Shown in pieces: positions 1 through 62,022 of a stretch of 62,022 bases of DNA (position 1 is the stretch's first letter; each line of letters starts with the position of its first letter). This DNA comes from a bacterium (GTDB lineage: Bacteria; Pseudomonadota; Alphaproteobacteria; Ferrovibrionales; Ferrovibrionaceae). Below the pieces are notes generated by a model. It was not told the DNA's origin. It searched no databases and worked only from the letters and a program-made list of their open reading frames with translations. The stretch lies in contig JALHMN010000002.1 of the NCBI GenBank assembly GCA_022844005.1, forward strand, positions 1 through 62,022, read 5' to 3'. The position numbers and the translations under genes were made by a program.

Positions 1-644
1 GGGCTGCCGGCCTGCCCCCGCGTGCCGGGCGGCGGCGGCATGGCTTCCGCCGTCACCGCGCCCTTGGACGACGAGGCCGCCACCTGGATCGGCATGTCGC
101 CGGTGCCCGGCGTGCCGGGGGGCAGCGGCTGGTCGCCCTCCGGTCCGCCGCCGGGCACGATCTGCACCCGTACCCGGGCGGTGCCCTGGCCGATGAAGCC
201 GAGCAGCTGGGCGCCCCGGCGGGTCATGTCGATGATGCGGCCGTTGACGAAGGGGCCGCGGTCGTTCACCCGCACCACGATCGACCGGCCGTTCTCGAGG
301 TTGGTCACCCGCACGAAGGTCGGCATCGGCAGCGTCTGGTGCGCCGCGGTCAATTCGTTCTGGTCGTAGACCTCGCCGTTCGCGGTCTGCTTGCCGTGGA
401 AGCCCGGCCCGTACCAGGAGGCGATTCCGGTCTCGTCGTAATTCGCATCCTCGCGCGGGTAGTACCAGACGCCGGCGACCTGATAGGGCTTTCCCACCTT
501 GTAGGGGACGCCCCCTTTGGCCGCAGCCGTGGTCATGGTGGAGGACGGCTGAGTGCTGGTGGATCCGCTGGTCCGGCCGCGATCGGCGCAGGCCGCCGCC
601 AGCAGGCCGGTGAGGGCCAGAATCACCAGTCTGGACCACTGCAT
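1..644 (-). CDS. rlpA: Septal ring lytic transglycosylase RlpA (partial, C-terminus outside window)
   Basis: RlpA is a cell-envelope lipoprotein that cleaves denuded glycan strands and acts at division septa. The visible N-terminus has a lipoprotein signal ending in a lipobox with Cys19. A double-psi beta-barrel follows at about residues 70-155, with the family's GIASWYGPGFHGKQTANGE start and the conserved RVNDRGPF segment. A Pro/Gly-rich linker then leads towards a presumed SPOR domain beyond base 1. The ATG at 644 sits directly before the lipoprotein signal. It lies 41 bases downstream of the MltB-like gene on the same strand, a pairing common in alphaproteobacteria. The frame is open to the window edge, so the gene is incomplete here only because of the cut. 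Confidence 0.92.
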   Translation of the reverse strand, partial: MQWSRLVILALTGLLAAACADRGRTSGSTSTQPSSTMTTAAAKGGVPYKVGKPYQVAGVWYYPREDANYDETGIASWYGPGFHGKQTANGEVYDQNELTAAHQTLPMPTFVRVTNLENGRSIVVRVNDRGPFVNGRIIDMTRRGAQLLGFIGQGTARVRVQIVPGGGPEGDQPLPPGTPGTGDMPIQVAASSSKGAVTAEAMPPPPGTRGQAGS

Positions 645-685
645 ATGGTGTACCCGCAGGCTGAACTCGGAATATCTTGGGATTT

Positions 686-1669
686 CTACGCGCGCGCGAT
701 GCGGTCGGCAAGGGTGCCGACGGCCAGGGCGAAGAAATTGGACCGGTTCCAGCGCAGGATGACCTCGAAATTCCTATAAATAACAAAGGCTTGCCCGGCA
801 ACTCCGTCGGGCAGCAGCAGCGCCGCCTGGGCCTGCGGCGGGTTGCGGAAGCCGCCGTTCCGCGGCGCGATTCCCGCCTCCGACCACGCCGATAGCGGGC
901 GCTTCTTCTTCAGATCCGCCTCGGCGGGGTCGATTCCCCGCACAATCGTCACCGGGTCGCCCCAAGGTTCCGCCTGTTTCCAGCCCGACTTCGCCAGGTA
1001 ATTCGCAGCCGAACCCAGGACGTCCGGCAATGTCGTCCAGATATCGCGGCGCCCGTCGCCGTTGAAATCCACCGCATATGCATTGAAGCTCGACGGCATG
1101 AACTGGCACTGGCCCATTGCGCCGGCCCAGGACCCCAGCATACTGGCGGCCGGCATCTTTTCCGACTGCATGATCTTCAGCGCATTGATCAGCTCGCCGC
1201 GAAAGAATGTTGCGCGCCGGCCTTCATAGGCGAGCGTGGCGAGGGCGGCGATGACGTTGAAGCCGCCGGTCAGCCGGCCGAAATCCGATTCGATCCCCCA
1301 CAGCGCCACCACGATCTCGGGCGGCACCCCGTACCTCCCGCTAACATCCTGAAGCAGCTTGGCATTTTCCGCCGCCAGCTGGCGCCCCTTCTCGACCCGG
1401 ACGTCGTTCACCACCCGGCTCAGGTATTCCGGGAAAGTGAGCGTGAATTCCGGCTGCTTCCTGTCCAGCTCGATCACCCGCGGAATCGGCGCGACGCCGC
1501 GGAAGGCGTCGTCCAGTACCGAATCGGCGATGCCCTTGGTCTTCGCTTCGGCGCGGAACGCATTGACCCAATTGGAAAATCCCGGATCCTGCGCAAGCGC
1601 GGGCCAAGCCAGCCCCGCCCCGGCGAGGCCGAGGAAAGCGCGACGATCAGGGTGCTGGAAAGAACGCAT
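686..1669 (-). CDS. Lytic murein transglycosylase, MltB family
   Basis: This enzyme cuts the MurNAc-GlcNAc bond of peptidoglycan in the periplasm, releasing 1,6-anhydro products. The first 27 residues contain a twin-arginine-type signal (RRAFLG followed by a hydrophobic stretch ending in Ala-Leu-Ala). The SLT2/MltB domain fills the rest, with the catalytic Glu in ALWGIESDFG and the substrate-groove motif GAMGQCQFMPSSF. It ends near residue 327 without a peptidoglycan-binding domain. An in-frame upstream ATG at 1726 exists, but the start at 1669 places the signal peptide at the N-terminus. This start overlaps the 3' end of the upstream ydcF-like gene by 23 bases, suggesting one transcript running ydcF-mltB-rlpA. 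Confidence 0.9.
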   Translation of the reverse strand: MRSFQHPDRRAFLGLAGAGLAWPALAQDPGFSNWVNAFRAEAKTKGIADSVLDDAFRGVAPIPRVIELDRKQPEFTLTFPEYLSRVVNDVRVEKGRQLAAENAKLLQDVSGRYGVPPEIVVALWGIESDFGRLTGGFNVIAALATLAYEGRRATFFRGELINALKIMQSEKMPAASMLGSWAGAMGQCQFMPSSFNAYAVDFNGDGRRDIWTTLPDVLGSAANYLAKSGWKQAEPWGDPVTIVRGIDPAEADLKKKRPLSAWSEAGIAPRNGGFRNPPQAQAALLLPDGVAGQAFVIYRNFEVILRWNRSNFFALAVGTLADRIARA

Positions 1670-2435
1670 CGGTACGCCCAAGCAGTCGATAGGCCAACAG
1701 GCCGATCCATTCCCGCACCGCCGCATCGAACTGCTTCAGATTGGCGGCGAACTGGACCGAGAGCGGCTCCTGGCGAGTCGCCCGGGTGCGATAATCCACT
1801 GGAATCGCCAGAACCGGAAATCCCGCCCGCCGGAAGCATCCCACGGCGCGCGGCAGATGCGCGGCGGAGGTCACCAGCGCCCAGGTCTCGCTCTCTTTCG
1901 GATCCGCCAGTTGCTTGGAAAACAAGGCATTTTCCCAGGTGTTGCGGGAACGGTCTTCGAAGGTAACGCGGCCGGGATCGAATCCGATCCCGGCGAACAG
2001 GCGGCGGGCGGCATCGGCTTCGGTCGAACCGATGGGATTGACCGCGGCTTCCCCGCCGGTGAACAGGATCCGAGCCTCGGGATAGCGTCTCGCCAAAGCC
2101 AGCAACGCGAAGATTCTCTCAGCGTTGTCATTGACTTGCGGGGCGCCGCGATCCTTCGTCATGGCGGTATTGAAGCTGCCGCCCAGCACCACGATGCCGT
2201 CGAGACGTTCGGGCAACTCCTTGGCCGGAAAGCGATTTTCCAGCGGACCGGCGAGCCAGCCGCCGATCGGCACGGCGACGAAGGGCAGGAAGGCCACCAC
2301 CGCCAGCGTCACCGCGGTCGCGGCCAGCCGCCGCCTTCCTGCCCAAGTGCCTATGGCACAAAGGAAAACCAGGATCGCCAGCCAGTTGGAAGGCGTCGCG
2401 AGCGGCCAGAGCAGCTTGGAGAGGACGAAGTCCAT
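1647..2435 (-). CDS. YdcF/ElyC-family (DUF218) membrane protein
   Basis: DUF218 proteins are inner-membrane proteins with a periplasmic or cytoplasmic nucleotide-binding-like fold. ElyC and SanA members affect envelope integrity and lipid-carrier metabolism. Two hydrophobic segments occupy roughly residues 5-50. The DUF218 core follows, with the diagnostic DGIVVLGGS, the acidic/polar RSRNTWENA and the SAAHLPRA motif. The ATG at 2435 was chosen over one at 2471 because the membrane segment starts immediately after it. Its position ahead of an MltB-type transglycosylase and RlpA supports a cell-wall role. The exact biochemical activity cannot be read from the sequence. Confidence 0.85.
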   Translation of the reverse strand: MDFVLSKLLWPLATPSNWLAILVFLCAIGTWAGRRRLAATAVTLAVVAFLPFVAVPIGGWLAGPLENRFPAKELPERLDGIVVLGGSFNTAMTKDRGAPQVNDNAERIFALLALARRYPEARILFTGGEAAVNPIGSTEADAARRLFAGIGFDPGRVTFEDRSRNTWENALFSKQLADPKESETWALVTSAAHLPRAVGCFRRAGFPVLAIPVDYRTRATRQEPLSVQFAANLKQFDAAVREWIGLLAYRLLGRTDAFFPAP

Positions 2436-2474
2436 GTCCGCCAACCTGCCGGCTGGTGCCCGCGACGGCAAGCC

Positions 2475-2564
2475 TCAGCGGCTGGAAACCCAGGCGAGGC
2501 CGATGCTGAAGGAGAAAAACGTGAGCAGAACCAAGGCCATATAGGCCACTTCCGGGGTCGTCAT
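2475..2564 (-). CDS. 29-residue single-pass membrane peptide
   Basis: This short ORF begins MTTPEVAYMALVLLTF and ends WVSSR. It has a strong Shine-Dalgarno sequence (GGAGG, six bases before the ATG). Residues 8-25 form one hydrophobic helix with a short polar C-terminal tail, as in small inner-membrane proteins that bind larger partners. It lies 39 bases upstream of the ydcF-like start on the same strand, and it is divergent from the amidohydrolase at 2661. I do not recognise the family. The evidence is the RBS, the clean helix and the gene context; alternatively it is a leader peptide for the ydcF-mltB-rlpA transcript. Confidence 0.6.
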   Translation of the reverse strand: MTTPEVAYMALVLLTFFSFSIGLAWVSSR

Positions 2565-2660
2565 GACAGCCTCCTGCAGGTGCGGGAGACATCAGGGTGG
2601 GATGCGCGACGGGGGCGTGCTTTGATCTGGCGCAAAGCCCGAAAGGACCCGCCACCAGCC

Positions 2661-4298
2661 ATGAGCATCACCGTCTTTCAGCCAGCACTCACCATGACCA
2701 TGAATCCGTCCCGGCCCCGCGCCAGCCACATCGCGGTCAAGGACGGCCGCATCCTGGGGGTGGGCAGCCTGGAGGAGGTCGCTGCCTGGGGTCCCTACAC
2801 GCTGGACCACAGCCTGGACGGCAAGGTGGTGATGCCCGGCCTGGTCGAGGGGCACAGCCACGCGGTCGAGGGCGGCATGTGGGCCTATAGCCATGTCGGC
2901 TTTCACGACCGCCGGGGCCCGGACGGACGCACCTGGCCCGGCCTCACCAGCGTCGATGCCGTGGTCGGGCGCCTGAGGGAGGCGGCGGCGAAGCTGAAGA
3001 CCGCCGAGGAGCCCCTCTTCGCCTGGGGCTTCGATCCGATCTTCTTCGGCGGCGCCCGCATGAGCAAGGCGGACCTCGACCGCGTCTCCGCCACCCGGCC
3101 GATCCTGGTGGTGCATGCGAGCGGCCATCTGATGAACGTGAACAGCGCCATCCTGGAGAAGGCCAGGATCGACGCCGGCACCAACATCCACGGCGTACTC
3201 AAGGATGCGAAGGGCGAGCCCACCGGCGAACTGATGGAGTTCGCCGCCATGTTCATGGCCTATCGCGTGGTGGGCGGCGACTACCTGATGAACCGCACCT
3301 CGGCCGCCGGCTATCGCGACTTCGGGCGCCTCGCCCAACTGGCGGGCGTCACCACCGCGACCGACCTGTTCAACCCCCTGGAACCGCCGACGGTGGAGAA
3401 CCTGCGCGAGGTCACCGCCGACCCCACCTTCCCCATTCGCCTGGTGCCGGCCTACAACGCCGCCGCAGCCAGTCCCGTAGAGGGCATCGAGAAGGTGCGC
3501 GCCCTGATGCGCGGCAATACCGAAAAGCTGCGCTTCGGGCTGGTGAAGCTGATGACCGACGGATCGATCCAGGGCTTCACCGCGCGCCTGCGCTGGCCAG
3601 GCTATTTCAACGGCCGCGAAAACGGCATCTGGAACATGGCCCCGGAAGAGATCCACAGCCATGTCGAGGCCTATCACGCCGCCGGCCTGCAGATGCACAT
3701 CCATACCAACGGCGACGAGGCGACCGAGGTGGTGCTGGACGCGATCGAGGCGGCCCAGAACAAGACCCCGCGCGCCGACCACCGGCACACCTTCCAGCAC
3801 TGCCAGATGGCGGACGCGGCGCAGTTCCGGCGCATGGCGAAGCTGGGCGCCTGCGTCAACCTGTTCACCAACCACATCTTCTACTGGGGCGAGGCGCATT
3901 ACGCCGAGACCATGGGACCCGAGCGCGCCGAGCGGATCGACGCCTGCGCCACGGCGCTGCGCGAGGGCGTTCCGCTCGCCATGCACTCCGATGCGCCGGT
4001 CACACCGATCGGCCCGCTGTTCACCGCCTGGTGCGCGGTCAACCGCCTGACGTCGCAAGGCCGCCTGCTGGGCGCGGGCGAGAGGATCGGCGTCGAGGAG
4101 GCGCTGCGCGCCATCACGCTGGGCGCCGCCTATACGCTGAAGCTGGACCACGAGATCGGCAGCATCGAGGTGGGCAAGCGCGCCGACCTCTGCATCCTGG
4201 AGGAAGACCCGACAGCCGTTCCGCCGGAGCGGCTGAAAGACGTCAAGGTCTGGGGGACGATGCTGGGCGGCAGGATCTTCGAGGCGCCGCGCGGCTGA
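2661..4298 (+). CDS. Amidohydrolase family 3 protein (YtcJ-like)
   Basis: This is a metal-dependent hydrolase of the amidohydrolase superfamily, 545 residues, near the usual length of YtcJ/NfdA-type N-substituted formamide deformylases. It shows the N-terminal metal motif GHSHA in MPGLVEGHSHAVEGG, the later HIHTNGDEA segment, the histidine-rich RHTFQHCQ, and a C-terminal MHSDAPV Asp. An N-terminal beta-sandwich strand (HIAVKDGRILGVG) and the C-terminal return (VGKRADLCILEEDP) complete the fold. The ATG at 2661 follows a divergent intergenic gap. Its stop overlaps the next start (TGATG), so it is translationally coupled to the CobW-type GTPase, which may help load its metal. The substrate is unknown. 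Confidence 0.88.
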   Translation: MSITVFQPALTMTMNPSRPRASHIAVKDGRILGVGSLEEVAAWGPYTLDHSLDGKVVMPGLVEGHSHAVEGGMWAYSHVGFHDRRGPDGRTWPGLTSVDAVVGRLREAAAKLKTAEEPLFAWGFDPIFFGGARMSKADLDRVSATRPILVVHASGHLMNVNSAILEKARIDAGTNIHGVLKDAKGEPTGELMEFAAMFMAYRVVGGDYLMNRTSAAGYRDFGRLAQLAGVTTATDLFNPLEPPTVENLREVTADPTFPIRLVPAYNAAAASPVEGIEKVRALMRGNTEKLRFGLVKLMTDGSIQGFTARLRWPGYFNGRENGIWNMAPEEIHSHVEAYHAAGLQMHIHTNGDEATEVVLDAIEAAQNKTPRADHRHTFQHCQMADAAQFRRMAKLGACVNLFTNHIFYWGEAHYAETMGPERAERIDACATALREGVPLAMHSDAPVTPIGPLFTAWCAVNRLTSQGRLLGAGERIGVEEALRAITLGAAYTLKLDHEIGSIEVGKRADLCILEEDPTAVPPERLKDVKVWGTMLGGRIFEAPRG

Positions 4299-5194
4299 TG
4301 CCGAAGGCGATCCCGCTCCTCCTGCTGTCGGGATTCCTCGGCGCCGGCAAGACCACGCTTCTGAACCGCATCCTGCAGGGCGGTCACGGCCAGCGCATCG
4401 CCGTGCTGGTGAACGACTTCGGCAGCATCGATGTCGACCGGCGGCTGATCGAAGCCGCGGATGGCGAGAGCCTGCAGCTTTCGAACGGCTGCATCTGCTG
4501 TTCGATCGGCTCCAGCCTGATGGAAGCCCTGCTGCGCTTGCTGGCGCGGGCGGAACCTCCCGAGCGATTGATCATCGAGGCGAGCGGCGTCGCCGACCCC
4601 GCCCGCATCGCCGCCATCGGACTGGCGGGCGATGCGTTTCGCCTCGAGGCGATCGTGACCATGGTCGATGTCGAGACGGTGCGGGAGCGCGAAGCCGATC
4701 CCCGGATCGGCGCCACGGTGCGCCGGCAGATCGAGGCGGCCGACCTGCTGGTCCTGAGCAAGACCGACCTCGTGCCGGCCGATACCGTCGACGCGGTGAC
4801 GGCCTGGCTGCGCGGCTTGAGTCCCGCGCCCGTCATTGCGGCCGTGGAGGGCATCGGCGCGGAGGCGCTGCTGCTCGATCCGTTCGCCGCCCTGCCGCGC
4901 ACCCTGACCGCAGGCGGCGGTCAGAATCACGCGGAGCTGGTCGAGACGCTGACCCTGAAGCCCGAAGTGCCGCTCCGGCGTGAACGCGTGGCGGCGCTCG
5001 CCGATGCCATTGCGCGCTCGGCTTGGCGGGCCAAGGGCTTCCTCAACGTGGAGGGCGAAGGTGTCTTCCTGCTGCAGGTGGTGGGGCGGCGCTGGTCGCT
5101 GACCCCTGCCCCGGCCGAGGCGCCGGCCGGCCTGGTGATCATCGGTCCGGCCGGGATGGATGCGGGACTGTTCGAGGTTATTGTAGCCTCGTAG
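4298..5194 (+). CDS. CobW/G3E-family GTPase, putative metal chaperone
   Basis: G3E GTPases of the CobW/COG0523 group use GTP to deliver metals, often zinc, to client proteins. The 298-residue product has Walker A GFLGAGKTT (residues 12-20), the COG0523 metal site CICC at 65-68, and the guanine-specificity motif SKTD in LLVLSKTDLV. The C-terminal domain carries the expected RAKGFLNVEG segment. The ATG overlaps the stop of the upstream amidohydrolase by one base. That coupling suggests the metallo-amidohydrolase is a client, though this is inference. No Zur-type operator was seen upstream. Confidence 0.87.
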   Translation: MPKAIPLLLLSGFLGAGKTTLLNRILQGGHGQRIAVLVNDFGSIDVDRRLIEAADGESLQLSNGCICCSIGSSLMEALLRLLARAEPPERLIIEASGVADPARIAAIGLAGDAFRLEAIVTMVDVETVREREADPRIGATVRRQIEAADLLVLSKTDLVPADTVDAVTAWLRGLSPAPVIAAVEGIGAEALLLDPFAALPRTLTAGGGQNHAELVETLTLKPEVPLRRERVAALADAIARSAWRAKGFLNVEGEGVFLLQVVGRRWSLTPAPAEAPAGLVIIGPAGMDAGLFEVIVAS

Positions 5195-5392
5195 CTTCAG
5201 CGCGATCACGTGGATCGGCACAGGGTCGGCGGCGGCAAGGAGGACCGCTTCAATTTTCCCAGATCGAGCCCGGGCCCTTGTTTACCCGGCACGTAATTGA
5301 TCGGCGACAGCAATTGCCGAACTCTGCATCAAACGGCATCGCCGCCATCACTCTGGTTGCCGATGCAGGAAGTAGGCCGGCAAGGGGGAAGC

Positions 5393-5709
5393 ATGAAAGT
5401 AGCGTTTGCTGGAGCGTTTGCCGCTCGCATCGCCGAGACAGTGCGAGCCCGATTGCCGCTGCCATGCGACGTGATCGTCGGCGACGAGACCAGTATTATC
5501 CAGCAATTGGGCGATGTCGAAGTCCTGGTCTCAATGGGCTTCGCGACACGCATGGCCGAGGCGGCACCACGGCTTCGCTTGATGCAGGTCCCGGGCGCGG
5601 GTCTCAACGCATCGACCGCGCTGCGTTGCGACCGGAAACGCTGCTGGCCAATGCCTATGGCCACGAGGCCGGCATCGCCGAATACGTCTGCGGCGCGATG
5701 ATCGCCCTT
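5393..5709 (+). pseudogene. 2-hydroxyacid dehydrogenase remnant with a one-base frameshift and 3' truncation
   Basis: From ATG 5393 the frame reads as the N-terminus of a D-isomer-specific 2-hydroxyacid dehydrogenase (MKVAFAGAF..., then LVSMGF, then LMQVPGAGL). At about 5606-5609 the frame is lost. The +1 frame then continues the same protein: RIDRAALRPETLLANAYG, followed by HEAGIAEYVCGAMIAL. Restoring one C in the AACGC at 5606-5610 would rejoin the two halves. After about 5709 no family similarity remains, so the NAD-binding and catalytic parts are missing. It is therefore a decayed fragment, not a simple sequencing error. Confidence 0.7.
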
Positions 5710-5841
5710 GTCGGCCCGCTCGGGATGGATGCGAGGTTGTTGGAGATCGCCAGGCTCGAACAGAGCCAGGTCGCCAGCGCTCTGTCGGTGGCGAGCCAAC
5801 ATCAGATAGTTCATACAGCCTAGGCCGACTTTCTGCGTCTC

Positions 5842-5875
5842 CGGTCATCGGGGCGTCATGCCTCGATCCTACACT
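5842..5875 (+). promoter_or_regulatory. Candidate PhoB box with -10 element
   Basis: Two direct half-sites, CGGTCAT at 5842-5848 and GCGTCAT at 5853-5859, are separated by four bases. This is the 7-4-7 architecture of a Pho box (consensus CTGTCAT repeats, 6/7 and 5/7 matches). Exactly ten bases further is TACACT (5870-5875, 4/6 to TATAAT), the spacing expected when PhoB replaces the -35 contact. It lies 130-160 bases before the FabI-like gene that opens the pta-ackA operon. Phosphate control of a pta-ackA operon by PhoB has been described in Sinorhizobium. Functional assignment here is inference. Confidence 0.5.
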
Positions 5876-6005
5876 GAGGCAATGCAATCGATCAGATCGC
5901 GGCGTGCGCGACTCGTAAGATCGCACTCCGTGGAACCGCGCGCGCGGATACTGATCGTGAGCCTGCCGAGCGGCCATCGCCGGCCGAGATAGTCGGGATT
6001 TCGTC

Positions 6006-6833
6006 ATGCAAGATGCCGCCCTCCCCGTCGATCCGCTGCCCAAGGTTTGGGACCCTCAGAGCCGCATCGGAGACATGCTGAAGGGCAAGCGCGGGCTGGT
6101 GGTCGGCATCGCAAACGAACACAGTATTGCATTCGGCTGCGCGGCCAAGCTGCGCGCCTTTGGGGCAGAACTTGCCATCACCTACCTGAACGACAAGTCG
6201 GAACCATTCGTGAGGCCGCTGGCTGAGAACCTTCAAGCCAGTCTCACCCTGCCGCTTGACGTCGAGCAGCCCGGCCAGATCGAGCGTGTCTTCGAAGAGA
6301 TCGCGACGCATTGGGGCCAACTCGACTTTGTGGTGCACTCGATCGCCTTCGCTCCGCGCGAGGATCTGCACGGCAGGGTGACAGACTGCTCGCTGGCGGG
6401 GTTCCAGCAGGCGATGCGCGTGTCGTGCTACTCGTTCATCGAGATGGCCCGCTTCGCCGAGCCGATGATGCGGCCAGGCGGGGCCCTGCTCACCATGAGC
6501 TATTACGGCGCCGAGAAGGTCGTCAATCACTACAACATCATGGGACCCGTGAAGGCCGCTCTGGAGGCGGTGACCCGATACCTGTCGGCAGAACTCGGGG
6601 AAAAGGGCATCCGTGTGTTCGCGGTGTCACCAGGGCCGTTGAAGACACGCGCCGCCAGCGGCATCGACCAGTTCGACGAACTGGTTGAAGCAGCCGTCAA
6701 ACGCAGCCCCGCTCATCGGCTGGTCGACATCGCCGAAGTGGGTCGCGTAGTGGCTTTCCTCGTCGGTGGCGGCAGCAGCGGCATGACCGGGGATACAATC
6801 TACGTCGACGCTGGATTGCATCTCGTAGCCTGA
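6006..6833 (+). CDS. Enoyl-[acyl-carrier-protein] reductase FabI-like
   Basis: FabI reduces trans-2-enoyl-ACP with NAD(P)H in the last step of fatty-acid elongation. The 275-residue product has an SDR fold with LVVGIANEHSIAFGCA as the FabI-type dinucleotide site. The catalytic Tyr176-x6-Lys183 lies in HYNIMGPVKAAL, and SPGPLKTRAASGI is the C-terminal substrate-loop signature. A roughly 20-residue N-terminal extension precedes the core. Its location as first gene of a pta-ackA operon indicates an accessory reductase rather than the housekeeping fabI. It may act on acyl groups released during storage-polymer or membrane-lipid turnover; that role is inferred. Confidence 0.88.
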   Translation: MQDAALPVDPLPKVWDPQSRIGDMLKGKRGLVVGIANEHSIAFGCAAKLRAFGAELAITYLNDKSEPFVRPLAENLQASLTLPLDVEQPGQIERVFEEIATHWGQLDFVVHSIAFAPREDLHGRVTDCSLAGFQQAMRVSCYSFIEMARFAEPMMRPGGALLTMSYYGAEKVVNHYNIMGPVKAALEAVTRYLSAELGEKGIRVFAVSPGPLKTRAASGIDQFDELVEAAVKRSPAHRLVDIAEVGRVVAFLVGGGSSGMTGDTIYVDAGLHLVA

Positions 6834-6956
6834 TGTCGGGGCAAAGCGTCCTGCCTCGCCGGCATGGATATGAACGGCGCGGGCGCGCTACCGCTGAAGG
6901 CCGAGGGACCGCTCGATGCGATGAGACAACGGGCCCAATGAGCGGGGAGGCTGAAC

Positions 6957-8384
6957 ATGCAGAATCCAACGACCATCCGGAACACGACCTGGGCCGATCT
7001 GAAGGTCGGGGCCAGTGCTGAGATCCTGCGTTCGTGCTCGGTCGAGGACCTCTACCTCTTCGCCCATGTGTCGGGAAACCTAAACCCGCTGATGCTGCCG
7101 GGCACGGATGCGGCAGCCGCTACGGAGCCGGTGGCACCGTCCATCTGGCTGGCCTCGCTGATCTCCGCCGTACTGGGAAACATCCTGCCCGGACCAGGCA
7201 CTCTCTATCGCGCCCACACCTTGCAATTTCACCGTCGTGTCCATGTCGGCGACACGCTGCGAGTGACCGTGACCTGCCTGGAGAAAGGGGCGGAACCTCT
7301 GGCCCTGTTTGGAACACGCATCGAGCACCTTGACGGGCACCTGGTGTGCGAAGGGACGGCTGAGGTGGAAGTCCCTCTCACTACGATCGTCGCCGAAAGA
7401 CGCGAGATGCCAACCCTGATCATCGACCACAAGGATCATTTCGCAGCATTGATCGATCTTGCCGCCCAATTGCCGCCACTGGCAACGGTCGTTGTCTGTC
7501 CTGAAGACCAGAATTCCCTGGGCGGCGCCATCCTGTCGGCACGCGAGGGCCTGATCCGACCGGTTCTGCTCGGCGATGCGGAGCGCATCAACACAGCCGC
7601 CGAGGCTTTGGGAGCCGATATCTCGAAGATGACCATCATCCCCGAGCGGAGCCATCGCGCCGCAGCAGCGCGTGCGGTCGCAATGGTGCTCTCCGGCGAA
7701 GCCGCCGCGATCATGAAGGGCGCCATCCATTCTGACGAACTGCTTGCGGCGGTGGTCAGGAAGGACGGTGGTCTGCGGACCGCCGGACGCATCAGCCACG
7801 TCTTCGTACTGGATGTGCCGACGATGGACAGCCTGCTGTTCATCTCGGATGCGGCAATCAATATCGCCCCCGATCTGATGACCAAGGTCGACATCGTTCA
7901 AAATGCCATAGACCTCGCCCGCGCTTGCGGCCTCGAACAGCCGAAGGTGGGCATTCTGTCAGCGGTCGAGACGATCAATCCGAACATCCCATCAACCTTG
8001 GATGCCGCAGTGCTGGCGAAGATGGCCGAGCGGGGACAGATTCGCGGCGGCCTGGTCGATGGACCGCTCGCCATGGACAATGCGATCGACCTGGAAGCAG
8101 CCCGCACCAAGGGCATTGCCTCGCTGGTAGCCGGCCGCGCCAATGTCCTCATCGTCCCGAACCTCGAAGCGGGCAATATGCTGGCGAAGGAACTGATCTT
8201 CGTGGCCCGCGCCGAGGCGGCGGGACTGGTGATCGGCGCCAGGGTGCCGGTCATGCTGACGAGCCGGGCAGACAACGATCGGGCCCGCCTAGCCTCCTGT
8301 GCCCTGGCTCTCCTCTACGATCACTGGCATCGCGAAGGGCGGGCGTTCAAGGGCAATGCAGAGCCGGCGCTGGCGGCGGAGTGA
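6957..8384 (+). CDS. Bifunctional enoyl-CoA hydratase / phosphate acetyltransferase
   Basis: This is a two-domain protein of 475 residues. Residues about 10-135 form a MaoC-like hot-dog domain (DLYLFAHVSGNLNPLM, with the hydratase-type Asn/His region). Residues about 155-465 form a phosphotransacetylase/phosphotransbutyrylase domain (SLGGAILSAREGLIRPVLLGD, and later GGLVDGPLAMDNAID). The fusion would link (R)-specific hydration of enoyl-CoA with exchange of CoA for phosphate, giving an acyl-phosphate for the kinase encoded next. A good RBS (GGGGAGG) precedes ATG 6957. The gene ends six bases before ackA. The hydratase half could also serve only as a binding domain. Confidence 0.9.
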   Translation: MQNPTTIRNTTWADLKVGASAEILRSCSVEDLYLFAHVSGNLNPLMLPGTDAAAATEPVAPSIWLASLISAVLGNILPGPGTLYRAHTLQFHRRVHVGDTLRVTVTCLEKGAEPLALFGTRIEHLDGHLVCEGTAEVEVPLTTIVAERREMPTLIIDHKDHFAALIDLAAQLPPLATVVVCPEDQNSLGGAILSAREGLIRPVLLGDAERINTAAEALGADISKMTIIPERSHRAAAARAVAMVLSGEAAAIMKGAIHSDELLAAVVRKDGGLRTAGRISHVFVLDVPTMDSLLFISDAAINIAPDLMTKVDIVQNAIDLARACGLEQPKVGILSAVETINPNIPSTLDAAVLAKMAERGQIRGGLVDGPLAMDNAIDLEAARTKGIASLVAGRANVLIVPNLEAGNMLAKELIFVARAEAAGLVIGARVPVMLTSRADNDRARLASCALALLYDHWHREGRAFKGNAEPALAAE

Positions 8385-8389
8385 ATAGG

Positions 8390-9634
8390 ATGAGCGACGT
8401 TCTGCTGACGCTCAACGCCGGATCATCCTCGGTCAAGTTCGCCGTCTTTTTGGTGTGCGAGCCGCAGATGGAGATGGTCGCTTCCGGTCAGATCGAAGGC
8501 CTGGGCGCGACTGCGCATTTCAAGCTGCATCCGCGAAGGGGCCAGTCTGGCGACACCTCCGTCGCCGCCGGCCATCCTCTCACCGATCACACTGCCGCAG
8601 TCGGCGCAATTCTGAGCTGGCTCGAACAAGAGCATGGCGATGCCCGCGTCGCGGCAGTCGGCCACCGCGTCGTTCACGGTGGCGTCGAATTGCTGCAGCC
8701 GGCGATTGTTGATGCTGAAATCCTCGCAGTGCTGCGCAGGCTCGTCCCGCTCGCTCCCCTGCATCAACCGCACAATATTTCGGGCATCCTGGCCGCTACA
8801 GCCGCTTTTCCCGATGCCTTGCAGGTCGCTTGTTTCGACACCGCATTCCATCGCAGCCATCCGTTCACCGCGGACGCTTTCGCGTTGCCGCGCCGGTACT
8901 ACGACGAGGGAGTCCGGCGCTACGGCTTTCATGGGCTTTCCTACGAATTCATCTCTGAGCGGTTGCGGGCTCTCTTTCCACAGGTTGCGGCTGGCCGGGT
9001 CATCGTTGCTCATCTGGGCAACGGAGCATCGCTCTGCGGCATGCATGACGGCAAGTCAATCGACTCGACCATGGGATTCACCGCGCTCGACGGACTGCCC
9101 ATGGGAACGCGCTGTGGCCAGTTGGATCCGGGCGTGGTGCTCTATCTGATCTCACAAAGGGGCATGGATGCCAATTCGGTATCCGACCTCCTCTACAAGG
9201 AATCCGGTCTGAAGGGACTATCCGGCATATCGCAGGATATGCGGCAGCTGGAAGCCGACGGAAGCCAGGCTTCACTCGATGCCATCGCCTACTTCGTCGC
9301 TCGCATCCGCCGCGAGATCGGGGGATTGGCGGCTTCGCTGGGCGGCGTCGATGCCATTGTCTTCACCGGGGGCATCGGCGAGAACTCCCGCCGCGTTCGT
9401 GCAGCCGTGCTGAGCGAATTGAGCTGGATTGGCGCCGATCTGGACCGCCATGCGAACGACGCCGGCGCCCAGGTCATCAGCACGCCCAAATCCAAGGTTG
9501 TGGCGCTCGTCATGAAGACGGATGAGGAGCGGATGATCGCCCAGCACACCGCAGAAGCGGCGCGGGTATCGGGCGCATTTGCCACGTCACACATCGCATC
9601 TTCGCCGGGAAACCTCATGGCAAGCCCGGTGTGA
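8390..9634 (+). CDS. ackA: Acetate/propionate kinase
   Basis: Acetate kinase converts acyl-phosphate plus ADP to acid plus ATP. The 414-residue product shows the family N-terminus VLLTLNAGSSSVKFAVF. It has the GFHGLSYEFIS segment and the phosphate-binding HLGNGASLCG. TMGFTALDGLPMGTR and the C-terminal FTGGIGENS motif are also present. The ATG at 8390 lies six bases after the pta-domain stop, so the two are probably translated together. Length and motifs are complete. With the upstream Pta domain it would form an AckA-Pta route that either gains ATP from acyl-CoA or makes acetyl-phosphate. Confidence 0.95.
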   Translation: MSDVLLTLNAGSSSVKFAVFLVCEPQMEMVASGQIEGLGATAHFKLHPRRGQSGDTSVAAGHPLTDHTAAVGAILSWLEQEHGDARVAAVGHRVVHGGVELLQPAIVDAEILAVLRRLVPLAPLHQPHNISGILAATAAFPDALQVACFDTAFHRSHPFTADAFALPRRYYDEGVRRYGFHGLSYEFISERLRALFPQVAAGRVIVAHLGNGASLCGMHDGKSIDSTMGFTALDGLPMGTRCGQLDPGVVLYLISQRGMDANSVSDLLYKESGLKGLSGISQDMRQLEADGSQASLDAIAYFVARIRREIGGLAASLGGVDAIVFTGGIGENSRRVRAAVLSELSWIGADLDRHANDAGAQVISTPKSKVVALVMKTDEERMIAQHTAEAARVSGAFATSHIASSPGNLMASPV

Positions 9635-9666
9635 ATCAGGTCTCAACTTCAGATGCAAGGGCTCCC

Positions 9667-12027
9667 ATGACCCCGACCTTCAGTCCGGAAAACCTCGCCG
9701 CCCGTATGACGGATGGGACCTCGGTCGCAGCCGTCCAGGCCCAGCAACTGCTGGCTTCATATGCTCGCCGGATCGAGAAGATCGGCCAGTCGCACGGTGA
9801 GCGCCTACAGGAACTGATGAGCAAGACGACCGCGATCAATCAAAGGATCGGGGAGACCGCCAGGGGGCGCCGGATTTGGGACGACGCGCAGTCCTATGCC
9901 AGCGATGCGGCGCAGCGGATTGTGCTCACCCTCGACGTGCTGCGGGAGCGCGGCAACAACGACATCGAGCACGAAACCGCTGGCACGCCTCCCGTCCTGA
10001 ACTATCAGACCGAAGTGGCAGTTGACGGCCGCACGCTCCCGCGGCCGGTCAATTACGTGCTGCTGCGTGTCCTGCCACCCGAGGGCGTCGAAGTTTTCGA
10101 CTGGAAGCGGCCGTATATGATCATTGATCCACGCGCGGGACATGGTGCCGGCATCGGTGGCTTCAAACAGGACAGTCAGGTCGGCGTGGCCCTGCGTGAC
10201 GGGCACCCGGTCTATTTCGTCGTCTTTCGTCCGCATCCGGAAAGCGGCCAGACCCTCGCCGACGTGATGCGCGCGGAGGCCGCTTTCGTGCGCGAGATCA
10301 CGCTCCGTCACCCGAAGGCGGCAACGCCGATCATCGTCGGCAACTGCCAGGGCGGATGGGCTACGCTTCTGCTCGCGGCCGCGAACCCTGACATCACCGG
10401 CCCGCTTGTGATCAACGGCGCCCCGCTCGCCTATTGGTCCGGACGCATCGGCGAGCATGTCATGCGCTACAATGGCGGCCTCGCGGGCGGTGTTGTCCCT
10501 GCCCTGTTCTTCTCCGACCTGGGACACGGGGAATTCGATGGCGCGCATCTCGTTACCAATTTCGAGATGCTGAATCCCGGCAGGAACTTCTTCGGCAAGT
10601 ACTTCGACCTCTATACCGACCCGATCGGCAGCCGCCCTGCGTTCCTGGAGTTCGAGCGCTGGTGGGGTGGATTCCATTTCATGAACAAGGCGGAAATCCG
10701 ATGGATCGTCGAGCAACTCTTCGTCGGCAACCGTCTCTCCCGCGGTGAGGCCCGGGTTGAGCACGGTCGCTATCTCGACCTGAAAGCGATCCGCTCCCCC
10801 ATCATCGTTTTCGCAAGCTGGGGAGACAACATCACACCGCCGCAGCAGGCCCTGAACTGGATCGTCGACACTTATGCCGACGAACACGAAATCAAGATCC
10901 GCGGCCAGCGCATAGTGTACATGGTGCACGACAGCGTTGGGCATCTGGGCATTTTCGTGTCTTCTTCCATCGCAAAGAAGGAGCACACCGAGGTCACGTC
11001 GACCATGAAGACGATCGAGGCCCTATCGCCGGGCCTCTACGAGATGAAGATCGACGAGCAGATCGGCGAGGGCATAAATGCCCGATTCCTGGTGAGTTTC
11101 CATGAGCGCAAGCTGTCCGAAGTCCTTCCCACCGCCGACAACAGCCGGCAGGAAGAACGCAGCTTTGCTGCTGTCGACCGGATCTCCCAGCTGACCGCCG
11201 AGCTTTACGAACTCAGCCTCAGTCCAATCGTACAGGGTCTGATCACACCGGAAATTGCGACGACGTTGCGAAACAACCACCCTTCGCGGTTGCAACGCTC
11301 ATTCTTCTCTGACCGCAACCCGCTGATGCGACCTCTCTCGGAGATGGCCAATCGCCTGGCGGCGGAACGCAAGCCGCTCGCGGGTTCCAATCCGTTCCTG
11401 GACGTGGAGCGGCTCTGGGCTTCGGGCGTCGTCCAGGCGCTCGACTTCAGCCGGGATGTGCGCGATGCGATACAGGAACTGGCATTCCTGTCCGTCTATG
11501 GTTCAACTTTCATGCACTGGCTCGGGACCCCGCAGGCGTTCCAGCGCACACGCAAGGATCCGAAGGAACTGCGCCTCCTTCCGGAGGTGCAGGCGATCCT
11601 GATCGGCATCGACCGCGGCGGCTTCGAGGAGGCGGTGATCCGCATGCTGATCCTGCTGGCGGAGTCGCGGGGCTCGGTTCGACGCGATCGCCTCGAGCGA
11701 TCGGCCAAAGTGCTGACGAAGGAAGAGCCCTTCGCTTCGCTCGGAGCAGAGCGGCGCGCCGCTCTCATCCGGGAGCAGTCCATCATCGCCGAGTTCGAAA
11801 AGGAGCGTGCGATCCTGACCTTGCCGATCCTGCTCGCGACGCCGGAGGCACGACGCAAGGCGATCGAAGTCGTCGAGTACATCGCCGGTGCCCTCGAGGA
11901 GATGGAATCCCATACGCTGAAGACTCTTCAGCAGTTCCACACCGTACTCGAGTTGCAGCCGCTGGTGCTGACTTCGGCGGCGGAATCCCACCTGACGCAG
12001 GAGTTCGACGACAAGGCGGCGGCATGA
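9667..12027 (+). CDS. DUF3141 protein, PHA-synthase-like alpha/beta hydrolase
   Basis: This 786-residue protein begins with a helical, phasin-like N-terminus (residues about 10-110). An alpha/beta-hydrolase domain related to poly-3-hydroxyalkanoate synthases follows. The nucleophile elbow reads GNCQGG with Cys227, i.e. the G-x-C-x-G lipase box of PhaC rather than the serine of ordinary hydrolases. SWGDNITPPQQ and DSVGHLGIFVS supply the Asp and His regions. The last 350 residues are helical and unassigned. ATG 9667 is preferred over an upstream GTG at 9631 that overlaps the ackA stop, because AAGGG precedes it. It is last in the operon and is expected to act on hydroxyacyl-CoA or polymer; the activity is not established. 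Confidence 0.85.
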   Translation: MTPTFSPENLAARMTDGTSVAAVQAQQLLASYARRIEKIGQSHGERLQELMSKTTAINQRIGETARGRRIWDDAQSYASDAAQRIVLTLDVLRERGNNDIEHETAGTPPVLNYQTEVAVDGRTLPRPVNYVLLRVLPPEGVEVFDWKRPYMIIDPRAGHGAGIGGFKQDSQVGVALRDGHPVYFVVFRPHPESGQTLADVMRAEAAFVREITLRHPKAATPIIVGNCQGGWATLLLAAANPDITGPLVINGAPLAYWSGRIGEHVMRYNGGLAGGVVPALFFSDLGHGEFDGAHLVTNFEMLNPGRNFFGKYFDLYTDPIGSRPAFLEFERWWGGFHFMNKAEIRWIVEQLFVGNRLSRGEARVEHGRYLDLKAIRSPIIVFASWGDNITPPQQALNWIVDTYADEHEIKIRGQRIVYMVHDSVGHLGIFVSSSIAKKEHTEVTSTMKTIEALSPGLYEMKIDEQIGEGINARFLVSFHERKLSEVLPTADNSRQEERSFAAVDRISQLTAELYELSLSPIVQGLITPEIATTLRNNHPSRLQRSFFSDRNPLMRPLSEMANRLAAERKPLAGSNPFLDVERLWASGVVQALDFSRDVRDAIQELAFLSVYGSTFMHWLGTPQAFQRTRKDPKELRLLPEVQAILIGIDRGGFEEAVIRMLILLAESRGSVRRDRLERSAKVLTKEEPFASLGAERRAALIREQSIIAEFEKERAILTLPILLATPEARRKAIEVVEYIAGALEEMESHTLKTLQQFHTVLELQPLVLTSAAESHLTQEFDDKAAA

Positions 12028-12028
12028 A

Positions 12029-12069
12029 GCGGCCGGCGACGTCGACGGAGGACTGACCGCGCCGGCCGC
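12029..12069 (+). terminator. Stem-loop after the DUF3141 operon
   Basis: A perfect 10-base inverted repeat, GCGGCCGGCG at 12029-12038 and its complement at 12060-12069, starts two bases after the DUF3141 stop. The loop is 21 bases. There is no run of T after it, so it is either a Rho-assisted 3' end or a transcript-stabilising hairpin. Confidence 0.4.
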
Positions 12070-12151
12070 CGATGGGCGGGCTCTGGCCCGGACCGATGTC
12101 CCGGGGGAGGGGTTCACTGCCTGCGCTTCCCCGAATTTGCCATGCTAAAGT

Positions 12152-12182
12152 TTTCCTCACTTAGCAGTTTCACGTGAGGAAA
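12152..12182 (+). promoter_or_regulatory. Inverted repeat overlapping the RBS of the osmoprotectant operon
   Basis: TTTCCTCAC (12152-12160) and GTGAGGAAA (12174-12182) form a 9-base perfect inverted repeat with a 13-base loop. The right arm contains the AGGA of the Shine-Dalgarno for the ATG at 12188. It could be a repressor operator, or an RNA hairpin hiding the ribosome site of the transporter operon. Confidence 0.5.
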
Positions 12183-12187
12183 CGAGA

Positions 12188-13108
12188 ATGCTTGGACCTC
12201 TTGCCCGCGGCATCGCCGCCGTGATCGCCCTCGTCCTGTCGGCCTCGGCCTCGTTCGCGCAGGATGCCGTCCGGGTCGGTTCGAAGATCGATACCGAGGG
12301 TGCACTTCTCGGCAGCATGATCATCCAGGCGCTGGAGGCAAAAGGCGTCAGGACGGCGAACAAGCTGCAGCTGGGGCCGACCAAGATCGTGCGCGGCGCC
12401 CTCCTCGCCGGCGAGATCGACATCTATCCCGAATACACCGGCAACGGCGCCTTCTTCTTTTCGATCGACACCGACCCCGTATGGAAGGACGCCGCCGGCG
12501 GCTACCAGAAGGTGAAAGCCCTGGACGCCGAGCGGAACAAGCTGATCTGGCTGCAGCCGGCCGCGGCGAACAACACCTGGGCCATCGCGGTGCGCCGGGA
12601 CCTGGCGAGCGCAAACAAGCTCGCGTCGATGGAGGACTTCGCCAAATGGGTATCCGGCGGCGGCAAGGTGAAGATCGCGGCATCGGCGGAATTCGTCGAG
12701 AGCCCGGCGGCGCTGCCGTCCTTCGAGAAGACCTACGGCTTCAAGCTGAAGCAGGATCAGATCCTGGTCCTCGCCGGCGGCAATACCGCCGCGACCGAAC
12801 GCGCCGCCGCCGAGCAGACATCCGGCGTCAACACCGCGATGGCCTATGGAACCGACGGCGCGCTCGCGGCGCTCGGCCTCACCGTCATGGAGGATTCCAA
12901 GGGCGCGCAGATCGTCTACAACCCGTCGCCGGTGGTGCGGGCGGCGGCTTTGGAGAAGCATCCGCAGATCCGCGCGGCGCTGGAGCCCGTATTCGCTTCG
13001 CTCGACCTCGCGACCCTGCAGCGGCTGAACGCCGCCATCGCGGTCGAGGGCCAGGAGGCGAAGCGCGTGGCTGAGGGATACCTGAAGGAAAAGGGTTTCC
13101 TGAAATAG
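12188..13108 (+). CDS. osmF: Osmoprotectant ABC transporter substrate-binding protein (OsmF/YehZ-like)
   Basis: This is the periplasmic binding protein for glycine betaine-type osmoprotectants, 306 residues. A Sec signal peptide ends at about residue 24 (ASASFA before QDAV). The mature part is an OpuAC-type domain with VRVGSKIDTEGALLGSMI, the IDIYPEYTGNG hinge motif typical of this family, and the closing AVEGQEAKRVAEGYL segment. It is the first gene of four in the order binding protein, permease, ATPase, permease, which matches yehZYXW of E. coli. An inverted repeat overlaps its ribosome-binding site. Aromatic cage residues cannot be confirmed without a structure, so the exact ligand is uncertain. 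Confidence 0.92.
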   Translation: MLGPLARGIAAVIALVLSASASFAQDAVRVGSKIDTEGALLGSMIIQALEAKGVRTANKLQLGPTKIVRGALLAGEIDIYPEYTGNGAFFFSIDTDPVWKDAAGGYQKVKALDAERNKLIWLQPAAANNTWAIAVRRDLASANKLASMEDFAKWVSGGGKVKIAASAEFVESPAALPSFEKTYGFKLKQDQILVLAGGNTAATERAAAEQTSGVNTAMAYGTDGALAALGLTVMEDSKGAQIVYNPSPVVRAAALEKHPQIRAALEPVFASLDLATLQRLNAAIAVEGQEAKRVAEGYLKEKGFLK

Positions 13109-13142
13109 CCTTCGCCGATCGAAGGCGGATCGCGGCCGGCCG

Positions 13143-14333
13143 ATGAGCGGCGCCGAACAGGGCGCGGCGGCGGGCGGGTTCAGGGTCCGCAATCTTGTCC
13201 TGCTGACGCTGTTCCTGGCGGGTGCCGCCGGCGGCGGATCACTTGCCTTCGTCGCGCATGCGCCGAACCGGCTGCTGTCCGGCGCGCCGGTCCGCCTGGG
13301 CGCGCTGCCCGGCGAAGCACTGCTGGTCCTGTCCCTGTTGGCGGCCCTGCTGCTGGGCGGCGCGTTCCTGACGCCGCGCCGTGCCGGCCATTGGGTATTG
13401 GGCGCCGCGGCCGCCGCCTTCGTCCTTGTGCTTTGCACCCTCGCGGGTGTGGAAGCCTCGCGCTTCGCCGCCGGAGCCCCGCCGGCAGCGCGGACGTCGC
13501 TCGGCGCCGGATTCTGGATCATGGCGCTCTGCGGCTGCCTTGCGATGATGGACGCCATGCATCGCCTGGCCCTCGCGCCCGCTCTCCGGATGATGGGCGC
13601 GCTGATGCTGGCGGGCGGGGTCGCCGGGCTCGGCGCCATGGGCGCGCTGGACGACCTGTCGATCGCCAAGGAGTATGCCAACCGCCGGGAGGCTCTGGGC
13701 GAAGCCCTGGCGCAGCATGTCGGCATCGTCCTGGCGGCGCTGCTGCCGACGGTGCTGATCGGCCTGCCGCTCGGCCTCGTCGCGGCCCGGCGGCGAGCTT
13801 TCGCAGCCGGCCTGTTTCCGGCGCTCAATCTCATACAGACGATTCCATCGATCGCGCTCTTCGCCATGCTGATGGCGCCCCTCGCGGGCCTGGCGGAGCG
13901 GTTTCCCGTGCTCAAGGCCGCCGGGATCGGCGGGATCGGCGCCGCGCCCGCGGTCATCGCGCTGATCCTCTATTCCCTGCTGCCGATCGCGAGGAACGTC
14001 GCCGAGGGGATCGCGGGCGTGCCGGCGGGCGCCCGTCACGCGGCGGTCGGGATGGGGATGACCCCAGGGCAGGTTTTCGGACGGGTGGAACTGCCGCTGG
14101 CGCTGCCCGTCGTCCTTTCCGGCCTGCGCATCGTCATCGTGCAGGCCATCGGCCTCGCGGCCGTGGCCGCGCTGATCGGGGCCGGCGGCCTCGGCGCCAT
14201 CATGTTCCAGGGCCTGTTCGCCAACGCGCTGGACACCGTGGTGCTCGGTACCGTGCCGATCATTCTTCTGGCGCTGGCGGCCGACGGCTCCCTCAGGCTG
14301 CTGACCGGCTATGCCGAAAGGGTGCGGCGATGA
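13143..14333 (+). CDS. yehY: Osmoprotectant ABC transporter permease (YehY-like)
   Basis: This is the larger inner-membrane permease of the transporter, 396 residues (YehY is of similar length). The N-terminal half holds several hydrophobic helices at about residues 18-40, 55-80, 85-108, 120-145 and 150-170. The C-terminal half (residues about 195-390) is a typical BPD permease domain with the coupling-helix EAA-type segment RHAAVGMGMTPGQVFGRVELPLALPVV. It starts 34 bases after osmF. Its stop overlaps the start of the ATPase gene (ATGA), so expression is coupled. Confidence 0.9.
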   Translation: MSGAEQGAAAGGFRVRNLVLLTLFLAGAAGGGSLAFVAHAPNRLLSGAPVRLGALPGEALLVLSLLAALLLGGAFLTPRRAGHWVLGAAAAAFVLVLCTLAGVEASRFAAGAPPAARTSLGAGFWIMALCGCLAMMDAMHRLALAPALRMMGALMLAGGVAGLGAMGALDDLSIAKEYANRREALGEALAQHVGIVLAALLPTVLIGLPLGLVAARRRAFAAGLFPALNLIQTIPSIALFAMLMAPLAGLAERFPVLKAAGIGGIGAAPAVIALILYSLLPIARNVAEGIAGVPAGARHAAVGMGMTPGQVFGRVELPLALPVVLSGLRIVIVQAIGLAAVAALIGAGGLGAIMFQGLFANALDTVVLGTVPIILLALAADGSLRLLTGYAERVRR

Positions 14334-15256
14334 TCGCCTTCGAGCGTGCCGGCAAGCGCTACGGTGGCCAGACGGCGGTGGAGGACATCTCCCTCACCAT
14401 CGAAGCCGGTGAGTTCTTCGTCGTCATCGGGCCTTCCGGCTCCGGAAAGTCCACGCTTCTCATGATGATCAACCGGATGGTGCCACATTCGGCGGGCAGC
14501 ATCCGGGTCGGCGGCCAGGACATCCTCTCCTTCCGCCCCGAAATGCTGCGCCGGCGCATGGGCTACGTCATCCAGTCGGTCGGTCTGTTCCCGCATTGGA
14601 CGGTGGAGCGGAACATCGGCGCCGTCCCCGAACTTCTGGACTGGCCGCAGGCCAGGATTCGCGATCGTGCCGACGAGCTTCTGGCCCTGCTGAACCTCGA
14701 TCCCGGACGCTTCCGCTCGAAATATCCCCATCAGCTTTCCGGCGGCGAGCAACAGCGGGTGGGCGTCGCCCGGGCGCTGGCGGCCCGGCCGGATGTCCTG
14801 CTGATGGACGAGCCCTTCGGCGCGCTCGACCCCATCACGCGAACCGCGCTGCAGCAGGAAATCCATCGCATCCACCGCGAGAGCGGCACGACGGTCGTGT
14901 TCGTGACCCATGACATGGACGAGGCGCTGGGCCTCGCCTCCCGCATCGCCGTCCTGGATCGCGGCCGGCTCGTTCAGCTGGGCACCCCACTCGAGCTTCT
15001 CGCCGCGCCGGCGAACGGGCTGGTCCGCGACCTGATCGGGCAGGAGGAACATGGATTGAGGATGCTGGCGGTCCAGACGGTGGCGAGCCGCCTGCGCACG
15101 GGTGAAACCGCCCCGGGCGAACCCATCGCCGCTTCCGCGACGCTGCGCCAGGCTCTCTCCCGCATGGTGTCGGAATCCGCCGACCGGCTGGGGGTGAGCG
15201 ATGCCGAAGGCCGGCCCATGGGCGCAATCGCGATGTCCGATCTGCTGCGCCGATGA
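14330..15256 (+). CDS. yehX: Osmoprotectant ABC transporter ATP-binding protein (YehX-like)
   Basis: The ATPase energises osmoprotectant import. The 308-residue product carries Walker A GPSGSGKST, a Q-loop (VIQSVGLFPHWTV), the ABC signature LSGGEQQRVGVARAL, Walker B VLLMDEPFGALDP and the switch His in VFVTHDMDEA. After about residue 240 a short CBS-like tail (ATLRQALSRMVSESADRLGV) may sense ionic strength, as in OpuA-type ATPases. Both ends overlap neighbouring permease genes by ATGA, showing tight translational coupling within the operon. Confidence 0.94.
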   Translation: MIAFERAGKRYGGQTAVEDISLTIEAGEFFVVIGPSGSGKSTLLMMINRMVPHSAGSIRVGGQDILSFRPEMLRRRMGYVIQSVGLFPHWTVERNIGAVPELLDWPQARIRDRADELLALLNLDPGRFRSKYPHQLSGGEQQRVGVARALAARPDVLLMDEPFGALDPITRTALQQEIHRIHRESGTTVVFVTHDMDEALGLASRIAVLDRGRLVQLGTPLELLAAPANGLVRDLIGQEEHGLRMLAVQTVASRLRTGETAPGEPIAASATLRQALSRMVSESADRLGVSDAEGRPMGAIAMSDLLRR

Positions 15257-16005
15257 GAACGCGGGCGCATGCCCTGGCAGCCGAACCCCTGTTCTGGACC
15301 ACGCTCGGGTTTGTCGTCCTATTGCTGGCGATGCCGGCGACCAAGCCCGCTTTCGCCGCCCTCTTTCCCGAACTGGACCGGCCGTTCTACGAGCAGGATT
15401 CCTACTTCCGGCTGGCGCTGGCGCATCTTGGCATCGTGGCGGCCTCGAGCATCGCCGCCGTGGCAGTCGCCCTTTCCGCCGGGATCTTCGTGACCCGGCC
15501 CGCGGGGGTGGAGTTCCGGGCCATCACCGAATCCGTGGTCGCGCTCGGGCAGACTTTTCCTCCCGTCGCCGTCCTCGCCCTGGCGGTTCCGCTGACCGGG
15601 TTCGGCACCACCCCGGCGCTGATCGCGCTCACCCTCTACGGGATGCTGCCGATCCTGCAGAACACGTTGGCAGGTCTCGCCTCCGTGCCGGGGGACGTGC
15701 GCGATGCCGGGCGGGGCATGGGCATGACCGGCGCGCAGATCCTTCTCCGGCTCGAACTCCCCCTCGCCGCCCCGGTGATCCTCGCCGGTATCAGGACCTC
15801 GGTGGTGATCAACGTGGGCACGGCGACGATCGCCTCGACGGTCGGCGCCAGGACGCTCGGACTGCCGATCATCGTCGGGCTGAACGGCTCCAACCTCGCC
15901 TATGTGCTGCAGGGCGCGGCTCTGGTCGGCCTGCTGGGCGTGCTGCTGGACCTCGCCTTCGCCCGCGGCCTGCGGGGCTTGCGGCAGTGGCGGCCGCCCG
16001 CCTGA
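15253..16005 (+). CDS. yehW: Osmoprotectant ABC transporter permease (YehW-like)
   Basis: This is the second, smaller permease of the transporter (250 residues). An N-terminal hydrophobic segment (residues about 14-32) precedes a BPD permease domain with five further helices. The EAA-type cytoplasmic loop reads DVRDAGRGMGMTGAQILLRLELPLAAPVI. TATIASTVGARTLGLPIIVGLNG is the usual late motif of OpuC-type permeases. The start overlaps the ATPase stop (ATGA). It completes a full yehZYXW-type operon. No separate promoter was seen inside the operon. Confidence 0.9.
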   Translation: MRTRAHALAAEPLFWTTLGFVVLLLAMPATKPAFAALFPELDRPFYEQDSYFRLALAHLGIVAASSIAAVAVALSAGIFVTRPAGVEFRAITESVVALGQTFPPVAVLALAVPLTGFGTTPALIALTLYGMLPILQNTLAGLASVPGDVRDAGRGMGMTGAQILLRLELPLAAPVILAGIRTSVVINVGTATIASTVGARTLGLPIIVGLNGSNLAYVLQGAALVGLLGVLLDLAFARGLRGLRQWRPPA

Positions 16006-16075
16006 CCGGGCCGGTTCAAGCGGACTGCAAAATCCTCTAGGGTCCGGCGCAGTCAGTCGAGGAGCCTTGGGTCGC

Positions 16076-16726
16076 ATGAAGCTCGCGGTCGTTCCGGTCA
16101 CCGCCTTTCAGCAGAACTGTTCGATCTTCTGGGACGAGGAAACACGCGTCGGCGCGGTGGTCGACCCCGGCGGAGACCTCGACCGCCTGATGCAGGTGGT
16201 GGAGGAGAACGACATCAGGCTGGAGAAGATCCTGATCACCCACGGCCACCTGGATCATGCCGGCGGCACGGCCGACCTCGCCGAGCAGCTCAGCCTGCCG
16301 ATCGAGGGACCGCATCGCGACGATCAGTTCTGGATCGATCGCATGCAGGCTTCGGCCGAACGCTATGGCTTCCCCCCGGTGCGCCCCTTCACGCCCGACC
16401 GCTGGCTCGAGCACGGCGACAAGGTGAGCGTGGGCCCCTTCACCTTCGACGTCGTCCATTGCCCGGGGCATACCCCGGGGCATGTGGTCTTCGTCAACGA
16501 TGCGGCGCGTTTCGCCTTCGTAGGCGATGTGCTGTTCCGCAGTTCCATCGGCCGCACGGATTTCCCAAAGGGGAATTACGCCGACCTGATCAGTTCCATC
16601 CGCAACCGCCTGTTTCCGCTCGGCGACGACATCCAGTTCGTGCCGGGTCACGGCCAGCTTTCGACTTTCGGCTGGGAGCGCAAGACCAACCCCTTCGTCA
16701 GCGACCTCGCGGTGGGCGAAGCCTGA
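16076..16726 (+). CDS. Metallo-beta-lactamase-fold hydrolase, glyoxalase II-like (YcbL type)
   Basis: A 216-residue binuclear-metal hydrolase resembling short glyoxalase II proteins such as YcbL, which cleave S-lactoylglutathione or related thioesters. It has the metal motif THGHLDHAGG, then HCPGHTPGHVVFV, the bridging Asp in FVGDVLFRSSIGRTDFP, and the final PGHGQLSTFGWE His. It lacks the C-terminal glutathione-binding helices of full-length GloB, which is typical of this short group. It lies 70 bases downstream of the transporter operon in the same direction and could be transcribed from its own start. Confidence 0.9.
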   Translation: MKLAVVPVTAFQQNCSIFWDEETRVGAVVDPGGDLDRLMQVVEENDIRLEKILITHGHLDHAGGTADLAEQLSLPIEGPHRDDQFWIDRMQASAERYGFPPVRPFTPDRWLEHGDKVSVGPFTFDVVHCPGHTPGHVVFVNDAARFAFVGDVLFRSSIGRTDFPKGNYADLISSIRNRLFPLGDDIQFVPGHGQLSTFGWERKTNPFVSDLAVGEA

Positions 16727-16861
16727 GGCGGGAAGCCCGGCGCTGTGACCTCCGGCACAGGGGACGCGGGCGCGTCCCTGCAATAGTCTGTCCCCGGAAC
16801 CGTCGCGCCCAGCCAGATCATTGACCCCAGGGCCTGATCGGAAGCAGAGGAGGCCAGCGCC

Positions 16862-18109
16862 GTGAGCGACCTGCTCGGGATCCTGTTCGGATCCTCAGTG
16901 TTCATGCCGCACGGATACTGCCTGCTGTGGCAGACCGACCTGCTGGCGACGCATGCAATCAGCGATCTTGCGATCGCCTCCGCGTATTTCTCCATCCCGG
17001 CGGCGCTCTACTGGTTCACGCAGCAACGTCCGGACCTGGAATTCCGCTCACTCGCGCTTCTGTTCACAGCGTTCATTTTCGGCTGCGGCCTCACCCATCT
17101 CGCCGGCCTGGCGACCCTCTGGTACCCCTGGTATGGCCTGCAGGCGCTGGTCAAGGTCGGCACCGCCGGGGTTTCGGTGCTGACCGCCGTCGTCCTGTGG
17201 CGGGCGCTGCCGCAGGCGTTGCTGATGCCTTCACCGTTGCAGCTGCGGGCCAAGAACCAGGAACTGGAAACGGAGATCGCGCGGCGTCGCGCCGTCGAGG
17301 CCGAGCTTCGCGCCATGCATGCCGATCTCGAGGTCCGGGTGCAGGAACGCACCCAGGCCCTGGCCAAGGCGATGCGCCTCGCCGATGCCGCGCGCGAGCG
17401 GGCGGAGAAGGCCGATCGCGCCAAATCCACCTTCGTCGCCCAGATGAGCCACGACCTGCGCACACCGCTGAATTCCATTATCGGGTTCTCCGATGTGCTG
17501 CGCACCGGGATCCTGGGCCCGATCGCCCAGGCACGGCAGGCGGAGTACGTCGAGTACATCAATCTGTCGGGCCATCACCTGCTGGAACTGATCGACGACC
17601 TGCTCGACCTCGCCCGTATCGAGGCCGGGCGGGTGGAGATCCGCCCCGAGCCGATCGAGATCGCCCCCTTCATCGAGCATCGCCTGCGCATGGTCGCGCC
17701 GAAGGCGGCGGAAAAGGCGATGACGCTGAGCGACGACGCCACCGCCGCCCCGCCCGTCATCGCCGCCGACCGCAAGGTATTGCGGCGGATCATCGACAAC
17801 CTCCTCTCCAACGCGGTGAAATACACGCCACCGGGCGGGCGGGTGAACGTTCGGGTCTGGGCCGACCACGCGGCCACGCATATCGAGGTCGCCGACAGCG
17901 GCCCGGGCATTCCCGAACACGAGGTGCCGCGCATGTTCGCCGCCTTCGGGCGCAGCCGCGAAGCCGCGCGCAAGCACGAAGGCACCGGCCTCGGCCTCAC
18001 CATCGTGAAGTCGCTGACCGAACTGCACGGGGGCCGTATCGAGCTGAAGGCCGCTTCGCTGGGTGGTCTTGCCGCGGTGGTGTCGCTGCCGCGCGAGCCG
18101 GCGGGCTAG
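16862..18109 (+). CDS. Sensor histidine kinase with ethylene-receptor-type (ETR1-like) membrane domain
   Basis: The 415-residue protein has three N-terminal membrane helices (residues about 31-53, 63-86 and 95-116) that match the ethylene-binding domain of plant ETR1 and cyanobacterial homologues. Asp35, Tyr42, Ile72, Cys75 and His79 align at a constant offset of ten with ETR1 Asp25, Tyr32, Ile62, Cys65 and His69. Cys65 and His69 are the copper ligands in ETR1. A coiled coil (about 127-187) follows. HisKA has the phospho-acceptor His197 (MSHDLRTPLNS), and HATPase_c has DNLLSNAVKYTPPGG, the DSGPGIP G1 box and GTGLGLTIV. The GTG start at 16862 follows GGAGG. No response regulator is adjacent, so its partner is elsewhere. 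Confidence 0.87.
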   Translation: MSDLLGILFGSSVFMPHGYCLLWQTDLLATHAISDLAIASAYFSIPAALYWFTQQRPDLEFRSLALLFTAFIFGCGLTHLAGLATLWYPWYGLQALVKVGTAGVSVLTAVVLWRALPQALLMPSPLQLRAKNQELETEIARRRAVEAELRAMHADLEVRVQERTQALAKAMRLADAARERAEKADRAKSTFVAQMSHDLRTPLNSIIGFSDVLRTGILGPIAQARQAEYVEYINLSGHHLLELIDDLLDLARIEAGRVEIRPEPIEIAPFIEHRLRMVAPKAAEKAMTLSDDATAAPPVIAADRKVLRRIIDNLLSNAVKYTPPGGRVNVRVWADHAATHIEVADSGPGIPEHEVPRMFAAFGRSREAARKHEGTGLGLTIVKSLTELHGGRIELKAASLGGLAAVVSLPREPAG

Positions 18110-18966
18110 ACCCGGTGCGCCGCGAGGTGCTGGGCCAGCAGGCGGGTGACGGCGCCGGCGTCCTGGTCGGTGATGAAATGGCCGATCCCCGGTAGCACCT
18201 CGAAGCGATACTGGGCCTCCACCTGCGCGTGCGTGCCCTCCGCCGCCAGCGGACCCACCGATTCGTCGGCATCGCCCCAGAGGTAGAGCACGGGGACCCG
18301 GATGCGGCCGAGCGGGACCCTGAGCCCCTGCTGCGCCCGGTACCAGGCGAGCGCGGCCTCCATGGCCGGGGCGCTGCCGAGAACGCCGACATAGTCTTCA
18401 ATCGCCGCGGGCGGCACATGCGCGGCGGCGAGGTTGCGGCGCAAGCGGCGGGCGTCGTCGGCCAACAGCAGCCCCGCCGTCGCCGGGTCGAGGAAGGCGC
18501 GATGATGGCGCGAGCGATGTTTCTGGTCGCCATCAGGCGCCTGCAGCGCGGCGGCGAAGGCGACGGGGTGCGGCCGCGACAGGACGCTCAGGCTGGCGAG
18601 ACGGTCGGCATGTCGATCGCCGACCCCCCAGGCCACCTGCCCGCCCCAGTCGTGCCCGACCAGATGAAAGCGGCCCTCCTCGTGCCCGACGGCAGCCGCG
18701 AGATCCAGCACATCGGCGACCAGCCGGTCGTAGTGGTAATTCGCGAGATCGGCCGGGTCGGGACGGGCACCGGGCGAATAGCCCCGCTGGTCCGGCGCCA
18801 GCACGCGATAGCCGGCGGCGGCCAGCGCCGGCACCTGCTCGCGCCAGGTGTGGCGTGACTGCGGAAAGCCGTGCAGCAGCACCACCAGCGGCCCTTCGGG
18901 CGGGCCTTCCAGCCAGGCATCGAAGACGAGATCGCTTCGCGTCGTCAGCCGTTCGAGCGTCGGCAT
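18106..18966 (-). CDS. Alpha/beta hydrolase (epoxide hydrolase/haloalkane dehalogenase-like)
   Basis: This is a soluble 286-residue alpha/beta hydrolase. It has the oxyanion motif LLHGFPQSRHTW and the nucleophile elbow VGHDWGGQVAW with Asp as nucleophile. DQRGYSPGARP is the family segment, and GIGHFITDQ supplies the catalytic His. Asp as nucleophile and the HGFP motif point to epoxide hydrolase- or dehalogenase-type chemistry. The start ATG 18966 has GGGGGAGAG before it and lies at the natural start of the fold. A longer in-frame ORF up to 19296 is low-complexity and crosses a terminator. Its stop overlaps the kinase stop in a convergent arrangement. Confidence 0.88.
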   Translation of the reverse strand: MPTLERLTTRSDLVFDAWLEGPPEGPLVVLLHGFPQSRHTWREQVPALAAAGYRVLAPDQRGYSPGARPDPADLANYHYDRLVADVLDLAAAVGHEEGRFHLVGHDWGGQVAWGVGDRHADRLASLSVLSRPHPVAFAAALQAPDGDQKHRSRHHRAFLDPATAGLLLADDARRLRRNLAAAHVPPAAIEDYVGVLGSAPAMEAALAWYRAQQGLRVPLGRIRVPVLYLWGDADESVGPLAAEGTHAQVEAQYRFEVLPGIGHFITDQDAGAVTRLLAQHLAAHRV

Positions 18967-19060
18967 GCTCTCCCCCCCAGGCGTCTTCCTCGGCGCCGAC
19001 TCTAGCCCCGCCGGTGCCGGCGCGCCGGACATTTCCGCATCTGCCGGCCGTGAGCGCCCT

Positions 19061-19089
19061 AAAAAAAAGAGCCCCGCCGGGGCGGGGCT
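19061..19089 (-). terminator. Rho-independent terminator (minus strand)
   Basis: AGCCCCGCC (19070-19078) and GGCGGGGCT (19081-19089) form a GC-rich hairpin. On the minus strand it is followed by eight T (the A-run at 19061-19068). It would stop transcription moving leftward just before the hydrolase start. No convincing minus-strand protein gene lies immediately upstream of it. Confidence 0.75.
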
Positions 19090-19230
19090 GAGTGGGGGGT
19101 CTGCCACGCGGTCGGATATGGGGGGAAAATCGCGCGGCAGCGGAGAGAACGCCGGCGCGCGCTCCGGGTTCCCGGCGCGCAGAACGATCAGGGGCCGGAA
19201 CCGGTGCGCAGGCGCCTGCGTTCGAGGGTC

Positions 19231-19488
19231 ATGCGTGCTGCCCCCCTCGACGGCCATTCCGATCGGCGAACTGCCGCCGCGGCCATTGCCCTGCACGGCT
19301 TCGCCGGCGTCGGGGCCGGGCTCCTGTTCGGGCTGGCGCTGCTGGCCCTGGATGTCGCCGGGATCGGCACCCTGCTCGCGGCTGCGGAGGACCCGGGACT
19401 GACCATCATCTTCCTGCTGGGCGCGGTCATCGCCTTCGCGCCCGTGGTGATCTGTACGGCGGTGGGGATGCTTTCGACCGACGGATGA
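19231..19488 (+). CDS. Small membrane protein, two helices (unrecognised)
   Basis: This 85-residue ORF has a polar N-terminus (MRAAPLDGHSDRRT) and two hydrophobic helices at about 20-45 and 57-79. The helices are separated by a short acidic loop (AAAEDPG). GAGGG lies six bases before ATG 19231. I do not recognise a family, and the product probably sits in the inner membrane. It converges on the small gene at 19495. The ORF overlaps the path of a possible minus-strand small RNA only at its upstream side, not in the coding part. Confidence 0.5.
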   Translation: MRAAPLDGHSDRRTAAAAIALHGFAGVGAGLLFGLALLALDVAGIGTLLAAAEDPGLTIIFLLGAVIAFAPVVICTAVGMLSTDG

Positions 19489-19494
19489 AGCTCT

Positions 19495-19752
19495 TCACGC
19501 CTGGCGGATAGACGGCACGACGAGTTCGGCCATCTCGCGCATCAGTTCTATCGCCCGCTCACCCTCCTCCACCGATTCCGCCGGCAAGGCGGCCCCGGCG
19601 ATGGCCAGGATGCTTTCCGGGAGCGGCTCGGGGAGCCGCCCCGTCCCCTGCAGGGCGCCGATCAGGGCCCCGAGCACCGCCGCATTGGCCCGGTGCCAAG
19701 CTGTGAGCGTGTCCAACCGCTCGACGATGCGGTTCCAGTCCTCGTCATTCAC
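19495..19752 (-). CDS. Hypothetical 85-residue helical protein
   Basis: The product reads as a compact helical protein (DEDWNRIVERLDTLTAWHR..., with an ALIGALQGTG turn and an acidic C-terminal half). A GTG at 19752 begins the plausible coding part. The ORF extends upstream to 20109, but that part is low-complexity and runs through a terminator-like hairpin, so I reject it. No enzyme motif or membrane helix is present. It is probably a cytosolic protein of unknown function. Confidence 0.5.
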   Translation of the reverse strand: MNDEDWNRIVERLDTLTAWHRANAAVLGALIGALQGTGRLPEPLPESILAIAGAALPAESVEEGERAIELMREMAELVVPSIRQA

Positions 19753-20124
19753 AGGGCGGTTTCCTTCCCGGCCGGGCGGCGCGGCGGGCCTCGATGCCTC
19801 GATCGCCATCGTGCGCCAGGCTGCGGAGGCAGACCGGGACACGACGACATGCTGTCTGGCAGGGCGGCAGACAGAAAGAAAGCCCCGCGCTCTGACGAGG
19901 CGGGGCAAGTTGGCGCGACGATGGCGCGGTTGGGGGGATAGGTGGGGACCAGCCGCGCCGCTTCTCAAATGCGGATCGGCGCCGCGCGGTTCCGCCGCTC
20001 GGGGTTCGCTCGCCAGGATGCTTGAACGGAAGGGGCCGCGCGGGTAGCAATCGGTTGCGAAACGGGTTTCGATCCGCAGGCCGGTCTTGGGGTCCGACGT
20101 GCAACCCATTGACAGGACGAAGCC
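19753..20124. other. Non-coding stretch before tRNA-Ser with inverted repeats
   Basis: No credible protein gene was found in these 372 bases. They hold an inverted repeat CTGTCTG/CAGACAG (19852-19858 and 19868-19874) and the minus-strand terminator-like hairpin at 19871-19906. A C-rich minus-strand segment around 19915-19960 resembles the one upstream of the terminator at 19061. A TTGACA at 20109 is too close to the tRNA to be its -35 box. Confidence 0.5.
19871..19906 (-). terminator. Terminator-like hairpin (minus strand)
   Basis: GCCCCGC (19882-19888) and GCGGGGC (19900-19906) form a hairpin. On the minus strand it is followed by a T-rich stretch (complement of ACAGAAAGAAA). It could end a short minus-strand transcript starting near 19960-20100. 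Confidence 0.5.
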
Positions 20125-20214
20125 GGAGGGGTGGCCGAGTGGTTTAAGGCACCGGTCTTGAAAACCGGCGTGGGTGCAAGCTCACCGTGGGTTCGAATCC
20201 CACCCCCTCCGCCA
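20125..20214 (+). tRNA. tRNA-Ser (anticodon TGA)
   Basis: The 5' half GGAGGGG pairs with CCCCTCC near the 3' end to form the acceptor stem. The D-arm GGCCGAGTGG is typical of Ser/Leu. The anticodon loop CTTGAAA carries TGA. A long variable arm (GTGGGTGCAAGCTCAC) is present, as expected for serine, and the T-arm contains GGTTCGAATCC. CCA (20212-20214) is encoded. The last 14 bases are repeated at 25159-25172 and form the attachment site of the integrated element. Confidence 0.97.
20201..20214 (+). repeat. attL: 14-bp direct repeat in the tRNA-Ser 3' end
   Basis: CACCCCCTCCGCCA at the tRNA 3' end is identical to 25159-25172. It is the tRNA-side junction of the integrated element. The other copy is in attR, beyond the integrase gene. 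Confidence 0.8.
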
Positions 20215-20507
20215 TAAAAGCGCAGTTTTCTTGGGATTTTTTCGTCATCCTGGCGGCATCCCCTTAACTATCCCCTTTATCGAAGCGCGAACGCCAGCGA
20301 ACGGTCGCCCCTGCCCCATATCCGCGCGAGTATCCGCGCCTGCGCGTACTGGTCGGGAAACTGCCCGCGCCCGCCCGGCGCTGGCGACCAGTCAGTTGCC
20401 TAAACCGCAGCGGCTATAGGGTTTTGATCGGCATGCTCGCACGCCTGCCGCGCTCCCTTTTTAGGGGGCGGCATAATTCGCCGCCTTTCGCGCTCCAGCA
20501 TTGGAAC
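20215..20507. other. Element left end, no gene
   Basis: I see no protein gene here. The stretch carries TCCCCT repeats (20258-20280), and a hairpin GGCGGC/GCCGCC at 20467-20472 and 20480-20485 lying just past the 3' end of the cargo gene. Base composition is more AT-rich than the chromosome around it. Confidence 0.45.
20258..20280 (+). repeat. TCCCCT repeats near attL (possible integrase arm sites)
   Basis: ATCCCCTTAAC (20258-20268) is followed by TATCCCCTTTAT (20269-20280), with the TCCCCT cores 12 bases apart. The same core in the same orientation occurs twice next to the integrase start at the other end of the element. Paired short repeats at both ends fit arm-type binding sites of a tyrosine integrase. 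Confidence 0.45.
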
Positions 20508-21131
20508 CTATAGGTCTTGCTCGTACGGATCAGTCCATGCCCATGCCGGAGCTGCCGGTAGCCGGACCGAGTTCCACACCGATATCGACGTGATGGATAT
20601 CGAAGGCCCGTACCCTTCTGCATCGAGCTTCTTCAACGCACCCGCTGCGAAAGCGGGATCAGTCGCGTCGGTTCTGAAGTGCATATGAAGGAATTGGTGC
20701 CCGGATAGAGCCGCGTTCCTAATCGATTCCACTAGGTGATTGCGGGTCGAACGGTTGCTATCCAGCGCAAAGCATTTCAACATGAGAGGCCGTAGCCAAC
20801 GTGGCCGTTTGGCGTCAGCGGTGTACGGTTCGAAGTGGGTGAGGTGGCAGCGACCCACTCCCTCGGATCCAAAAAGTTCATCTACAAATTCGACTGAGGC
20901 AAAGACCCTTCGGTCAAATGCACCGTCTTCATGCACGACCCCACGCGCCTTGAATTCTTCAAAGGTAGGGTTGTGCTCATCCTCGGTCGAGAGTTGGTGG
21001 CCGAACGCGAGATGGGCGAGGGCCAGTGAGAATTGACCCCGGCTATAGACCTTGTCGACGAGCCGCTCGTATCTGCCGCGCGCAAAGGCTTCGGACTCCG
21101 CCGTCTTCCCCTTTGATTTCCTCCAGAACAT
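20508..21131 (-). CDS. Hypothetical cargo protein of the tRNA-Ser element (207 aa)
   Basis: I do not recognise this protein. It starts MFWRKSKGKTAESEAF and has no signal peptide or membrane helix. It contains a mixed alpha/beta middle (RGQFSLALAHLAFGHQLSTE and HLVESIRNAALSG) and ends in a Trp/Pro-rich tail (APAWAWTDPYEQDL). GGAG lies about ten bases before the ATG. Codon use is visibly less GC-rich than in the flanking chromosome. It is the tRNA-proximal, last gene of the element, a place where integrative elements often carry accessory or defence genes. Any defence role is inference. Confidence 0.65.
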   Translation of the reverse strand: MFWRKSKGKTAESEAFARGRYERLVDKVYSRGQFSLALAHLAFGHQLSTEDEHNPTFEEFKARGVVHEDGAFDRRVFASVEFVDELFGSEGVGRCHLTHFEPYTADAKRPRWLRPLMLKCFALDSNRSTRNHLVESIRNAALSGHQFLHMHFRTDATDPAFAAGALKKLDAEGYGPSISITSISVWNSVRLPAAPAWAWTDPYEQDL

Positions 21132-21291
21132 TGCATCCTCTCCCCTAGGATCGAACCGGCATAGTTGACGCCCTCACTGTTTTCCCGCTGTTAGCAGCGG
21201 CTGCCGCCTCCCTCAGTGCGGCTGTTCTCAGCCTACATCAGCCCCCTTGTTCTGAAGGCCCTAGAGAGCCCCCTGGCTTGGTTATAAAGGC

Positions 21292-21446
21292 GGTTCTATG
21301 GTGGAACGAGGAAGCCCCCGGAAAGGCCCGTGACGGGTTCTGGAATGGAACCGTCAGCCATCCCTCGGTTCTGTAGCGGTACCGTCAGCGCGCCCCATCG
21401 TTCCGCCTGAGAACCGATTTCTGTTTTTCCGTTCCACCGCAGAACC
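21292..21446. repeat. Five iteron-like 16-bp repeats
   Basis: Copies of GGTTCTNNRRYGGWAC lie at 21292-21307, 21336-21351 and 21367-21382 on plus, and at 21400-21415 and 21431-21446 on minus. Each begins GGTTCT, and four of five end GGAAC, so each unit is an imperfect palindrome. Start-to-start spacings are 44, 31, 33 and 31 bases, close to three or four helical turns, placing the sites on one DNA face. A degenerate further copy begins near 21248. Copies 3-5 lie inside the 3' end of the HTH gene. The arrangement suggests binding sites for that protein, as an origin or operator. Confidence 0.7.
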
Positions 21447-21860
21447 GAGAGAGCCGGCCCGCGAGGGTGGCGATGATGCCTGCCACCGCTTCCAATCGTT
21501 CGTCGCCATCGAGCCGTTGACGCCTCGGTCGGTGACCGCGTACTCGGTGGCGAGCCGCCCGTACCACTGGCCCGGCTTCACGACCCGGACGAACCCGCGC
21601 TCGACCAGTTCGGCCAGCGCCCGCGCAACCGTTGCCTTGCCCAGCCCGAGCAGCCGGGCGCCCTCATCCATCGAGAGCGAGAGCTTGCCGTTGTTGCCGC
21701 CATCGTACCGGCAGCGCAATTCCACCCAGACCTTTACGGCCGCCCCCGAGAGCGAGCGCCAGGCATCCGACCGCGCCATCGGGTAGGGGAGCGGGGCGAA
21801 TTGCTCGCCCGCGCTCCGCCCGTTGGGCAGCGCCTTCCGGCTACGCTGCTTCTTCATCAT
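21354..21860 (-). CDS. Helix-turn-helix protein, replication-initiator-like (168 aa)
   Basis: The N-terminus is basic (MMKKQRSRKALPNGR). The core resembles winged-helix replication or partition regulators of small alphaproteobacterial elements: AWRSLSGAAVKVWVELRCRYDGGNNG, followed by a recognisable HTH, SMDEGARLLGLGKATVARALAELVERGFV. The last 35 residues are low-complexity and are encoded across the iteron-like repeats. Its start overlaps the stop of the PC4-like gene, so it is the last member of a four-gene coupled operon. It is the best candidate to bind the nearby repeats. No polymerase or helicase domain is visible, so an initiator role is unproven. Confidence 0.7.
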   Translation of the reverse strand: MMKKQRSRKALPNGRSAGEQFAPLPYPMARSDAWRSLSGAAVKVWVELRCRYDGGNNGKLSLSMDEGARLLGLGKATVARALAELVERGFVRVVKPGQWYGRLATEYAVTDRGVNGSMATNDWKRWQASSPPSRAGSLGSAVERKNRNRFSGGTMGRADGTATEPRDG

Positions 21861-22095
21861 CGAGCAGGCCCTGGCGCCGCGCTTCCTGCTCGGCATCGGC
21901 AACCGCCTTCGCCAGCGCCGGCAGCAGTGCCGCCTTGCAGGTAAGTCCCTTCCGCGTCGGCTGCGGATCTACCCCGCCGCCCGGATCGGCGAAGGTGCGG
22001 ATATCCACTAGCCGATGGCCTTTGTAGGTCGTCAGGCTGACGCGGATCGATTCTCGCGCGTTTCTGGCGATGGTCGCGACGATGGTGTCTGTCAT
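21841..22095 (-). CDS. PC4/p15-type single-strand DNA-binding protein (84 aa)
   Basis: The sequence IRVSLTTYKGHRLVDIRTF followed by PTRKGLTCKAALLPALAKAV matches the bacterial form of the transcriptional coactivator p15 (PC4) fold. That fold is a small ssDNA-binding beta-sheet with a dimerising helix. The protein has the usual length of these short bacterial members. Its start overlaps the stop of the winged-helix-like gene (ATGA), and its own 3' end overlaps the HTH gene. Within an iteron-bearing element it may assist strand opening or replication; that is inference. Confidence 0.75.
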   Translation of the reverse strand: MTDTIVATIARNARESIRVSLTTYKGHRLVDIRTFADPGGGVDPQPTRKGLTCKAALLPALAKAVADAEQEARRQGLLDDEEAA

Positions 22096-22391
22096 GCCGG
22101 CACCATCGCGCTGCTCTCCACGACGCGCAGACGCGACCGCAGCACGTACCGAGCATGGCGACCAGGGAATGGCCCCTGGTGCGGTTCATGCACCGTCTCG
22201 ATGGCGAGCCCAAGCTGGCGCAGATTGAACACGTAGCCCGACCAGCGCGGGCCAGGATGATCGATCGGCGTACAACCCGCCTCGCCTGCCTGGATCAGTT
22301 CCAGCAGCGCCCAGGCGTCCCGCCCATCGGCGCGGAGACGCATCGGCGGATCGGCGTCGAGGATGTCGGTGATGATGTAGGCGCGCCTCAT
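22092..22391 (-). CDS. Winged-helix-like small protein (99 aa)
   Basis: The product MRRAYIITDILDADPPMRLR... contains DGRDAWALLELIQAGEAGCTPIDHPGPRWSGYVFNLRQLGLAI, a pattern shared by short winged-helix proteins of alphaproteobacterial islands (the Gly-Tyr-x-Phe-x-Leu segment before the recognition helix). ATG 22391 overlaps the stop of the 62-residue gene upstream (ATGA), and its stop overlaps the PC4-like start. A longer ORF to 22589 was rejected because it would run through the neighbouring coding frame. Function is probably DNA-binding regulation. Confidence 0.65.
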   Translation of the reverse strand: MRRAYIITDILDADPPMRLRADGRDAWALLELIQAGEAGCTPIDHPGPRWSGYVFNLRQLGLAIETVHEPHQGPFPGRHARYVLRSRLRVVESSAMVPA

Positions 22392-22576
22392 CGGCCAACC
22401 TCCCCGAACAGTTCCGCCGCCGTGACCGATGCCACAATCGGCATCAGGCCGAAGCGCCGTGCGAGCCGACGCGCGGGCCAGGACATGCGGTCGCGCCGGT
22501 CCTGTTCGGCGCGCCATTGGAATAGGTCGAGTTGAAGGCTCGCGCTGGCGCGCGGCCCCGCCTTCCGGTAATTCAT
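22388..22576 (-). CDS. Small element protein (62 aa, unrecognised)
   Basis: First gene of the coupled run in the element. The product is basic in its middle (WRAEQDRRDRMSWPARRLARRFGLMP) and ends with a short helix (VASVTAAELFGEVGR). The ending FGLMPIVASVTAAELFGEV resembles small proteins commonly seen beside PC4-like genes in alphaproteobacterial islands, but I cannot name it. ATG 22576 is chosen because it gives translational coupling with the downstream gene; an upstream ATG at 22621 is also in frame. A hairpin (22606-22629) lies just upstream. Confidence 0.55.
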   Translation of the reverse strand: MNYRKAGPRASASLQLDLFQWRAEQDRRDRMSWPARRLARRFGLMPIVASVTAAELFGEVGR

Positions 22577-22605
22577 GGGTGCTTTCCATCGAGTAGTTGC
22601 TGAAG

Positions 22606-22629
22606 CCTCCGCCGGTGACACGGCGGAGG
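22606..22629. terminator. Hairpin between the AlpA-like gene and the coupled operon
   Basis: CCTCCGCCG (22606-22614) and CGGCGGAGG (22621-22629) form a perfect 9-base stem with a 6-base loop. A T-rich tract follows on the plus strand only. It may separate transcription of the alpA-like gene from the downstream operon, or stop antisense reads. Confidence 0.5.
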
Positions 22630-22639
22630 TTTCGTCTTT

Positions 22640-22861
22640 TCAGGCTGCCTCGCCGCGCTTGGGCAGGCGTTCGGCGAGCGCCGCGATGCTGGCGGTATCG
22701 ACCAGCGTGCGGTTGCCCAGGCGCCGGGCTTCAAGGTCGCCGGCCGTGAGCAGTTCATAGAACTTGGTCAGGCCGATTCCGAGGATGCGCGCAGCCTCAC
22801 GCGGGGACACGAATAGCGGCGTGCCGGTGTCGCGCAGCCGCTGGAATGCAGAACTTGTCAC
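22640..22861 (-). CDS. AlpA/excisionase-like HTH regulator (73 aa)
   Basis: This is a small MerR-like/AlpA HTH protein. LFVSPREAARILGIGLTKFYELLTAGDLEARRLGNRTLVDTASIAALAERLP is the typical layout of element-borne excisionase/AlpA proteins, in which the HTH begins with SPREAARILGI. GTG 22861 is preferred because GGAGC stands seven bases before it, although an ATG at 22906 is also in frame. Such proteins direct excision or activate integrase transcription. It is placed between the integrase side and the replication-like module. Confidence 0.8.
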   Translation of the reverse strand: MTSSAFQRLRDTGTPLFVSPREAARILGIGLTKFYELLTAGDLEARRLGNRTLVDTASIAALAERLPKRGEAA

Positions 22862-22955
22862 GGGGTGCTCCGTTCTGTGGCGATGCCCCACGTTTTCGTG
22901 GCGCAACGGAGCCCCTATTTGCTATCGCGCTCGGCGCCTGTCGCCTGACATGAAA

Positions 22956-23615
22956 TCAGGCCCCCTTGTCACCCCTGCCTTTGTCTGCCTTGCGCTTACC
23001 TGCGCGCCTAGAAATTGCCGGCGCAGTGCGGCCTGCTTCTCTGTGACGAGCGCCTGCCTTTCGCATTCCCTCCGATAGGCGTTGGCCGTGCTCCGCATCG
23101 CTGGCGTTGGGGTAAAAATCTCGGGGTGTCACCCACGGCAAGCGCTGTAGCCACCTGAGTACGGTTCGCTCATGCGCGCCGAACTCTTCTTCGACAGTTT
23201 TCACCGGCCGGGCGTCGTCGATTAGACCCTCTCGGGCGGCGCGTATGTAAGCGACCGCAATCCCTTTGTCCGTGTTTTCTTGTGGCCCCGGTTCAGGTCG
23301 GCCTCTGCTCTGTGTCAGTTGGCGGATAGGCTCGGGCAACTGCCCGGCAACGATGTAGTCGATCTGGTTTGCGATGAGGTGGGCCAGCTGTATCGGCAGG
23401 CTCTCAGATGGGCCATTCTTCTCCACCCAGTTCGCGGGACGGCAATAGGCTCTCAGCACCCCACTGGCCGTGGCGAAGGCATGTCGAACTAGCGTCTCAG
23501 ACGGCTGGTTGCCTTTGGCTAACTCAGCGTCCCATGCGACAGCAGCTTTTCTCCACCACTCCCACGCATCGGCGACTGTGTATGGCTCAAGGGGTCCATC
23601 GATTTTGGAAGGCAT
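22956..23615 (-). CDS. Hypothetical HTH-like element protein (219 aa)
   Basis: The N-terminal part (MPSKIDGPLEPYTVADAWEWW...) is a Trp-rich helical region. A possible HTH lies at about residues 139-157 (VKTVEEEFGAHERTVLRWLQR). The last 40 residues are Lys/Arg-rich (RRAGKRKADKGRGDKGA) and suit nucleic-acid binding. It lies between integrase and alpA-like genes on the same strand. I do not recognise a named family. An ATG four codons upstream (23627) is an alternative start. Confidence 0.6.
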   Translation of the reverse strand: MPSKIDGPLEPYTVADAWEWWRKAAVAWDAELAKGNQPSETLVRHAFATASGVLRAYCRPANWVEKNGPSESLPIQLAHLIANQIDYIVAGQLPEPIRQLTQSRGRPEPGPQENTDKGIAVAYIRAAREGLIDDARPVKTVEEEFGAHERTVLRWLQRLPWVTPRDFYPNASDAEHGQRLSEGMRKAGARHREAGRTAPAISRRAGKRKADKGRGDKGA

Positions 23616-23710
23616 CTCGCCCCGCATGGCGCCCGCAGTTGTTCGCGATGGGGCAGCGGGTGCGGTTCCCGCGTTCGGCTGGCCGGCCTAGCCCCACCAC
23701 GATGATGCTA

Positions 23711-24991
23711 TCACGCTGGCGACGTTGCGTGCCCCGCCCGCGCCCGACGCTCCGCCAGACCCGCCACGGGCGCGACCTTGGACGCGCCGAACGTTGCCCA
23801 GTCGTCCATCAGCTTCCGCCTTTTGGTGAACAGGTCGCCGCGCGCATAGCTCTGTTCGACTTTGTCCCCGACGCGATGGGCCAGCGCCGTCTCGACAACC
23901 TCGCGGGCGTGAGGCGTCGTCTCTCCTGCCCAGTCGCGAAAAGTGCTGCGGAAGCCATGCGCCGTCAGGTCGTCGCGCCCCATGCGCCGGAGCAGCATGA
24001 GCAGCGCCATCGTGCTGAGGGGCTTCCCTTCCTTCCGGCTGGGGAACACATAGCCGTCATCACTGCGACGGAACGGCAGGACCGATTTGAGCAGCGCCAC
24101 GGCTGCGCCAGAGAGCGGTATACGATGTTCCCGGCCCGCCTTCATCCGTTCGGCCGGCACCGTCCACACGGCGCTCTCTAGGTCGATTTCGGGCCAGCGG
24201 GCGAACAGGGTTTCGCTGGTGCGCGTGGCGCAGAGGATGGTTAGTTCCAGCGCCCGCGCCGACAGCCCTTCCTGCGCCCGCAGTGCCGCCATGAAGTCGG
24301 GGATGTCCTGCCACGGCAGAGCGGCATGATGCACCACGGCATTGGTCCGGCTGCGCTTCGGGAACACCTTGTCCAGATGGCCGCGCCACCGCGCCGGGTT
24401 CTCGCCTTCCCGCCATCCCTGGACCTTGGCGTAGTCCAGCACCGCCTCGATGCGCCCGCGCAGCCGGGATGCCGTCTCGGTCTTGTCGTGCCAGATGGGC
24501 GTGAGCGCCGCCGTGACATGCTCGGTGCGGATGCTTCCCACCGGCAGCGCGCCCAGGTGCGGCCCGGCATAGACCCGCAGAGTCATTTCCCACTGCGAAC
24601 GATGCTTGGCGTTCCGCCAGCCCTTGTCATGCGCCCCGGTGTAGAGCTTCGCCGCCTGATCGAAGGTGACGGCCGCCCGTGCTGCTTCCTGCTCGGCTGC
24701 TGCCTTCGCCTTCTTGGTCGCCTCGCGCGCGTCCAGCGGATCAATGCCGGCTTTCAGCTGCCGCTTAAGGTCGCCCGCAGCATCACGCGCATGGGCCAAG
24801 GATACCGCCCCGGTCCCCGCCGCCGCACCCAGGCCCATCTCGCGCATCTTCCGGCCGATGGTGTAGCGGAACAGCCAGAACCGCGCCTCCGCGCTCCGCA
24901 CGAGCAGATAGAGCCCGCCGCCGTCGCCATACCGGCCGGGCTTGGCCGTCTTGACCTTCGCCGCCGTCAGACCCGCCGCCTTCCGAGGCAT
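23711..24991 (-). CDS. Tyrosine integrase (DUF4102/P4-type)
   Basis: This is a site-specific recombinase of 426 residues, the usual length of P4-like integrases. It has an N-terminal DUF4102 arm-binding domain (GRYGDGGGLYLLVR, and later WLFRYTIGRKMREMGLG). A SAM-like core-binding domain covers about 100-190. The catalytic domain has Arg in LCATRTSETLFARW, the HGFRSTFRDW box and the Tyr in KVEQSYARGDLFTKRR. The start 24991 lies 168 bases from attR, with two CGTCCCCTAA repeats immediately upstream. Its position and the tRNA repeats show that it inserted the element. The gene appears intact. Confidence 0.93.
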   Translation of the reverse strand: MPRKAAGLTAAKVKTAKPGRYGDGGGLYLLVRSAEARFWLFRYTIGRKMREMGLGAAAGTGAVSLAHARDAAGDLKRQLKAGIDPLDAREATKKAKAAAEQEAARAAVTFDQAAKLYTGAHDKGWRNAKHRSQWEMTLRVYAGPHLGALPVGSIRTEHVTAALTPIWHDKTETASRLRGRIEAVLDYAKVQGWREGENPARWRGHLDKVFPKRSRTNAVVHHAALPWQDIPDFMAALRAQEGLSARALELTILCATRTSETLFARWPEIDLESAVWTVPAERMKAGREHRIPLSGAAVALLKSVLPFRRSDDGYVFPSRKEGKPLSTMALLMLLRRMGRDDLTAHGFRSTFRDWAGETTPHAREVVETALAHRVGDKVEQSYARGDLFTKRRKLMDDWATFGASKVAPVAGLAERRARAGHATSPA

Positions 24992-24995
24992 CTAT

Positions 24996-25026
24996 CGTCC
25001 CCTAATTTAGACAATCCGTCCCCTAA
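24996..25026 (+). repeat. CGTCCCCTAA direct repeats upstream of the integrase
   Basis: Two identical 10-base repeats at 24996-25005 and 25017-25026 lie 21 bases apart start-to-start, i.e. two helical turns. They sit in the integrase 5' region, share the TCCCCT core with the repeats near attL, and may be integrase arm sites or an autoregulatory operator. Confidence 0.5.
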
Positions 25027-25151
25027 ATATATGCGCGAACGGAGACGGACGCCAGCGAAGGCGCGCGACGGGATTTCGCTGAAATCCTTTGATTAAATGC
25101 TGATTTTTTATTGGGGCGGCGGTGTCAGGCGAAGGCTGGCAAATCGCTAAA

Positions 25152-25172
25152 TGGCGGACACCCCCTCCGCCA
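25152..25172 (+). repeat. attR: tyrosine-recombinase core site
   Basis: TGGCGGA (25152-25158) and TCCGCCA (25166-25172) are inverted 7-base arms around a 7-base spacer CACCCCC. Spacer plus right arm are identical to the tRNA-Ser 3' end. This is the classic arm-overlap-arm architecture of a tyrosine-integrase crossover site. Confidence 0.75.
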
Positions 25173-25317
25173 CCGCCTTATCGCGGGATCAACGCTGCAA
25201 CCTTTGCCGAAGCCACCGGCGCGCGGAACCGGCCGCCCGCAACGGCGTTCCCGGAAGGCTGAGGGCACCTATTTGGGCGCCCGGCCGGATCTCCGAGGTC
25301 GAAGCGAAGTGCGGGAC

Positions 25318-25500
25318 ATGTCCATGCGTACAGTTGCGGCCAGCCTGGTCTTGCTGATCCTCTCCACCTTCGTCGCGGTGACCGAGATCGCGGGTGGCAG
25401 CGGGCCTGCCGCGGCGGTGGCCAAAGTCACCGCCGCGGCAGGCCCCGGATCCACCGGCGGGCCCTGGGCGGGGAAGGAAGCCCAGTTCCTTCGGCGCTGA
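25318..25500 (+). CDS. Small secreted or membrane-anchored hypothetical protein (60 aa)
   Basis: The ORF starts MSMRTVAASLVLLILSTFVAV, a clear signal-peptide or single-helix N-terminus, and continues with a Gly/Ala/Pro-rich tail ending GKEAQFLRR. It lies just outside the integrated element, three bases before the broken VOC gene. Another ATG is at 25324. No family is recognised. A candidate exported peptide. Confidence 0.45.
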   Translation: MSMRTVAASLVLLILSTFVAVTEIAGGSGPAAAVAKVTAAAGPGSTGGPWAGKEAQFLRR

Positions 25501-25503
25501 CCC

Positions 25504-25884
25504 ATGCACCACAGCCGCCTCGCCACGATCGTGATCGATTGCCAGACGGGCGATATCGACACCGCCGCGCGGTTCTGGGCTGAGGCGCTGGGATCGGCGG
25601 CGCATTCGCTGCCTGATCCCTCGGAGGCGGCATACCGGCGCATCGCCATGGAAGACAGTCAGCCCACGGTCCTGGTCCAGGCCGTATCGCATTCCAGCCG
25701 GGTGCATTTGGATATCGAAACGGATGACATAGACGCTGAAGTCGCACGGCTGGAACAGCTCGGCGCGCGCCGCATCGCCCAGGTGAAGCACTGGTGAGTC
25801 ATGGAAGCGCCGACGGGTCAGCGCTTCTGCGTCGTCCGCCCCCAGCGCAGCGACTTTCCGTCAGGCGCCACGGCCTGGCCTTGA
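25504..25884 (+). pseudogene. VOC (glyoxalase-like) protein interrupted by one in-frame TGA
   Basis: The reading frame from ATG 25504 encodes a VOC protein: RLATIVIDCQTGDIDTAARFWAEALG, then HLDIETDDIDAEVARLEQLGARR. It stops at TGA 25795-25797 after KHW. Without a shift, the same frame continues VMEAPTGQRFCVVRPQ up to the stop at 25884, which is the family's normal C-terminus. A Trp codon (TGG) is expected where TGA now stands, so a single G-to-A change explains the break. The truncated product of 97 residues would lack the last strand and probably a metal-ligand region. A base-calling error is a possible alternative. Confidence 0.75.
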
Positions 25885-25988
25885 TGGAAAAGCCGCACAG
25901 CGGTAGCGGCCACCCGTTCCCCGCGCCCAAGGCGCGGACCCGCCCGTTTAGTTGCTGGTCATCCTCGGGCAACCATGTCTGCCGGCAG

Positions 25989-27125
25989 TCAGCGCAGATT
26001 CCTGCTGGGGACGATCAGGTACTTCTCGCCGGTGGCGCGCTTGTTGTAGGCGGCGATTATCTCCGGCTTCAGCGCCTCGACGAGGGAGATCTCGGCAGTG
26101 TAGTGGCTGGCGAATGTGGTCTTCAGCTCGGCCATCACCCGCTCGCGCAGCTTCTGGGCGGCTTCGGGCCCGATCTTGACCAGGAAGTAGGTCAGCAGCC
26201 AGCCGCCGACCCCCCAGGCCATACCCGCGCGGCGTTCGATCTCGACCGACCGGGTGTCGAGGCTGCCGTAGATGTAAACCTGCTTGTGCGTGGTGGAGCC
26301 GTAGCGGCTGTAGCTCGTGGCGGTGCGGTTGGCGGCCACTTCCATCGCATTCAGGATCTGTCCGGCGAGCTTGCCGCCACCAATGGCATCGAAGGCGATG
26401 GTGGCACCCGTCTGCACCAAGGCCTCGGTCAGGTTCTCGACGAAGGTCGGGGCGCTGCTGTCGACCACATGCACGGCGCCGATATCGCGCAGAAGCTTTG
26501 CCTGGCCGGCGCTGCGGACGACGTTGACGAGGCCGATCCCGTCCTTCAGGCAGATCTTGTTCAGCATCTGCCCGAGGTTGGAGGCGGCGGCGGTATGCAC
26601 CAGGGCCTTGTGCCCCTCCATCCGCATGGTCTCGGTCATGCCGAGGGCGGTCAGCGGGTTGACGAAGCAGGAGGCGCCGTCGGCCGCCGTCGCGCCTTCG
26701 GGTAGGACCATGCAATCGGCCGCCTTCATCAGGCGGTACTGCGCATACATGGCGCCGCCCAGCATGGCGACCGTCTTGCCGAGCAGCTTCTCCGCCCCGG
26801 CGCCCGCCTTGATCACCACGCCGGCGCCTTCGTTGCCGACCGGCATCGATTGGTCCAGCCGCGCCGCGATGCCCTTCAGAAGGTGCTGGGGAACGGTGGC
26901 GGTGACGGTGGGACTGTCGGCCGTGCCTCCCGCCCTTGCAGTCGACATATCGGCCGGGCCGAGCAGCAGACCGAGGTCGGAGGGATTGATCGGCGAGGCA
27001 TCGACACGGACCAGCACATCGCCCGCGGCCGGTTCGGGCACGTCAACCCTGGCAAGCGAGAGTTCGAGCTCGCCGGCAGCGCTGATTCGCGAGCGGAGCT
27101 GCAGCCCCTGATTCCCGACGTTCAT
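25989..27125 (-). CDS. Zinc-binding (MDR-family) dehydrogenase
   Basis: A 378-residue medium-chain dehydrogenase/reductase. It has a GroES-like N-terminal domain with DVLVRVDASPINPSDLG and the GNEGAGVV motif. The nucleotide-binding domain carries a degenerate Rossmann motif (ALVHTAAASNLGQML), more like quinone oxidoreductases than zinc alcohol dehydrogenases. A catalytic-zinc Cys/His set is not obvious, so it may be zinc-independent and NADPH-linked. It stands alone on the minus strand. Substrate is unknown; annotation is at family level. Confidence 0.85.
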   Translation of the reverse strand: MNVGNQGLQLRSRISAAGELELSLARVDVPEPAAGDVLVRVDASPINPSDLGLLLGPADMSTARAGGTADSPTVTATVPQHLLKGIAARLDQSMPVGNEGAGVVIKAGAGAEKLLGKTVAMLGGAMYAQYRLMKAADCMVLPEGATAADGASCFVNPLTALGMTETMRMEGHKALVHTAAASNLGQMLNKICLKDGIGLVNVVRSAGQAKLLRDIGAVHVVDSSAPTFVENLTEALVQTGATIAFDAIGGGKLAGQILNAMEVAANRTATSYSRYGSTTHKQVYIYGSLDTRSVEIERRAGMAWGVGGWLLTYFLVKIGPEAAQKLRERVMAELKTTFASHYTAEISLVEALKPEIIAAYNKRATGEKYLIVPSRNLR

Positions 27126-27227
27126 TCTGATCCCCCCTCATGCACGATGTGTCGGCGGGAAACATGGGGCTTGCGATGGGCTTGTCAATGCGACCGGCGC
27201 AAGCCCCATGAGGCCGCGGAACCGCTC

Positions 27228-27737
27228 TTAGTCCCGATAAGGCATATCGCCCAGATAGTCCTTCTTGCCCACGGCCACGCCGTTGTGCCGCAGGATCGCG
27301 TAGGCGGTGGTGATGTGGAAGTAGAAATTCGGAATCACATGCTGGATCAGAAATTCCTCTCCCGACAGGGACTTTCCCTTCCAGCGCGGCTGGGTGATCC
27401 GACGCTCGGTCGCGGAGAAATCACTTGCGGTGAATGATTTCAGGTAAGTCACCACGCTTGCGATGCGGGCTTCGAGTTCGGCCAGGGTCTGCTCGTCATC
27501 CGCGTGCACGGGGGCGGCGTCTTCCTTGCCGGCAAGGCGCGCGGCGCCGAGCTTTGCCGTGTCGCAGGCGGTGCGGATCTGGAAGGTGAGATCGAGCTGG
27601 TCGGGGGCGAGGCGCGAGCGCAACAGGATGCCGGTGTCGAACTTGCGCTCCTCGGCGGAAGCCGCTGCCTTGCGGAGGATGGCGGCGAGATTGCCCAGCA
27701 TCTTCGAGAACTGGGTCACGACGGTCTGATGGATCAT
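27228..27737 (-). CDS. DUF1993 family protein
   Basis: The 169-residue product has the DUF1993 signature: IHQTVVTQFSKMLGNLAAILRKA at the N-terminus, ILLRSRLAPDQLDLTFQIRTACDTAK in the middle and FYFHITTAYAILRHNGV near the end. These are all-helical proteins related to the DinB fold. ATG 27737 starts directly at the family N-terminus; an upstream in-frame ATG at 27815 only adds low-complexity residues. The role is unknown; DinB-like members often bind metal through His residues. Confidence 0.9.
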   Translation of the reverse strand: MIHQTVVTQFSKMLGNLAAILRKAAASAEERKFDTGILLRSRLAPDQLDLTFQIRTACDTAKLGAARLAGKEDAAPVHADDEQTLAELEARIASVVTYLKSFTASDFSATERRITQPRWKGKSLSGEEFLIQHVIPNFYFHITTAYAILRHNGVAVGKKDYLGDMPYRD

Positions 27738-27830
27738 GGGAATTCCTGGGGTGGGTGTCGGCGGCAGGCCGCTTGGCCGCACCTTCGGGCAGATGCGGGG
27801 GCACTGCAAGGGCAACGCGCCGGCGCCCGC

Positions 27831-28229
27831 TCAGGAGAGTGGCGGCGTCCGCAGGCCGAGGTAGACACAGGCCGCAGCCGCGAGGATCAGCACGGTGGCA
27901 GTCGCCCCCACCCCGGCAACCCGAAAGGCGAAGGTCTCGTTCGCCTGCGACATGCCGAAGGCATGCAACAAGCGGCCGAGGAGCAACAGACCGCCCAGAC
28001 CGTGCAGCAGCAGCGCATCGACACGCAGGTTCTCGGCGAGCCCGAGCAGGATCAGCGCCAGCGGAACATACTCGGCGAAATTCGCCTGCACCCGCATCCG
28101 CCGCAGCATCAGTGCCTGGCCACCGTCACCGATCGGCACCCGGCTGGAGCGCCGCAAGGCGATGACACGAAGCGACAGAACCATGAAGAGCGCGGTCAGC
28201 AGACCCGCGTAGAGTGCCGTGATCGGCAT
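27831..28229 (-). CDS. MAPEG family membrane protein
   Basis: MAPEG proteins are trimeric four-helix membrane enzymes of glutathione and eicosanoid metabolism; bacterial ones are mostly uncharacterised. The 132-residue product has the loop motif RMRVQANFAEYVPLALILL (Arg-x-x-x-Asn-x-x-Glu), the family hallmark for glutathione binding. Helices are at about 5-25, 50-70, 75-92 and 105-125. It lies upstream of the DUF1993 gene, separated by 93 bases, and is divergent from the PLP-enzyme operon. Confidence 0.88.
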   Translation of the reverse strand: MPITALYAGLLTALFMVLSLRVIALRRSSRVPIGDGGQALMLRRMRVQANFAEYVPLALILLGLAENLRVDALLLHGLGGLLLLGRLLHAFGMSQANETFAFRVAGVGATATVLILAAAACVYLGLRTPPLS

Positions 28230-28370
28230 CGATACTATCCCCTGACGAGCGGCCGGCCGGTCCGATCCGGCCGTTCACCATCAGACGATGCCGGCGCGGC
28301 TTTGGATCACCGATCGCGCCGTCACAAATCCGCGACCGGCACCGGGCCGGCGACGAGGGAGAAGGCCGAC

Positions 28371-29576
28371 GTGAGCATTTTCGAAGAACTGGGCATTCCA
28401 ACAATCATCAATGCGAAAGGCACGTCGACGCGGGTGTCCGGCGGCATCCTGTCGGCTGAGGTCGCCGAGGCGATGCGCGAGGCAACCCAGGCCTGCGTCG
28501 ACATGCCGGTGCTGCAGGGTCGTGCCAGCACGATCATTGCCGAAGTGACCGGGGCCGAAGCCGGTATCGTCACCTCCGGCGCCGCCGCCGGCCTGCTGCT
28601 CGGCACCGCTGCGTGCATCGCGGGCCTCGACCCATCCCTGATGAACCGGCTGCCGGATACGGGCGGGATGAAGGACGAGGTCGTGGTGGTGCGCAGCCAG
28701 CGCAATTTCTATGACCATGCGGTGCGTCAGGCCGGTGTGCGCCTGGTGGAAGTCGGCATCGCCGACCGCTTCGCCGGTTCGGGCGTGCGCGACGCCGAGG
28801 CGTGGGAGATCGCCGATGCGATCAACGCGCGGACGGCCTGTGTTCTCTATGTGGCGACCCCGCATTCCGAACCTTCGCTGCCGGAAGTGGTGGCGGCGGC
28901 ACATGGCAAAGGCGTGCCGGTGCTGGTGGATGCGGCGGCCCAACTGCCGCCGGTGGGCAATCTCAGGCGCTTCATCGCCGAAGGGGCAGACCTCGTCGCC
29001 TTTTCCGGCGGCAAGGCGATACTGGGGCCACAGGCGAGCGGCATCCTGGCCGGCCGGCGCGACCTGATCCAGTCGGCGGCCCTGCAGATGCTGGACCAGG
29101 ACATCTGGTTCCAGCAGTGGAGCCCGCCAGCCAACCTGTTCGACAAGCATCGCCTGAAGGGCCTGCCACAGCACGGCATCGGCCGGCCGTGCAAGGTGGG
29201 CAAGGAACAGGTGGTGGGCCTGCTGGTGGCGCTCAGGCGCTTCGTGGCGCTCGATCCGGCAAGACGCCATGCGGAATGGATCTCCCGGCTGGTCGAGGTG
29301 CGCGAAGCGTTGCGGCCGGCCAACCTTCTGCAGGTCAATCTCGTCGACAATGGACCCGACACGGTGCCGCTCCTGGAGGCGCGGCTGGACGAGAAGGCGG
29401 CCGGGATGAGCGCGCTGGAGGCAGTGATCGCCCTGCAGGACGGCGCCCCCTCCGTGCATGCCGATCCCTCTGGGGCAAAGCACGGATTGATCCGCTTCAA
29501 CCCGATGGCGCTACAGGCCGGCGAAGGCCGGATCGCCGGGGAACGGCTCGCCGCCCTGCTGGCGAGCCGGGCCTGA
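28371..29576 (+). CDS. SelA-like PLP-dependent enzyme (aminotransferase class V fold)
   Basis: This 401-residue enzyme resembles the SelA/DgaE branch: IFEELGIPTIINAKGTSTRVSGG at the N-terminus and a GAAAGLLLGTAACIAG helix. Lys215 in FSGGKAILGPQASGI is the PLP Schiff-base lysine. The GTG at 28371 has GAGGGAGAAGG before it. It precedes an acyl-CoA synthetase and thiolase on the same strand. Members of this group act as ammonia-lyases or similar rather than true selenocysteine synthases. Nearby acyl-CoA genes suggest catabolism of an amino or hydroxy acid. Confidence 0.85.
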   Translation: MSIFEELGIPTIINAKGTSTRVSGGILSAEVAEAMREATQACVDMPVLQGRASTIIAEVTGAEAGIVTSGAAAGLLLGTAACIAGLDPSLMNRLPDTGGMKDEVVVVRSQRNFYDHAVRQAGVRLVEVGIADRFAGSGVRDAEAWEIADAINARTACVLYVATPHSEPSLPEVVAAAHGKGVPVLVDAAAQLPPVGNLRRFIAEGADLVAFSGGKAILGPQASGILAGRRDLIQSAALQMLDQDIWFQQWSPPANLFDKHRLKGLPQHGIGRPCKVGKEQVVGLLVALRRFVALDPARRHAEWISRLVEVREALRPANLLQVNLVDNGPDTVPLLEARLDEKAAGMSALEAVIALQDGAPSVHADPSGAKHGLIRFNPMALQAGEGRIAGERLAALLASRA

Positions 29577-29623
29577 GCATGGCAGCCTATGGCGAAGCAT
29601 CAGACCCCGAAGGGCAGGAAACC

Positions 29624-31270
29624 ATGCAGGACTACGCAGAGGCCGCGGCCGGGTTCGATTTCGCCACCGCGGTGAAGGAGGCATTGGCCGGCAATCTCTC
29701 GGCGATGAACGCCTGCGTCGAATGCTGCGACCGCCATGCCGGGAGTGATGCCGTGGCTCTCAATTGGGAGAGCCGTGACGGCGCCGGGACCTCCTTCACC
29801 TTCGCCGAACTGAAGGCACTTTCGGGCCAGTTTGCCGGGGTGCTGCGAGACCAGGGCATCGGCCCCGGCGATCGGGTCGGCGGGCTCCTGCCGCGCACGC
29901 CGGAACTTCTCGTCACCATTCTCGGCACATGGCGCGCCGGGGCCGTCTACCAGCCGCTCTTCACCGCCTTCGGACCGAAGGCAATCGAGCATCGGCTGAA
30001 GACCGCCGAAACGAAGCTGGTGGTCACCGATCCCGCAAACCGCCCGAAGCTGGACGAGATCGAGGGATGCCCGCCGATCATCCTGGCCCGGCCGCGCGGT
30101 GCGGCGTCCAGCGGGACCGATCGCGACTTCTGGACGGCGCTCGACGCGCAGACCGCCGGCTTCGCCCCGGTGATGCGGAGCGGCGAAGATCCCTTCCTGA
30201 TGATGTTCACTTCCGGCACCACCGGAGCGGCGAAGCCCCTGGTCGTGCCGCTGAAGGCCATCGTTGCCTTCAAGGCCTATATGCGCGACGCCGTCGGCCT
30301 GATGCCATCCGACAAATTCTGGAACATCGCCGACCCCGGCTGGGCCTACGGGCTCTACTATGCGGTCACCGGTCCGCTGTCGCTTGGGCATGCCACGACT
30401 TTTTACGACGGTCCCTTCACGGTCGAGAGCACCTACAAGGTGATCCGCAAGCTCGGCATCACCAACCTGGCCGGCGCCCCCACCGCCTATCGCATGCTGG
30501 TTGCCGCCGGGCCGGAGGTGGCGCAGGAGATCAAGGGGTGCCTGCGGGCCGTGAGCAGCGCCGGAGAGCCGCTCAATCCCAAGGTCATCGAATGGTTCGC
30601 CGAAGCCCTCGGTGTCACCATCCACGACCACTACGGGCAGACCGAACTCGGCATGGTGCTCTGCAACCATCACGCCCTGCGGCATCCGGTTCATGTGGGT
30701 TCGGCCGGCTTCGCCGTTCCCGGGCATCGGGTCGTCGTGGTCGACGAGGCGGGCAAGGGCGAACTGCCGGCGGGAACGCCTGGCATCCTGGCGGTGGATC
30801 GGAAGCGCTCGCCGCTCTATTGGTTCAAGGGCTACTGGCAGCGCGAGACACCGGCCATCATCGGCGACTACTACCTCTCCGGCGATACGGTGGAACTGAA
30901 CCAGGACGGCAGCATCAGCTTCGTCGGCCGGGCCGATGACGTCATCACCTCGGCGGGCTATCGCATCGGTCCCTTCGACGTCGAAAGCGCTCTGATCGAG
31001 CATCCGGCGGTGGTGGAGACGGCAGTGGTCGGCAAACCCGACCCGGAGCGGACCGAGATCGTGAAGGCCTTCGTCGTCCTGAAACCGGGGGAAGACCCCT
31101 CGCCCGCCTTGGCCGATGCGCTGCAGCAGCATGTCCGCCGCCGGCTCTCCGCGCATGCCTATCCGCGAGAGATCGAATTCGTCAGCGAGTTGCCGAAGAC
31201 GCCGTCGGGCAAGCTGCAGCGCTTCATCCTGCGCAACCAGGAGATCGCCAAGGCCAAGGGAAACGGCTAG
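29624..31270 (+). CDS. Acyl-CoA synthetase (AMP-binding, acetyl-CoA-synthetase-like)
   Basis: Activates a carboxylic acid to acyl-CoA through an acyl-AMP. The 548-residue product has the P-loop MMFTSGTTGAAKP and the A5-type motif HDHYGQTELG. GDYYLSGDTVELNQDGSISFVGRADDVI and the C-terminal catalytic-lysine motif PKTPSGKLQRF are also present. ATG 29624 with AGGA upstream is preferred; an in-frame ATG at 29579 is only three bases from the previous stop. The motif order and length resemble medium-chain or acetyl-CoA-type synthetases. It is followed by a thiolase in the same direction. Confidence 0.9.
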   Translation: MQDYAEAAAGFDFATAVKEALAGNLSAMNACVECCDRHAGSDAVALNWESRDGAGTSFTFAELKALSGQFAGVLRDQGIGPGDRVGGLLPRTPELLVTILGTWRAGAVYQPLFTAFGPKAIEHRLKTAETKLVVTDPANRPKLDEIEGCPPIILARPRGAASSGTDRDFWTALDAQTAGFAPVMRSGEDPFLMMFTSGTTGAAKPLVVPLKAIVAFKAYMRDAVGLMPSDKFWNIADPGWAYGLYYAVTGPLSLGHATTFYDGPFTVESTYKVIRKLGITNLAGAPTAYRMLVAAGPEVAQEIKGCLRAVSSAGEPLNPKVIEWFAEALGVTIHDHYGQTELGMVLCNHHALRHPVHVGSAGFAVPGHRVVVVDEAGKGELPAGTPGILAVDRKRSPLYWFKGYWQRETPAIIGDYYLSGDTVELNQDGSISFVGRADDVITSAGYRIGPFDVESALIEHPAVVETAVVGKPDPERTEIVKAFVVLKPGEDPSPALADALQQHVRRRLSAHAYPREIEFVSELPKTPSGKLQRFILRNQEIAKAKGNG

Positions 31271-31317
31271 AGACAAAGATCTCATCACCCAAAAAAGTTC
31301 ATTGGAGGACCTCGAGA

Positions 31318-32556
31318 ATGCCTGAAGCACTGATCATCGACGCCGTTCGCACTCCGCGCGGTATCGGCAAGCTCGGCAAGGGCGCGCTGGCCGAGATTCA
31401 TCCCCAGCAGCTGGGCGCCACCGTCCTGAAGGCGCTGGCCGAACGCACGGGCATCAACACGGCCGAAGTCGACGACATCATCTGGGGCACCAGTTCCCAG
31501 AACGGCCCGCAGGGCAACGACCTCGGCCGCATGTCGGCTCTCGACGCCGGCTATGACATCCGCTCCAGCGGCGTGACGCTCGACCGCTTCTGCGGCTCGG
31601 GCATCACCACGGTGAACCTCGCCGCCGCCTCCATCATGTCCGGCATGGAAGACCTCGTCGTTGCCGGCGGAACCGAGATGATGTCGATGACCGGCCGCCG
31701 CGCCGCCGATGCCGGCCCGCCGATGATGGATGCGGGCAATCTTCGCCTGCGCGCCTCGCATCCGCAGTCCCAGCAGGGCGTCTGCGCCGATGCCATTGCC
31801 ACGCTGGAAGGCATTCCGCGCCGGGCGCTGGACGAGCTCGCCCTGGTCAGCCAGCAGCGGGCCGACGCCGCCATCAAGGCCGGGCATTTCAAGAAGAGCC
31901 TGGTGCCGGTCTACAAGGAAGACGGCAGCCTCGCCCTCGACCATGAGGAATTCCCCCGCCCCAGCACGACCATCGAGGGCCTGTCGGCGCTGAAGGCTTC
32001 CTTCGAGGCGATGGCCGACATCAAGCTGGACGAGAAGGGCAACACCTATCGCGGCCTGATCCTGCAGAAGCACCCCGGCCTCGACATCAAGTTCGTCCAC
32101 CATGCCGGAAATTCCTCGGGCGTGGTCGACGGCTCGGCCGCCCTCCTCCTCGCTTCGCCCGACTACGCGAAGAAGCATGGCCTGAAGCCGCGCGCCCGCG
32201 TGGTCGCCACGGCGAACATGGGTGATTCGCCCACCCTGATGCTGAACGCCCCCGTCCCCGCCGCCCGCAAGGTTCTGGCCAAGGCCGGCCTCAAGGTCGA
32301 GGACATCGACCTCTGGGAGATCAACGAGGCTTTCGCCGTGGTGGCGGAGAAGTTCATCCGCGACCTGAAGCTCGACCGCGACAAGGTGAACGTGAACGGC
32401 GGCGCCATGGCGCTCGGCCATCCGATCGGCGCCACCGGTTCGATCCTGATCGGCACGCTGCTGGACGAACTCGAGCGTCGCGACCTGAAGCGGGGCCTGG
32501 TCACCATGTGCGCCGCCGGCGGCATGGCCCCGGCGATCATCATCGAACGCCTCTGA
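31318..32556 (+). CDS. Acetyl-CoA C-acyltransferase (thiolase)
   Basis: Thiolase, 412 residues, complete. It cleaves 3-ketoacyl-CoA with CoA or condenses acyl-CoA units. Cys92 in LDRFCGSGITTVNLAA is the nucleophile. The His is in NGGAMALGHPIGATGS, and the second Cys is in VTMCAAGGMAPA. A clear GGAGG-like RBS lies before ATG 31318. It follows the acyl-CoA synthetase by 47 bases, fitting a beta-oxidation-type set. A strong hairpin after the stop separates it from the convergent monooxygenase. Confidence 0.95.
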   Translation: MPEALIIDAVRTPRGIGKLGKGALAEIHPQQLGATVLKALAERTGINTAEVDDIIWGTSSQNGPQGNDLGRMSALDAGYDIRSSGVTLDRFCGSGITTVNLAAASIMSGMEDLVVAGGTEMMSMTGRRAADAGPPMMDAGNLRLRASHPQSQQGVCADAIATLEGIPRRALDELALVSQQRADAAIKAGHFKKSLVPVYKEDGSLALDHEEFPRPSTTIEGLSALKASFEAMADIKLDEKGNTYRGLILQKHPGLDIKFVHHAGNSSGVVDGSAALLLASPDYAKKHGLKPRARVVATANMGDSPTLMLNAPVPAARKVLAKAGLKVEDIDLWEINEAFAVVAEKFIRDLKLDRDKVNVNGGAMALGHPIGATGSILIGTLLDELERRDLKRGLVTMCAAGGMAPAIIIERL

Positions 32557-32572
32557 TCGCTTCCCTGAAGCC

Positions 32573-32610
32573 GCCGCCGTTCCGGAACACCGGGACGGCG
32601 GCGTTCCTTC
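32573..32610 (+). terminator. Hairpin terminator between thiolase and monooxygenase
   Basis: GCCGCCGTTCC (32573-32583) pairs with GGGACGGCGGC (32592-32602) through 11 positions including one G-T wobble. The loop is eight bases, and GTTCCTTC follows. It sits between the stop codons of two convergent genes, so it probably works for the thiolase transcript and perhaps in both directions. Confidence 0.6.
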
Positions 32611-32613
32611 GGG

Positions 32614-34398
32614 TCAGGCGCCGCCGGCTGGCCCGTAGACCGGCGTCGGTATCCCTTCCATCCGCGCCTTCAGCTGCAGCGCCATGTAGCGCGAGAAGTG
32701 CCGCGACTGCGCCAGGTTGCCGCCGTGGAACCAGAGCGCCTCCTGCGCCGTCGGCTTCCACATGTTGCGCAGCTCCCCCTGCCAGGGTCCCGGATCCATC
32801 GCCGTCCCGGAACCGAGGCCCCAGCACGGGCCGACCTTCTCGGCCACGGCGGGCGAGATCAGCTCGGCCGCCCAGCCGTTCATCGATCCATAGCCGGTGG
32901 CATAGACCACGAGGTCGGCCGGCAGTTCGCTGCCATCCGCCAGCACCACGGCGCTCTCGGTGAGGTGGCTGATGACGGCGCCGGGCTTCAGCCCGATCTC
33001 GCCCTCGACGATGAGCTGCGAGGCGCCGACGTCGATGTAGTAGCCGGAACCCCGGCGCGCATACATCATGCCGATGCCGGTCTCGTCCTCGCCGAAGGTC
33101 AGCATGAACCCGGCACGGCGCAGGCCCTCGTAGAATTCCGCGTCCATCTCCCGCATCCGACGCACGATGGGCTTCAGGAACTGCGGCAGCACCGCATAGG
33201 GGACCGAGGCCGACATCAGGTCGGCGAGATCGGCGTCGATGCCGGACCGCACCGCCTCCTCCGAATAGAGGCTGCGGAATTTCGCCAGCGTCTCCGAACG
33301 CACCACTAGGGTCGGCGAGCGCTGCAGCATGGTCACCGAGGCGGCGCCGTGCTCCCACAGGTCGGCGGCGATGTCATGGGCGGAATTGTTCGACCCGACG
33401 ACGACGCAGTTCTTGCCCGCGAAGCCTTCGCCGCCGGCATGCCGGCTGGAATGATGTTGCTTGCCTCTGAACAGGTCGGCGCCGGGATAGCGCGGGATGT
33501 TGGGAACGCCCGACATGCCGGTGGCGAGCACCAGCTGCTTGGGGCGGAGCGTGACGGGTTTGCCCTCGCGCTCCACCACCACGGTCCATTCCTTCTTCGT
33601 CTCGTCGTAGGCGGCGCTGCGGCAGGCGGTGGAAGGCCAGTAGTTCAGCTCCATCAGCTTCGTATAGGCCTCCAGCCAGTCGCCCATCTGGTCCTTCGGC
33701 GTATAGATCGGCCAATGGTCGGGAAACGGCAGGTAGGGCATGTGGTCGTACCAGACCGGGTCGTGCAGGCAGAGCGAGTTGTAGCGCTTGCGCCAGGCAT
33801 CGCCCGGCCGCTCGTGGCTGTCGACGACCAGGGTCGGCACGCCGATTCGCTTCAGCCGGGCGCCGAGGCCGATGCCGCCCTGCCCGCCGCCGATGACGAG
33901 GGCGTAGGGCTGGGTTGTATGGCCGAGCGCCGCCTCTTCCTCCCGGCGCCGGTCCAGCCAGCTCCGCCGGCCCTTGATCGCCCCGTGCTGGGTGCCGATG
34001 GGCCGCGTTGCGCCGGCCTTCTCCTCGAAGCCCTTCAACTCCCGGAGCGCGGTGAACAGGATCCAGGCCTTGCCGTCCTTGAGACGCAGGTGCCCCTTGC
34101 CCCGTCCGACCGCGGTCTCGAAGCCGAACCAGCCCTGCGTGACGCCGCCTTCGCTACTGGCCGGGTCCTCGGCCCGCCAGCCGCCGGGCGCAACGCGACC
34201 GAGCGTTTCCTCCAGCATGGCGCCGATCGCCCCCTTCCCCTCGAAGGTGGCGATGTTCCAGGTGAAGGCGACGAAATCGCGCCAGTAGCTGTCGGAACCG
34301 AACAGCGCCAGCGCCGCCGGTATGTCCTTCGCCGCCAGGGCCTCGGAGAAATCGGCGAGCCAGCGCGACACCGCCTGCGACGCTTCCGAAACGCTCAT
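32614..34398 (-). CDS. FAD-dependent monooxygenase (FMO/BVMO-like) with N-terminal NTF2-like domain
   Basis: This 594-residue protein fuses an N-terminal SnoaL/NTF2-like domain (about residues 1-150) to a flavin monooxygenase. The first Rossmann motif VIGGGQGGIGLGARLKRIG binds FAD, and VVVGSNNSAHDIAADL binds NAD(P)H. VYATGYGSMNG is the FMO ATG motif. The stretch LCLHDPVWYDHMPYLPFP is typical of this branch. ATG 34398 begins at the NTF2-like domain. It is convergent with the thiolase and divergent from an alpha/beta hydrolase. The substrate is unknown. Confidence 0.9.
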   Translation of the reverse strand: MSVSEASQAVSRWLADFSEALAAKDIPAALALFGSDSYWRDFVAFTWNIATFEGKGAIGAMLEETLGRVAPGGWRAEDPASSEGGVTQGWFGFETAVGRGKGHLRLKDGKAWILFTALRELKGFEEKAGATRPIGTQHGAIKGRRSWLDRRREEEAALGHTTQPYALVIGGGQGGIGLGARLKRIGVPTLVVDSHERPGDAWRKRYNSLCLHDPVWYDHMPYLPFPDHWPIYTPKDQMGDWLEAYTKLMELNYWPSTACRSAAYDETKKEWTVVVEREGKPVTLRPKQLVLATGMSGVPNIPRYPGADLFRGKQHHSSRHAGGEGFAGKNCVVVGSNNSAHDIAADLWEHGAASVTMLQRSPTLVVRSETLAKFRSLYSEEAVRSGIDADLADLMSASVPYAVLPQFLKPIVRRMREMDAEFYEGLRRAGFMLTFGEDETGIGMMYARRGSGYYIDVGASQLIVEGEIGLKPGAVISHLTESAVVLADGSELPADLVVYATGYGSMNGWAAELISPAVAEKVGPCWGLGSGTAMDPGPWQGELRNMWKPTAQEALWFHGGNLAQSRHFSRYMALQLKARMEGIPTPVYGPAGGA

Positions 34399-34527
34399 CG
34401 AACCACCACCTCGCGCTGCATGGGGGATTTCCTGTTCCCGACACTCTCATTCCCGGCCACACTCCATCAAGGGCTGCCGGCGAACGGCACCCAAGCGGCC
34501 AGCGCATGGAAAGAGCCGGGAGGAAAC

Positions 34528-35319
34528 ATGAGCGAACCGGAAGCGAGCGACCTCGACGACGAGGCCGAGGAACTGATCGACGCCCTCATCTATCCCAAGC
34601 GCCGGGCCCGGCCGCGCCTCGCCGAACCGCTGCGCATGGCCGAGGAGCGGGAGGTGGAGACCCCCTTCGGGCCCGTGAAGGCCTGGCGCCTGGGCAAGGG
34701 TCCGGCGGTCATGCTGGTGCACGGCTGGGACGACGACAACTGCCTCTGGGGGCCGATGATCGAGGCCTTCATGCAGATCGGCTATGCCGTCGTGGCGCTC
34801 GACCTGCCCGGCCACGGCTTCTCCGCCGCGGAAGACCCCTCGCCCAAATCCGCCACGGCCGCGGTCATGGCCGTCGCCGAGGCCCTCGGTCCGATCGATG
34901 CCTATGTCGGGCATTCCTACGGCTGCGCCGTCGGGATCCAGGCCCTGGCGAGCGGGCTTTCGGTGAAGCGTGCCGCCTTCATCGCCACGCCGCTGCCGAA
35001 GCCCGAGCGCCGCTTCGACCGCGCGCGCCGGGTGGGCGTGCCGGAAGCGGTGATCGCCCGCGCCACCGAACTCTATGCCCGGCGCCCGGAGGCGCAGGAG
35101 CCGCGCTTCGATCACGCCGCCGCCGCGCCCGGCATGACCGCGGCGGCGCTGTTCCTGCACTCCGTCGACGACGAGCAATGTCCTGTCGCCGATGCCGAGA
35201 CGCTCCGCGACCTCTGGCCGGGGGCGAAGCTGGCGCTGACCGACGGGCTCGGCCACCGCCTGATCGCGCAGGACACGGCCATGCTGCAGCGGATCGCCGC
35301 CTTCATCGACGGCCGCTGA
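34528..35319 (+). CDS. Alpha/beta hydrolase
   Basis: A 263-residue serine hydrolase with the oxyanion segment MLVHGWDDDNCLW, the nucleophile elbow VGHSYGCAVG (GHSYG, Ser), and the C-terminal His in DGLGHRLIAQD. An acidic N-terminal region (residues 1-25) has no signal. AGGAAAC precedes ATG 34528. It is 13 bases upstream of the pirin gene, and five genes run in the same direction with overlaps, implying one operon. Substrate unknown. Confidence 0.88.
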   Translation: MSEPEASDLDDEAEELIDALIYPKRRARPRLAEPLRMAEEREVETPFGPVKAWRLGKGPAVMLVHGWDDDNCLWGPMIEAFMQIGYAVVALDLPGHGFSAAEDPSPKSATAAVMAVAEALGPIDAYVGHSYGCAVGIQALASGLSVKRAAFIATPLPKPERRFDRARRVGVPEAVIARATELYARRPEAQEPRFDHAAAAPGMTAAALFLHSVDDEQCPVADAETLRDLWPGAKLALTDGLGHRLIAQDTAMLQRIAAFIDGR

Positions 35320-35332
35320 GAAGGAGCCTTCC

Positions 35333-36199
35333 ATGCTGGAACAGGTCATAGAACAGCGCCGCCGCGACCTCGGCGGCTTCGAGGTGGGCCGCATCCTGCC
35401 CGTCGCCGGGCGGCGCATGGTCGGCCCCTTCGTCTTCTTCGACCATATGGGGCCGGTGGACTTCCAGCCGGGCATTCCCCGCAGTGTCGACGTCCGCCCG
35501 CATCCGCATATCGGGCTGTCGACCGTCACCTATCTGTTCGACGGCGAGATCATGCATCGCGACAGCGTCGGCTCCGAACAGGCGATCCGCCCCGGCGCCG
35601 TCAACTGGATGACCGCCGGCCGCGGCATCACCCATTCCGAACGCTTCGAGAAGGCGCGGGTGGCCGGCGGGCGCATGCATGGCATCCAGGCCTGGGTCGC
35701 GCTGCCGAAGGAGGACGAGGAGATCGAGCCGTCTTTCGTCCATCACGACACCGATCGCCTGCCCGCCTTCGAGGACGGCGGGTTGTGGGGCCGCGTGCTG
35801 GCGGGCGAGGCCTTCGGCGTCAAGGCCACGGTGCCGGTCCGTTCGCCCATGCTCTACGTCCATTGCGAACTGCAGGTGGGTGCGCGACTTTCCATGCCCG
35901 CCACCTATCCCGAACGCGCGATCTATGTCGCCGCCGGCAGCGTGGAACTCGATGGCCGCGTCCACGATGCCGGACGCATGCTGGTGCTGGCGCCCGGGGT
36001 CGTGGCGAGGCTCGTCGCGCTCACGCCGGCCACGCTGATGCTGCTGGGTGGCGAGCCCGTCGGGCCACGCTTCCTCGACTGGAACTTCGTCTCCTCCTCG
36101 AAGGAACGGATCGAGCAGGCCAAGGCCGACTGGCGGGCCGGCCGCATGAAGTTGCCCGACCTCGACGACGCCGAATTCATCCCCCTGCCCGGCGAATGA
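35333..36199 (+). CDS. Pirin family protein
   Basis: Pirins are bicupin metalloproteins; some have quercetinase-like activity, and others regulate central metabolism. The 288-residue product has the N-terminal cupin with metal ligands in RPHPHIGLSTVTYLFDGEIMHRDS and in WMTAGRGITHSE. A second cupin shows an LLGGEPVGPRF ending. GGAG precedes ATG 35333. Its stop overlaps the DUF2238 start (ATGA). It may work with the following citryl-CoA lyase; this is inference from gene order. Confidence 0.92.
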   Translation: MLEQVIEQRRRDLGGFEVGRILPVAGRRMVGPFVFFDHMGPVDFQPGIPRSVDVRPHPHIGLSTVTYLFDGEIMHRDSVGSEQAIRPGAVNWMTAGRGITHSERFEKARVAGGRMHGIQAWVALPKEDEEIEPSFVHHDTDRLPAFEDGGLWGRVLAGEAFGVKATVPVRSPMLYVHCELQVGARLSMPATYPERAIYVAAGSVELDGRVHDAGRMLVLAPGVVARLVALTPATLMLLGGEPVGPRFLDWNFVSSSKERIEQAKADWRAGRMKLPDLDDAEFIPLPGE

Positions 36200-36816
36200 C
36201 GATGGATCGCACCCTCGCCTGGGCCGCGACGGCGAGTGTCGCCCTCGTATTGGCCTGGTCCGCCATCGCCCCCTACGACCGCGCCACCTGGTTCATGGAG
36301 GTACTGCCGGTCCTGCTCGCCGCCCCCGTCCTCTTCCTGACCGCCCGGCGCTTCCCGCTGACGACGCTCCTCTATGCCCTGATCTGGTTGCACTGCCTCG
36401 TCCTGATCCTGGGCGGCACCTATACCTACGCCCGGGTGCCGCTCGGCTTCTGGCTGCAGGACATCCTCGGCACCGAGCGCAATCCCTACGACAAGATCGG
36501 CCATTTCATGCAAGGGCTGGTTCCCGCGCTCCTCGCCCGCGAGATCCTGCTGCGCACCGGCCAGGTCGCGGGGCGCCGCATGGCGGGCTTCCTCGCCCTT
36601 TGCGTCGCGCTCTCGGTCAGCGCCGTCTACGAACTGCTCGAATGGTGGGCGGCACTCGCCATGGGTGAGGGCGCCGACGAATTCCTCGGCACCCAGGGCG
36701 ACGAGTGGGACACGCAATCCGATATTTTTTTGGCGCTGATCGGTGCCGCCTCTGCCGTGCTGCTGCTGCGCCGGCTGCACGACCGGCAGATTGAGAAGAT
36801 GAGGAAAACGCCATGA
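36196..36816 (+). CDS. DUF2238 (YjdF-like) membrane protein
   Basis: This integral membrane protein has 206 residues. It has five hydrophobic segments at about 7-26, 33-50, 55-78, 125-145 and 180-198. The acidic motif YELLEWWAALAMGEGADEFLGTQGDEWDTQSD is typical of DUF2238/YjdF, with conserved Asp residues that could bind cations. Both ends overlap neighbours by four bases, so it is co-translated with the pirin and lyase genes. A direct role is not known. Confidence 0.87.
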   Translation: MTMDRTLAWAATASVALVLAWSAIAPYDRATWFMEVLPVLLAAPVLFLTARRFPLTTLLYALIWLHCLVLILGGTYTYARVPLGFWLQDILGTERNPYDKIGHFMQGLVPALLAREILLRTGQVAGRRMAGFLALCVALSVSAVYELLEWWAALAMGEGADEFLGTQGDEWDTQSDIFLALIGAASAVLLLRRLHDRQIEKMRKTP

Positions 36817-37583
36817 CAGATATCAACAGCCCGCACACCTCGATCGCCCGCCACACGGCCAGCGCCGTCTACGTGCGTGAACGCGATCTGGTCGAAGAGC
36901 TGATCGGCAAGGTCAGCTTCACCCAGATGATGATCCTGCAGCTTCTCGGCCGGATGCCGACGCCGGCCGAGACGGCCGTGCTGGACGCCGTTCTGGTCAC
37001 CATCATGGAGCACGGGCACACGCCGAGTTCGATCGTGACGCGCCTCATCTACGACAGCGCGCCGGAAGCGCTGCAATCGGCCGTGGCCGCCGGTCTCCTG
37101 GGCGTCGCCGGCACCTTCGTCGGCACCATGGAAGGCTGCGCCAAACTGATCGACGAGATCCTGGCCGACCCCGGCGGCATCGAGGCCGGCGCCACCGCCG
37201 TCGCCACCCGCATCCGCGCCGCCCGCCAGCCGCTGCCGGGTTTCGGTCACCCCTTCCACAAGCCGGACGATCCGCGCAGCCCGCGCCTGATGGCGGTGGC
37301 GGAAGCCGCCGGCGTCCCCGGCCGCCACATCGCCGCGCTCAAGGCCCTTTCGGCCGCCGTCGACAAGGCCTGGGGCCGGCATCTCACCATCAACGCCACC
37401 GGCGCCATCGCAGCGGTGCTGGGCGAAATCGGCATGCCCCAGGGGGTGATGCGCGGCATCGCCGTGATCAGCCGCGCCGCCGGCCTGGTCGGACACATCT
37501 ACGAGGAGCAGCGCATTCCCACCGCCCGGCATATCTGGGATGCTGTGGGTGAAGCGGTGCCCTATCGGGCCGAGGGGAAATGA
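36813..37583 (+). CDS. Citryl-CoA lyase / citrate-synthase-like protein
   Basis: A 256-residue single-domain member of the citrate-synthase fold, shorter than true citrate synthase. GFGHPFHKPDDPRSPRL is the active-site loop with the catalytic His. LDAVLVTIMEHGHTPSS and a late VGHIYEEQRIP follow. Such short proteins often cleave citryl-CoA or citramalyl-CoA-like thioesters to acetyl-CoA plus a keto acid. It overlaps the DUF2238 gene before it and the 2-hydroxyacid dehydrogenase after it (both by four bases). Substrate is inferred only from the fold. Confidence 0.88.
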   Translation: MTDINSPHTSIARHTASAVYVRERDLVEELIGKVSFTQMMILQLLGRMPTPAETAVLDAVLVTIMEHGHTPSSIVTRLIYDSAPEALQSAVAAGLLGVAGTFVGTMEGCAKLIDEILADPGGIEAGATAVATRIRAARQPLPGFGHPFHKPDDPRSPRLMAVAEAAGVPGRHIAALKALSAAVDKAWGRHLTINATGAIAAVLGEIGMPQGVMRGIAVISRAAGLVGHIYEEQRIPTARHIWDAVGEAVPYRAEGK

Positions 37584-38557
37584 ACGCGATGCTGCCGAAG
37601 AAGGAAGACCTCACCATCTGTTTCGCCCATGCGGCCTACCGGCTGCAGGACCGGATCGCGCTCCGCAAGACCGGCCTGAAGAGCTTCGAGGTGCGCAGCC
37701 GCGAGGAACTGGAGGCACGGCTGAAGGAGGCCGACGTGCTCCTGGTCTCCGGCCTGTGGCGGAACGAGCTGATCGACGTGGCACCGAAACTTCGCTTCAT
37801 CCAGTCGATCAGCGCCGGTGTCGACCAGTATTCGAAGGAGAAGCTCGCCGCTGCCGGCATTCGTCTCGCCTCGGCGCAGGGCGCGAATGCCCGCGCGGTT
37901 GCCGAACACGCGATCTCCCTCGTGCTGGCCATCAGCCGCCGGCTCGGCGAGGCGCGCGACAACCAGGCCAAGCACGCCTGGCGCGGCATGATCGGCGATC
38001 TCGACCGGCGCGAGGATGAACTCGACGGCAAGACCATGCTGATCGTCGGCCAGGGCCGTATCGGCGGCCGGCTGGCACAGATCGCCAAGGCCTTCGACAT
38101 GAAGGTGATCGGCATCCGCCGCGACGCGCAGGCGGACAAGGGTGCTGCCGATGCCGTGCATCCCTATGCCGATCTCGACCGGCTGATCCCGCAGGCGGAC
38201 TATGTGGCGCTGACCTGCGCGCTGACACCGGAAACCGAAGGCCTGATCGGGGCAAAGCAGCTCGGCCTGATGAAGCCCTCGGCCGCGCTCGTCAACGTCG
38301 CCCGCGGCAAGGTGGTGGACGAGACGGCGCTGGCGGAAACCATGAAGGCGGGCCGCATCTACGGCGCCGGCATCGATGTCACGCGCGAGGAGCCGCTGCC
38401 GGCGGCCTCCCCGCTCTGGGATCTGCCCAACGTCTTCATCACCCCGCATACCGGCGGCGAGACGCGGGCCTACGAGGACAACGTCCTCGACCTGCTGTTG
38501 GAAAACCTGGGCCGGCTCTGGCGTGGCGAAACGGCCCTGAAGAACCAGATCGTCTGA
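37580..38557 (+). CDS. D-2-hydroxyacid dehydrogenase
   Basis: This NAD(P)-dependent reductase has 325 residues and interconverts 2-keto and D-2-hydroxy acids. It has the Rossmann motif IVGQGRIGGRLAQIAKAF, the catalytic Arg in VNVARGKVVDE, Glu in VTREEPLPAASPLWDLPN and His in FITPHTGGET. The sequence resembles glyoxylate/hydroxypyruvate reductases. It overlaps the citryl-CoA lyase gene and is last in the operon; it could reduce the keto acid released by the lyase. That link is inference. Confidence 0.92.
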   Translation: MNAMLPKKEDLTICFAHAAYRLQDRIALRKTGLKSFEVRSREELEARLKEADVLLVSGLWRNELIDVAPKLRFIQSISAGVDQYSKEKLAAAGIRLASAQGANARAVAEHAISLVLAISRRLGEARDNQAKHAWRGMIGDLDRREDELDGKTMLIVGQGRIGGRLAQIAKAFDMKVIGIRRDAQADKGAADAVHPYADLDRLIPQADYVALTCALTPETEGLIGAKQLGLMKPSAALVNVARGKVVDETALAETMKAGRIYGAGIDVTREEPLPAASPLWDLPNVFITPHTGGETRAYEDNVLDLLLENLGRLWRGETALKNQIV

Positions 38558-38576
38558 TCGCGGATCATACCGCGGG

Positions 38577-40070
38577 TCACACCACCGGCTTCATCTGCGA
38601 CAGCGCGCCGGCGCCGTGCGGCGACAGCGGCCGGCCGAGCGGCGCGCCGCTGCCAGCCTTCTTTTCGAAGGGCAGCGGCACCAGTTCGGGGATCGGGCAG
38701 GCATAGGGCTTCCCTCCCGTCCGCTCCACCCACTCGGCCCGTGCCGCCTCGATCAGCTTCGGGTCGCTGAAGGCGTCGATAGCGGTGGCGGCCATGGCCT
38801 TGGCGGCATGCACCATGCCCTTGTGGGCGGCGGCATTCTTGCCCTGTGCCACCAGCTGCCAGGAATGACCCGGCGTGCCGATGGCAAAGCACGCGCCCCA
38901 GGCCTGCACCGTCGGCGTGACCCAGGACACGTCGCCGACATCGGTCGATCCAGGCAGGTCGAAGGGAGTCCCGTCGAAGGGCAGCACGTCCTGGTGCAGC
39001 GGATGCGGATAGCCCGGCGGCATGTGCACCAGGCGGAGTGAAGCGGCGACATCCGCCGGCGTGATCGCATTGCCGCGCAACTCGATGGCGAGCGCCTTGT
39101 CCGCCTCCACGAAGGGGGTCGGCCCCAGCTTCAACGCATTCTGGTACAGCGCCATCTCGAGCGCGGTATTGGGCAGTACTTCCGAACAGGCCTTGTCGAA
39201 ATCGACCACCGCCTGGGTCTCGGTCATCAGCGCCGCGCCTTCCGCGATCTTCTTCACCCGCTCGAACAGTTCCATGGCGCCGGCCACGGTGGTGGCGCGG
39301 ACCAGATACAGCACCTCCGCCTTCGCCTGCACCACGTTGGGCGAGATGCCGCCGGTGTCGGTGACGGCATAGTGGATGCGCGCGTCCGACGGCATGTGCT
39401 CGCGCATGTAGTTGACGCCGACATTCATCAGTTCCACCGCATCGAGCGCGCTCCGCCCCAGATGCGGCGCGGAGGCGGCATGCGTCGCCCGCCCGGTGAA
39501 GCGGAAATAGGCCTGTACGTTCGCCAGCGACTTCACCGACATGGTCCCGAAATAGGCGCCGGGGTGCCAGGTGACGGCCATGTCGAGATCGGCGAAGAGC
39601 CCGGCCCGCGCCATGAAGGTCTTGCCTGATCCCCCCTCTTCCGCCGGACAGCCGTAATAGCGCACCCGCCCCGGCATCCCGTTCCGGGCGAGGTACTTCC
39701 GCACCGCCACGGCTGCCAGCATGGCCCCGGTGCCGAGCAGGTTGTGGCCGCAGCCCTGCCCGTTCGCCCCGCCGGCATCCGCGCGCCGGGCAATGTTCGC
39801 CTGCTGGCTCAGGCCCGACAGCGCATCGTATTCACCGAGGAAGCCGATCAGCGGACCGCCCTCGCCCGCTTCGGCCATGAAGGCGGTCGGAATGCCGGCG
39901 ACGTTCCTGGTGATGCGGAAACCCTCCTTCTCCAGTTGCTCGGTCTGCGCGGCGACCGCCCCGTGCTCCTGGTAGCGCAGCTCGGCCAACTCCCAGATCC
40001 GGTCGGAAAGGTCGAGATAGGTGGCGGACTCGGCATCGATGAGCGCCGCGAGGCGGGCGATATCTTGCAT
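38577..40070 (-). CDS. M20-family amidohydrolase/peptidase (AbgB-like)
   Basis: A metallopeptidase-like hydrolase of 497 residues with two-domain M20D architecture. The metal site is in GQGCGHNLLGTGAM, the catalytic Glu in YYGCPAEEGGSGKTFM, and the dimerisation domain at about 185-300. The C-terminal metal ligand lies in TPGHSWQ. It resembles AbgB/amidobenzoyl-glutamate hydrolases more than simple IAA-amino-acid hydrolases. ATG 40070 is taken as start; the longer ORF to 40118 adds only low-complexity residues. It is divergent from the topoisomerase gene. Confidence 0.92.
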   Translation of the reverse strand: MQDIARLAALIDAESATYLDLSDRIWELAELRYQEHGAVAAQTEQLEKEGFRITRNVAGIPTAFMAEAGEGGPLIGFLGEYDALSGLSQQANIARRADAGGANGQGCGHNLLGTGAMLAAVAVRKYLARNGMPGRVRYYGCPAEEGGSGKTFMARAGLFADLDMAVTWHPGAYFGTMSVKSLANVQAYFRFTGRATHAASAPHLGRSALDAVELMNVGVNYMREHMPSDARIHYAVTDTGGISPNVVQAKAEVLYLVRATTVAGAMELFERVKKIAEGAALMTETQAVVDFDKACSEVLPNTALEMALYQNALKLGPTPFVEADKALAIELRGNAITPADVAASLRLVHMPPGYPHPLHQDVLPFDGTPFDLPGSTDVGDVSWVTPTVQAWGACFAIGTPGHSWQLVAQGKNAAAHKGMVHAAKAMAATAIDAFSDPKLIEAARAEWVERTGGKPYACPIPELVPLPFEKKAGSGAPLGRPLSPHGAGALSQMKPVV

Positions 40071-40183
40071 GACACATGTTCCGGTGAATGGACGAACAGA
40101 CAGCCTAGCCCGAACCACCCCCGAAGATCGATGGCCGAGCAGCGCCGTGGAACACGACGGCGGTGGCGCGTGTTTGAACGTCC

Positions 40184-41245
40184 ATGCCAGACCGGCCCGA
40201 AGCCGCGCCCGACCCCGACAGCCGCCGCACCGCCCGTGCCCTGAAGCAGGCCGGGTTGACCCTCGTCCAGGCGGAAGACCTCACCATCACCCGACGCCGA
40301 TCCGGAAAGGGCTTCTGCTATTTCGATGCCCAGGGACGGCGCATCAGGAGTTCGACGGCGCTTCGCCGCATTCGTTCGCTCGCGATACCGCCCGCCTACG
40401 AGGATGTCCGTATCGCCGCCGATCCGACCGCCCATCTGCAGGCGATCGGCCGTGACGAGGCCGGCCGCAGCCAGCACCGCTACCACCCTGATTGGGATGC
40501 CGTGCGCGAGGATCGGAAGGCCGCCCGCCTCGCCCGCCTGATCGATGCGCTGCCGCGCATCCGTGCCGCCGTCCGCCGCGACATGACCTCGCGCAGCCTC
40601 GACAGGCAGAAGGCCGTGGCTTGTGCCGTCGCCATGATCGATGCCGGACATATTCGCGTCGGCAACGAATGCTATGCCCGCGCCAATGGCAGTCACGGCG
40701 CCGCCACGCTCCTGAAGCGTCACGTCGATGTGCGCGGTCCCCGGCTGGAACTGAACTTCACCGGCAAGGGGGCGAAATCCATCTCCTGCAGCATCGAGGA
40801 TCCCGGCCTCGCGCGCGCGGTGAAGCGGATCAGGCGCCTCCCCGGCCGCCGGCTGCTCCGCTTCACCGACGCGGACGGCGGCTCGCACCCCATCCGCTCC
40901 GCCGATATCAACGCCTATCTGCGCCAGGTCTCGGGCGTCCCCGTCACCGCCAAGGATCTCCGCACGCTCGCCGCCAGCGCCAGCGCAGCCGAACAGCTGG
41001 CCGGCATAGAACCCGCCACCACCGACAGTGGCCGGCGCCGCCAGCTCGCCGCCGTCATGCGCGCCGTCTCGGAACAGCTTTCCAACACGCCCGCTGTGGT
41101 TCGCAAGAGCTATGTCCATGCCGTCGTGGTCCAGGCCTTCACCACCGGTGCGCTCAGCCGGACCTACGAAAGGACGAGAGCAGGCCATCACGTCCGCCGC
41201 ATCGAACGCACGTTGGGCGCTCTCGTCGGCCGCCTCCTGCACTGA
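40184..41245 (+). CDS. DNA topoisomerase IB (poxvirus-like)
   Basis: This 353-residue type IB topoisomerase relaxes supercoils through a 3'-phosphotyrosine. The N-terminal DNA-binding part has TRRRSGKGFCYFDAQGRRI and PAYEDVRIAADPTAHLQAIGRDEAGR. The catalytic pentad includes Arg in IRVGNECYARANGSHGAATLL, Lys in FTGKGAKS, Arg and His near TAKDLRTLAAS, and the nucleophile Tyr in VVRKSYVHAVV. Bacterial TopIB proteins of this type are accessory, non-essential enzymes. It starts 113 bases from the divergent peptidase gene. Confidence 0.92.
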   Translation: MPDRPEAAPDPDSRRTARALKQAGLTLVQAEDLTITRRRSGKGFCYFDAQGRRIRSSTALRRIRSLAIPPAYEDVRIAADPTAHLQAIGRDEAGRSQHRYHPDWDAVREDRKAARLARLIDALPRIRAAVRRDMTSRSLDRQKAVACAVAMIDAGHIRVGNECYARANGSHGAATLLKRHVDVRGPRLELNFTGKGAKSISCSIEDPGLARAVKRIRRLPGRRLLRFTDADGGSHPIRSADINAYLRQVSGVPVTAKDLRTLAASASAAEQLAGIEPATTDSGRRRQLAAVMRAVSEQLSNTPAVVRKSYVHAVVVQAFTTGALSRTYERTRAGHHVRRIERTLGALVGRLLH

Positions 41246-41310
41246 GGTTGCCAAGGCGGGCCATGCCGCCCGAAGATGCGGCTTGCCCTTCGATCCGGAG
41301 CTCCGGCCGC

Positions 41311-42066
41311 ATGATCCTGGCCCTCGATCATCTCTCCCTCGCCGCCACCGATCCGGCCGCCGCGGCGGCCGTCTACCGCGGCTTCCTCGGTGTGGGCCCT
41401 CACGCCGGCAACCGCTTCCAACTCGCCAATATGGTGATCGCCCTCGTTCCGGCGGCGGACGGCACAGCCCCGGGGCTCGCCGCCGCTTGCTTCGCCGTTG
41501 CCGATCTCGACCGCGCGACCGCGCTGCTGCGGCGCCGCGGCTTGTCGCCCGCTGAGGACAATCTCGACGGTCGGCCAGCCGTGACGGTGGAAATCCAAGG
41601 CCTGACGCTGCGCTTCCTGGCGCATGGCAACGCACGCGAGCCAGCACCTCCCGGCAAAGCCGGCGCTGTCACCGGTCTCGACCATGTCGTCGTCCGCACC
41701 GCCAACCCCGACCGCGCCATCGCCCTCTTCGCCGGCCGGCTCGGCCTCGACCTGCGCCTCGACCGCACCTTCGCCGATTGGGGTACGCGCCTCCTCTTCT
41801 TCCGCTGCGGCGACCTCGTGATCGAAGTCGCCCACGACCTCAAGGCTGGAACCAGCGACAATCCCGACAGCCTCTGGGGCCTTTCCTGGCGCACGGACGA
41901 TCTGCAAGCGGCGCATGCGAGGCTCGCCCGGGACGGCACGAACCTGTCGGCGATCCGCACCGGCCGCCGGCCCGGCACCCGCGTCTTCACGGCACGCGGG
42001 CCGGGACTGATCGTGCCGAGCCTCGTGCTCGGTATCGATCCGAAGGAAAAGCCCGGCGCCGCGTAG
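41311..42066 (+). CDS. VOC family protein (tandem glyoxalase-like domains)
   Basis: The 251-residue product contains two VOC-type half-barrels: MILALDHLSLAATDPAAAAAVYRGFLG and, after about residue 120, GLDHVVVRTANPDRAIALFAGRLGLDLRLDR. The second half has a typical metal-site His and the WGTRLLFFRCGDLVIEV strand. ATG 41311 begins exactly at the first beta-strand. This resembles glyoxalase-like or dioxygenase-like proteins with unknown substrate. It follows topoisomerase IB by 65 bases. Confidence 0.88.
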   Translation: MILALDHLSLAATDPAAAAAVYRGFLGVGPHAGNRFQLANMVIALVPAADGTAPGLAAACFAVADLDRATALLRRRGLSPAEDNLDGRPAVTVEIQGLTLRFLAHGNAREPAPPGKAGAVTGLDHVVVRTANPDRAIALFAGRLGLDLRLDRTFADWGTRLLFFRCGDLVIEVAHDLKAGTSDNPDSLWGLSWRTDDLQAAHARLARDGTNLSAIRTGRRPGTRVFTARGPGLIVPSLVLGIDPKEKPGAA

Positions 42067-42184
42067 GCCGGCCGGGGCCGCAACCCCGGCGCACTGCATC
42101 GCTGCTCGGACAGCGGTCGAGGGAACCATCTCCGGCGAGCATCCGTTACTCGTGCATCCCGCACTGCAGCAAACGGAGCTTCTC

Positions 42185-42748
42185 ATGTCCGGCATCCAGG
42201 ATGCGCGCATTCTCATCATCGCAACCCACGGGGTTGAACAATCCGAGCTGACCACGCCGCGCGATGCCTTGCGCAAGGCCGGTGCCAAGGTCGATGTCGC
42301 CTCGCTCGACGGCAAGCCGATCCGGGGTTGGGACAAGGACGACTGGGGCAAGCGGATCGATGCCGATCTGAAGATCGCCGACGCGGCGCCGGCCGCCTAT
42401 GGCGCCCTCGTGCTTCCGGGCGGGCAGATCAACCCCGACGTATTGCGTGCAGATGCCGATGCGATGCGGATCGTCCATTCCTTCCTCGACACCGGCAAGA
42501 TCGTCGCCGCCATCTGCCATGGACCTTGGCTGCTGGTGGAGGCCGATGCGGTGCGCGGCCGGAAGATGACCTCTTACAAGTCGATCCGCAAAGACCTGGA
42601 AAATGCCGGGGCCGAGTGGCTCGACCGCGAGGTTGTCGCCGATGGCGGCATCATTACCAGCCGCTCGCCCGAGGATCTGCCGGCCTTCGTCGGGAAGATC
42701 ATCGAAGAGGTAGAAGAAGGCCGGCACCGCCGCTCGCAGGCCGCCTGA
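42185..42748 (+). CDS. DJ-1/PfpI-family type 1 glutamine amidotransferase-like protein
   Basis: This 187-residue protein has the flavodoxin-like PfpI fold. ARILIIATHGVEQSELTTP is the N-terminal strand with its conserved Glu. The nucleophile is Cys in IVAAICHGPWLLVEA, and EWLDREVVADGGIITSRSPEDLPAF closes the domain. Such proteins act as deglycases, proteases or stress proteins. The ATG at 42185 is preferred over 42152 because it begins the fold. It is followed by GGT in the same direction. Confidence 0.92.
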   Translation: MSGIQDARILIIATHGVEQSELTTPRDALRKAGAKVDVASLDGKPIRGWDKDDWGKRIDADLKIADAAPAAYGALVLPGGQINPDVLRADADAMRIVHSFLDTGKIVAAICHGPWLLVEADAVRGRKMTSYKSIRKDLENAGAEWLDREVVADGGIITSRSPEDLPAFVGKIIEEVEEGRHRRSQAA

Positions 42749-42831
42749 CTGCCAGGCGCCATACGTTCGCCGGTGGCGGATGGCCCCTCGAATGAGGCAG
42801 GATCGACGGCATCCAAGAGGGAGGCCCGATC

Positions 42832-44433
42832 TTGCACGGCAAGCGTCCGACGATCTCATCGCTGAACGGCGTGGTGGCGGCGGCGCATCCGCTGGCGGCG
42901 GCAGCGGGTGCGCGCATCCTGTCGGCGGGCGGCAACGCCTTCGATGCCGCGGCCGCGACCGCCGCGGCGCTCAACGTGGTCGAGCCCTATATGTCCGGCA
43001 TGGCCGGCCAGGGCCTCGCCACCTGCTGGATCGCCGCCGAGCAGCGCGTGCGCTGCCTCGATTTCCTCCCCGCCATCCCCGAGGCGTTTCCGGTGGAACG
43101 CTTCAAGCGCCGCGAAGACGTGCATCGCGGCGCCCTGGCGGTGGGTGCGCCGGGCAATCTCGCCGGCTGGTGCGAGTTGATCCGCGCCCATGGCAGAAAA
43201 TCCCTCGCCGACGTATTCGCCCCCGCCATCTCGCTGGCGCGTGACGGCTATCCGCTGATCGATTTCAATGTCGAGGAGATCAACGGCGTCAGCGCGGAAT
43301 ATCGCGCGCATCCGGCGCTCTATCCGGCCTGGGCCGGGACCTACACGGGCGGGTCCGGCCGCGTCGCCGCCGGCTGGGTGCTGAAGCAGCCCGATCTCGC
43401 GGCGACTTTCGAGGCGCTGGCGGCCGAGGGTCCGGGCCTCGTCTATGGCGGCCGGATAGGACGCGCCATCGTCGACCACCTGGCCTCGCTCGGCGGCGTT
43501 CTGACCATGCGCGATCTCGAAGCCGTGCGCCCGGTCTGGAAGGACCCGCTCGGCGTCTCCTATCGCGGGCTCACGGTGAACGTGCCGCCACCGCCCTGCG
43601 AGGGATTCCAGTATCTGCTCACGCTGCGCATCCTCGACGGTTTCGACCTCGGCCGGATGGAGCGGAACGGCGCCGAGCATGTCGACACGGTGCTTCGTGC
43701 CGTCCGCCTCGCCGCCGGGGTGCGCATCGCCAACAACCAGCCCTCGGCGGAGGTGCTGCACCGGCTGCTGGGCGATGAGCACGTCGCGCAGTTGCGGACC
43801 CGCGTCGCCGACGGCAAACCCCTCCAGGGTCCGGCCGAGCAGTGGACACCGCCGCCGGCAGGGCTCGATACCGAAGGTCACACGACCTCCCTTTCGATCG
43901 TCGATCGCGACGGCAACGTCGTCTGCCTGACCCAGAGCCTGGGCGGCGTCTTCGGTTCCGGCGTGGTCGTGCCCGGCACCGGCATCTGCCTGAACAACTT
44001 CCTGTTCTGGACCGACGTCAATCCTCAGAGCCCGAACCGCTCGCGCCCCGGCGGACTGATGCCGAACTGCATGGCGCCCAGCATCTCGACACGCGACGGC
44101 ATGCCCCTGCTGGCCCTCGGCACCCCGGGTAGCTACGGCATCCTGCAGACGCAGGCGCAGGCGCTGATCCAGCACATCGATTTCGGCCTGCCGCTGCAGG
44201 ACGCGATCGAGGCGCCGCGCGGACGGCTGATGGACGGGCGGGTCGCCGTAATGGAGACCCGCCTCGCCGACGAGGTGCTGGCCGAACTCGGCCGGCTCGG
44301 CCACGAGGTCGAGCGGGCGGGCGACTGGACCATGCGCGTCGGCGGCATCCAGGCGGTCGCCATCGATCCGGCGAGCGGGGCCAGGACAGGTGCCTGTGAC
44401 CCGCGCCGCGACGGCTATGTCGTGGCGATCTGA
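42832..44433 (+). CDS. Gamma-glutamyltransferase family protein
   Basis: A 533-residue Ntn hydrolase-type enzyme that transfers or hydrolyses gamma-glutamyl bonds. Thr351 in GHTTSLSIVDRDGN would become the N-terminal nucleophile after autoprocessing. The small subunit continues with GTGICLNNFLFWTD and NRSRPGGLMPNCMAPSI. The start is a TTG at 42832 preceded by AAGAGGGAGG; no in-frame ATG gives the family N-terminus. No signal peptide is obvious, so the enzyme may be cytoplasmic, as in the acylase-like GGT branch. Confidence 0.9.
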   Translation: MHGKRPTISSLNGVVAAAHPLAAAAGARILSAGGNAFDAAAATAAALNVVEPYMSGMAGQGLATCWIAAEQRVRCLDFLPAIPEAFPVERFKRREDVHRGALAVGAPGNLAGWCELIRAHGRKSLADVFAPAISLARDGYPLIDFNVEEINGVSAEYRAHPALYPAWAGTYTGGSGRVAAGWVLKQPDLAATFEALAAEGPGLVYGGRIGRAIVDHLASLGGVLTMRDLEAVRPVWKDPLGVSYRGLTVNVPPPPCEGFQYLLTLRILDGFDLGRMERNGAEHVDTVLRAVRLAAGVRIANNQPSAEVLHRLLGDEHVAQLRTRVADGKPLQGPAEQWTPPPAGLDTEGHTTSLSIVDRDGNVVCLTQSLGGVFGSGVVVPGTGICLNNFLFWTDVNPQSPNRSRPGGLMPNCMAPSISTRDGMPLLALGTPGSYGILQTQAQALIQHIDFGLPLQDAIEAPRGRLMDGRVAVMETRLADEVLAELGRLGHEVERAGDWTMRVGGIQAVAIDPASGARTGACDPRRDGYVVAI

Positions 44434-44435
44434 CC

Positions 44436-44633
44436 ATGCCGACCTTCCGCGCTTATTTCCGCAATGCCCGGGGCCAGTTCGGAGTGCCCGAACTCTTCGT
44501 CGCCGATACCGACCAGGAAGCGGTCGGGATGGCCTCCCGGCGGCTCGACACCGGCGGCAGCCTCGAACTGTGGGACGGCGATCGGCTGGTCGCGCGGATC
44601 GACAAGGGCGCCGCGCCGGCGGCGGACGCCTGA
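44436..44633 (+). CDS. Small conserved protein (65 aa)
   Basis: This short ORF starts two bases after the GGT stop and reads PTFRAYFRNARGQFGVPELFVADTDQEAVGMASRRLDTGGSLELWDGDRLVARIDKG. The pattern of small beta-strands with an ELWDGDRLVARI ending is seen in small alphaproteobacterial proteins of unknown function. Codon use fits its neighbours, and it is likely translated with GGT. No motif identifies an activity. Confidence 0.65.
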   Translation: MPTFRAYFRNARGQFGVPELFVADTDQEAVGMASRRLDTGGSLELWDGDRLVARIDKGAAPAADA

Positions 44634-44758
44634 CATCCTGGCCCGCAAACGTGGTCATGGTGAAGGTCGGGCGAATGCTGGCCGACGCCATGGTCACCGA
44701 ACTGCAATCTGCGCCTGCTGTATAGTGGCGCTCCCACAGCATCGCGTCGGGGAAAGTC

Positions 44759-46921
44759 ATGGCGGAATCCGCCCTCAAGGTCCACGAAACCCCTGCAATT
44801 GAAGAGACTTTCCTCGGCTTCGCGGTCAAGGACCGCTTCATCAACCGGGAACTGTCGTGGCTCGCCTTCAACAAGCGGGTGATGGAGGAGGCCTACAATC
44901 CCGGGCACCCCATTCTTGAGAGATTGCGCTTTCTTTCCATCTCCGCCAACAATCTAGATGAGTTCTTCATGGTGCGGGTCGCCGGTCTCTGGGGCCAGGT
45001 CCGCGCCGGTATTCAAATGACCAGTCCCGACGGATTGACACCGACGCAGCAGCTCGACTTGATCAATGCTGCAGCAGGAGAGTTGATGATACAGCAGCAG
45101 CGCTGCTGGAGCATGCTTCTACATGAACTCAGGCTCGCAGGTATTTCGGTCGCTCAGCCGGACGACCTGACCCCGGCCGACCGGGACTGGCTGGAAACCT
45201 TCTTCCTCGAGCGTGTCTTTCCCGTCCTCACCCCCTTAGCCATTGATCCGGCTCATCCTTTTCCCTTCATTCCCAATCTCGGCTTTGCCATGGTGCTGCA
45301 GCTTCGACGGGTGCGGGACGGCCGGCCGATGAATGCGCTGCTGCCCTTGCCCAGCCAGGTCGGCCGTTTTTTCCGCCTTCCCGGCGCCGAAATCCGCTTC
45401 CTGGCGCTGGAAACCCTGGTCGAACTCTTCATGCCCCGCCTCTTTCCGGGCTATGCCGCCGTGGGCCGGGGCATCTTCCGCGTCACCCGCGACAGCGACA
45501 TCGAGATCGAGGAGGAAGCCGAGGATCTGGTCCGCTTCTTCGAAACCGCGTTGAAGCGCCGTCGGCGGGGTTCCGTGATCCGGCTCAAGATCGACGCCTC
45601 GATGCCCGAGGACCTGCGCCGCTTCGTCATGGACGAGCTCGAGGTGGAGCCCTCGAATATCATCGTCGTCGATGGCATCCTGGGGCTTGCCGATACCAAG
45701 CAGCTGATCGTCGACGAGCGTCCGGATCTCAAGTTTCCGCCCTACAACCCGCGCTTTCCGGAACGCATCCGCGACTTCGGCGGCGACTGTCTGGCCGAGA
45801 TCCGGCACAAGGACATCGTCGTCCATCACCCGTATGAGAGTTTCGATGTGGTGGTGCAGTTCCTGCGCGAGGCCGCCGCCGATCCCAACGTCGTCGCCAT
45901 CAAGCAGACGCTGTATCGCACGTCTGACGACAGCCCGATCGTAAAAGCCCTGATCGAGGCGGCGGAGGCCGGAAAGACGGTAACCGCTCTGGTTGAACTG
46001 AAAGCCCGCTTCGACGAGGCGGCCAACATCAAATGGGCGCGCGATCTCGAGCGCGCCGGCGTGCAGGTGGTCTACGGCTTCATCGAATTGAAGACCCACG
46101 CCAAGATATCGCTGGTCGTCCGGCGCGAAGGAGGCGGGCTGCGCACATATGTGCACTTCGGCACCGGCAACTACCACCCGATCACCGCCCGAATCTATAC
46201 CGATATTTCCTATTTCACCGCTGACCAGGACTTGGGTCACGACGCCGCGCGGCTTTTCAACTTCATGACCGGCTATGCCGAGCCGGAAGCCATGGCGAAG
46301 ATCGCGCTGTCGCCGGAAACACTGCGCCCCACACTGCTGCGCCTGATCGATGAGGAAATCGCACATGCCAAGAGCGGGAAGCCGGCGGCGATCTGGGCCA
46401 AACTGAACTCGCTGGTCGACGCCACGGCGATCGACGCGCTCTATCGAGCGAGCGCGGCCGGTGTTCAGATCGATCTCATCGTTCGCGGTATCTGCTGTCT
46501 GCGTCCGGGGGTGCCCGGGCTGTCCGAGAATATCCGCGTGAAGTCGATCGTAGGCCGCTTCCTGGAGCATTCCCGCATCGTCTGCTTCGGCGGGGGTCAT
46601 GGACTGCCTTCGCCCAATGCAAAGCTGTTCATCTCTTCGGCCGACTGGATGCCACGAAACTTCGACCGCCGGGTCGAGGTGCTGGTGCCGATCACCAACG
46701 GCACCGTCCATGAGCAGATCGTCGACCAGATCATGGTCGCCAACCTGAAGGACACGGCACAAAGCTGGACATTGCTGCCGGACGGCACCTATGAACGTAT
46801 CGCTGCTGCACCAGATGCGTTCAGTGCCCATACCTACTTCATGACCAATCCCAGTCTTTCCGGCCGAGGCAAGGCACTTCAGCAGCAGACCGTACGCAGG
46901 CTCGATTTCAAGGCGCGTTGA
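44759..46921 (+). CDS. ppk1: Polyphosphate kinase 1
   Basis: PPK1 makes inorganic polyphosphate from ATP reversibly. The 720-residue protein has the N-terminal head ([19 protein letters not shown]), the [16 protein letters not shown] segment and the catalytic core. The phosphohistidine lies in [15 protein letters not shown], with [21 protein letters not shown] as the second histidine region. ATG 44759 lies 125 bases after the small gene and begins at the usual start. It is followed five bases later by ppx, so polyphosphate synthesis and breakdown are co-transcribed. Confidence 0.96.
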
Positions 46922-46925
46922 CAGC

Positions 46926-48455
46926 ATGGCATCCGGCACCGCCGTAGCAGCAGGGTCCGATCAGTTGATTGGCGTGGTTGATGTGGGTTCGAATTCAGTG
47001 CGCCTGGTCGTGTTCACCGGTCCGGACCGCTCGCCGACCCCGATATTCAACGAGAAGATTCTTCCGGCTCTCGGGCGCGGACTTGGCGAAAGAGGAACGC
47101 TCGATCCCGAGGGGGTGGAAGCCGCGCTCGAAGCAATCCGGCGATTTGTCGCGCTCGCCGAACGAATGCAGGTGACCGCTCTCGACATCGTAGGGACAGC
47201 GGCGATCCGCGAGGCGAACGACGGGCAGGCTTTCGTCGATCGGGTGAACAAGGATTGCAACGTCTCGATGCGGATTCTTAGCGGGGCGGAAGAAGCCCGC
47301 ATCTCGGCGCTTGGCGTCCTATCCGGCATTCCGGATGCGCAAGGCGTCGTCGGCGACCTGGGTGGAGGATCGCTCGAACTCGTCACGGTCGAGAAAGGAA
47401 CCGTGGGACCTCAGGCGACCTTGCCGCTCGGTCCTCTTCGCCTCACGGGCCTTTCACATGAGGAAACCAAGGCGCTGGCGGACCGCCTTCTCGGCGAGCT
47501 TTCCTGGCTGGACGAAGCAAGAGGCCGCGATCTTTATCTGGTTGGTGGAGCTTGGCGGGCGATTGCCCGAATCCACATGTCACAGACGCAATATCCTCTG
47601 CACATCATCCATCAGTACCGGGCATCGACGGAAGAACTCTCGGAAATGACCCGCGTGCTCGCGCGGCAGAGCAAGGATTCAATCGTACGCCTCGCCGGGG
47701 TTCCCAAGCGAAGGTTGGAGGCGGTTCCACCCGCTGCGTTGATCCTGCGACGATTGATCAAGCGCACGAAGCCGAGGGGCATTGTTTTTTCCGCCAATGG
47801 CCTGCGTGAGGGGTTGCACTTCGATATCCTGGCTCCTGATGTGCGGCGTCAGGACCCACTGATCGCGCTTTGCCGCGACATGGGCTTGCGGGAAAGCCGC
47901 TTCGGTCTTTCGGGCGACGATCTGTACCGGTTTCTGAACCCGGTCTTCACAGGCGAAAGCGCGGAAGAGGAAAGGTTGCGTCTTGCCGCTTGCCTTCTGG
48001 CCGACGTGGCGTGGCGAGTGAATCCGGACTATCGGGGCGAGCAAGCATTTCGCCGTATCCTGCGCGCACCCTTTGTCGGGATCGATCATCCGTCGCGGGC
48101 CTTCGTCGCCCTGGCGGTCCATGCTCGCTATGAGGGGCATATCGATGGTCCGGCGGTTGAATTGAGCCTGCCTCTGCTCGATCAGCCGGGCCGTCAGAAG
48201 GCGCTCCGGGTCGGGCTTGCCATTCGCTTCGCGGAAGCCCTGACCGGCGGGACCGGTCGTATCGACAGCCTTGGCGAACTCGGCGTCGAAGACGACAAGC
48301 TGATATTCGCGGTAACAGCCGCGGGTCGACCGATGCTAGGCGAAGTGGTCACCCGCCGCCTTCAAGACCTCGCCGCCTGCTTCGTGTTGACCCCCTCCAT
48401 CATCGACGCCGCCCGTCGTGGCCAGGCCGAACGCGCGGCACGACAACGGGGCTGA
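46926..48455 (+). CDS. ppx: Exopolyphosphatase / GppA family phosphatase
   Basis: Removes terminal phosphate from polyphosphate and/or pppGpp. The 509-residue product has the ASKHA-type domains: GVVDVGSNSVRLVVF as phosphate-1 loop, the catalytic-Glu region in LSGAEEARISALG, and GVVGDLGGGSLELV as phosphate-2 loop. A C-terminal HD-like helical domain (about 310-500) is present. It starts five bases after ppk1. The gene converges with an NTF2-like gene, whose stop lies ten bases from the ppx stop. Confidence 0.95.
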   Translation: MASGTAVAAGSDQLIGVVDVGSNSVRLVVFTGPDRSPTPIFNEKILPALGRGLGERGTLDPEGVEAALEAIRRFVALAERMQVTALDIVGTAAIREANDGQAFVDRVNKDCNVSMRILSGAEEARISALGVLSGIPDAQGVVGDLGGGSLELVTVEKGTVGPQATLPLGPLRLTGLSHEETKALADRLLGELSWLDEARGRDLYLVGGAWRAIARIHMSQTQYPLHIIHQYRASTEELSEMTRVLARQSKDSIVRLAGVPKRRLEAVPPAALILRRLIKRTKPRGIVFSANGLREGLHFDILAPDVRRQDPLIALCRDMGLRESRFGLSGDDLYRFLNPVFTGESAEEERLRLAACLLADVAWRVNPDYRGEQAFRRILRAPFVGIDHPSRAFVALAVHARYEGHIDGPAVELSLPLLDQPGRQKALRVGLAIRFAEALTGGTGRIDSLGELGVEDDKLIFAVTAAGRPMLGEVVTRRLQDLAACFVLTPSIIDAARRGQAERAARQRG

Positions 48456-48464
48456 GCGTATCCT

Positions 48465-48932
48465 TCACGCGAGGTGAGCAGCACATTCGGGTTTTGCGTT
48501 CTGCCGTTCCGCCGCCTTGTGGACAACTCTGGCGATCCGCTCCGGCGCGAAGCCGAGTTGCACCAGGGCGAGACCGCGATCGAAGATCTCGGAATAGCGC
48601 CGTATCAACGTACCTTCGAATTCGAACCGGCTCATGCCTTCGAACACCACCCGCCGGCCGGCAGCTTCCGGCAGGACATAGGTGTAGCTGAAGACGTAAC
48701 GGGCGTAGCCGACGGAGTTCGCATGGACGGGATCGAGCATGTCCCAGCGGAAATCCTTCGCATGTCCCCAGAAATGTGCGTCCAGCATGTTGGCGATGGC
48801 CGGACGTCCTACGAAATCGCCGTAGAATCCGTCTACGTAGGTGCCGTCGGGAAGAAACAGAGCCGCGAGCCCTTCGCCGTCGTTGCTTTCGACCGCACGC
48901 GTGAAACGCGACAGTACATCCGGAAAATCCAT
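48465..48932 (-). CDS. NTF2-like/SnoaL-type protein
   Basis: A 155-residue cone-shaped alpha+beta protein: FPDVLSRFTRAVESNDGEGLAALFLPDGTYVDGFYGDFVGRPAIANML is the family N-terminus, and the RYVFSYTYVLPEAAGRRVVFEGMSRFEF beta-sheet follows. Members include isomerases and polyketide cyclases, and many have unknown function. It is 12 bases downstream of an EthD-domain gene on the same strand, suggesting a pair acting on a common aromatic or alicyclic substrate. No catalytic assignment is possible. Confidence 0.85.
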   Translation of the reverse strand: MDFPDVLSRFTRAVESNDGEGLAALFLPDGTYVDGFYGDFVGRPAIANMLDAHFWGHAKDFRWDMLDPVHANSVGYARYVFSYTYVLPEAAGRRVVFEGMSRFEFEGTLIRRYSEIFDRGLALVQLGFAPERIARVVHKAAERQNAKPECAAHLA

Positions 48933-48944
48933 TGCTTCCCCCCT

Positions 48945-49313
48945 TTACCCGACGATGACATGTTCGCGGTTGAACCATAGCGGCGAGCGTGCGAGGTCGA
49001 TGAACTTCCGCTCGTCTTCGAGGAGGAGACGGCCGGCCTCACGTCCCTCCTTGGTGCCGAAACCTTGCGACATTTCTTCGAGGTTGTCCCACCAGAGTTC
49101 GGCAATACCGTCGAAGGAATCCGGCGCGCCGCGGCTGAGGCGGATGGGCTCGTCGAAAGATGTGGTGATTGCGTGCGTCTGCACGTAGCGGCGCATTCGG
49201 ACGGCTCCCTTCAGCGAGGCCACCAACGGCGCGTGGCTGTTCAACCAATAGTCCTGGAAGTCGGCACGCGTCAGTTCAGGCCGGCGGCGCAAACAGAAGG
49301 TGATCTTGATCAT
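48945..49313 (-). CDS. EthD-domain protein
   Basis: EthD domains form dimeric ferredoxin-like folds, found with ether- and aromatic-degrading systems. The 122-residue product has IKITFCLRRRPELTRADFQDYWLNSHAPLVASL, the characteristic YWxxxHAPLV motif. The second half (FDGIAELWWDNLEEMSQGF) also matches the family. It is next to an NTF2-like gene on the same strand and just downstream of dnaE2. It lies far from any etherase, so its role here is unknown. Confidence 0.9.
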   Translation of the reverse strand: MIKITFCLRRRPELTRADFQDYWLNSHAPLVASLKGAVRMRRYVQTHAITTSFDEPIRLSRGAPDSFDGIAELWWDNLEEMSQGFGTKEGREAGRLLLEDERKFIDLARSPLWFNREHVIVG

Positions 49314-49336
49314 CCGAGCTTCCTCCGCGCCATAGC

Positions 49337-52300
49337 CTAGTGGAAATTCCGTCCCTTCGGCATGACGTCGCGGACATCGATGATCTGGCGGCCCACTTCG
49401 TCTGCGTGAGCAAGCGGCGGCCGCAGTTCCGTGTCGACGGTTGCGAGGCGGGAAAGATGCCGTGACAGATCTTCCAGCCGGTCGGCGATCACATGGATGA
49501 CAAGCCCCTCGCGTTGCAGCTTGCCGTGAACCCCGAGCAGACGCGCGCCCAGCAGCGCCCGACGGTATTGTTCGTAGACCTTGGGCCAGACGATGACATT
49601 GGCGACGCCGGTCTCGTCCTCGAGCGTAGCGAAAATGACTCCGCTCGCCGTTCCAGGCCGCTGCCGGACCAGGACCAGCCCCGCGACGGAAACGCGTCCG
49701 CCGTTCGGCAACGTCGCAAGCCTCCTGCTCAAGATATAGCCCTCCGCGACCAAGCCCGGACGAAGCAGTTCGGCCGGATGCGCCCGCAGGCTCATCTGCA
49801 AGACGCTGTAGTCTTCGACGACGGCCTCCCCGATCGGCATGCGCGGCAGCTGGATGACGGGTTCCTCGGCCAAATCCGGTGGCGGCAGATTGCTGCCCGG
49901 GCGCGTATCCTTCTGCGCGGCAGCGAAGAGCGGCAGCGAGCAGGGGGCGAGCGCCCTGATGTCCCAGTGCGCCTGTCGCCGGTCGAGACCGATGGAACCG
50001 AAGGCGTCCGCCGCCGCCAGGATCTGCATGGTCCGGCGATCCAGTGCCGCCCTCTCCTGCAGGTCACGCAGATTGCGGTAACCGTCGCCGCGCCGGGCGG
50101 CGAGACGCGCCATATCATCCTCCGAGAGTCCCTTTACCTCACGGAAGCCAAGACGGAGGGCGGCCCGGTCTTGAATTCCCGAGGGCTCCAGAGTGCAGTC
50201 CCAGTCGCTTCTGTTCACATCGACCGGACGGATCTCGACGCCATGATCGCGGGCATCTCTGACGATCTGCGCCGGGGCGTAGAAGCCCATCGGTTGGCTG
50301 TTCAGCAGGCCCGCCGCGAAGACGGCCGGATGGTAGTGCTTCAGCCAGGCGGAGACATAGGCGATGATCGCGAAACTGGCGGCATGGCTTTCGGGGAATC
50401 CGTACTCGCCGAAACCCTCGATCTGCTTGAAACAACGTTCGGCGAAGTCCTGCGGATAGTCGTTGTCGATCATTCCCCGAATGAATTTCTCCCGGAATTT
50501 CGTCACTTTGCCGCTGCTCTTGAAGGTCGCCATGGCTCGCCGGAGGTTGTCGGCCTCCGATGCCGAAAAGCCGGCCGCGACCATGGCGATCTTCATGGCC
50601 TGTTCCTGGAACAGGGGAATACCCATCGTCCGATGCAGGACTTCCTCCAGCTCCGGTTTGAGGTAGTTCACTTTCTCCAGTTTGTCGCGTCGACGAAGAT
50701 AGGGATGCACCATGTCGCCCTGGATCGGCCCCGGCCGGACGATGGCGATCTCGATCACCAGGTCGTAGAAGGTCTTCGGCTTCAGCCGCGGCAGCATCGT
50801 CATCTGCGCTCGGCTTTCGATCTGGAACACGCCGATCGTATCGGCACGCTGCATCATCTCATAGACGCCGGGATCATCGGGAGGCACATCGGCGAGGCTG
50901 GCTAGTTTCGCCCCTTGGCTGTTCAGGAACTCGAAGCATTTTCTGACGCAGGTCAGCATGCCGAGAGCCAGCACGTCGATCTTCAGCATTCCGAGCGCTT
51001 CCAGATCGTCCTTATCCCATTCGACGACGGTGCGGTCCTCCATCGCCGCGTTTTCGATCGGCACGCTTTCAGAAAGCGCGCCGGAGGTGATGACGAAGCC
51101 TCCTACGTGCTGCGACAGATGTCGGGGAAAACCAATCAGCTCGAGTGCGAGCAGGATCGTCTGCGTCAGGTTCGGATCGTCCGGGTCGAGTCCCGCCCTG
51201 ACGATCGCCTCCCTGATCGCCTCTGGCGTCTCACCGCCCCATCCGACCCTGGAAAGGGCAGCAACCGCATCGAGGGACAATCCCATTACCTTGCCCACAT
51301 CACGAATGGCACGACGCCAGCGATAATGGATGACAGTGGCCGCCAGACCGGCCCGGTCACGGCCGTATTTCCCGTAGAGGTACTGGATCACCTCCTCGCG
51401 CCGCTCGTGTTCGAAATCGACATCGATATCTGGCGGCTCGCCACGCTGCTCCGAGATGAAGCGCTCGAACAGAAGCTCGGTCTTCGCGGGATCCACGGAG
51501 GTGATGCCGAGACAGTAACAGATGGCCGAATTGGCAGCCGAACCGCGACCCTGACACAGGATGCCTGCCTCGCGGCCGAAGCGCACGATGTCGTAGACGG
51601 TCAGGAAATAGGGTGCGTATTCGAGATAGCGGACGAGAGCGAGTTCCTTTGCGATCGTATCCCTGATTTTCTCGGGCGCACCGTCCGGATAGCGCCCGGC
51701 CATGCCGATCGCCGTAAGACGCTCCAGTTCCGCCTGCGGGTCCCCGTTTTCCGCTTCCGTCGGATAGTGATATTTGAGTTCCGCGAGGGAGAACTTGCAG
51801 CGCTCGACGATCTCGAGCGTGCGCGATACGGCCTCGGGATAATCGCGAAACAGGCGCGCCATCGCTTCCGCCGGCTTCAAATGCCGTTCGGCATTCGCAT
51901 GCAACAGCGAACCCGCTTTGTCGATCGTCACCTTCTCGCGAATGCAGGCCAGGACATCACCCAGCGGCCGGCGGTCCGAATGGTGGTAGTGAACGTCATT
52001 CGTGGCCACCAGCGGAATCCCGACCTCGGCCGCGATCTCGGCAAGTCTGGCCAGATACGGCGCATCGTCTCCCTGCAGCGAGGCCTGTCCCGCCAGGTAG
52101 AGCCGGTCGGCGAACACCGTCTTCAGCCGGCGCAGATGGGCGAGGAAGTCGGCACCGGGCTCGACCGGGGGGATGGCCAGAACAATCTGACCGCCGGCGT
52201 GGTCGAACAGATCGGCAAGCGCGATATGACACTGTCCCTTGGGAGCACGACGACGGCCCAGCGTAAGAAGGCAGCAGAGCCGACCATAGGCACGCCGGTC

Positions 52301-52558
52301 GACTGGAAAGCACAGCACCCCAGGAGCATCGGTTAAGTCGATACGGACACCGACGACGAGCCTGAAGCCGTTTTCCCTGGCAGCCACGTGGGCACGAACG
52401 ATACCAGCGAAAGTATTCCGGTCGGTGATTGCGATCGCCCGGTGTCCAAGGGCGACAGCCTGGTCTACCAACTCCGCCGGATGGGAAGCCCCGCGCAGGA
52501 AGCTGAAATTGGTGGTGACCTGCAATTCGGCATAGCCGATGTCGGACGCATCGCTCAT
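49337..52558 (-). CDS. dnaE2: Error-prone DNA polymerase DnaE2 (ImuC)
   Basis: This is the catalytic alpha subunit of the damage-inducible translesion system, 1073 residues, the normal length. The PHP domain (ELQVTTNFSFLRGASHPAELV) is followed by palm/thumb motifs with the catalytic Asp pair in RGEPPDIDVDFEHERREEVI. YKxFGxYGFPESHA-type text appears as FGEYGFPESHAASFAIIAYVSAWLKHY. A C-terminal OB fold and the VHGKLQREGLVIHVIA end are present. The ATG 52558 overlaps the imuB stop (ATGA). The long ORF to 52837 runs into imuB and is rejected. Confidence 0.95.
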   Translation of the reverse strand: MSDASDIGYAELQVTTNFSFLRGASHPAELVDQAVALGHRAIAITDRNTFAGIVRAHVAARENGFRLVVGVRIDLTDAPGVLCFPVDRRAYGRLCCLLTLGRRRAPKGQCHIALADLFDHAGGQIVLAIPPVEPGADFLAHLRRLKTVFADRLYLAGQASLQGDDAPYLARLAEIAAEVGIPLVATNDVHYHHSDRRPLGDVLACIREKVTIDKAGSLLHANAERHLKPAEAMARLFRDYPEAVSRTLEIVERCKFSLAELKYHYPTEAENGDPQAELERLTAIGMAGRYPDGAPEKIRDTIAKELALVRYLEYAPYFLTVYDIVRFGREAGILCQGRGSAANSAICYCLGITSVDPAKTELLFERFISEQRGEPPDIDVDFEHERREEVIQYLYGKYGRDRAGLAATVIHYRWRRAIRDVGKVMGLSLDAVAALSRVGWGGETPEAIREAIVRAGLDPDDPNLTQTILLALELIGFPRHLSQHVGGFVITSGALSESVPIENAAMEDRTVVEWDKDDLEALGMLKIDVLALGMLTCVRKCFEFLNSQGAKLASLADVPPDDPGVYEMMQRADTIGVFQIESRAQMTMLPRLKPKTFYDLVIEIAIVRPGPIQGDMVHPYLRRRDKLEKVNYLKPELEEVLHRTMGIPLFQEQAMKIAMVAAGFSASEADNLRRAMATFKSSGKVTKFREKFIRGMIDNDYPQDFAERCFKQIEGFGEYGFPESHAASFAIIAYVSAWLKHYHPAVFAAGLLNSQPMGFYAPAQIVRDARDHGVEIRPVDVNRSDWDCTLEPSGIQDRAALRLGFREVKGLSEDDMARLAARRGDGYRNLRDLQERAALDRRTMQILAAADAFGSIGLDRRQAHWDIRALAPCSLPLFAAAQKDTRPGSNLPPPDLAEEPVIQLPRMPIGEAVVEDYSVLQMSLRAHPAELLRPGLVAEGYILSRRLATLPNGGRVSVAGLVLVRQRPGTASGVIFATLEDETGVANVIVWPKVYEQYRRALLGARLLGVHGKLQREGLVIHVIADRLEDLSRHLSRLATVDTELRPPLAHADEVGRQIIDVRDVMPKGRNFH

Positions 52559-54042
52559 GCGAACAGCCCTTGCAGGTACCACCCGGCCTGATCGCGATAC
52601 AGCCAGTAGCGCCGCCCTGCGGCATCGGTCAGCCGCCAGTAGTCGCGCATCTGCATCCCGGGCGGCAGCCGCCACCATTCGGGCGCGATCCGCTCCGGTC
52701 CTTCGGCCTCGACGACGGTGCGGACGACGCGGCGCCAGATGAACCAGTCCGGCGGATCTTCGGGCTCGCTCATCGCCGCTTCGATCTGTTCCGGCGCAAC
52801 AAGAAGTGCGATCGGCCTTTCGCTGCGGACGGGCCAAACCGCCCCGCCGGAACCGGGCCTCGCCGCCGGCATGACGGTCACCGCACGTTCCGGCACATGG
52901 CTGTCGACGGCAATGAGATTCACCGTCGTTCGTGATCCGAGATGATTGCGCAGACGGTCCAGCAGATCTTCAAACGCCTCCTCCCCCTCCGCCTCTCGCT
53001 GCAGCGTCATCGGCTGTACGGCATGCGCCTCCAGCCCCATCACCTCGATGCCGAAACCCGGATCGATGCGATCGAAATGCTCCTTCAAAAGACGAAAAAG
53101 ATGAGGCACCGTCCGGTTCGGCGCGGCGGTGCCGATACAGACCCGCCTGCAGTCGCCGTCTACCCGATAGACCACCAAATCCAATTGGCGCACGCCTTGG
53201 CCGACAGCCTCCAGCTCGCCTACGAGCGCCTCCAGCAGGCGTCGGGTTGCCATTTCGATATCCTCGAGGCGGGCGACCGGTTCCGCAAAAGCGAGGCGGA
53301 CACGAAACTGTGCGGGCTCCTTCCGAGGGGAGATGGGTTCCGCGACCCGGCCGAAAGCCTGGTCCAGACGGCGAAGCGTCTGCGCTCCGAAGCGCAAGGC
53401 GAGCGGTGCTCGCGGGAGGGCAGCCAGATCGGCGATACGGCGGACACCCACCCGCGAGAGCGCCTGAACCGTCTCACCATCAAGCCTGAGAGCCGCCACC
53501 GGCAGCCGCGCCAGCGCAGCCGCCACTTCGCCGGCAGCGACACAGCCGCCATCGCCGTAATGCGCCACCGCCCATGCCGCGCCGGGTGTCTCCGCGATCG
53601 CCGCCCGGGCGGATAATCCGGTAGCGGCCAGGCGGGCCAGCAGGTCGGTTCGCAACGCCTCCTCGCCACCGAAAAGATGTGCCGAGCCTGTGATGTCGAT
53701 GCGGATGCCATCCGAGCCATCGACAGCCGTCCAGGGAGCATACCGGCCGCACCAATCCGCAAGGTCGGCCAAGGCCATCCGGTCTGCTTGCGGATCGGCC
53801 TCGGCCACAGCCAGATCGGGAAGCAGGGCGCGCGCATCAGCCAGGGTCATGCCGGTGGACAAACCGATCCGGCGCGCCGGCACGTTCACCCCTGTCAGGC
53901 GGATCCCGCCCTGATCCGCGGCAATCAGGGCGAAGGGGCCGGGCAATGTTTCGCCCGTGCGCCGACGCAAAGCGCGAAGCCAGCGTTCTGCCGACCAGTG
54001 CTGCAGCCAGAGAACGAGATAGCGGCGTCCATTAGAGAACAT
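52555..54042 (-). CDS. imuB: ImuB-type Y-family polymerase-like protein
   Basis: ImuB is a catalytically inactive Y-family protein that links DnaE2 to the beta clamp in SOS mutagenesis. The 495-residue product has the Y-family start RRYLVLWLQHWSAERWLRAL, a fingers/palm part with DARALLPDLAVAEADPQADRMALADLADWCGRY, and a little-finger domain. A C-terminal region has AGRRYWLYRDQAGWYLQGLFA. The start overlaps a LexA box. No imuA gene stands upstream, in contrast to the common imuA-imuB-dnaE2 cassette. It is coupled to dnaE2 by a four-base overlap. Confidence 0.92.
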   Translation of the reverse strand: MFSNGRRYLVLWLQHWSAERWLRALRRRTGETLPGPFALIAADQGGIRLTGVNVPARRIGLSTGMTLADARALLPDLAVAEADPQADRMALADLADWCGRYAPWTAVDGSDGIRIDITGSAHLFGGEEALRTDLLARLAATGLSARAAIAETPGAAWAVAHYGDGGCVAAGEVAAALARLPVAALRLDGETVQALSRVGVRRIADLAALPRAPLALRFGAQTLRRLDQAFGRVAEPISPRKEPAQFRVRLAFAEPVARLEDIEMATRRLLEALVGELEAVGQGVRQLDLVVYRVDGDCRRVCIGTAAPNRTVPHLFRLLKEHFDRIDPGFGIEVMGLEAHAVQPMTLQREAEGEEAFEDLLDRLRNHLGSRTTVNLIAVDSHVPERAVTVMPAARPGSGGAVWPVRSERPIALLVAPEQIEAAMSEPEDPPDWFIWRRVVRTVVEAEGPERIAPEWWRLPPGMQMRDYWRLTDAAGRRYWLYRDQAGWYLQGLFA

Positions 54043-54051
54043 ATAAGGAAC
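54037..54051 (+). promoter_or_regulatory. LexA (SOS) box, GAAC-N7-GAAC
   Basis: GAAC at 54037-54040 and GAAC at 54048-54051 are separated by seven bases. This matches the alphaproteobacterial SOS direct-repeat operator (GTTC-N7-GTTC on the other strand). It overlaps the imuB start codon on minus and sits just before the divergent protease start at 54057, so LexA could control both genes. Confidence 0.85.
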
Positions 54052-54056
54052 ATATC

Positions 54057-54659
54057 ATGCCCACGACGGCTATCAACCATGTCCCTCAATCACTTCTTAA
54101 CGGCTATCGGCTCCACTGTCCCAAGTCGCTGCGAGAGGTGTCCGGCGTGCTGGCCTGGGCGATCCGAATTATCGCACTTTGGGGTGCCATAGGCACCGTC
54201 GGATATCTCTTGCTGGATGAGTGGACCAACGGGCCTGAGAGCCTTGCTCATATCGAGCAGGACGCTCCACCGACGTCATCAGCGCTCGAAGGCCGCTTAA
54301 GCCAAACCTTTCGCGCCGATCCATCCGGACACTATTTTCTCAAGGCGGATGTCAATGGAGCCAACATCCGCTTCATCGTGGACACCGGCGCCACGCTTGT
54401 CTCGCTGAGCGCCAACGATGCCGAGGCCGCCGGATTCGATCTCCGGCGCCTCGACTACTCCCATCGCTCACAGACGGCGAACGGCGTCGCTCGTGTCGCT
54501 CGCGTTCAGATTCGAGAGCTCCGCATCGGCCCGGCGGTCTTTCGCGACGTCGATGCTTCGGTCCGAGAAAAGCCGGGCGTTTCGCTTCTCGGCATGGCGT
54601 TGCTCAGCCGCCTGCAGTCCTACGAAATTCGAGACGGCAAGCTGACGCTGTGGTGGTAG
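54057..54659 (+). CDS. Retropepsin-like clan AA aspartic protease
   Basis: A single-membrane-helix aspartic protease of the TIGR02281 type, 200 residues. Helix about residues 30-52 (VLAWAIRIIALWGAIGTVGYLLL) is followed by a periplasmic retropepsin domain. That domain has the catalytic FIVDTGATLVSLS (Asp-Thr-Gly) and a late SLLGMALLSRL. ATG 54057 carries AAGGA but also the LexA box; a GTG at 54138 begins the usual N-terminus of the family, so either start is possible. It is divergent from imuB. Substrate unknown. Confidence 0.85.
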   Translation: MPTTAINHVPQSLLNGYRLHCPKSLREVSGVLAWAIRIIALWGAIGTVGYLLLDEWTNGPESLAHIEQDAPPTSSALEGRLSQTFRADPSGHYFLKADVNGANIRFIVDTGATLVSLSANDAEAAGFDLRRLDYSHRSQTANGVARVARVQIRELRIGPAVFRDVDASVREKPGVSLLGMALLSRLQSYEIRDGKLTLWW

Positions 54660-54682
54660 CGCCGCAGTGCTAGACTGCCGGC

Positions 54683-55936
54683 ATGCTCACGCATGTCCTG
54701 TTTGCCACACTCCTCATCCTTGGCTTGGCTGGCTCCACCGCCCAGGCCCAATCCTACCTGGAGGAGGATCGCATCGGTCGCCGGATCGTTATCCAGGCCG
54801 ATGATCTTCCGAAGCCAGGGGCCACGCCGAGCGTCGGCAATTCTCCTCGCACGGTGCCGCGTCCGGCGGGGGCAAGTCTCAACGTCCCACCCGGCTTCAG
54901 AGTCAATCTGTTCGCTGACGGTCTGCGCCACGCCCGCAACATGCTGGTCGCCCCCAATGGTGACATTCTCTTGGCCGAGAGCCGCGCAGGCCGCATCACG
55001 CTGCTGCGCGACGACGACGGAGACGGCCGGGCGGACACGATACGAACCTTTGCCGACGGATTGGACCAACCGCACGGCTTGGCCCTGCATGACGGCAACC
55101 TGTACATCGGCGAATTCAGCCGAATCCGCCGCATCGCCTATCGAAGCGGTGCGGACCGGGCCGATCGGCCCCCGGAGGCCGTAACCGAGGAAGGCTCTCT
55201 CGCCAAGACCCGCGGTGGCCATTGGACACGCAATATCGCAATCGCACCGGACGCGGAACGGTTCTTCGTCTCGGTCGGAAGCAGAGGCAATGTCGCCGAG
55301 GAACCCGAACCCTATGCGACGGTTCAAAGCTTCCGGATCGACGGCAGTGATCAGCGCACCTATGCCTCCGGGCTGCGCAACCCGATCGGTATTGCATTTC
55401 ATCCCCACACCAAGGCCCTTTGGACCGTGGTGAACGAACGCGACGGCCTCGGCGACGGGTTGGTCCCCGACTACATGACCGAGGTTCGAGCCGGAGCCTT
55501 CTACGGCTGGCCCTACGCCTATCTCGGTCCCAATCCCGATCCGGACTACGGCCACCGCAGACCTGATCTGGTCGCGCGAACACTCGCACCCGACGTGCTG
55601 TTTCGCTCACACTCCGCCCCGATCGGTTTCGCCTTCTATGACGGGGCCATGTTCCCCGCCGAATTTCGGGGCGATGCCTTTGTGGCTTTGCAGGGTTCCT
55701 GGAACTCGGCCAATCCAACCGGCTACAAGGTGGTACGTGTGCGTTTCCGCGACGGTCGACCAGTCGGAGGCTACGAGAACTTCGCCACCGGTTATCGGAT
55801 CGGGGGAACCGAGACGGCGATTGTCTGGGGCCGCCCCAGTGCGGTCGCCGTGGCAACCGACGGTGCATTGCTCGTCGCCGACGATACCGGGAACACCATT
55901 TTCCGCATCTCCTACGGGCCGGCGCTCCGCCCGTAG
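54683..55936 (+). CDS. PQQ-dependent sugar dehydrogenase (sorbosone/glucose dehydrogenase-like)
   Basis: This periplasmic beta-propeller enzyme oxidises sugars with PQQ as cofactor. A signal peptide spans residues 1-22 (AGSTAQAQ). Propeller motifs include FADGLRHARNMLVAPNGDILLAE, GLDQPHGLALHDGNLYIGE, RNPIGIAFHPHTKALW, GLVPDYMTEVRAGAFYGWPYAY and the closing GRPSAVAVATDGALLVADDTGNTIFRI. PQQ contacts are not certain without a structure, so catalytic activity is likely but not shown. It starts 24 bases after the aspartic protease stop. Confidence 0.9.
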   Translation: MLTHVLFATLLILGLAGSTAQAQSYLEEDRIGRRIVIQADDLPKPGATPSVGNSPRTVPRPAGASLNVPPGFRVNLFADGLRHARNMLVAPNGDILLAESRAGRITLLRDDDGDGRADTIRTFADGLDQPHGLALHDGNLYIGEFSRIRRIAYRSGADRADRPPEAVTEEGSLAKTRGGHWTRNIAIAPDAERFFVSVGSRGNVAEEPEPYATVQSFRIDGSDQRTYASGLRNPIGIAFHPHTKALWTVVNERDGLGDGLVPDYMTEVRAGAFYGWPYAYLGPNPDPDYGHRRPDLVARTLAPDVLFRSHSAPIGFAFYDGAMFPAEFRGDAFVALQGSWNSANPTGYKVVRVRFRDGRPVGGYENFATGYRIGGTETAIVWGRPSAVAVATDGALLVADDTGNTIFRISYGPALRP

Positions 55937-55944
55937 CCCGCTTT

Positions 55945-55960
55945 TGTGACCCAAGTCACA
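55945..55960. promoter_or_regulatory. CRP-type binding site TGTGA-N6-TCACA
   Basis: TGTGA (55945-55949), six bases, then TCACA (55956-55960) give a perfect match to the CRP consensus with exact spacing. It starts nine bases after the dehydrogenase stop and 61 bases before the small membrane ORF. A chance match of all ten positions is unlikely in one 62-kb window but cannot be excluded. Confidence 0.6.
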
Positions 55961-55963
55961 GCA

Positions 55964-56008
55964 CGATCTCCACTCCCAAACGTAGACAGGAGATCGACGG
56001 CTTGGGAG
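55964..56008 (+). promoter_or_regulatory. Two interleaved inverted repeats (possible pseudoknot or switch)
   Basis: CGATCTCC (55964-55971) pairs with GGAGATCG (55989-55996), and CTCCCAA (55973-55979) pairs with TTGGGAG (56002-56008). The two stems interleave (5' arm A, 5' arm B, 3' arm A, 3' arm B), so they can form an H-type pseudoknot or exclude each other. They end 12 bases before the ATG at 56021. Confidence 0.45.
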
Positions 56009-56020
56009 ACGCTTCAGAGT

Positions 56021-56215
56021 ATGAGCGCACTCGAATCCATGTTGAACCTGCGACCGCTTCTGCTTCGGCGGATGCTCTTAGTTCTGTTTGCGGGTCCGAT
56101 CCTCATTGCCGCCCTCGCATCGGAAGCGCTTGGCCTCGCCCGGCCGGCAGTGGAACACCTCTGCAGGAGCTTCGATGCGGCCTGGTTCGATCGGACCGTC
56201 AGCTTCCATGCTTGA
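56021..56215 (+). CDS. Small single-helix membrane protein (64 aa)
   Basis: Starts MSALESMLNLRPLLLRRMLLVLFAGPILIAALASEALGLARP, with one hydrophobic helix at about 16-35 and a cytoplasmic, positively charged start. It ends with a polar tail (CRSFDAAWFDRTVSFHA). GAGACG lies upstream; a longer ORF begins at 55946 but would run through the regulatory structure. No recognised family. Its promoter region has a CRP site and interleaved repeats, so it may be a regulated small membrane protein. It converges on the gene at 56219. Confidence 0.5.
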   Translation: MSALESMLNLRPLLLRRMLLVLFAGPILIAALASEALGLARPAVEHLCRSFDAAWFDRTVSFHA

Positions 56216-56218
56216 GTG

Positions 56219-56926
56219 CTAACCGCCCGTCCGGAAGACGGGCCCTGCCGTCACGGATGTCGACAAGGCCTGCCCGACGAAATCGGTGAACCGAGCCTTG
56301 CGCCCGATCGCCGCTCGGGTATCCGAGTGCGGCTCGATTGTACGCATTACCTGATCGACGGATTTCGGGGCGCCCTTGCTGCCGAAGACGCTGGGTAGAC
56401 GCCGGGCGGCTTCGGGAAACAGATCTGTTGCCGATGCGGCAGGATTTGCCGCCCGGGTGGCGACCAATCTTGCCGCCCGATCCGGTCCGAGAAGGTGCGA
56501 AAGGTAGAGTTCTCCATCCGTCGGCACCCGGCCCAGAACGCTCGCCAGGGCGGGCGCCTGCTCCAACGCAAGTCTGCTTGCCATCGCCTGCGCAATCGCC
56601 GGATCCTCCCGCAGGCTGAGGATGCCGGCTTCCCGATCAGGATTCCTGACCATCCGGGCGCCGTTCTCACCAGTGGTGATCTGCTCCGCTGCCAACCCCA
56701 AACCTTCTTGAGATCCATAGGTTTGAACAAGACGAAGCCAGGTTTGCTCGTCGAAACGGAACGGGCCGGGCGACATGTTCTTCTGGTCGGCCGGCCGAAT
56801 GCCCGGCTGCCTCTCCACCGTGGCGAGATGCGGCGCGAACTTGCTTCCCTGCTTTGCCGCGGAGGCGGCAATAGCGGTACGGATCGGCGATTGATTGACG
56901 GCGCTCACGGATTGCTGGCTGGGCAT
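56219..56926 (-). CDS. Lytic-transglycosylase-like protein (alphaproteobacterial)
   Basis: The 235-residue product contains the segment FRFDEQTWLRLVQTYGSQEGLG, EDPAIAQAMASRLALEQAPAL, and GRVPTDGELYLSHLLGPDRAARLVATRAANP, followed by ATDLFPEAARRLPSVFGSKGAPKSVDQVMR. This order is typical of transglycosylase-related alphaproteobacterial proteins that resemble SLT or flagellar rod-associated enzymes. No signal peptide is present; residues 1-50 are Ser/Ala-rich. Enzymatic activity is uncertain because the catalytic Glu motif is not clear. Confidence 0.7.
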   Translation of the reverse strand: MPSQQSVSAVNQSPIRTAIAASAAKQGSKFAPHLATVERQPGIRPADQKNMSPGPFRFDEQTWLRLVQTYGSQEGLGLAAEQITTGENGARMVRNPDREAGILSLREDPAIAQAMASRLALEQAPALASVLGRVPTDGELYLSHLLGPDRAARLVATRAANPAASATDLFPEAARRLPSVFGSKGAPKSVDQVMRTIEPHSDTRAAIGRKARFTDFVGQALSTSVTAGPVFRTGG

Positions 56927-56975
56927 ATTCGAACCTCCGCTGATCCCAACAGCAGAAGTCGTGCCAAATGCCGGA

Positions 56976-57527
56976 TCAGCCGACCCGCGTTTCCCCCTCG
57001 GCCCCGAGCGAGACGACTCGCAGCTTACCGTCGCTGGATTCGAGCACCGTCTCGGAGCAGTTATCCGGCCGGAAAACGACCATCCGGTCGTCGCCCATCG
57101 CGGCGCCCACGGCCGCGTTGATCGCTACGAAGTGGCTGAACACGATACAATCCGCCGGAAGCGACAGTAGCGCGGCGACGACGTCGTCGCGCCAGCGCAG
57201 GAACACCGGGTCAAGACTGCCCCAGGTCGACTGCATCGCGGCCTGCAGCCAGGCGCCGCGTTCGGATAGTCCAAGCCCCGCTGGCGAGGGAATCTCGGCG
57301 ATACGCGCCTCGATCAAGGGGGTGACCGACCATCGGCTGGCCAAGGGCGCCGCCGTCTCCTGCGTGCGCCGCAGCGGGCTGGACAGGACAGCGATCGCTG
57401 GGCGCCCCGACCAGCGCGATGCCACCGCTTCGGCCTGCGATCGGCCGAGGTCGTCGAGCCCGGGGTCCGCTGCCTCTGCAAAGCTCGCAGCGGCACGCCC
57501 ATGCCGAACAAGGTGGATCAGCGCCAT
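56976..57527 (-). CDS. Histidine phosphatase family protein
   Basis: A 183-residue phosphoglycerate-mutase-like phosphatase. ALIHLVRHGRAAASF contains the RHG motif with the catalytic His. The Glu/His second site is in VFSHFVAINAAVGAAMGD, and SSPLRRTQETAAPL is the usual motif 2. The protein starts at the first strand of the fold. It is 11 bases downstream of the MBL-fold gene on the same strand, likely co-transcribed. Substrate unknown. Confidence 0.92.
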   Translation of the reverse strand: MALIHLVRHGRAAASFAEAADPGLDDLGRSQAEAVASRWSGRPAIAVLSSPLRRTQETAAPLASRWSVTPLIEARIAEIPSPAGLGLSERGAWLQAAMQSTWGSLDPVFLRWRDDVVAALLSLPADCIVFSHFVAINAAVGAAMGDDRMVVFRPDNCSETVLESSDGKLRVVSLGAEGETRVG

Positions 57528-57538
57528 CGGAAAGTCGC

Positions 57539-58363
57539 TCAGAGAAGGTTTATGCGCATATTCTCACGGGCGACCAGTGCATTCGGCCACATCTGCCGCG
57601 CCTCAGATTCGAGCCGCTCCATGAAGAGATCCTCATGATCCGGATCATGATGGAAAATGATCAGCATGCGTACGTTCGCGGCACGACACAGTCGCACGCC
57701 TTCCTGCCAGGTGGAATGCCCCCAGCCCATCTTCCCGGTGAATTCCTCATCGGTATAGGTGCTGTCATAGACCACGACGTCGGCCCCTTCGATCAGCGAA
57801 AGGATGCGCTGGTCGGGCTTGCCGATGACGTGCTCGGTGTCGGTCACGTAGCACATCGACTTGCCGCGATAGTCGAAGCGATAGGCCGTTGCCCCGTCGG
57901 GATGGTTCAGGGGAGCCGTTGTCACCTTGATCGACCGGCCGAGGGTGAACTTGTCGCCGGCGCGGAAATCCTCGAAGTCCATCTTCGAGCCCATGACCTC
58001 GAGCGGCACGGGAAAGGTGGGATTCGCCATCTGTCCGGACAGGATGGCCTTGATGCCCTGTTTGTCGATCAGGTGCCCGGCCATGATGGTGAAATGCCTG
58101 TCCTTGCGGAAAGCAGGCGAGAAGAAGGGGAAGCCGTTGATATGGTCCCAATGGGTGTGGGACAGCAGCAGATGGGCCTTCTTCTGTTCCTTCTTGAGGA
58201 ACCAGTGCCCGAGATTGCGGATCCCTGTCCCGGCGTCGAGGATGACCCGCTCGCCACCCATGGCAACCTCAATGCAACTGGTGTTGCCGCCGAAGGCAAT
58301 GTGTCTCGGCGACGGTGTCGCGATGCTGCCGCGGACGCCCCAGAATTTTATCTTGAAGCTCAT
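57539..58363 (-). CDS. MBL-fold metallohydrolase (RNase Z / cyclic phosphodiesterase-like)
   Basis: This 274-residue protein has the start KIKFWGVRGSIATPSPRHIAFGGNTSC. The metal motif is LLLSHTHWDHINGFPFFSP, and a later Asp/His set lies in CYVTDTEH and MLIIFHHDPDHEDLFMERL. It matches the group with class II cAMP phosphodiesterase- and RNase Z-related hydrolases. GGAGGGT precedes ATG 58363; an in-frame ATG at 58378 is less favourable. It is upstream of the histidine phosphatase gene on the same strand. Confidence 0.88.
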   Translation of the reverse strand: MSFKIKFWGVRGSIATPSPRHIAFGGNTSCIEVAMGGERVILDAGTGIRNLGHWFLKKEQKKAHLLLSHTHWDHINGFPFFSPAFRKDRHFTIMAGHLIDKQGIKAILSGQMANPTFPVPLEVMGSKMDFEDFRAGDKFTLGRSIKVTTAPLNHPDGATAYRFDYRGKSMCYVTDTEHVIGKPDQRILSLIEGADVVVYDSTYTDEEFTGKMGWGHSTWQEGVRLCRAANVRMLIIFHHDPDHEDLFMERLESEARQMWPNALVARENMRINLL

Positions 58364-58451
58364 TCGCACCCTCCGCACCGGCGCAGGAGCGCGCGCCGAC
58401 TGCTTCCCCCGAACCGTAGTGCGTTCACATCCCCGCCGCGCGTGACGGCGG

Positions 58452-59654
58452 TCACGATCCGGCGGCCATCGATGGTGAACCGCCGGTCTGCGGCAGCAAT
58501 CTCTCCACCAGCTTCACCCAGTAGCTGGTCCCCACAGCCAAAGCATCGTCATTGAAGTCGTAGCGGGGATTGTGGACCATGCATCCTCCCTCCGACCCTG
58601 TTCCATTGCCGAGCCAGACATAGCAGCCCGGCCGCTCCAGCAGCATCCAGCCGAAATCCTCGGAGCCCATGGTGGGGGGCTTGTCCCGCAGGACGTTGGT
58701 GCGACCGACGGCATCCGCCGCCGCCAGCGCGGCGATCTCCGTCTCGTCGGCGGAGTTCACCGTCGGCGGGTAGCGCCGGTCGTAGCGCACCTCGGCCACC
58801 GCGCCATGCGCCTTGGCGATTCCCTCGCAGAGTTCGCGGATTCGTCGCTCCATCAGATCCTGCACCCGGGTGCTGAATGCCCTTGTCGTTCCGCAGAGTT
58901 CGACCGTCTCCGGAATGACGTTGGTGGTGAATCCGCCGTTGATCTTGGTGACGCTGACCACCGCCGGTTCGATCGGATCTACGTTGCGCGCGACCACCGT
59001 CTGCAGCGCCATCACGATCTCCGCCGCGATCGGCATCGGATCAATGCCACGATTCGGCATCGCGCCATGCGCCCCGACGCCCCGTATGGTGACGAAGAAG
59101 AAGTCGGCCGAGGCCATCATCGCGCCCGGCCGCAAGGCGATCGTGCCGACCTCGATGCCCGGCATGTTGTGCATGCCATAGACGCTTTCAACCGGGAACC
59201 GCTCGAACAGCCCTTCCTGCACCATCACGCGTCCGCCGGCCTCGTTTTCCTCGGCCGGCTGGAAGATGAAATGCACGGACCCGTTGAAGCTTCTGGCCTG
59301 CGACAGGTGCCGGGCGGCGCCGAGCAGCATGGTCGTATGACCGTCGTGACCGCAGCCGTGCATTTTGCCGGGATGTTGGGAGCGGTGCGCGAAGTCGTTC
59401 AGTTCCTCGAGATCGAGGGCGTCCATGTCCGCCCTGAGACCGATGGCGCGGTTGCCGTCGCCGACCTTCAGCGTGCCCACCACCCCGGTCCTGGCGAGGC
59501 CGCGATGCACTTCGAGCCCCCAGGACTTGAGCTTTTCCGCCACGAATTCGGCGGTCTGGTGCTCCTGATAGGCCGTCTCGGGATGCGCATGCAGATGCCG
59601 GCGCCAGCCGCGCATTTCCTCGCTCAAACTCACCACGCCGTCGATCAGCGGCAT
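58452..59654 (-). CDS. M20 family metallopeptidase (amidohydrolase)
   Basis: A 400-residue M20D-type hydrolase acting on N-acyl amino acids or related amides. It has RRHLHAHPETAYQEHQTAEFV, the metal motif MHGCGHDGHTTMLLGAA, and FIFQPAEENEAGGRVMV with the catalytic Glu. The C-terminal GSEDFGWMLLERPGCYVWLGNG is typical of the family. ATG 59654 begins at the fold start; an in-frame ATG at 59684 adds a Pro/Gly tract. It is divergent from nitroreductase. Confidence 0.93.
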   Translation of the reverse strand: MPLIDGVVSLSEEMRGWRRHLHAHPETAYQEHQTAEFVAEKLKSWGLEVHRGLARTGVVGTLKVGDGNRAIGLRADMDALDLEELNDFAHRSQHPGKMHGCGHDGHTTMLLGAARHLSQARSFNGSVHFIFQPAEENEAGGRVMVQEGLFERFPVESVYGMHNMPGIEVGTIALRPGAMMASADFFFVTIRGVGAHGAMPNRGIDPMPIAAEIVMALQTVVARNVDPIEPAVVSVTKINGGFTTNVIPETVELCGTTRAFSTRVQDLMERRIRELCEGIAKAHGAVAEVRYDRRYPPTVNSADETEIAALAAADAVGRTNVLRDKPPTMGSEDFGWMLLERPGCYVWLGNGTGSEGGCMVHNPRYDFNDDALAVGTSYWVKLVERLLPQTGGSPSMAAGS

Positions 59655-59782
59655 CGGGACACGACCCCCAGGACCCGGTTGCATTCGAGGTAAACGATAG
59701 AGGTTGTCCAGCCAGTTGGCCAGCGATCAGCCAGCGCTTACCATGACCACGTTCACCCTACCGCCCGACGACAGGAACTCTT

Positions 59783-60376
59783 ATGACGACCGCCAATGGC
59801 CGCACTGCTGATCATTCGATAGACAAGATATTCCTGGAGCGCTGGTCGCCGCGCGCCTTCACCGAGGAGACGATCTCGGCAGCGGATCTAAACGTCCTCC
59901 TGGAAGCAGCGCGCTGGGCCCCCTCCTCCTACAACTCGCAGCCCTGGCGCTTTCTCTATGCCAGACGCGGCACCGCGCATTGGGACAAGTTCCTCGACCT
60001 CCTGATTCCCTTCAACCAGGGCTGGGCGAAGGGCGCGGCGGCGCTGATCGTCGTCGTCTCCAAGACCACCATGCGGCAGGGCGACAAGGATGTCCCCTCG
60101 CACAGCCACTCCTTCGATACCGGTGCCGCCTGGGCCGGCCTCGCGCTGCAGGCGACACTGAAAGGTTGGCAGGCACACGGCATGGTCGGCTTCGACATGT
60201 CGAAGGCGGCGGCGGTGCTCAACGTGCCCGAGGGCTACCGGGTGGAGGCGGCCGTCGCCATCGGCCGCCAGGGCGATCCCGCGAGTCTTCCCGAAGCATT
60301 GGCGGCCCGCGAGAAGCCGAGCCCGCGCAATCCGCTCGGCGACATCGCCTTCGAGGGCGGCTTCCCTAAAGGATGA
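59783..60376 (+). CDS. Nitroreductase family protein
   Basis: A 197-residue FMN-dependent oxidoreductase: IFLERWSPRAFTEETISAADLNVLLEAARWAPSSYNSQPWRFLYARRG is the standard N-terminus with the FMN-binding SSYNSQPWRF. SHSFDTGAAWAGLALQATLKGWQAHGM carries the dimer helix, and VEAAVAIGRQGD the second FMN contact. It is complete in length. Its stop region overlaps the 3' end of the convergent RTX gene by 11 bases. Confidence 0.93.
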   Translation: MTTANGRTADHSIDKIFLERWSPRAFTEETISAADLNVLLEAARWAPSSYNSQPWRFLYARRGTAHWDKFLDLLIPFNQGWAKGAAALIVVVSKTTMRQGDKDVPSHSHSFDTGAAWAGLALQATLKGWQAHGMVGFDMSKAAAVLNVPEGYRVEAAVAIGRQGDPASLPEALAAREKPSPRNPLGDIAFEGGFPKG

Positions 60377-62022
60377 AGTCGACCGGTTGAAGGGCGGCGA
60401 GCGACACGTTGACCAGGGTCAGCGTGTTGCCGCCGCCGAAATCGATCAGCGCGTTCGCCCCGTCCATCGAGGCCAGCGCCAGGACATCGTCCAGGTCGCG
60501 GCCGTCGGCATCCACATCGGCGAGGAAGATCGCCGTCAGGTCGATGCGGTCGAGAACACCTCCGGCTGCGAAATCATTGATCCGATCCTGGCCGGACAGC
60601 AGGCTGATCACGAAGACGTCATCGCCGGCACCCCCGATCAGCGTGTCGTTGCCCAGTCCGCCATCCAGGCGATCGTTGCCGGCATTCCCGAGGATCATGT
60701 CGTCCCCGGCCGAACCGATGACGGTATCGTTGCCGGCGCCCGCGTCGATGCGGGCGATGCCGGAGAGCGCGACCGCGGACAGATCGAAGTTGTCCGAATT
60801 GCCGTCGCCCAGCAGGACGACGTTGCTGAACCCATTGGCAGAGATCTCCTCGATCCCGGTCAGCGCCGCCGAGAAGTCGCCCAGGATGCCGATATTGGTG
60901 TTGTTGGCGGTGGCGAGGATCCGATCGGTACCGCTCGCGCCGGTGTCGCGGAAGGTGTCGGCCCCGTGCCCGGTGCCAGTCACCAGATAGGTGTCGCCGC
61001 CCTCGCCGCCGTCCAGACTGTCGTTGCCCGTGTTGCCGAGGATGACGTCGGCGCCGGCCGAGCCGATCACCGTGTCGTTGCCGGCGCCGGCATCGATCTG
61101 GGTGATGCCGACAAGGGCGGTCGCGCTGAAATCCAGCCCATCGGCAATTGTCGTCCCGACCACCCGGACGTTGGCAAAGCCGCCGGCCGATATCTCCTCG
61201 ATCCCGCTGGCCGGGCCGAAGCCGCCCAGCCCGATCGCCGTGGCATTGGCCAGGGCAACGATCCGATCGAACCCGGCCGCGCCGGTATCGGCATAGACGT
61301 CGGCGCCAGATCCCGTGCCTGTCACCCGATAGGTATCACTGCCTTCGCCGCCGTCGAGGCTGTCATTGCCCGCCCCACCCTGGATCAGGTCGTCGCCAGT
61401 CGAACCGAGGATGCTGTCGTTGCCGCTGCCGCCGTCGATCACGACGCTGTCCAGTGTGACGCCGGTCAGGTCGAAGCTGTTAGCGCCTGCATCGCCCAGC
61501 AGGATGACATTGCTGAATCCGTTGGCGGAGATCTCCTCGATCCCGGTCAACACGGCAGAGAAATCGCCCAGGATACCGATCCGGGTGTTGTTCGCGATGG
61601 CGACGATCCGGTCGGTGCCGCTCGCGCCAGTGTCGCGATACAGATCGGCCCCGTCCCCGGTGCCGGTCACCCGGTAGGTGTCTCCCCCCTCGCCGCCATC
61701 CAGGCTGTCGTTGCCGGCACCACCTTGCAGCGTGTCCGCCCCGCCCGAGCCGAGCAGCGTGTCGTTGCCCGCGCCGCCCATGATCAGGTCATCGCCGGCC
61801 GAACCCAGGATGGTGTCGTTGCCGGCGCCGCCGTCGATGGCGACGCCGTCCAGCACGATGCCGGTCAGGTCGAAGCTGTTGGCGCCGGCATCGCCCAGCA
61901 GCGCCACGTTGGCGAAGCCGCCGGCAGAGATCTCCTCGATCCCGGTCAGCGCCGCCGAGAAGTCGCCCAGGACGCCGATCCGCGTGTTGTTCGCGGTGGC
62001 CAGGATCCGGTCGGTGCCGCTG
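60366..62022 (-). CDS. RTX (calcium-binding, type I-secreted) protein, partial
   Basis: This is the C-terminal part of a large RTX protein, continuing beyond the window. It contains many GGxGxD nonapeptides (for example GGAGNDTLLGSGGADTLQGG) that bind calcium in beta-rolls. Between the nonapeptides lie repeated segments such as DTYRVTGTGDGADLYRDTG, GTDRI and GIEEISANGFSNV. The last 70 residues (DVFVISLLSGQDRINDFAAGG to LTLVNVSLAALQPVDFIL) resemble a type I secretion C-terminal signal, so the product is probably exported through a TolC-like channel. No catalytic domain is visible in this part. The frame stays open to 62022. Confidence 0.9.
   Translation of the reverse strand, partial: SGTDRILATANNTRIGVLGDFSAALTGIEEISAGGFANVALLGDAGANSFDLTGIVLDGVAIDGGAGNDTILGSAGDDLIMGGAGNDTLLGSGGADTLQGGAGNDSLDGGEGGDTYRVTGTGDGADLYRDTGASGTDRIVAIANNTRIGILGDFSAVLTGIEEISANGFSNVILLGDAGANSFDLTGVTLDSVVIDGGSGNDSILGSTGDDLIQGGAGNDSLDGGEGSDTYRVTGTGSGADVYADTGAAGFDRIVALANATAIGLGGFGPASGIEEISAGGFANVRVVGTTIADGLDFSATALVGITQIDAGAGNDTVIGSAGADVILGNTGNDSLDGGEGGDTYLVTGTGHGADTFRDTGASGTDRILATANNTNIGILGDFSAALTGIEEISANGFSNVVLLGDGNSDNFDLSAVALSGIARIDAGAGNDTVIGSAGDDMILGNAGNDRLDGGLGNDTLIGGAGDDVFVISLLSGQDRINDFAAGGVLDRIDLTAIFLADVDADGRDLDDVLALASMDGANALIDFGGGNTLTLVNVSLAALQPVDFIL
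60680..62022 (-). repeat. Tandem 115-residue modules in the RTX gene
   Basis: A module of 114-115 residues (342-345 bases) recurs. The segment encoding NDSLDGGEG begins (plus-strand coordinates) near 61021, 61363 and 61708, and a further copy of GIEEIS starts near 61930. Each module holds a DTYxVTGTG segment, a GTDRI/GFDRI segment, a GIEEIS segment, an NFDLSAVALSG or NSFDLTGVTLDS segment and two nonapeptides. DNA identity between modules is high, so copy number could vary by recombination. Confidence 0.8.

Follow-up and report, generated by a model that had tools for sequence, protein, structure and literature searches.

A candidate ethylene-receptor-type sensor histidine kinase of short, PAS-less form in a non-photosynthetic alphaproteobacterium

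The gene at 16862..18109 of the window, by which we mean the whole 62,022-nucleotide contig analyzed here, probably encodes a bacterial histidine kinase of the ethylene-receptor type, with a sensor that would detect ethylene in a Cu(I)-dependent manner. G+C content at the three codon positions of the open reading frame is 0.70, 0.46, and 0.87, in a window of 66% G+C, a pattern indicating a real gene. A single copy of the kinase gene is present in the source assembly, which is 73% complete. The gene and its parts are laid out as follows.

16848..16853, + strand: Shine-Dalgarno-like AGGAGG, read from the sequence, 8 nt 5' of the GTG start
16862..18109, + strand: ethylene-receptor-type sensor histidine kinase gene, an ORF of 415 aa with a GTG start and Pfam matches to ETR1_N, HisKA, and HATPase_c
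16907..16921, + strand: PHGxC motif (P16, H17, G18, C20) before helix 1, conserved in bacterial homologues; its His is absent from ETR1
16934..17026, + strand: transmembrane helix 1 (predicted; residues 25-55), bearing D35, Y42, I45, and P46 (AlphaFold2, local pLDDT ~62-75)
17042..17122, + strand: transmembrane helix 2 (predicted; residues 61-87), bearing I72 as well as C75 and H79, the expected Cu(I) ligands (model and alignment)
17132..17224, + strand: transmembrane helix 3 (predicted; residues 91-121), bearing K98, which corresponds to ETR1 K91 (model and alignment)
17234..17419, + strand: helical linker, residues 125-186, running straight into HisKA (single helix 125-215 in the model)
17420..17629, + strand: HisKA dimerization/phosphoacceptor domain, residues 187-256, phosphoacceptor H197 (Pfam E = 4.4e-20; motif)
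17768..18097, + strand: HATPase_c catalytic domain, residues 303-412, with N, G1, and G2 boxes (Pfam E = 5.8e-28; motifs)

The sensor matches Pfam ETR1_N (PF25487) at residues 27-120 with a score of 115.3 bits (cut-off, 27; E = 1.6e-33), which rules out chance residue matches to ETR1. The alignment reference was the N-terminal sequence of Arabidopsis ETR1, with which the window sensor is identical at 36 of 91 sensor positions; the individual binding residues of ETR1 are D25, Y32, I35, P36, I62, C65, and H69. The sequence-only reading had placed D35, Y42, I72, C75, and H79 opposite ETR1 D25, Y32, I62, C65, and H69 at a constant offset of +10, and the alignment reproduced all five pairs; I45 and P46 also correspond to ETR1 I35 and P36 at +10. 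K98 in helix 3 aligns with ETR1 K91 at another offset, because the loop between helices 2 and 3 is shorter than in ETR1. Since I45, P46, and K98 match as well, the five residues first listed understate how complete the site is. All seven ETR1 ethylene-binding residues are present (D35, Y42, I45, P46, I72, C75, and H79), and it is the requirement for these seven in ETR1 that serves as the criterion for ethylene binding (PMC11819568). Judged by its sequence, the protein belongs to the class of bacterial ethylene receptors, and our analysis makes ethylene binding by it likely.

Upstream of helix 1, the bacterial proteins differ from ETR1 in carrying the PHGxC motif, the Cys of which aligns with an N-terminal Cys of ETR1. 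Among 49 bacterial homologues whose D/C/H site is intact, 98% keep H17 and C20, and the motif is present in 48 of 50 sensors with an intact site versus 4 of 11 with a degenerate one. We considered whether the motif forms a second metal site linked to the copper site and rejected the idea: degenerate sensors lose other conserved positions about as often, so the association of PHGxC with the intact site is not specific.

The AlphaFold2 model, built on an alignment three sequences deep, is of modest confidence (mean pLDDT, 64; pTM, 0.32). It contains long helices at residues 25-55, 61-87, and 91-121, a continuous helix at 125-215, and an alpha/beta catalytic domain. The best solved matches in a fold search with the model were the cytoplasmic parts of histidine kinases (HK853, DivL, and others), and no solved structure matching the sensor by sequence was found. 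A modeling study of ETR1 likewise had no usable template; it placed C65 and H69 in the dimer interface, with one Cu(I) per monomer (PMC6586836). The kinase core had been described as intact, and its motifs bear this out at the sequence level: H197 lies in SHDLRTP, the N box spans residues 312-323, G1 345-351, and G2 374-379, and both HisKA and HATPase_c score above their cut-offs. No Pfam domain, and hence neither PAS nor GAF, was found between ETR1_N and HisKA.

By analogy with the studied relatives, from which dimerization, copper and ethylene binding, the direction of signaling, and the phosphorelay are all taken here, the protein would act as a homodimeric inner-membrane sensor histidine kinase. 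Its three transmembrane helices would hold Cu(I) via C75 and H79, with D35 setting their position, and ethylene would bind to that Cu(I). Helix 3 and the continuous helical linker would then relay the change to H197 of HisKA and so modulate autophosphorylation and subsequent transfer to a response regulator encoded elsewhere.

The genes around the kinase are the following.

12188-16002, + strand, same direction as the kinase gene: OpuAC-type ABC transporter set, upstream
16073-16723, + strand, same direction as the kinase gene: metallo-beta-lactamase-fold hydrolase, upstream
18106-18990, convergent with the kinase gene: alpha/beta hydrolase, downstream

Response-regulator matches number 53 in the genome and 0 on the 62-kb contig, and a separate profile search of the window found none either; the partner is presumably encoded elsewhere in the genome. 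A response regulator lies close to the homologue in Novosphingobium ES2-1 (as annotated) and at the Azospirillum brasilense locus. An adjacent response regulator is usual in some bacterial ethylene receptors and is not a defining requirement. Further along the window, at 20125-24991, a tRNA-Ser (TGA) gene precedes a run of minus-strand genes, some of which encode helix-turn-helix domains, and a tyrosine-type phage integrase (23711-24991). The region has the look of an element integrated next to the tRNA gene; no obvious attachment repeat turned up in a quick search.

Bacterial ethylene receptors are an established class, and the domain is said to be encoded by many proteobacteria and cyanobacteria (PMC7700396). 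The nearest precedent is AzoEtr1 of A. brasilense, for which ethylene binding was shown by experiment, again in a non-photosynthetic host, and which alters biofilm formation and root colonization (PMC11819568). Like the window protein, AzoEtr1 joins an N-terminal three-helix ETR1-type sensor to a histidine kinase, and the two share even the residue numbers D35, C75, H79, and K98; the AzoEtr1 variants D35A and C75A were made as predicted nonbinders (PMC11819568). AzoEtr1, however, is longer (525 aa), includes a PAS domain, and has a response-regulator gene immediately downstream, whereas the window protein, of 415 aa, has no PAS domain, and its 62-kb contig has no response regulator. SynEtr1 (slr1212) of Synechocystis also couples an ETR1-type sensor to a histidine kinase (PMC11819568, PMC7700396), but it is bifunctional, responding to light and ethylene in a phototroph, while the window protein has no further sensor domain. 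Arabidopsis ETR1 shares the seven ethylene-binding residues and the helix-3 lysine; it differs in having GAF and receiver domains and in signaling via CTR1, the window protein consisting of sensor, linker, and kinase only.

It is conceivable that the Cu(I) site is intact and the physiological signal is something other than ethylene, such as a different small olefin, the availability of copper, or a redox cue sensed through Cu(I). What the seven residues specify is a Cu(I) site and not the ligand it meets in vivo, and the homologues come from varied bacteria. Nor did we find a link to plants or to ethylene metabolism: the best ACC-deaminase-like match in the genome falls below the family cut-off, which removes ACC deaminase as a route to ethylene and leaves the plant association suggested by the sequence-only reading without support. 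Nevertheless, SynEtr1 and AzoEtr1, the two bacterial proteins with this site that have been studied well, both bind ethylene and respond to it (PMC11819568), and we regard a different signal as unlikely. The source organism had been called non-photosynthetic, in agreement with the absence of a reaction-centre L/M gene from both its genome (73% complete) and the same-genus genome (100% complete). The interest attached to ethylene sensing in such a host holds in part: a receptor-type kinase with a complete predicted site is there, but it is not new, given the AzoEtr1 precedent and the frequency of the domain in the class.

Of 385 genomes sampled across the class, 28 carry ETR1_N (~7%, roughly 1 in 14), as do 29 of 398 across the phylum (~7%) and 2 of 18 genomes of the family, the same 18 that represent the order as sampled. 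It also occurs in 18 plasmid records, including those of Azospirillum, Rhizobium, Novosphingobium, and cyanobacteria. A. brasilense sensors are ~47% identical to that of the window. When the window sensor was aligned with eleven others from bacteria, to which its identity is 44-50%, 22 columns proved invariant, including D35, Y42, I45, P46, I72, C75, H79, and K98. Across the 64 rows compared, window and ETR1 included, all seven residues and K98 are kept in 41; D, C, and H are kept in 49 of 59 bacterial rows. Natural changes of the metal ligands do occur, with Cys replaced by Gly in L031 (genome G369) and His by Arg in both L065 and L066. On plasmid p1 of A. brasilense MTCC4038 (L034:3980-4603), the sensor frame stops after 207 aa, compared with the 525 aa reported for AzoEtr1 of strain Sp7, which could reflect a strain frameshift or a sequencing error.

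The only same-genus relative, G003 (100% complete), encodes one such kinase (L038:8890-10122, minus strand) with the same three-domain order and an ETR1_N match of 83.6 bits (Pfam). Its sensor retains D35, H79, and K98 and carries the changes Y42 to C, I45 to T, P46 to A, I72 to M, and C75 to T, the last at the Cys ligand. Its kinase core is the closest found to that of the window protein (54-55% identity; next best, 42-48%), and the two kinases group with good support (97/96) in a small kinase tree. The sensors are only 40% identical, below many sensors of other families, and a sensor-domain tree lacked the resolution to place either member of the genus. The gene neighbors of the two kinases differ; the hydrolase neighboring the window kinase is 78% identical in G003 and lies on another contig than the G003 kinase, so shared gene order is not established. 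Either the G003 sensor diverged fast or the two kinases are not strict orthologues. A hybrid histidine kinase lies directly downstream of the G003 gene, and two more REC-bearing histidine kinases are nearby.

Absence of the residues from orthologues had been named as grounds for giving up the ethylene reading. Cys, Tyr, Pro, and both Ile are indeed lost in the sole same-genus relative, while most homologues of other lineages keep the residues. Since the Cys ligand is lost in G003, ethylene sensing is no stable trait of the genus, and the case for a conserved ethylene response across it is weakened. One could go further and suppose that the sensor is only a structural membrane anchor in this lineage, drifting, with a kinase that is constitutive or follows another cue; five of the seven residues have changed in G003, while no kinase core found comes closer than its own to that of the window protein (55%). 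Yet the source genome keeps all seven residues and K98 despite only ~45-50% sensor identity to other bacterial sensors, which suggests that the site is under purifying selection, and we think a mere anchor very unlikely. A split of the sensor within the genus, with one species holding a complete ethylene site and its relative a kinase with a replaced copper ligand, is a tentative idea to which we assign a rather low probability. If it were true, comparing the two proteins would be a natural way to ask whether a sensor of the ETR1 type can be shifted to a signal that needs no copper.

For the window protein, an ethylene-sensing kinase remains the preferred reading. What is new is small: the PAS-less form, the 62-kb contig without a response regulator, the occurrence in 2 of 18 genomes of the order, and the degenerate same-genus sensor. 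The picture of who can sense ethylene is unchanged, many proteobacteria being in it already. The gene adds one more candidate to the ethylene sensors of non-photosynthetic bacteria, and it does so for an order where the domain occurs in just 2 of 18 genomes sampled. Being short and without PAS, the protein would be an uncomplicated subject for binding and kinase assays, and the degenerate sensor of the same genus provides a natural comparison for it.
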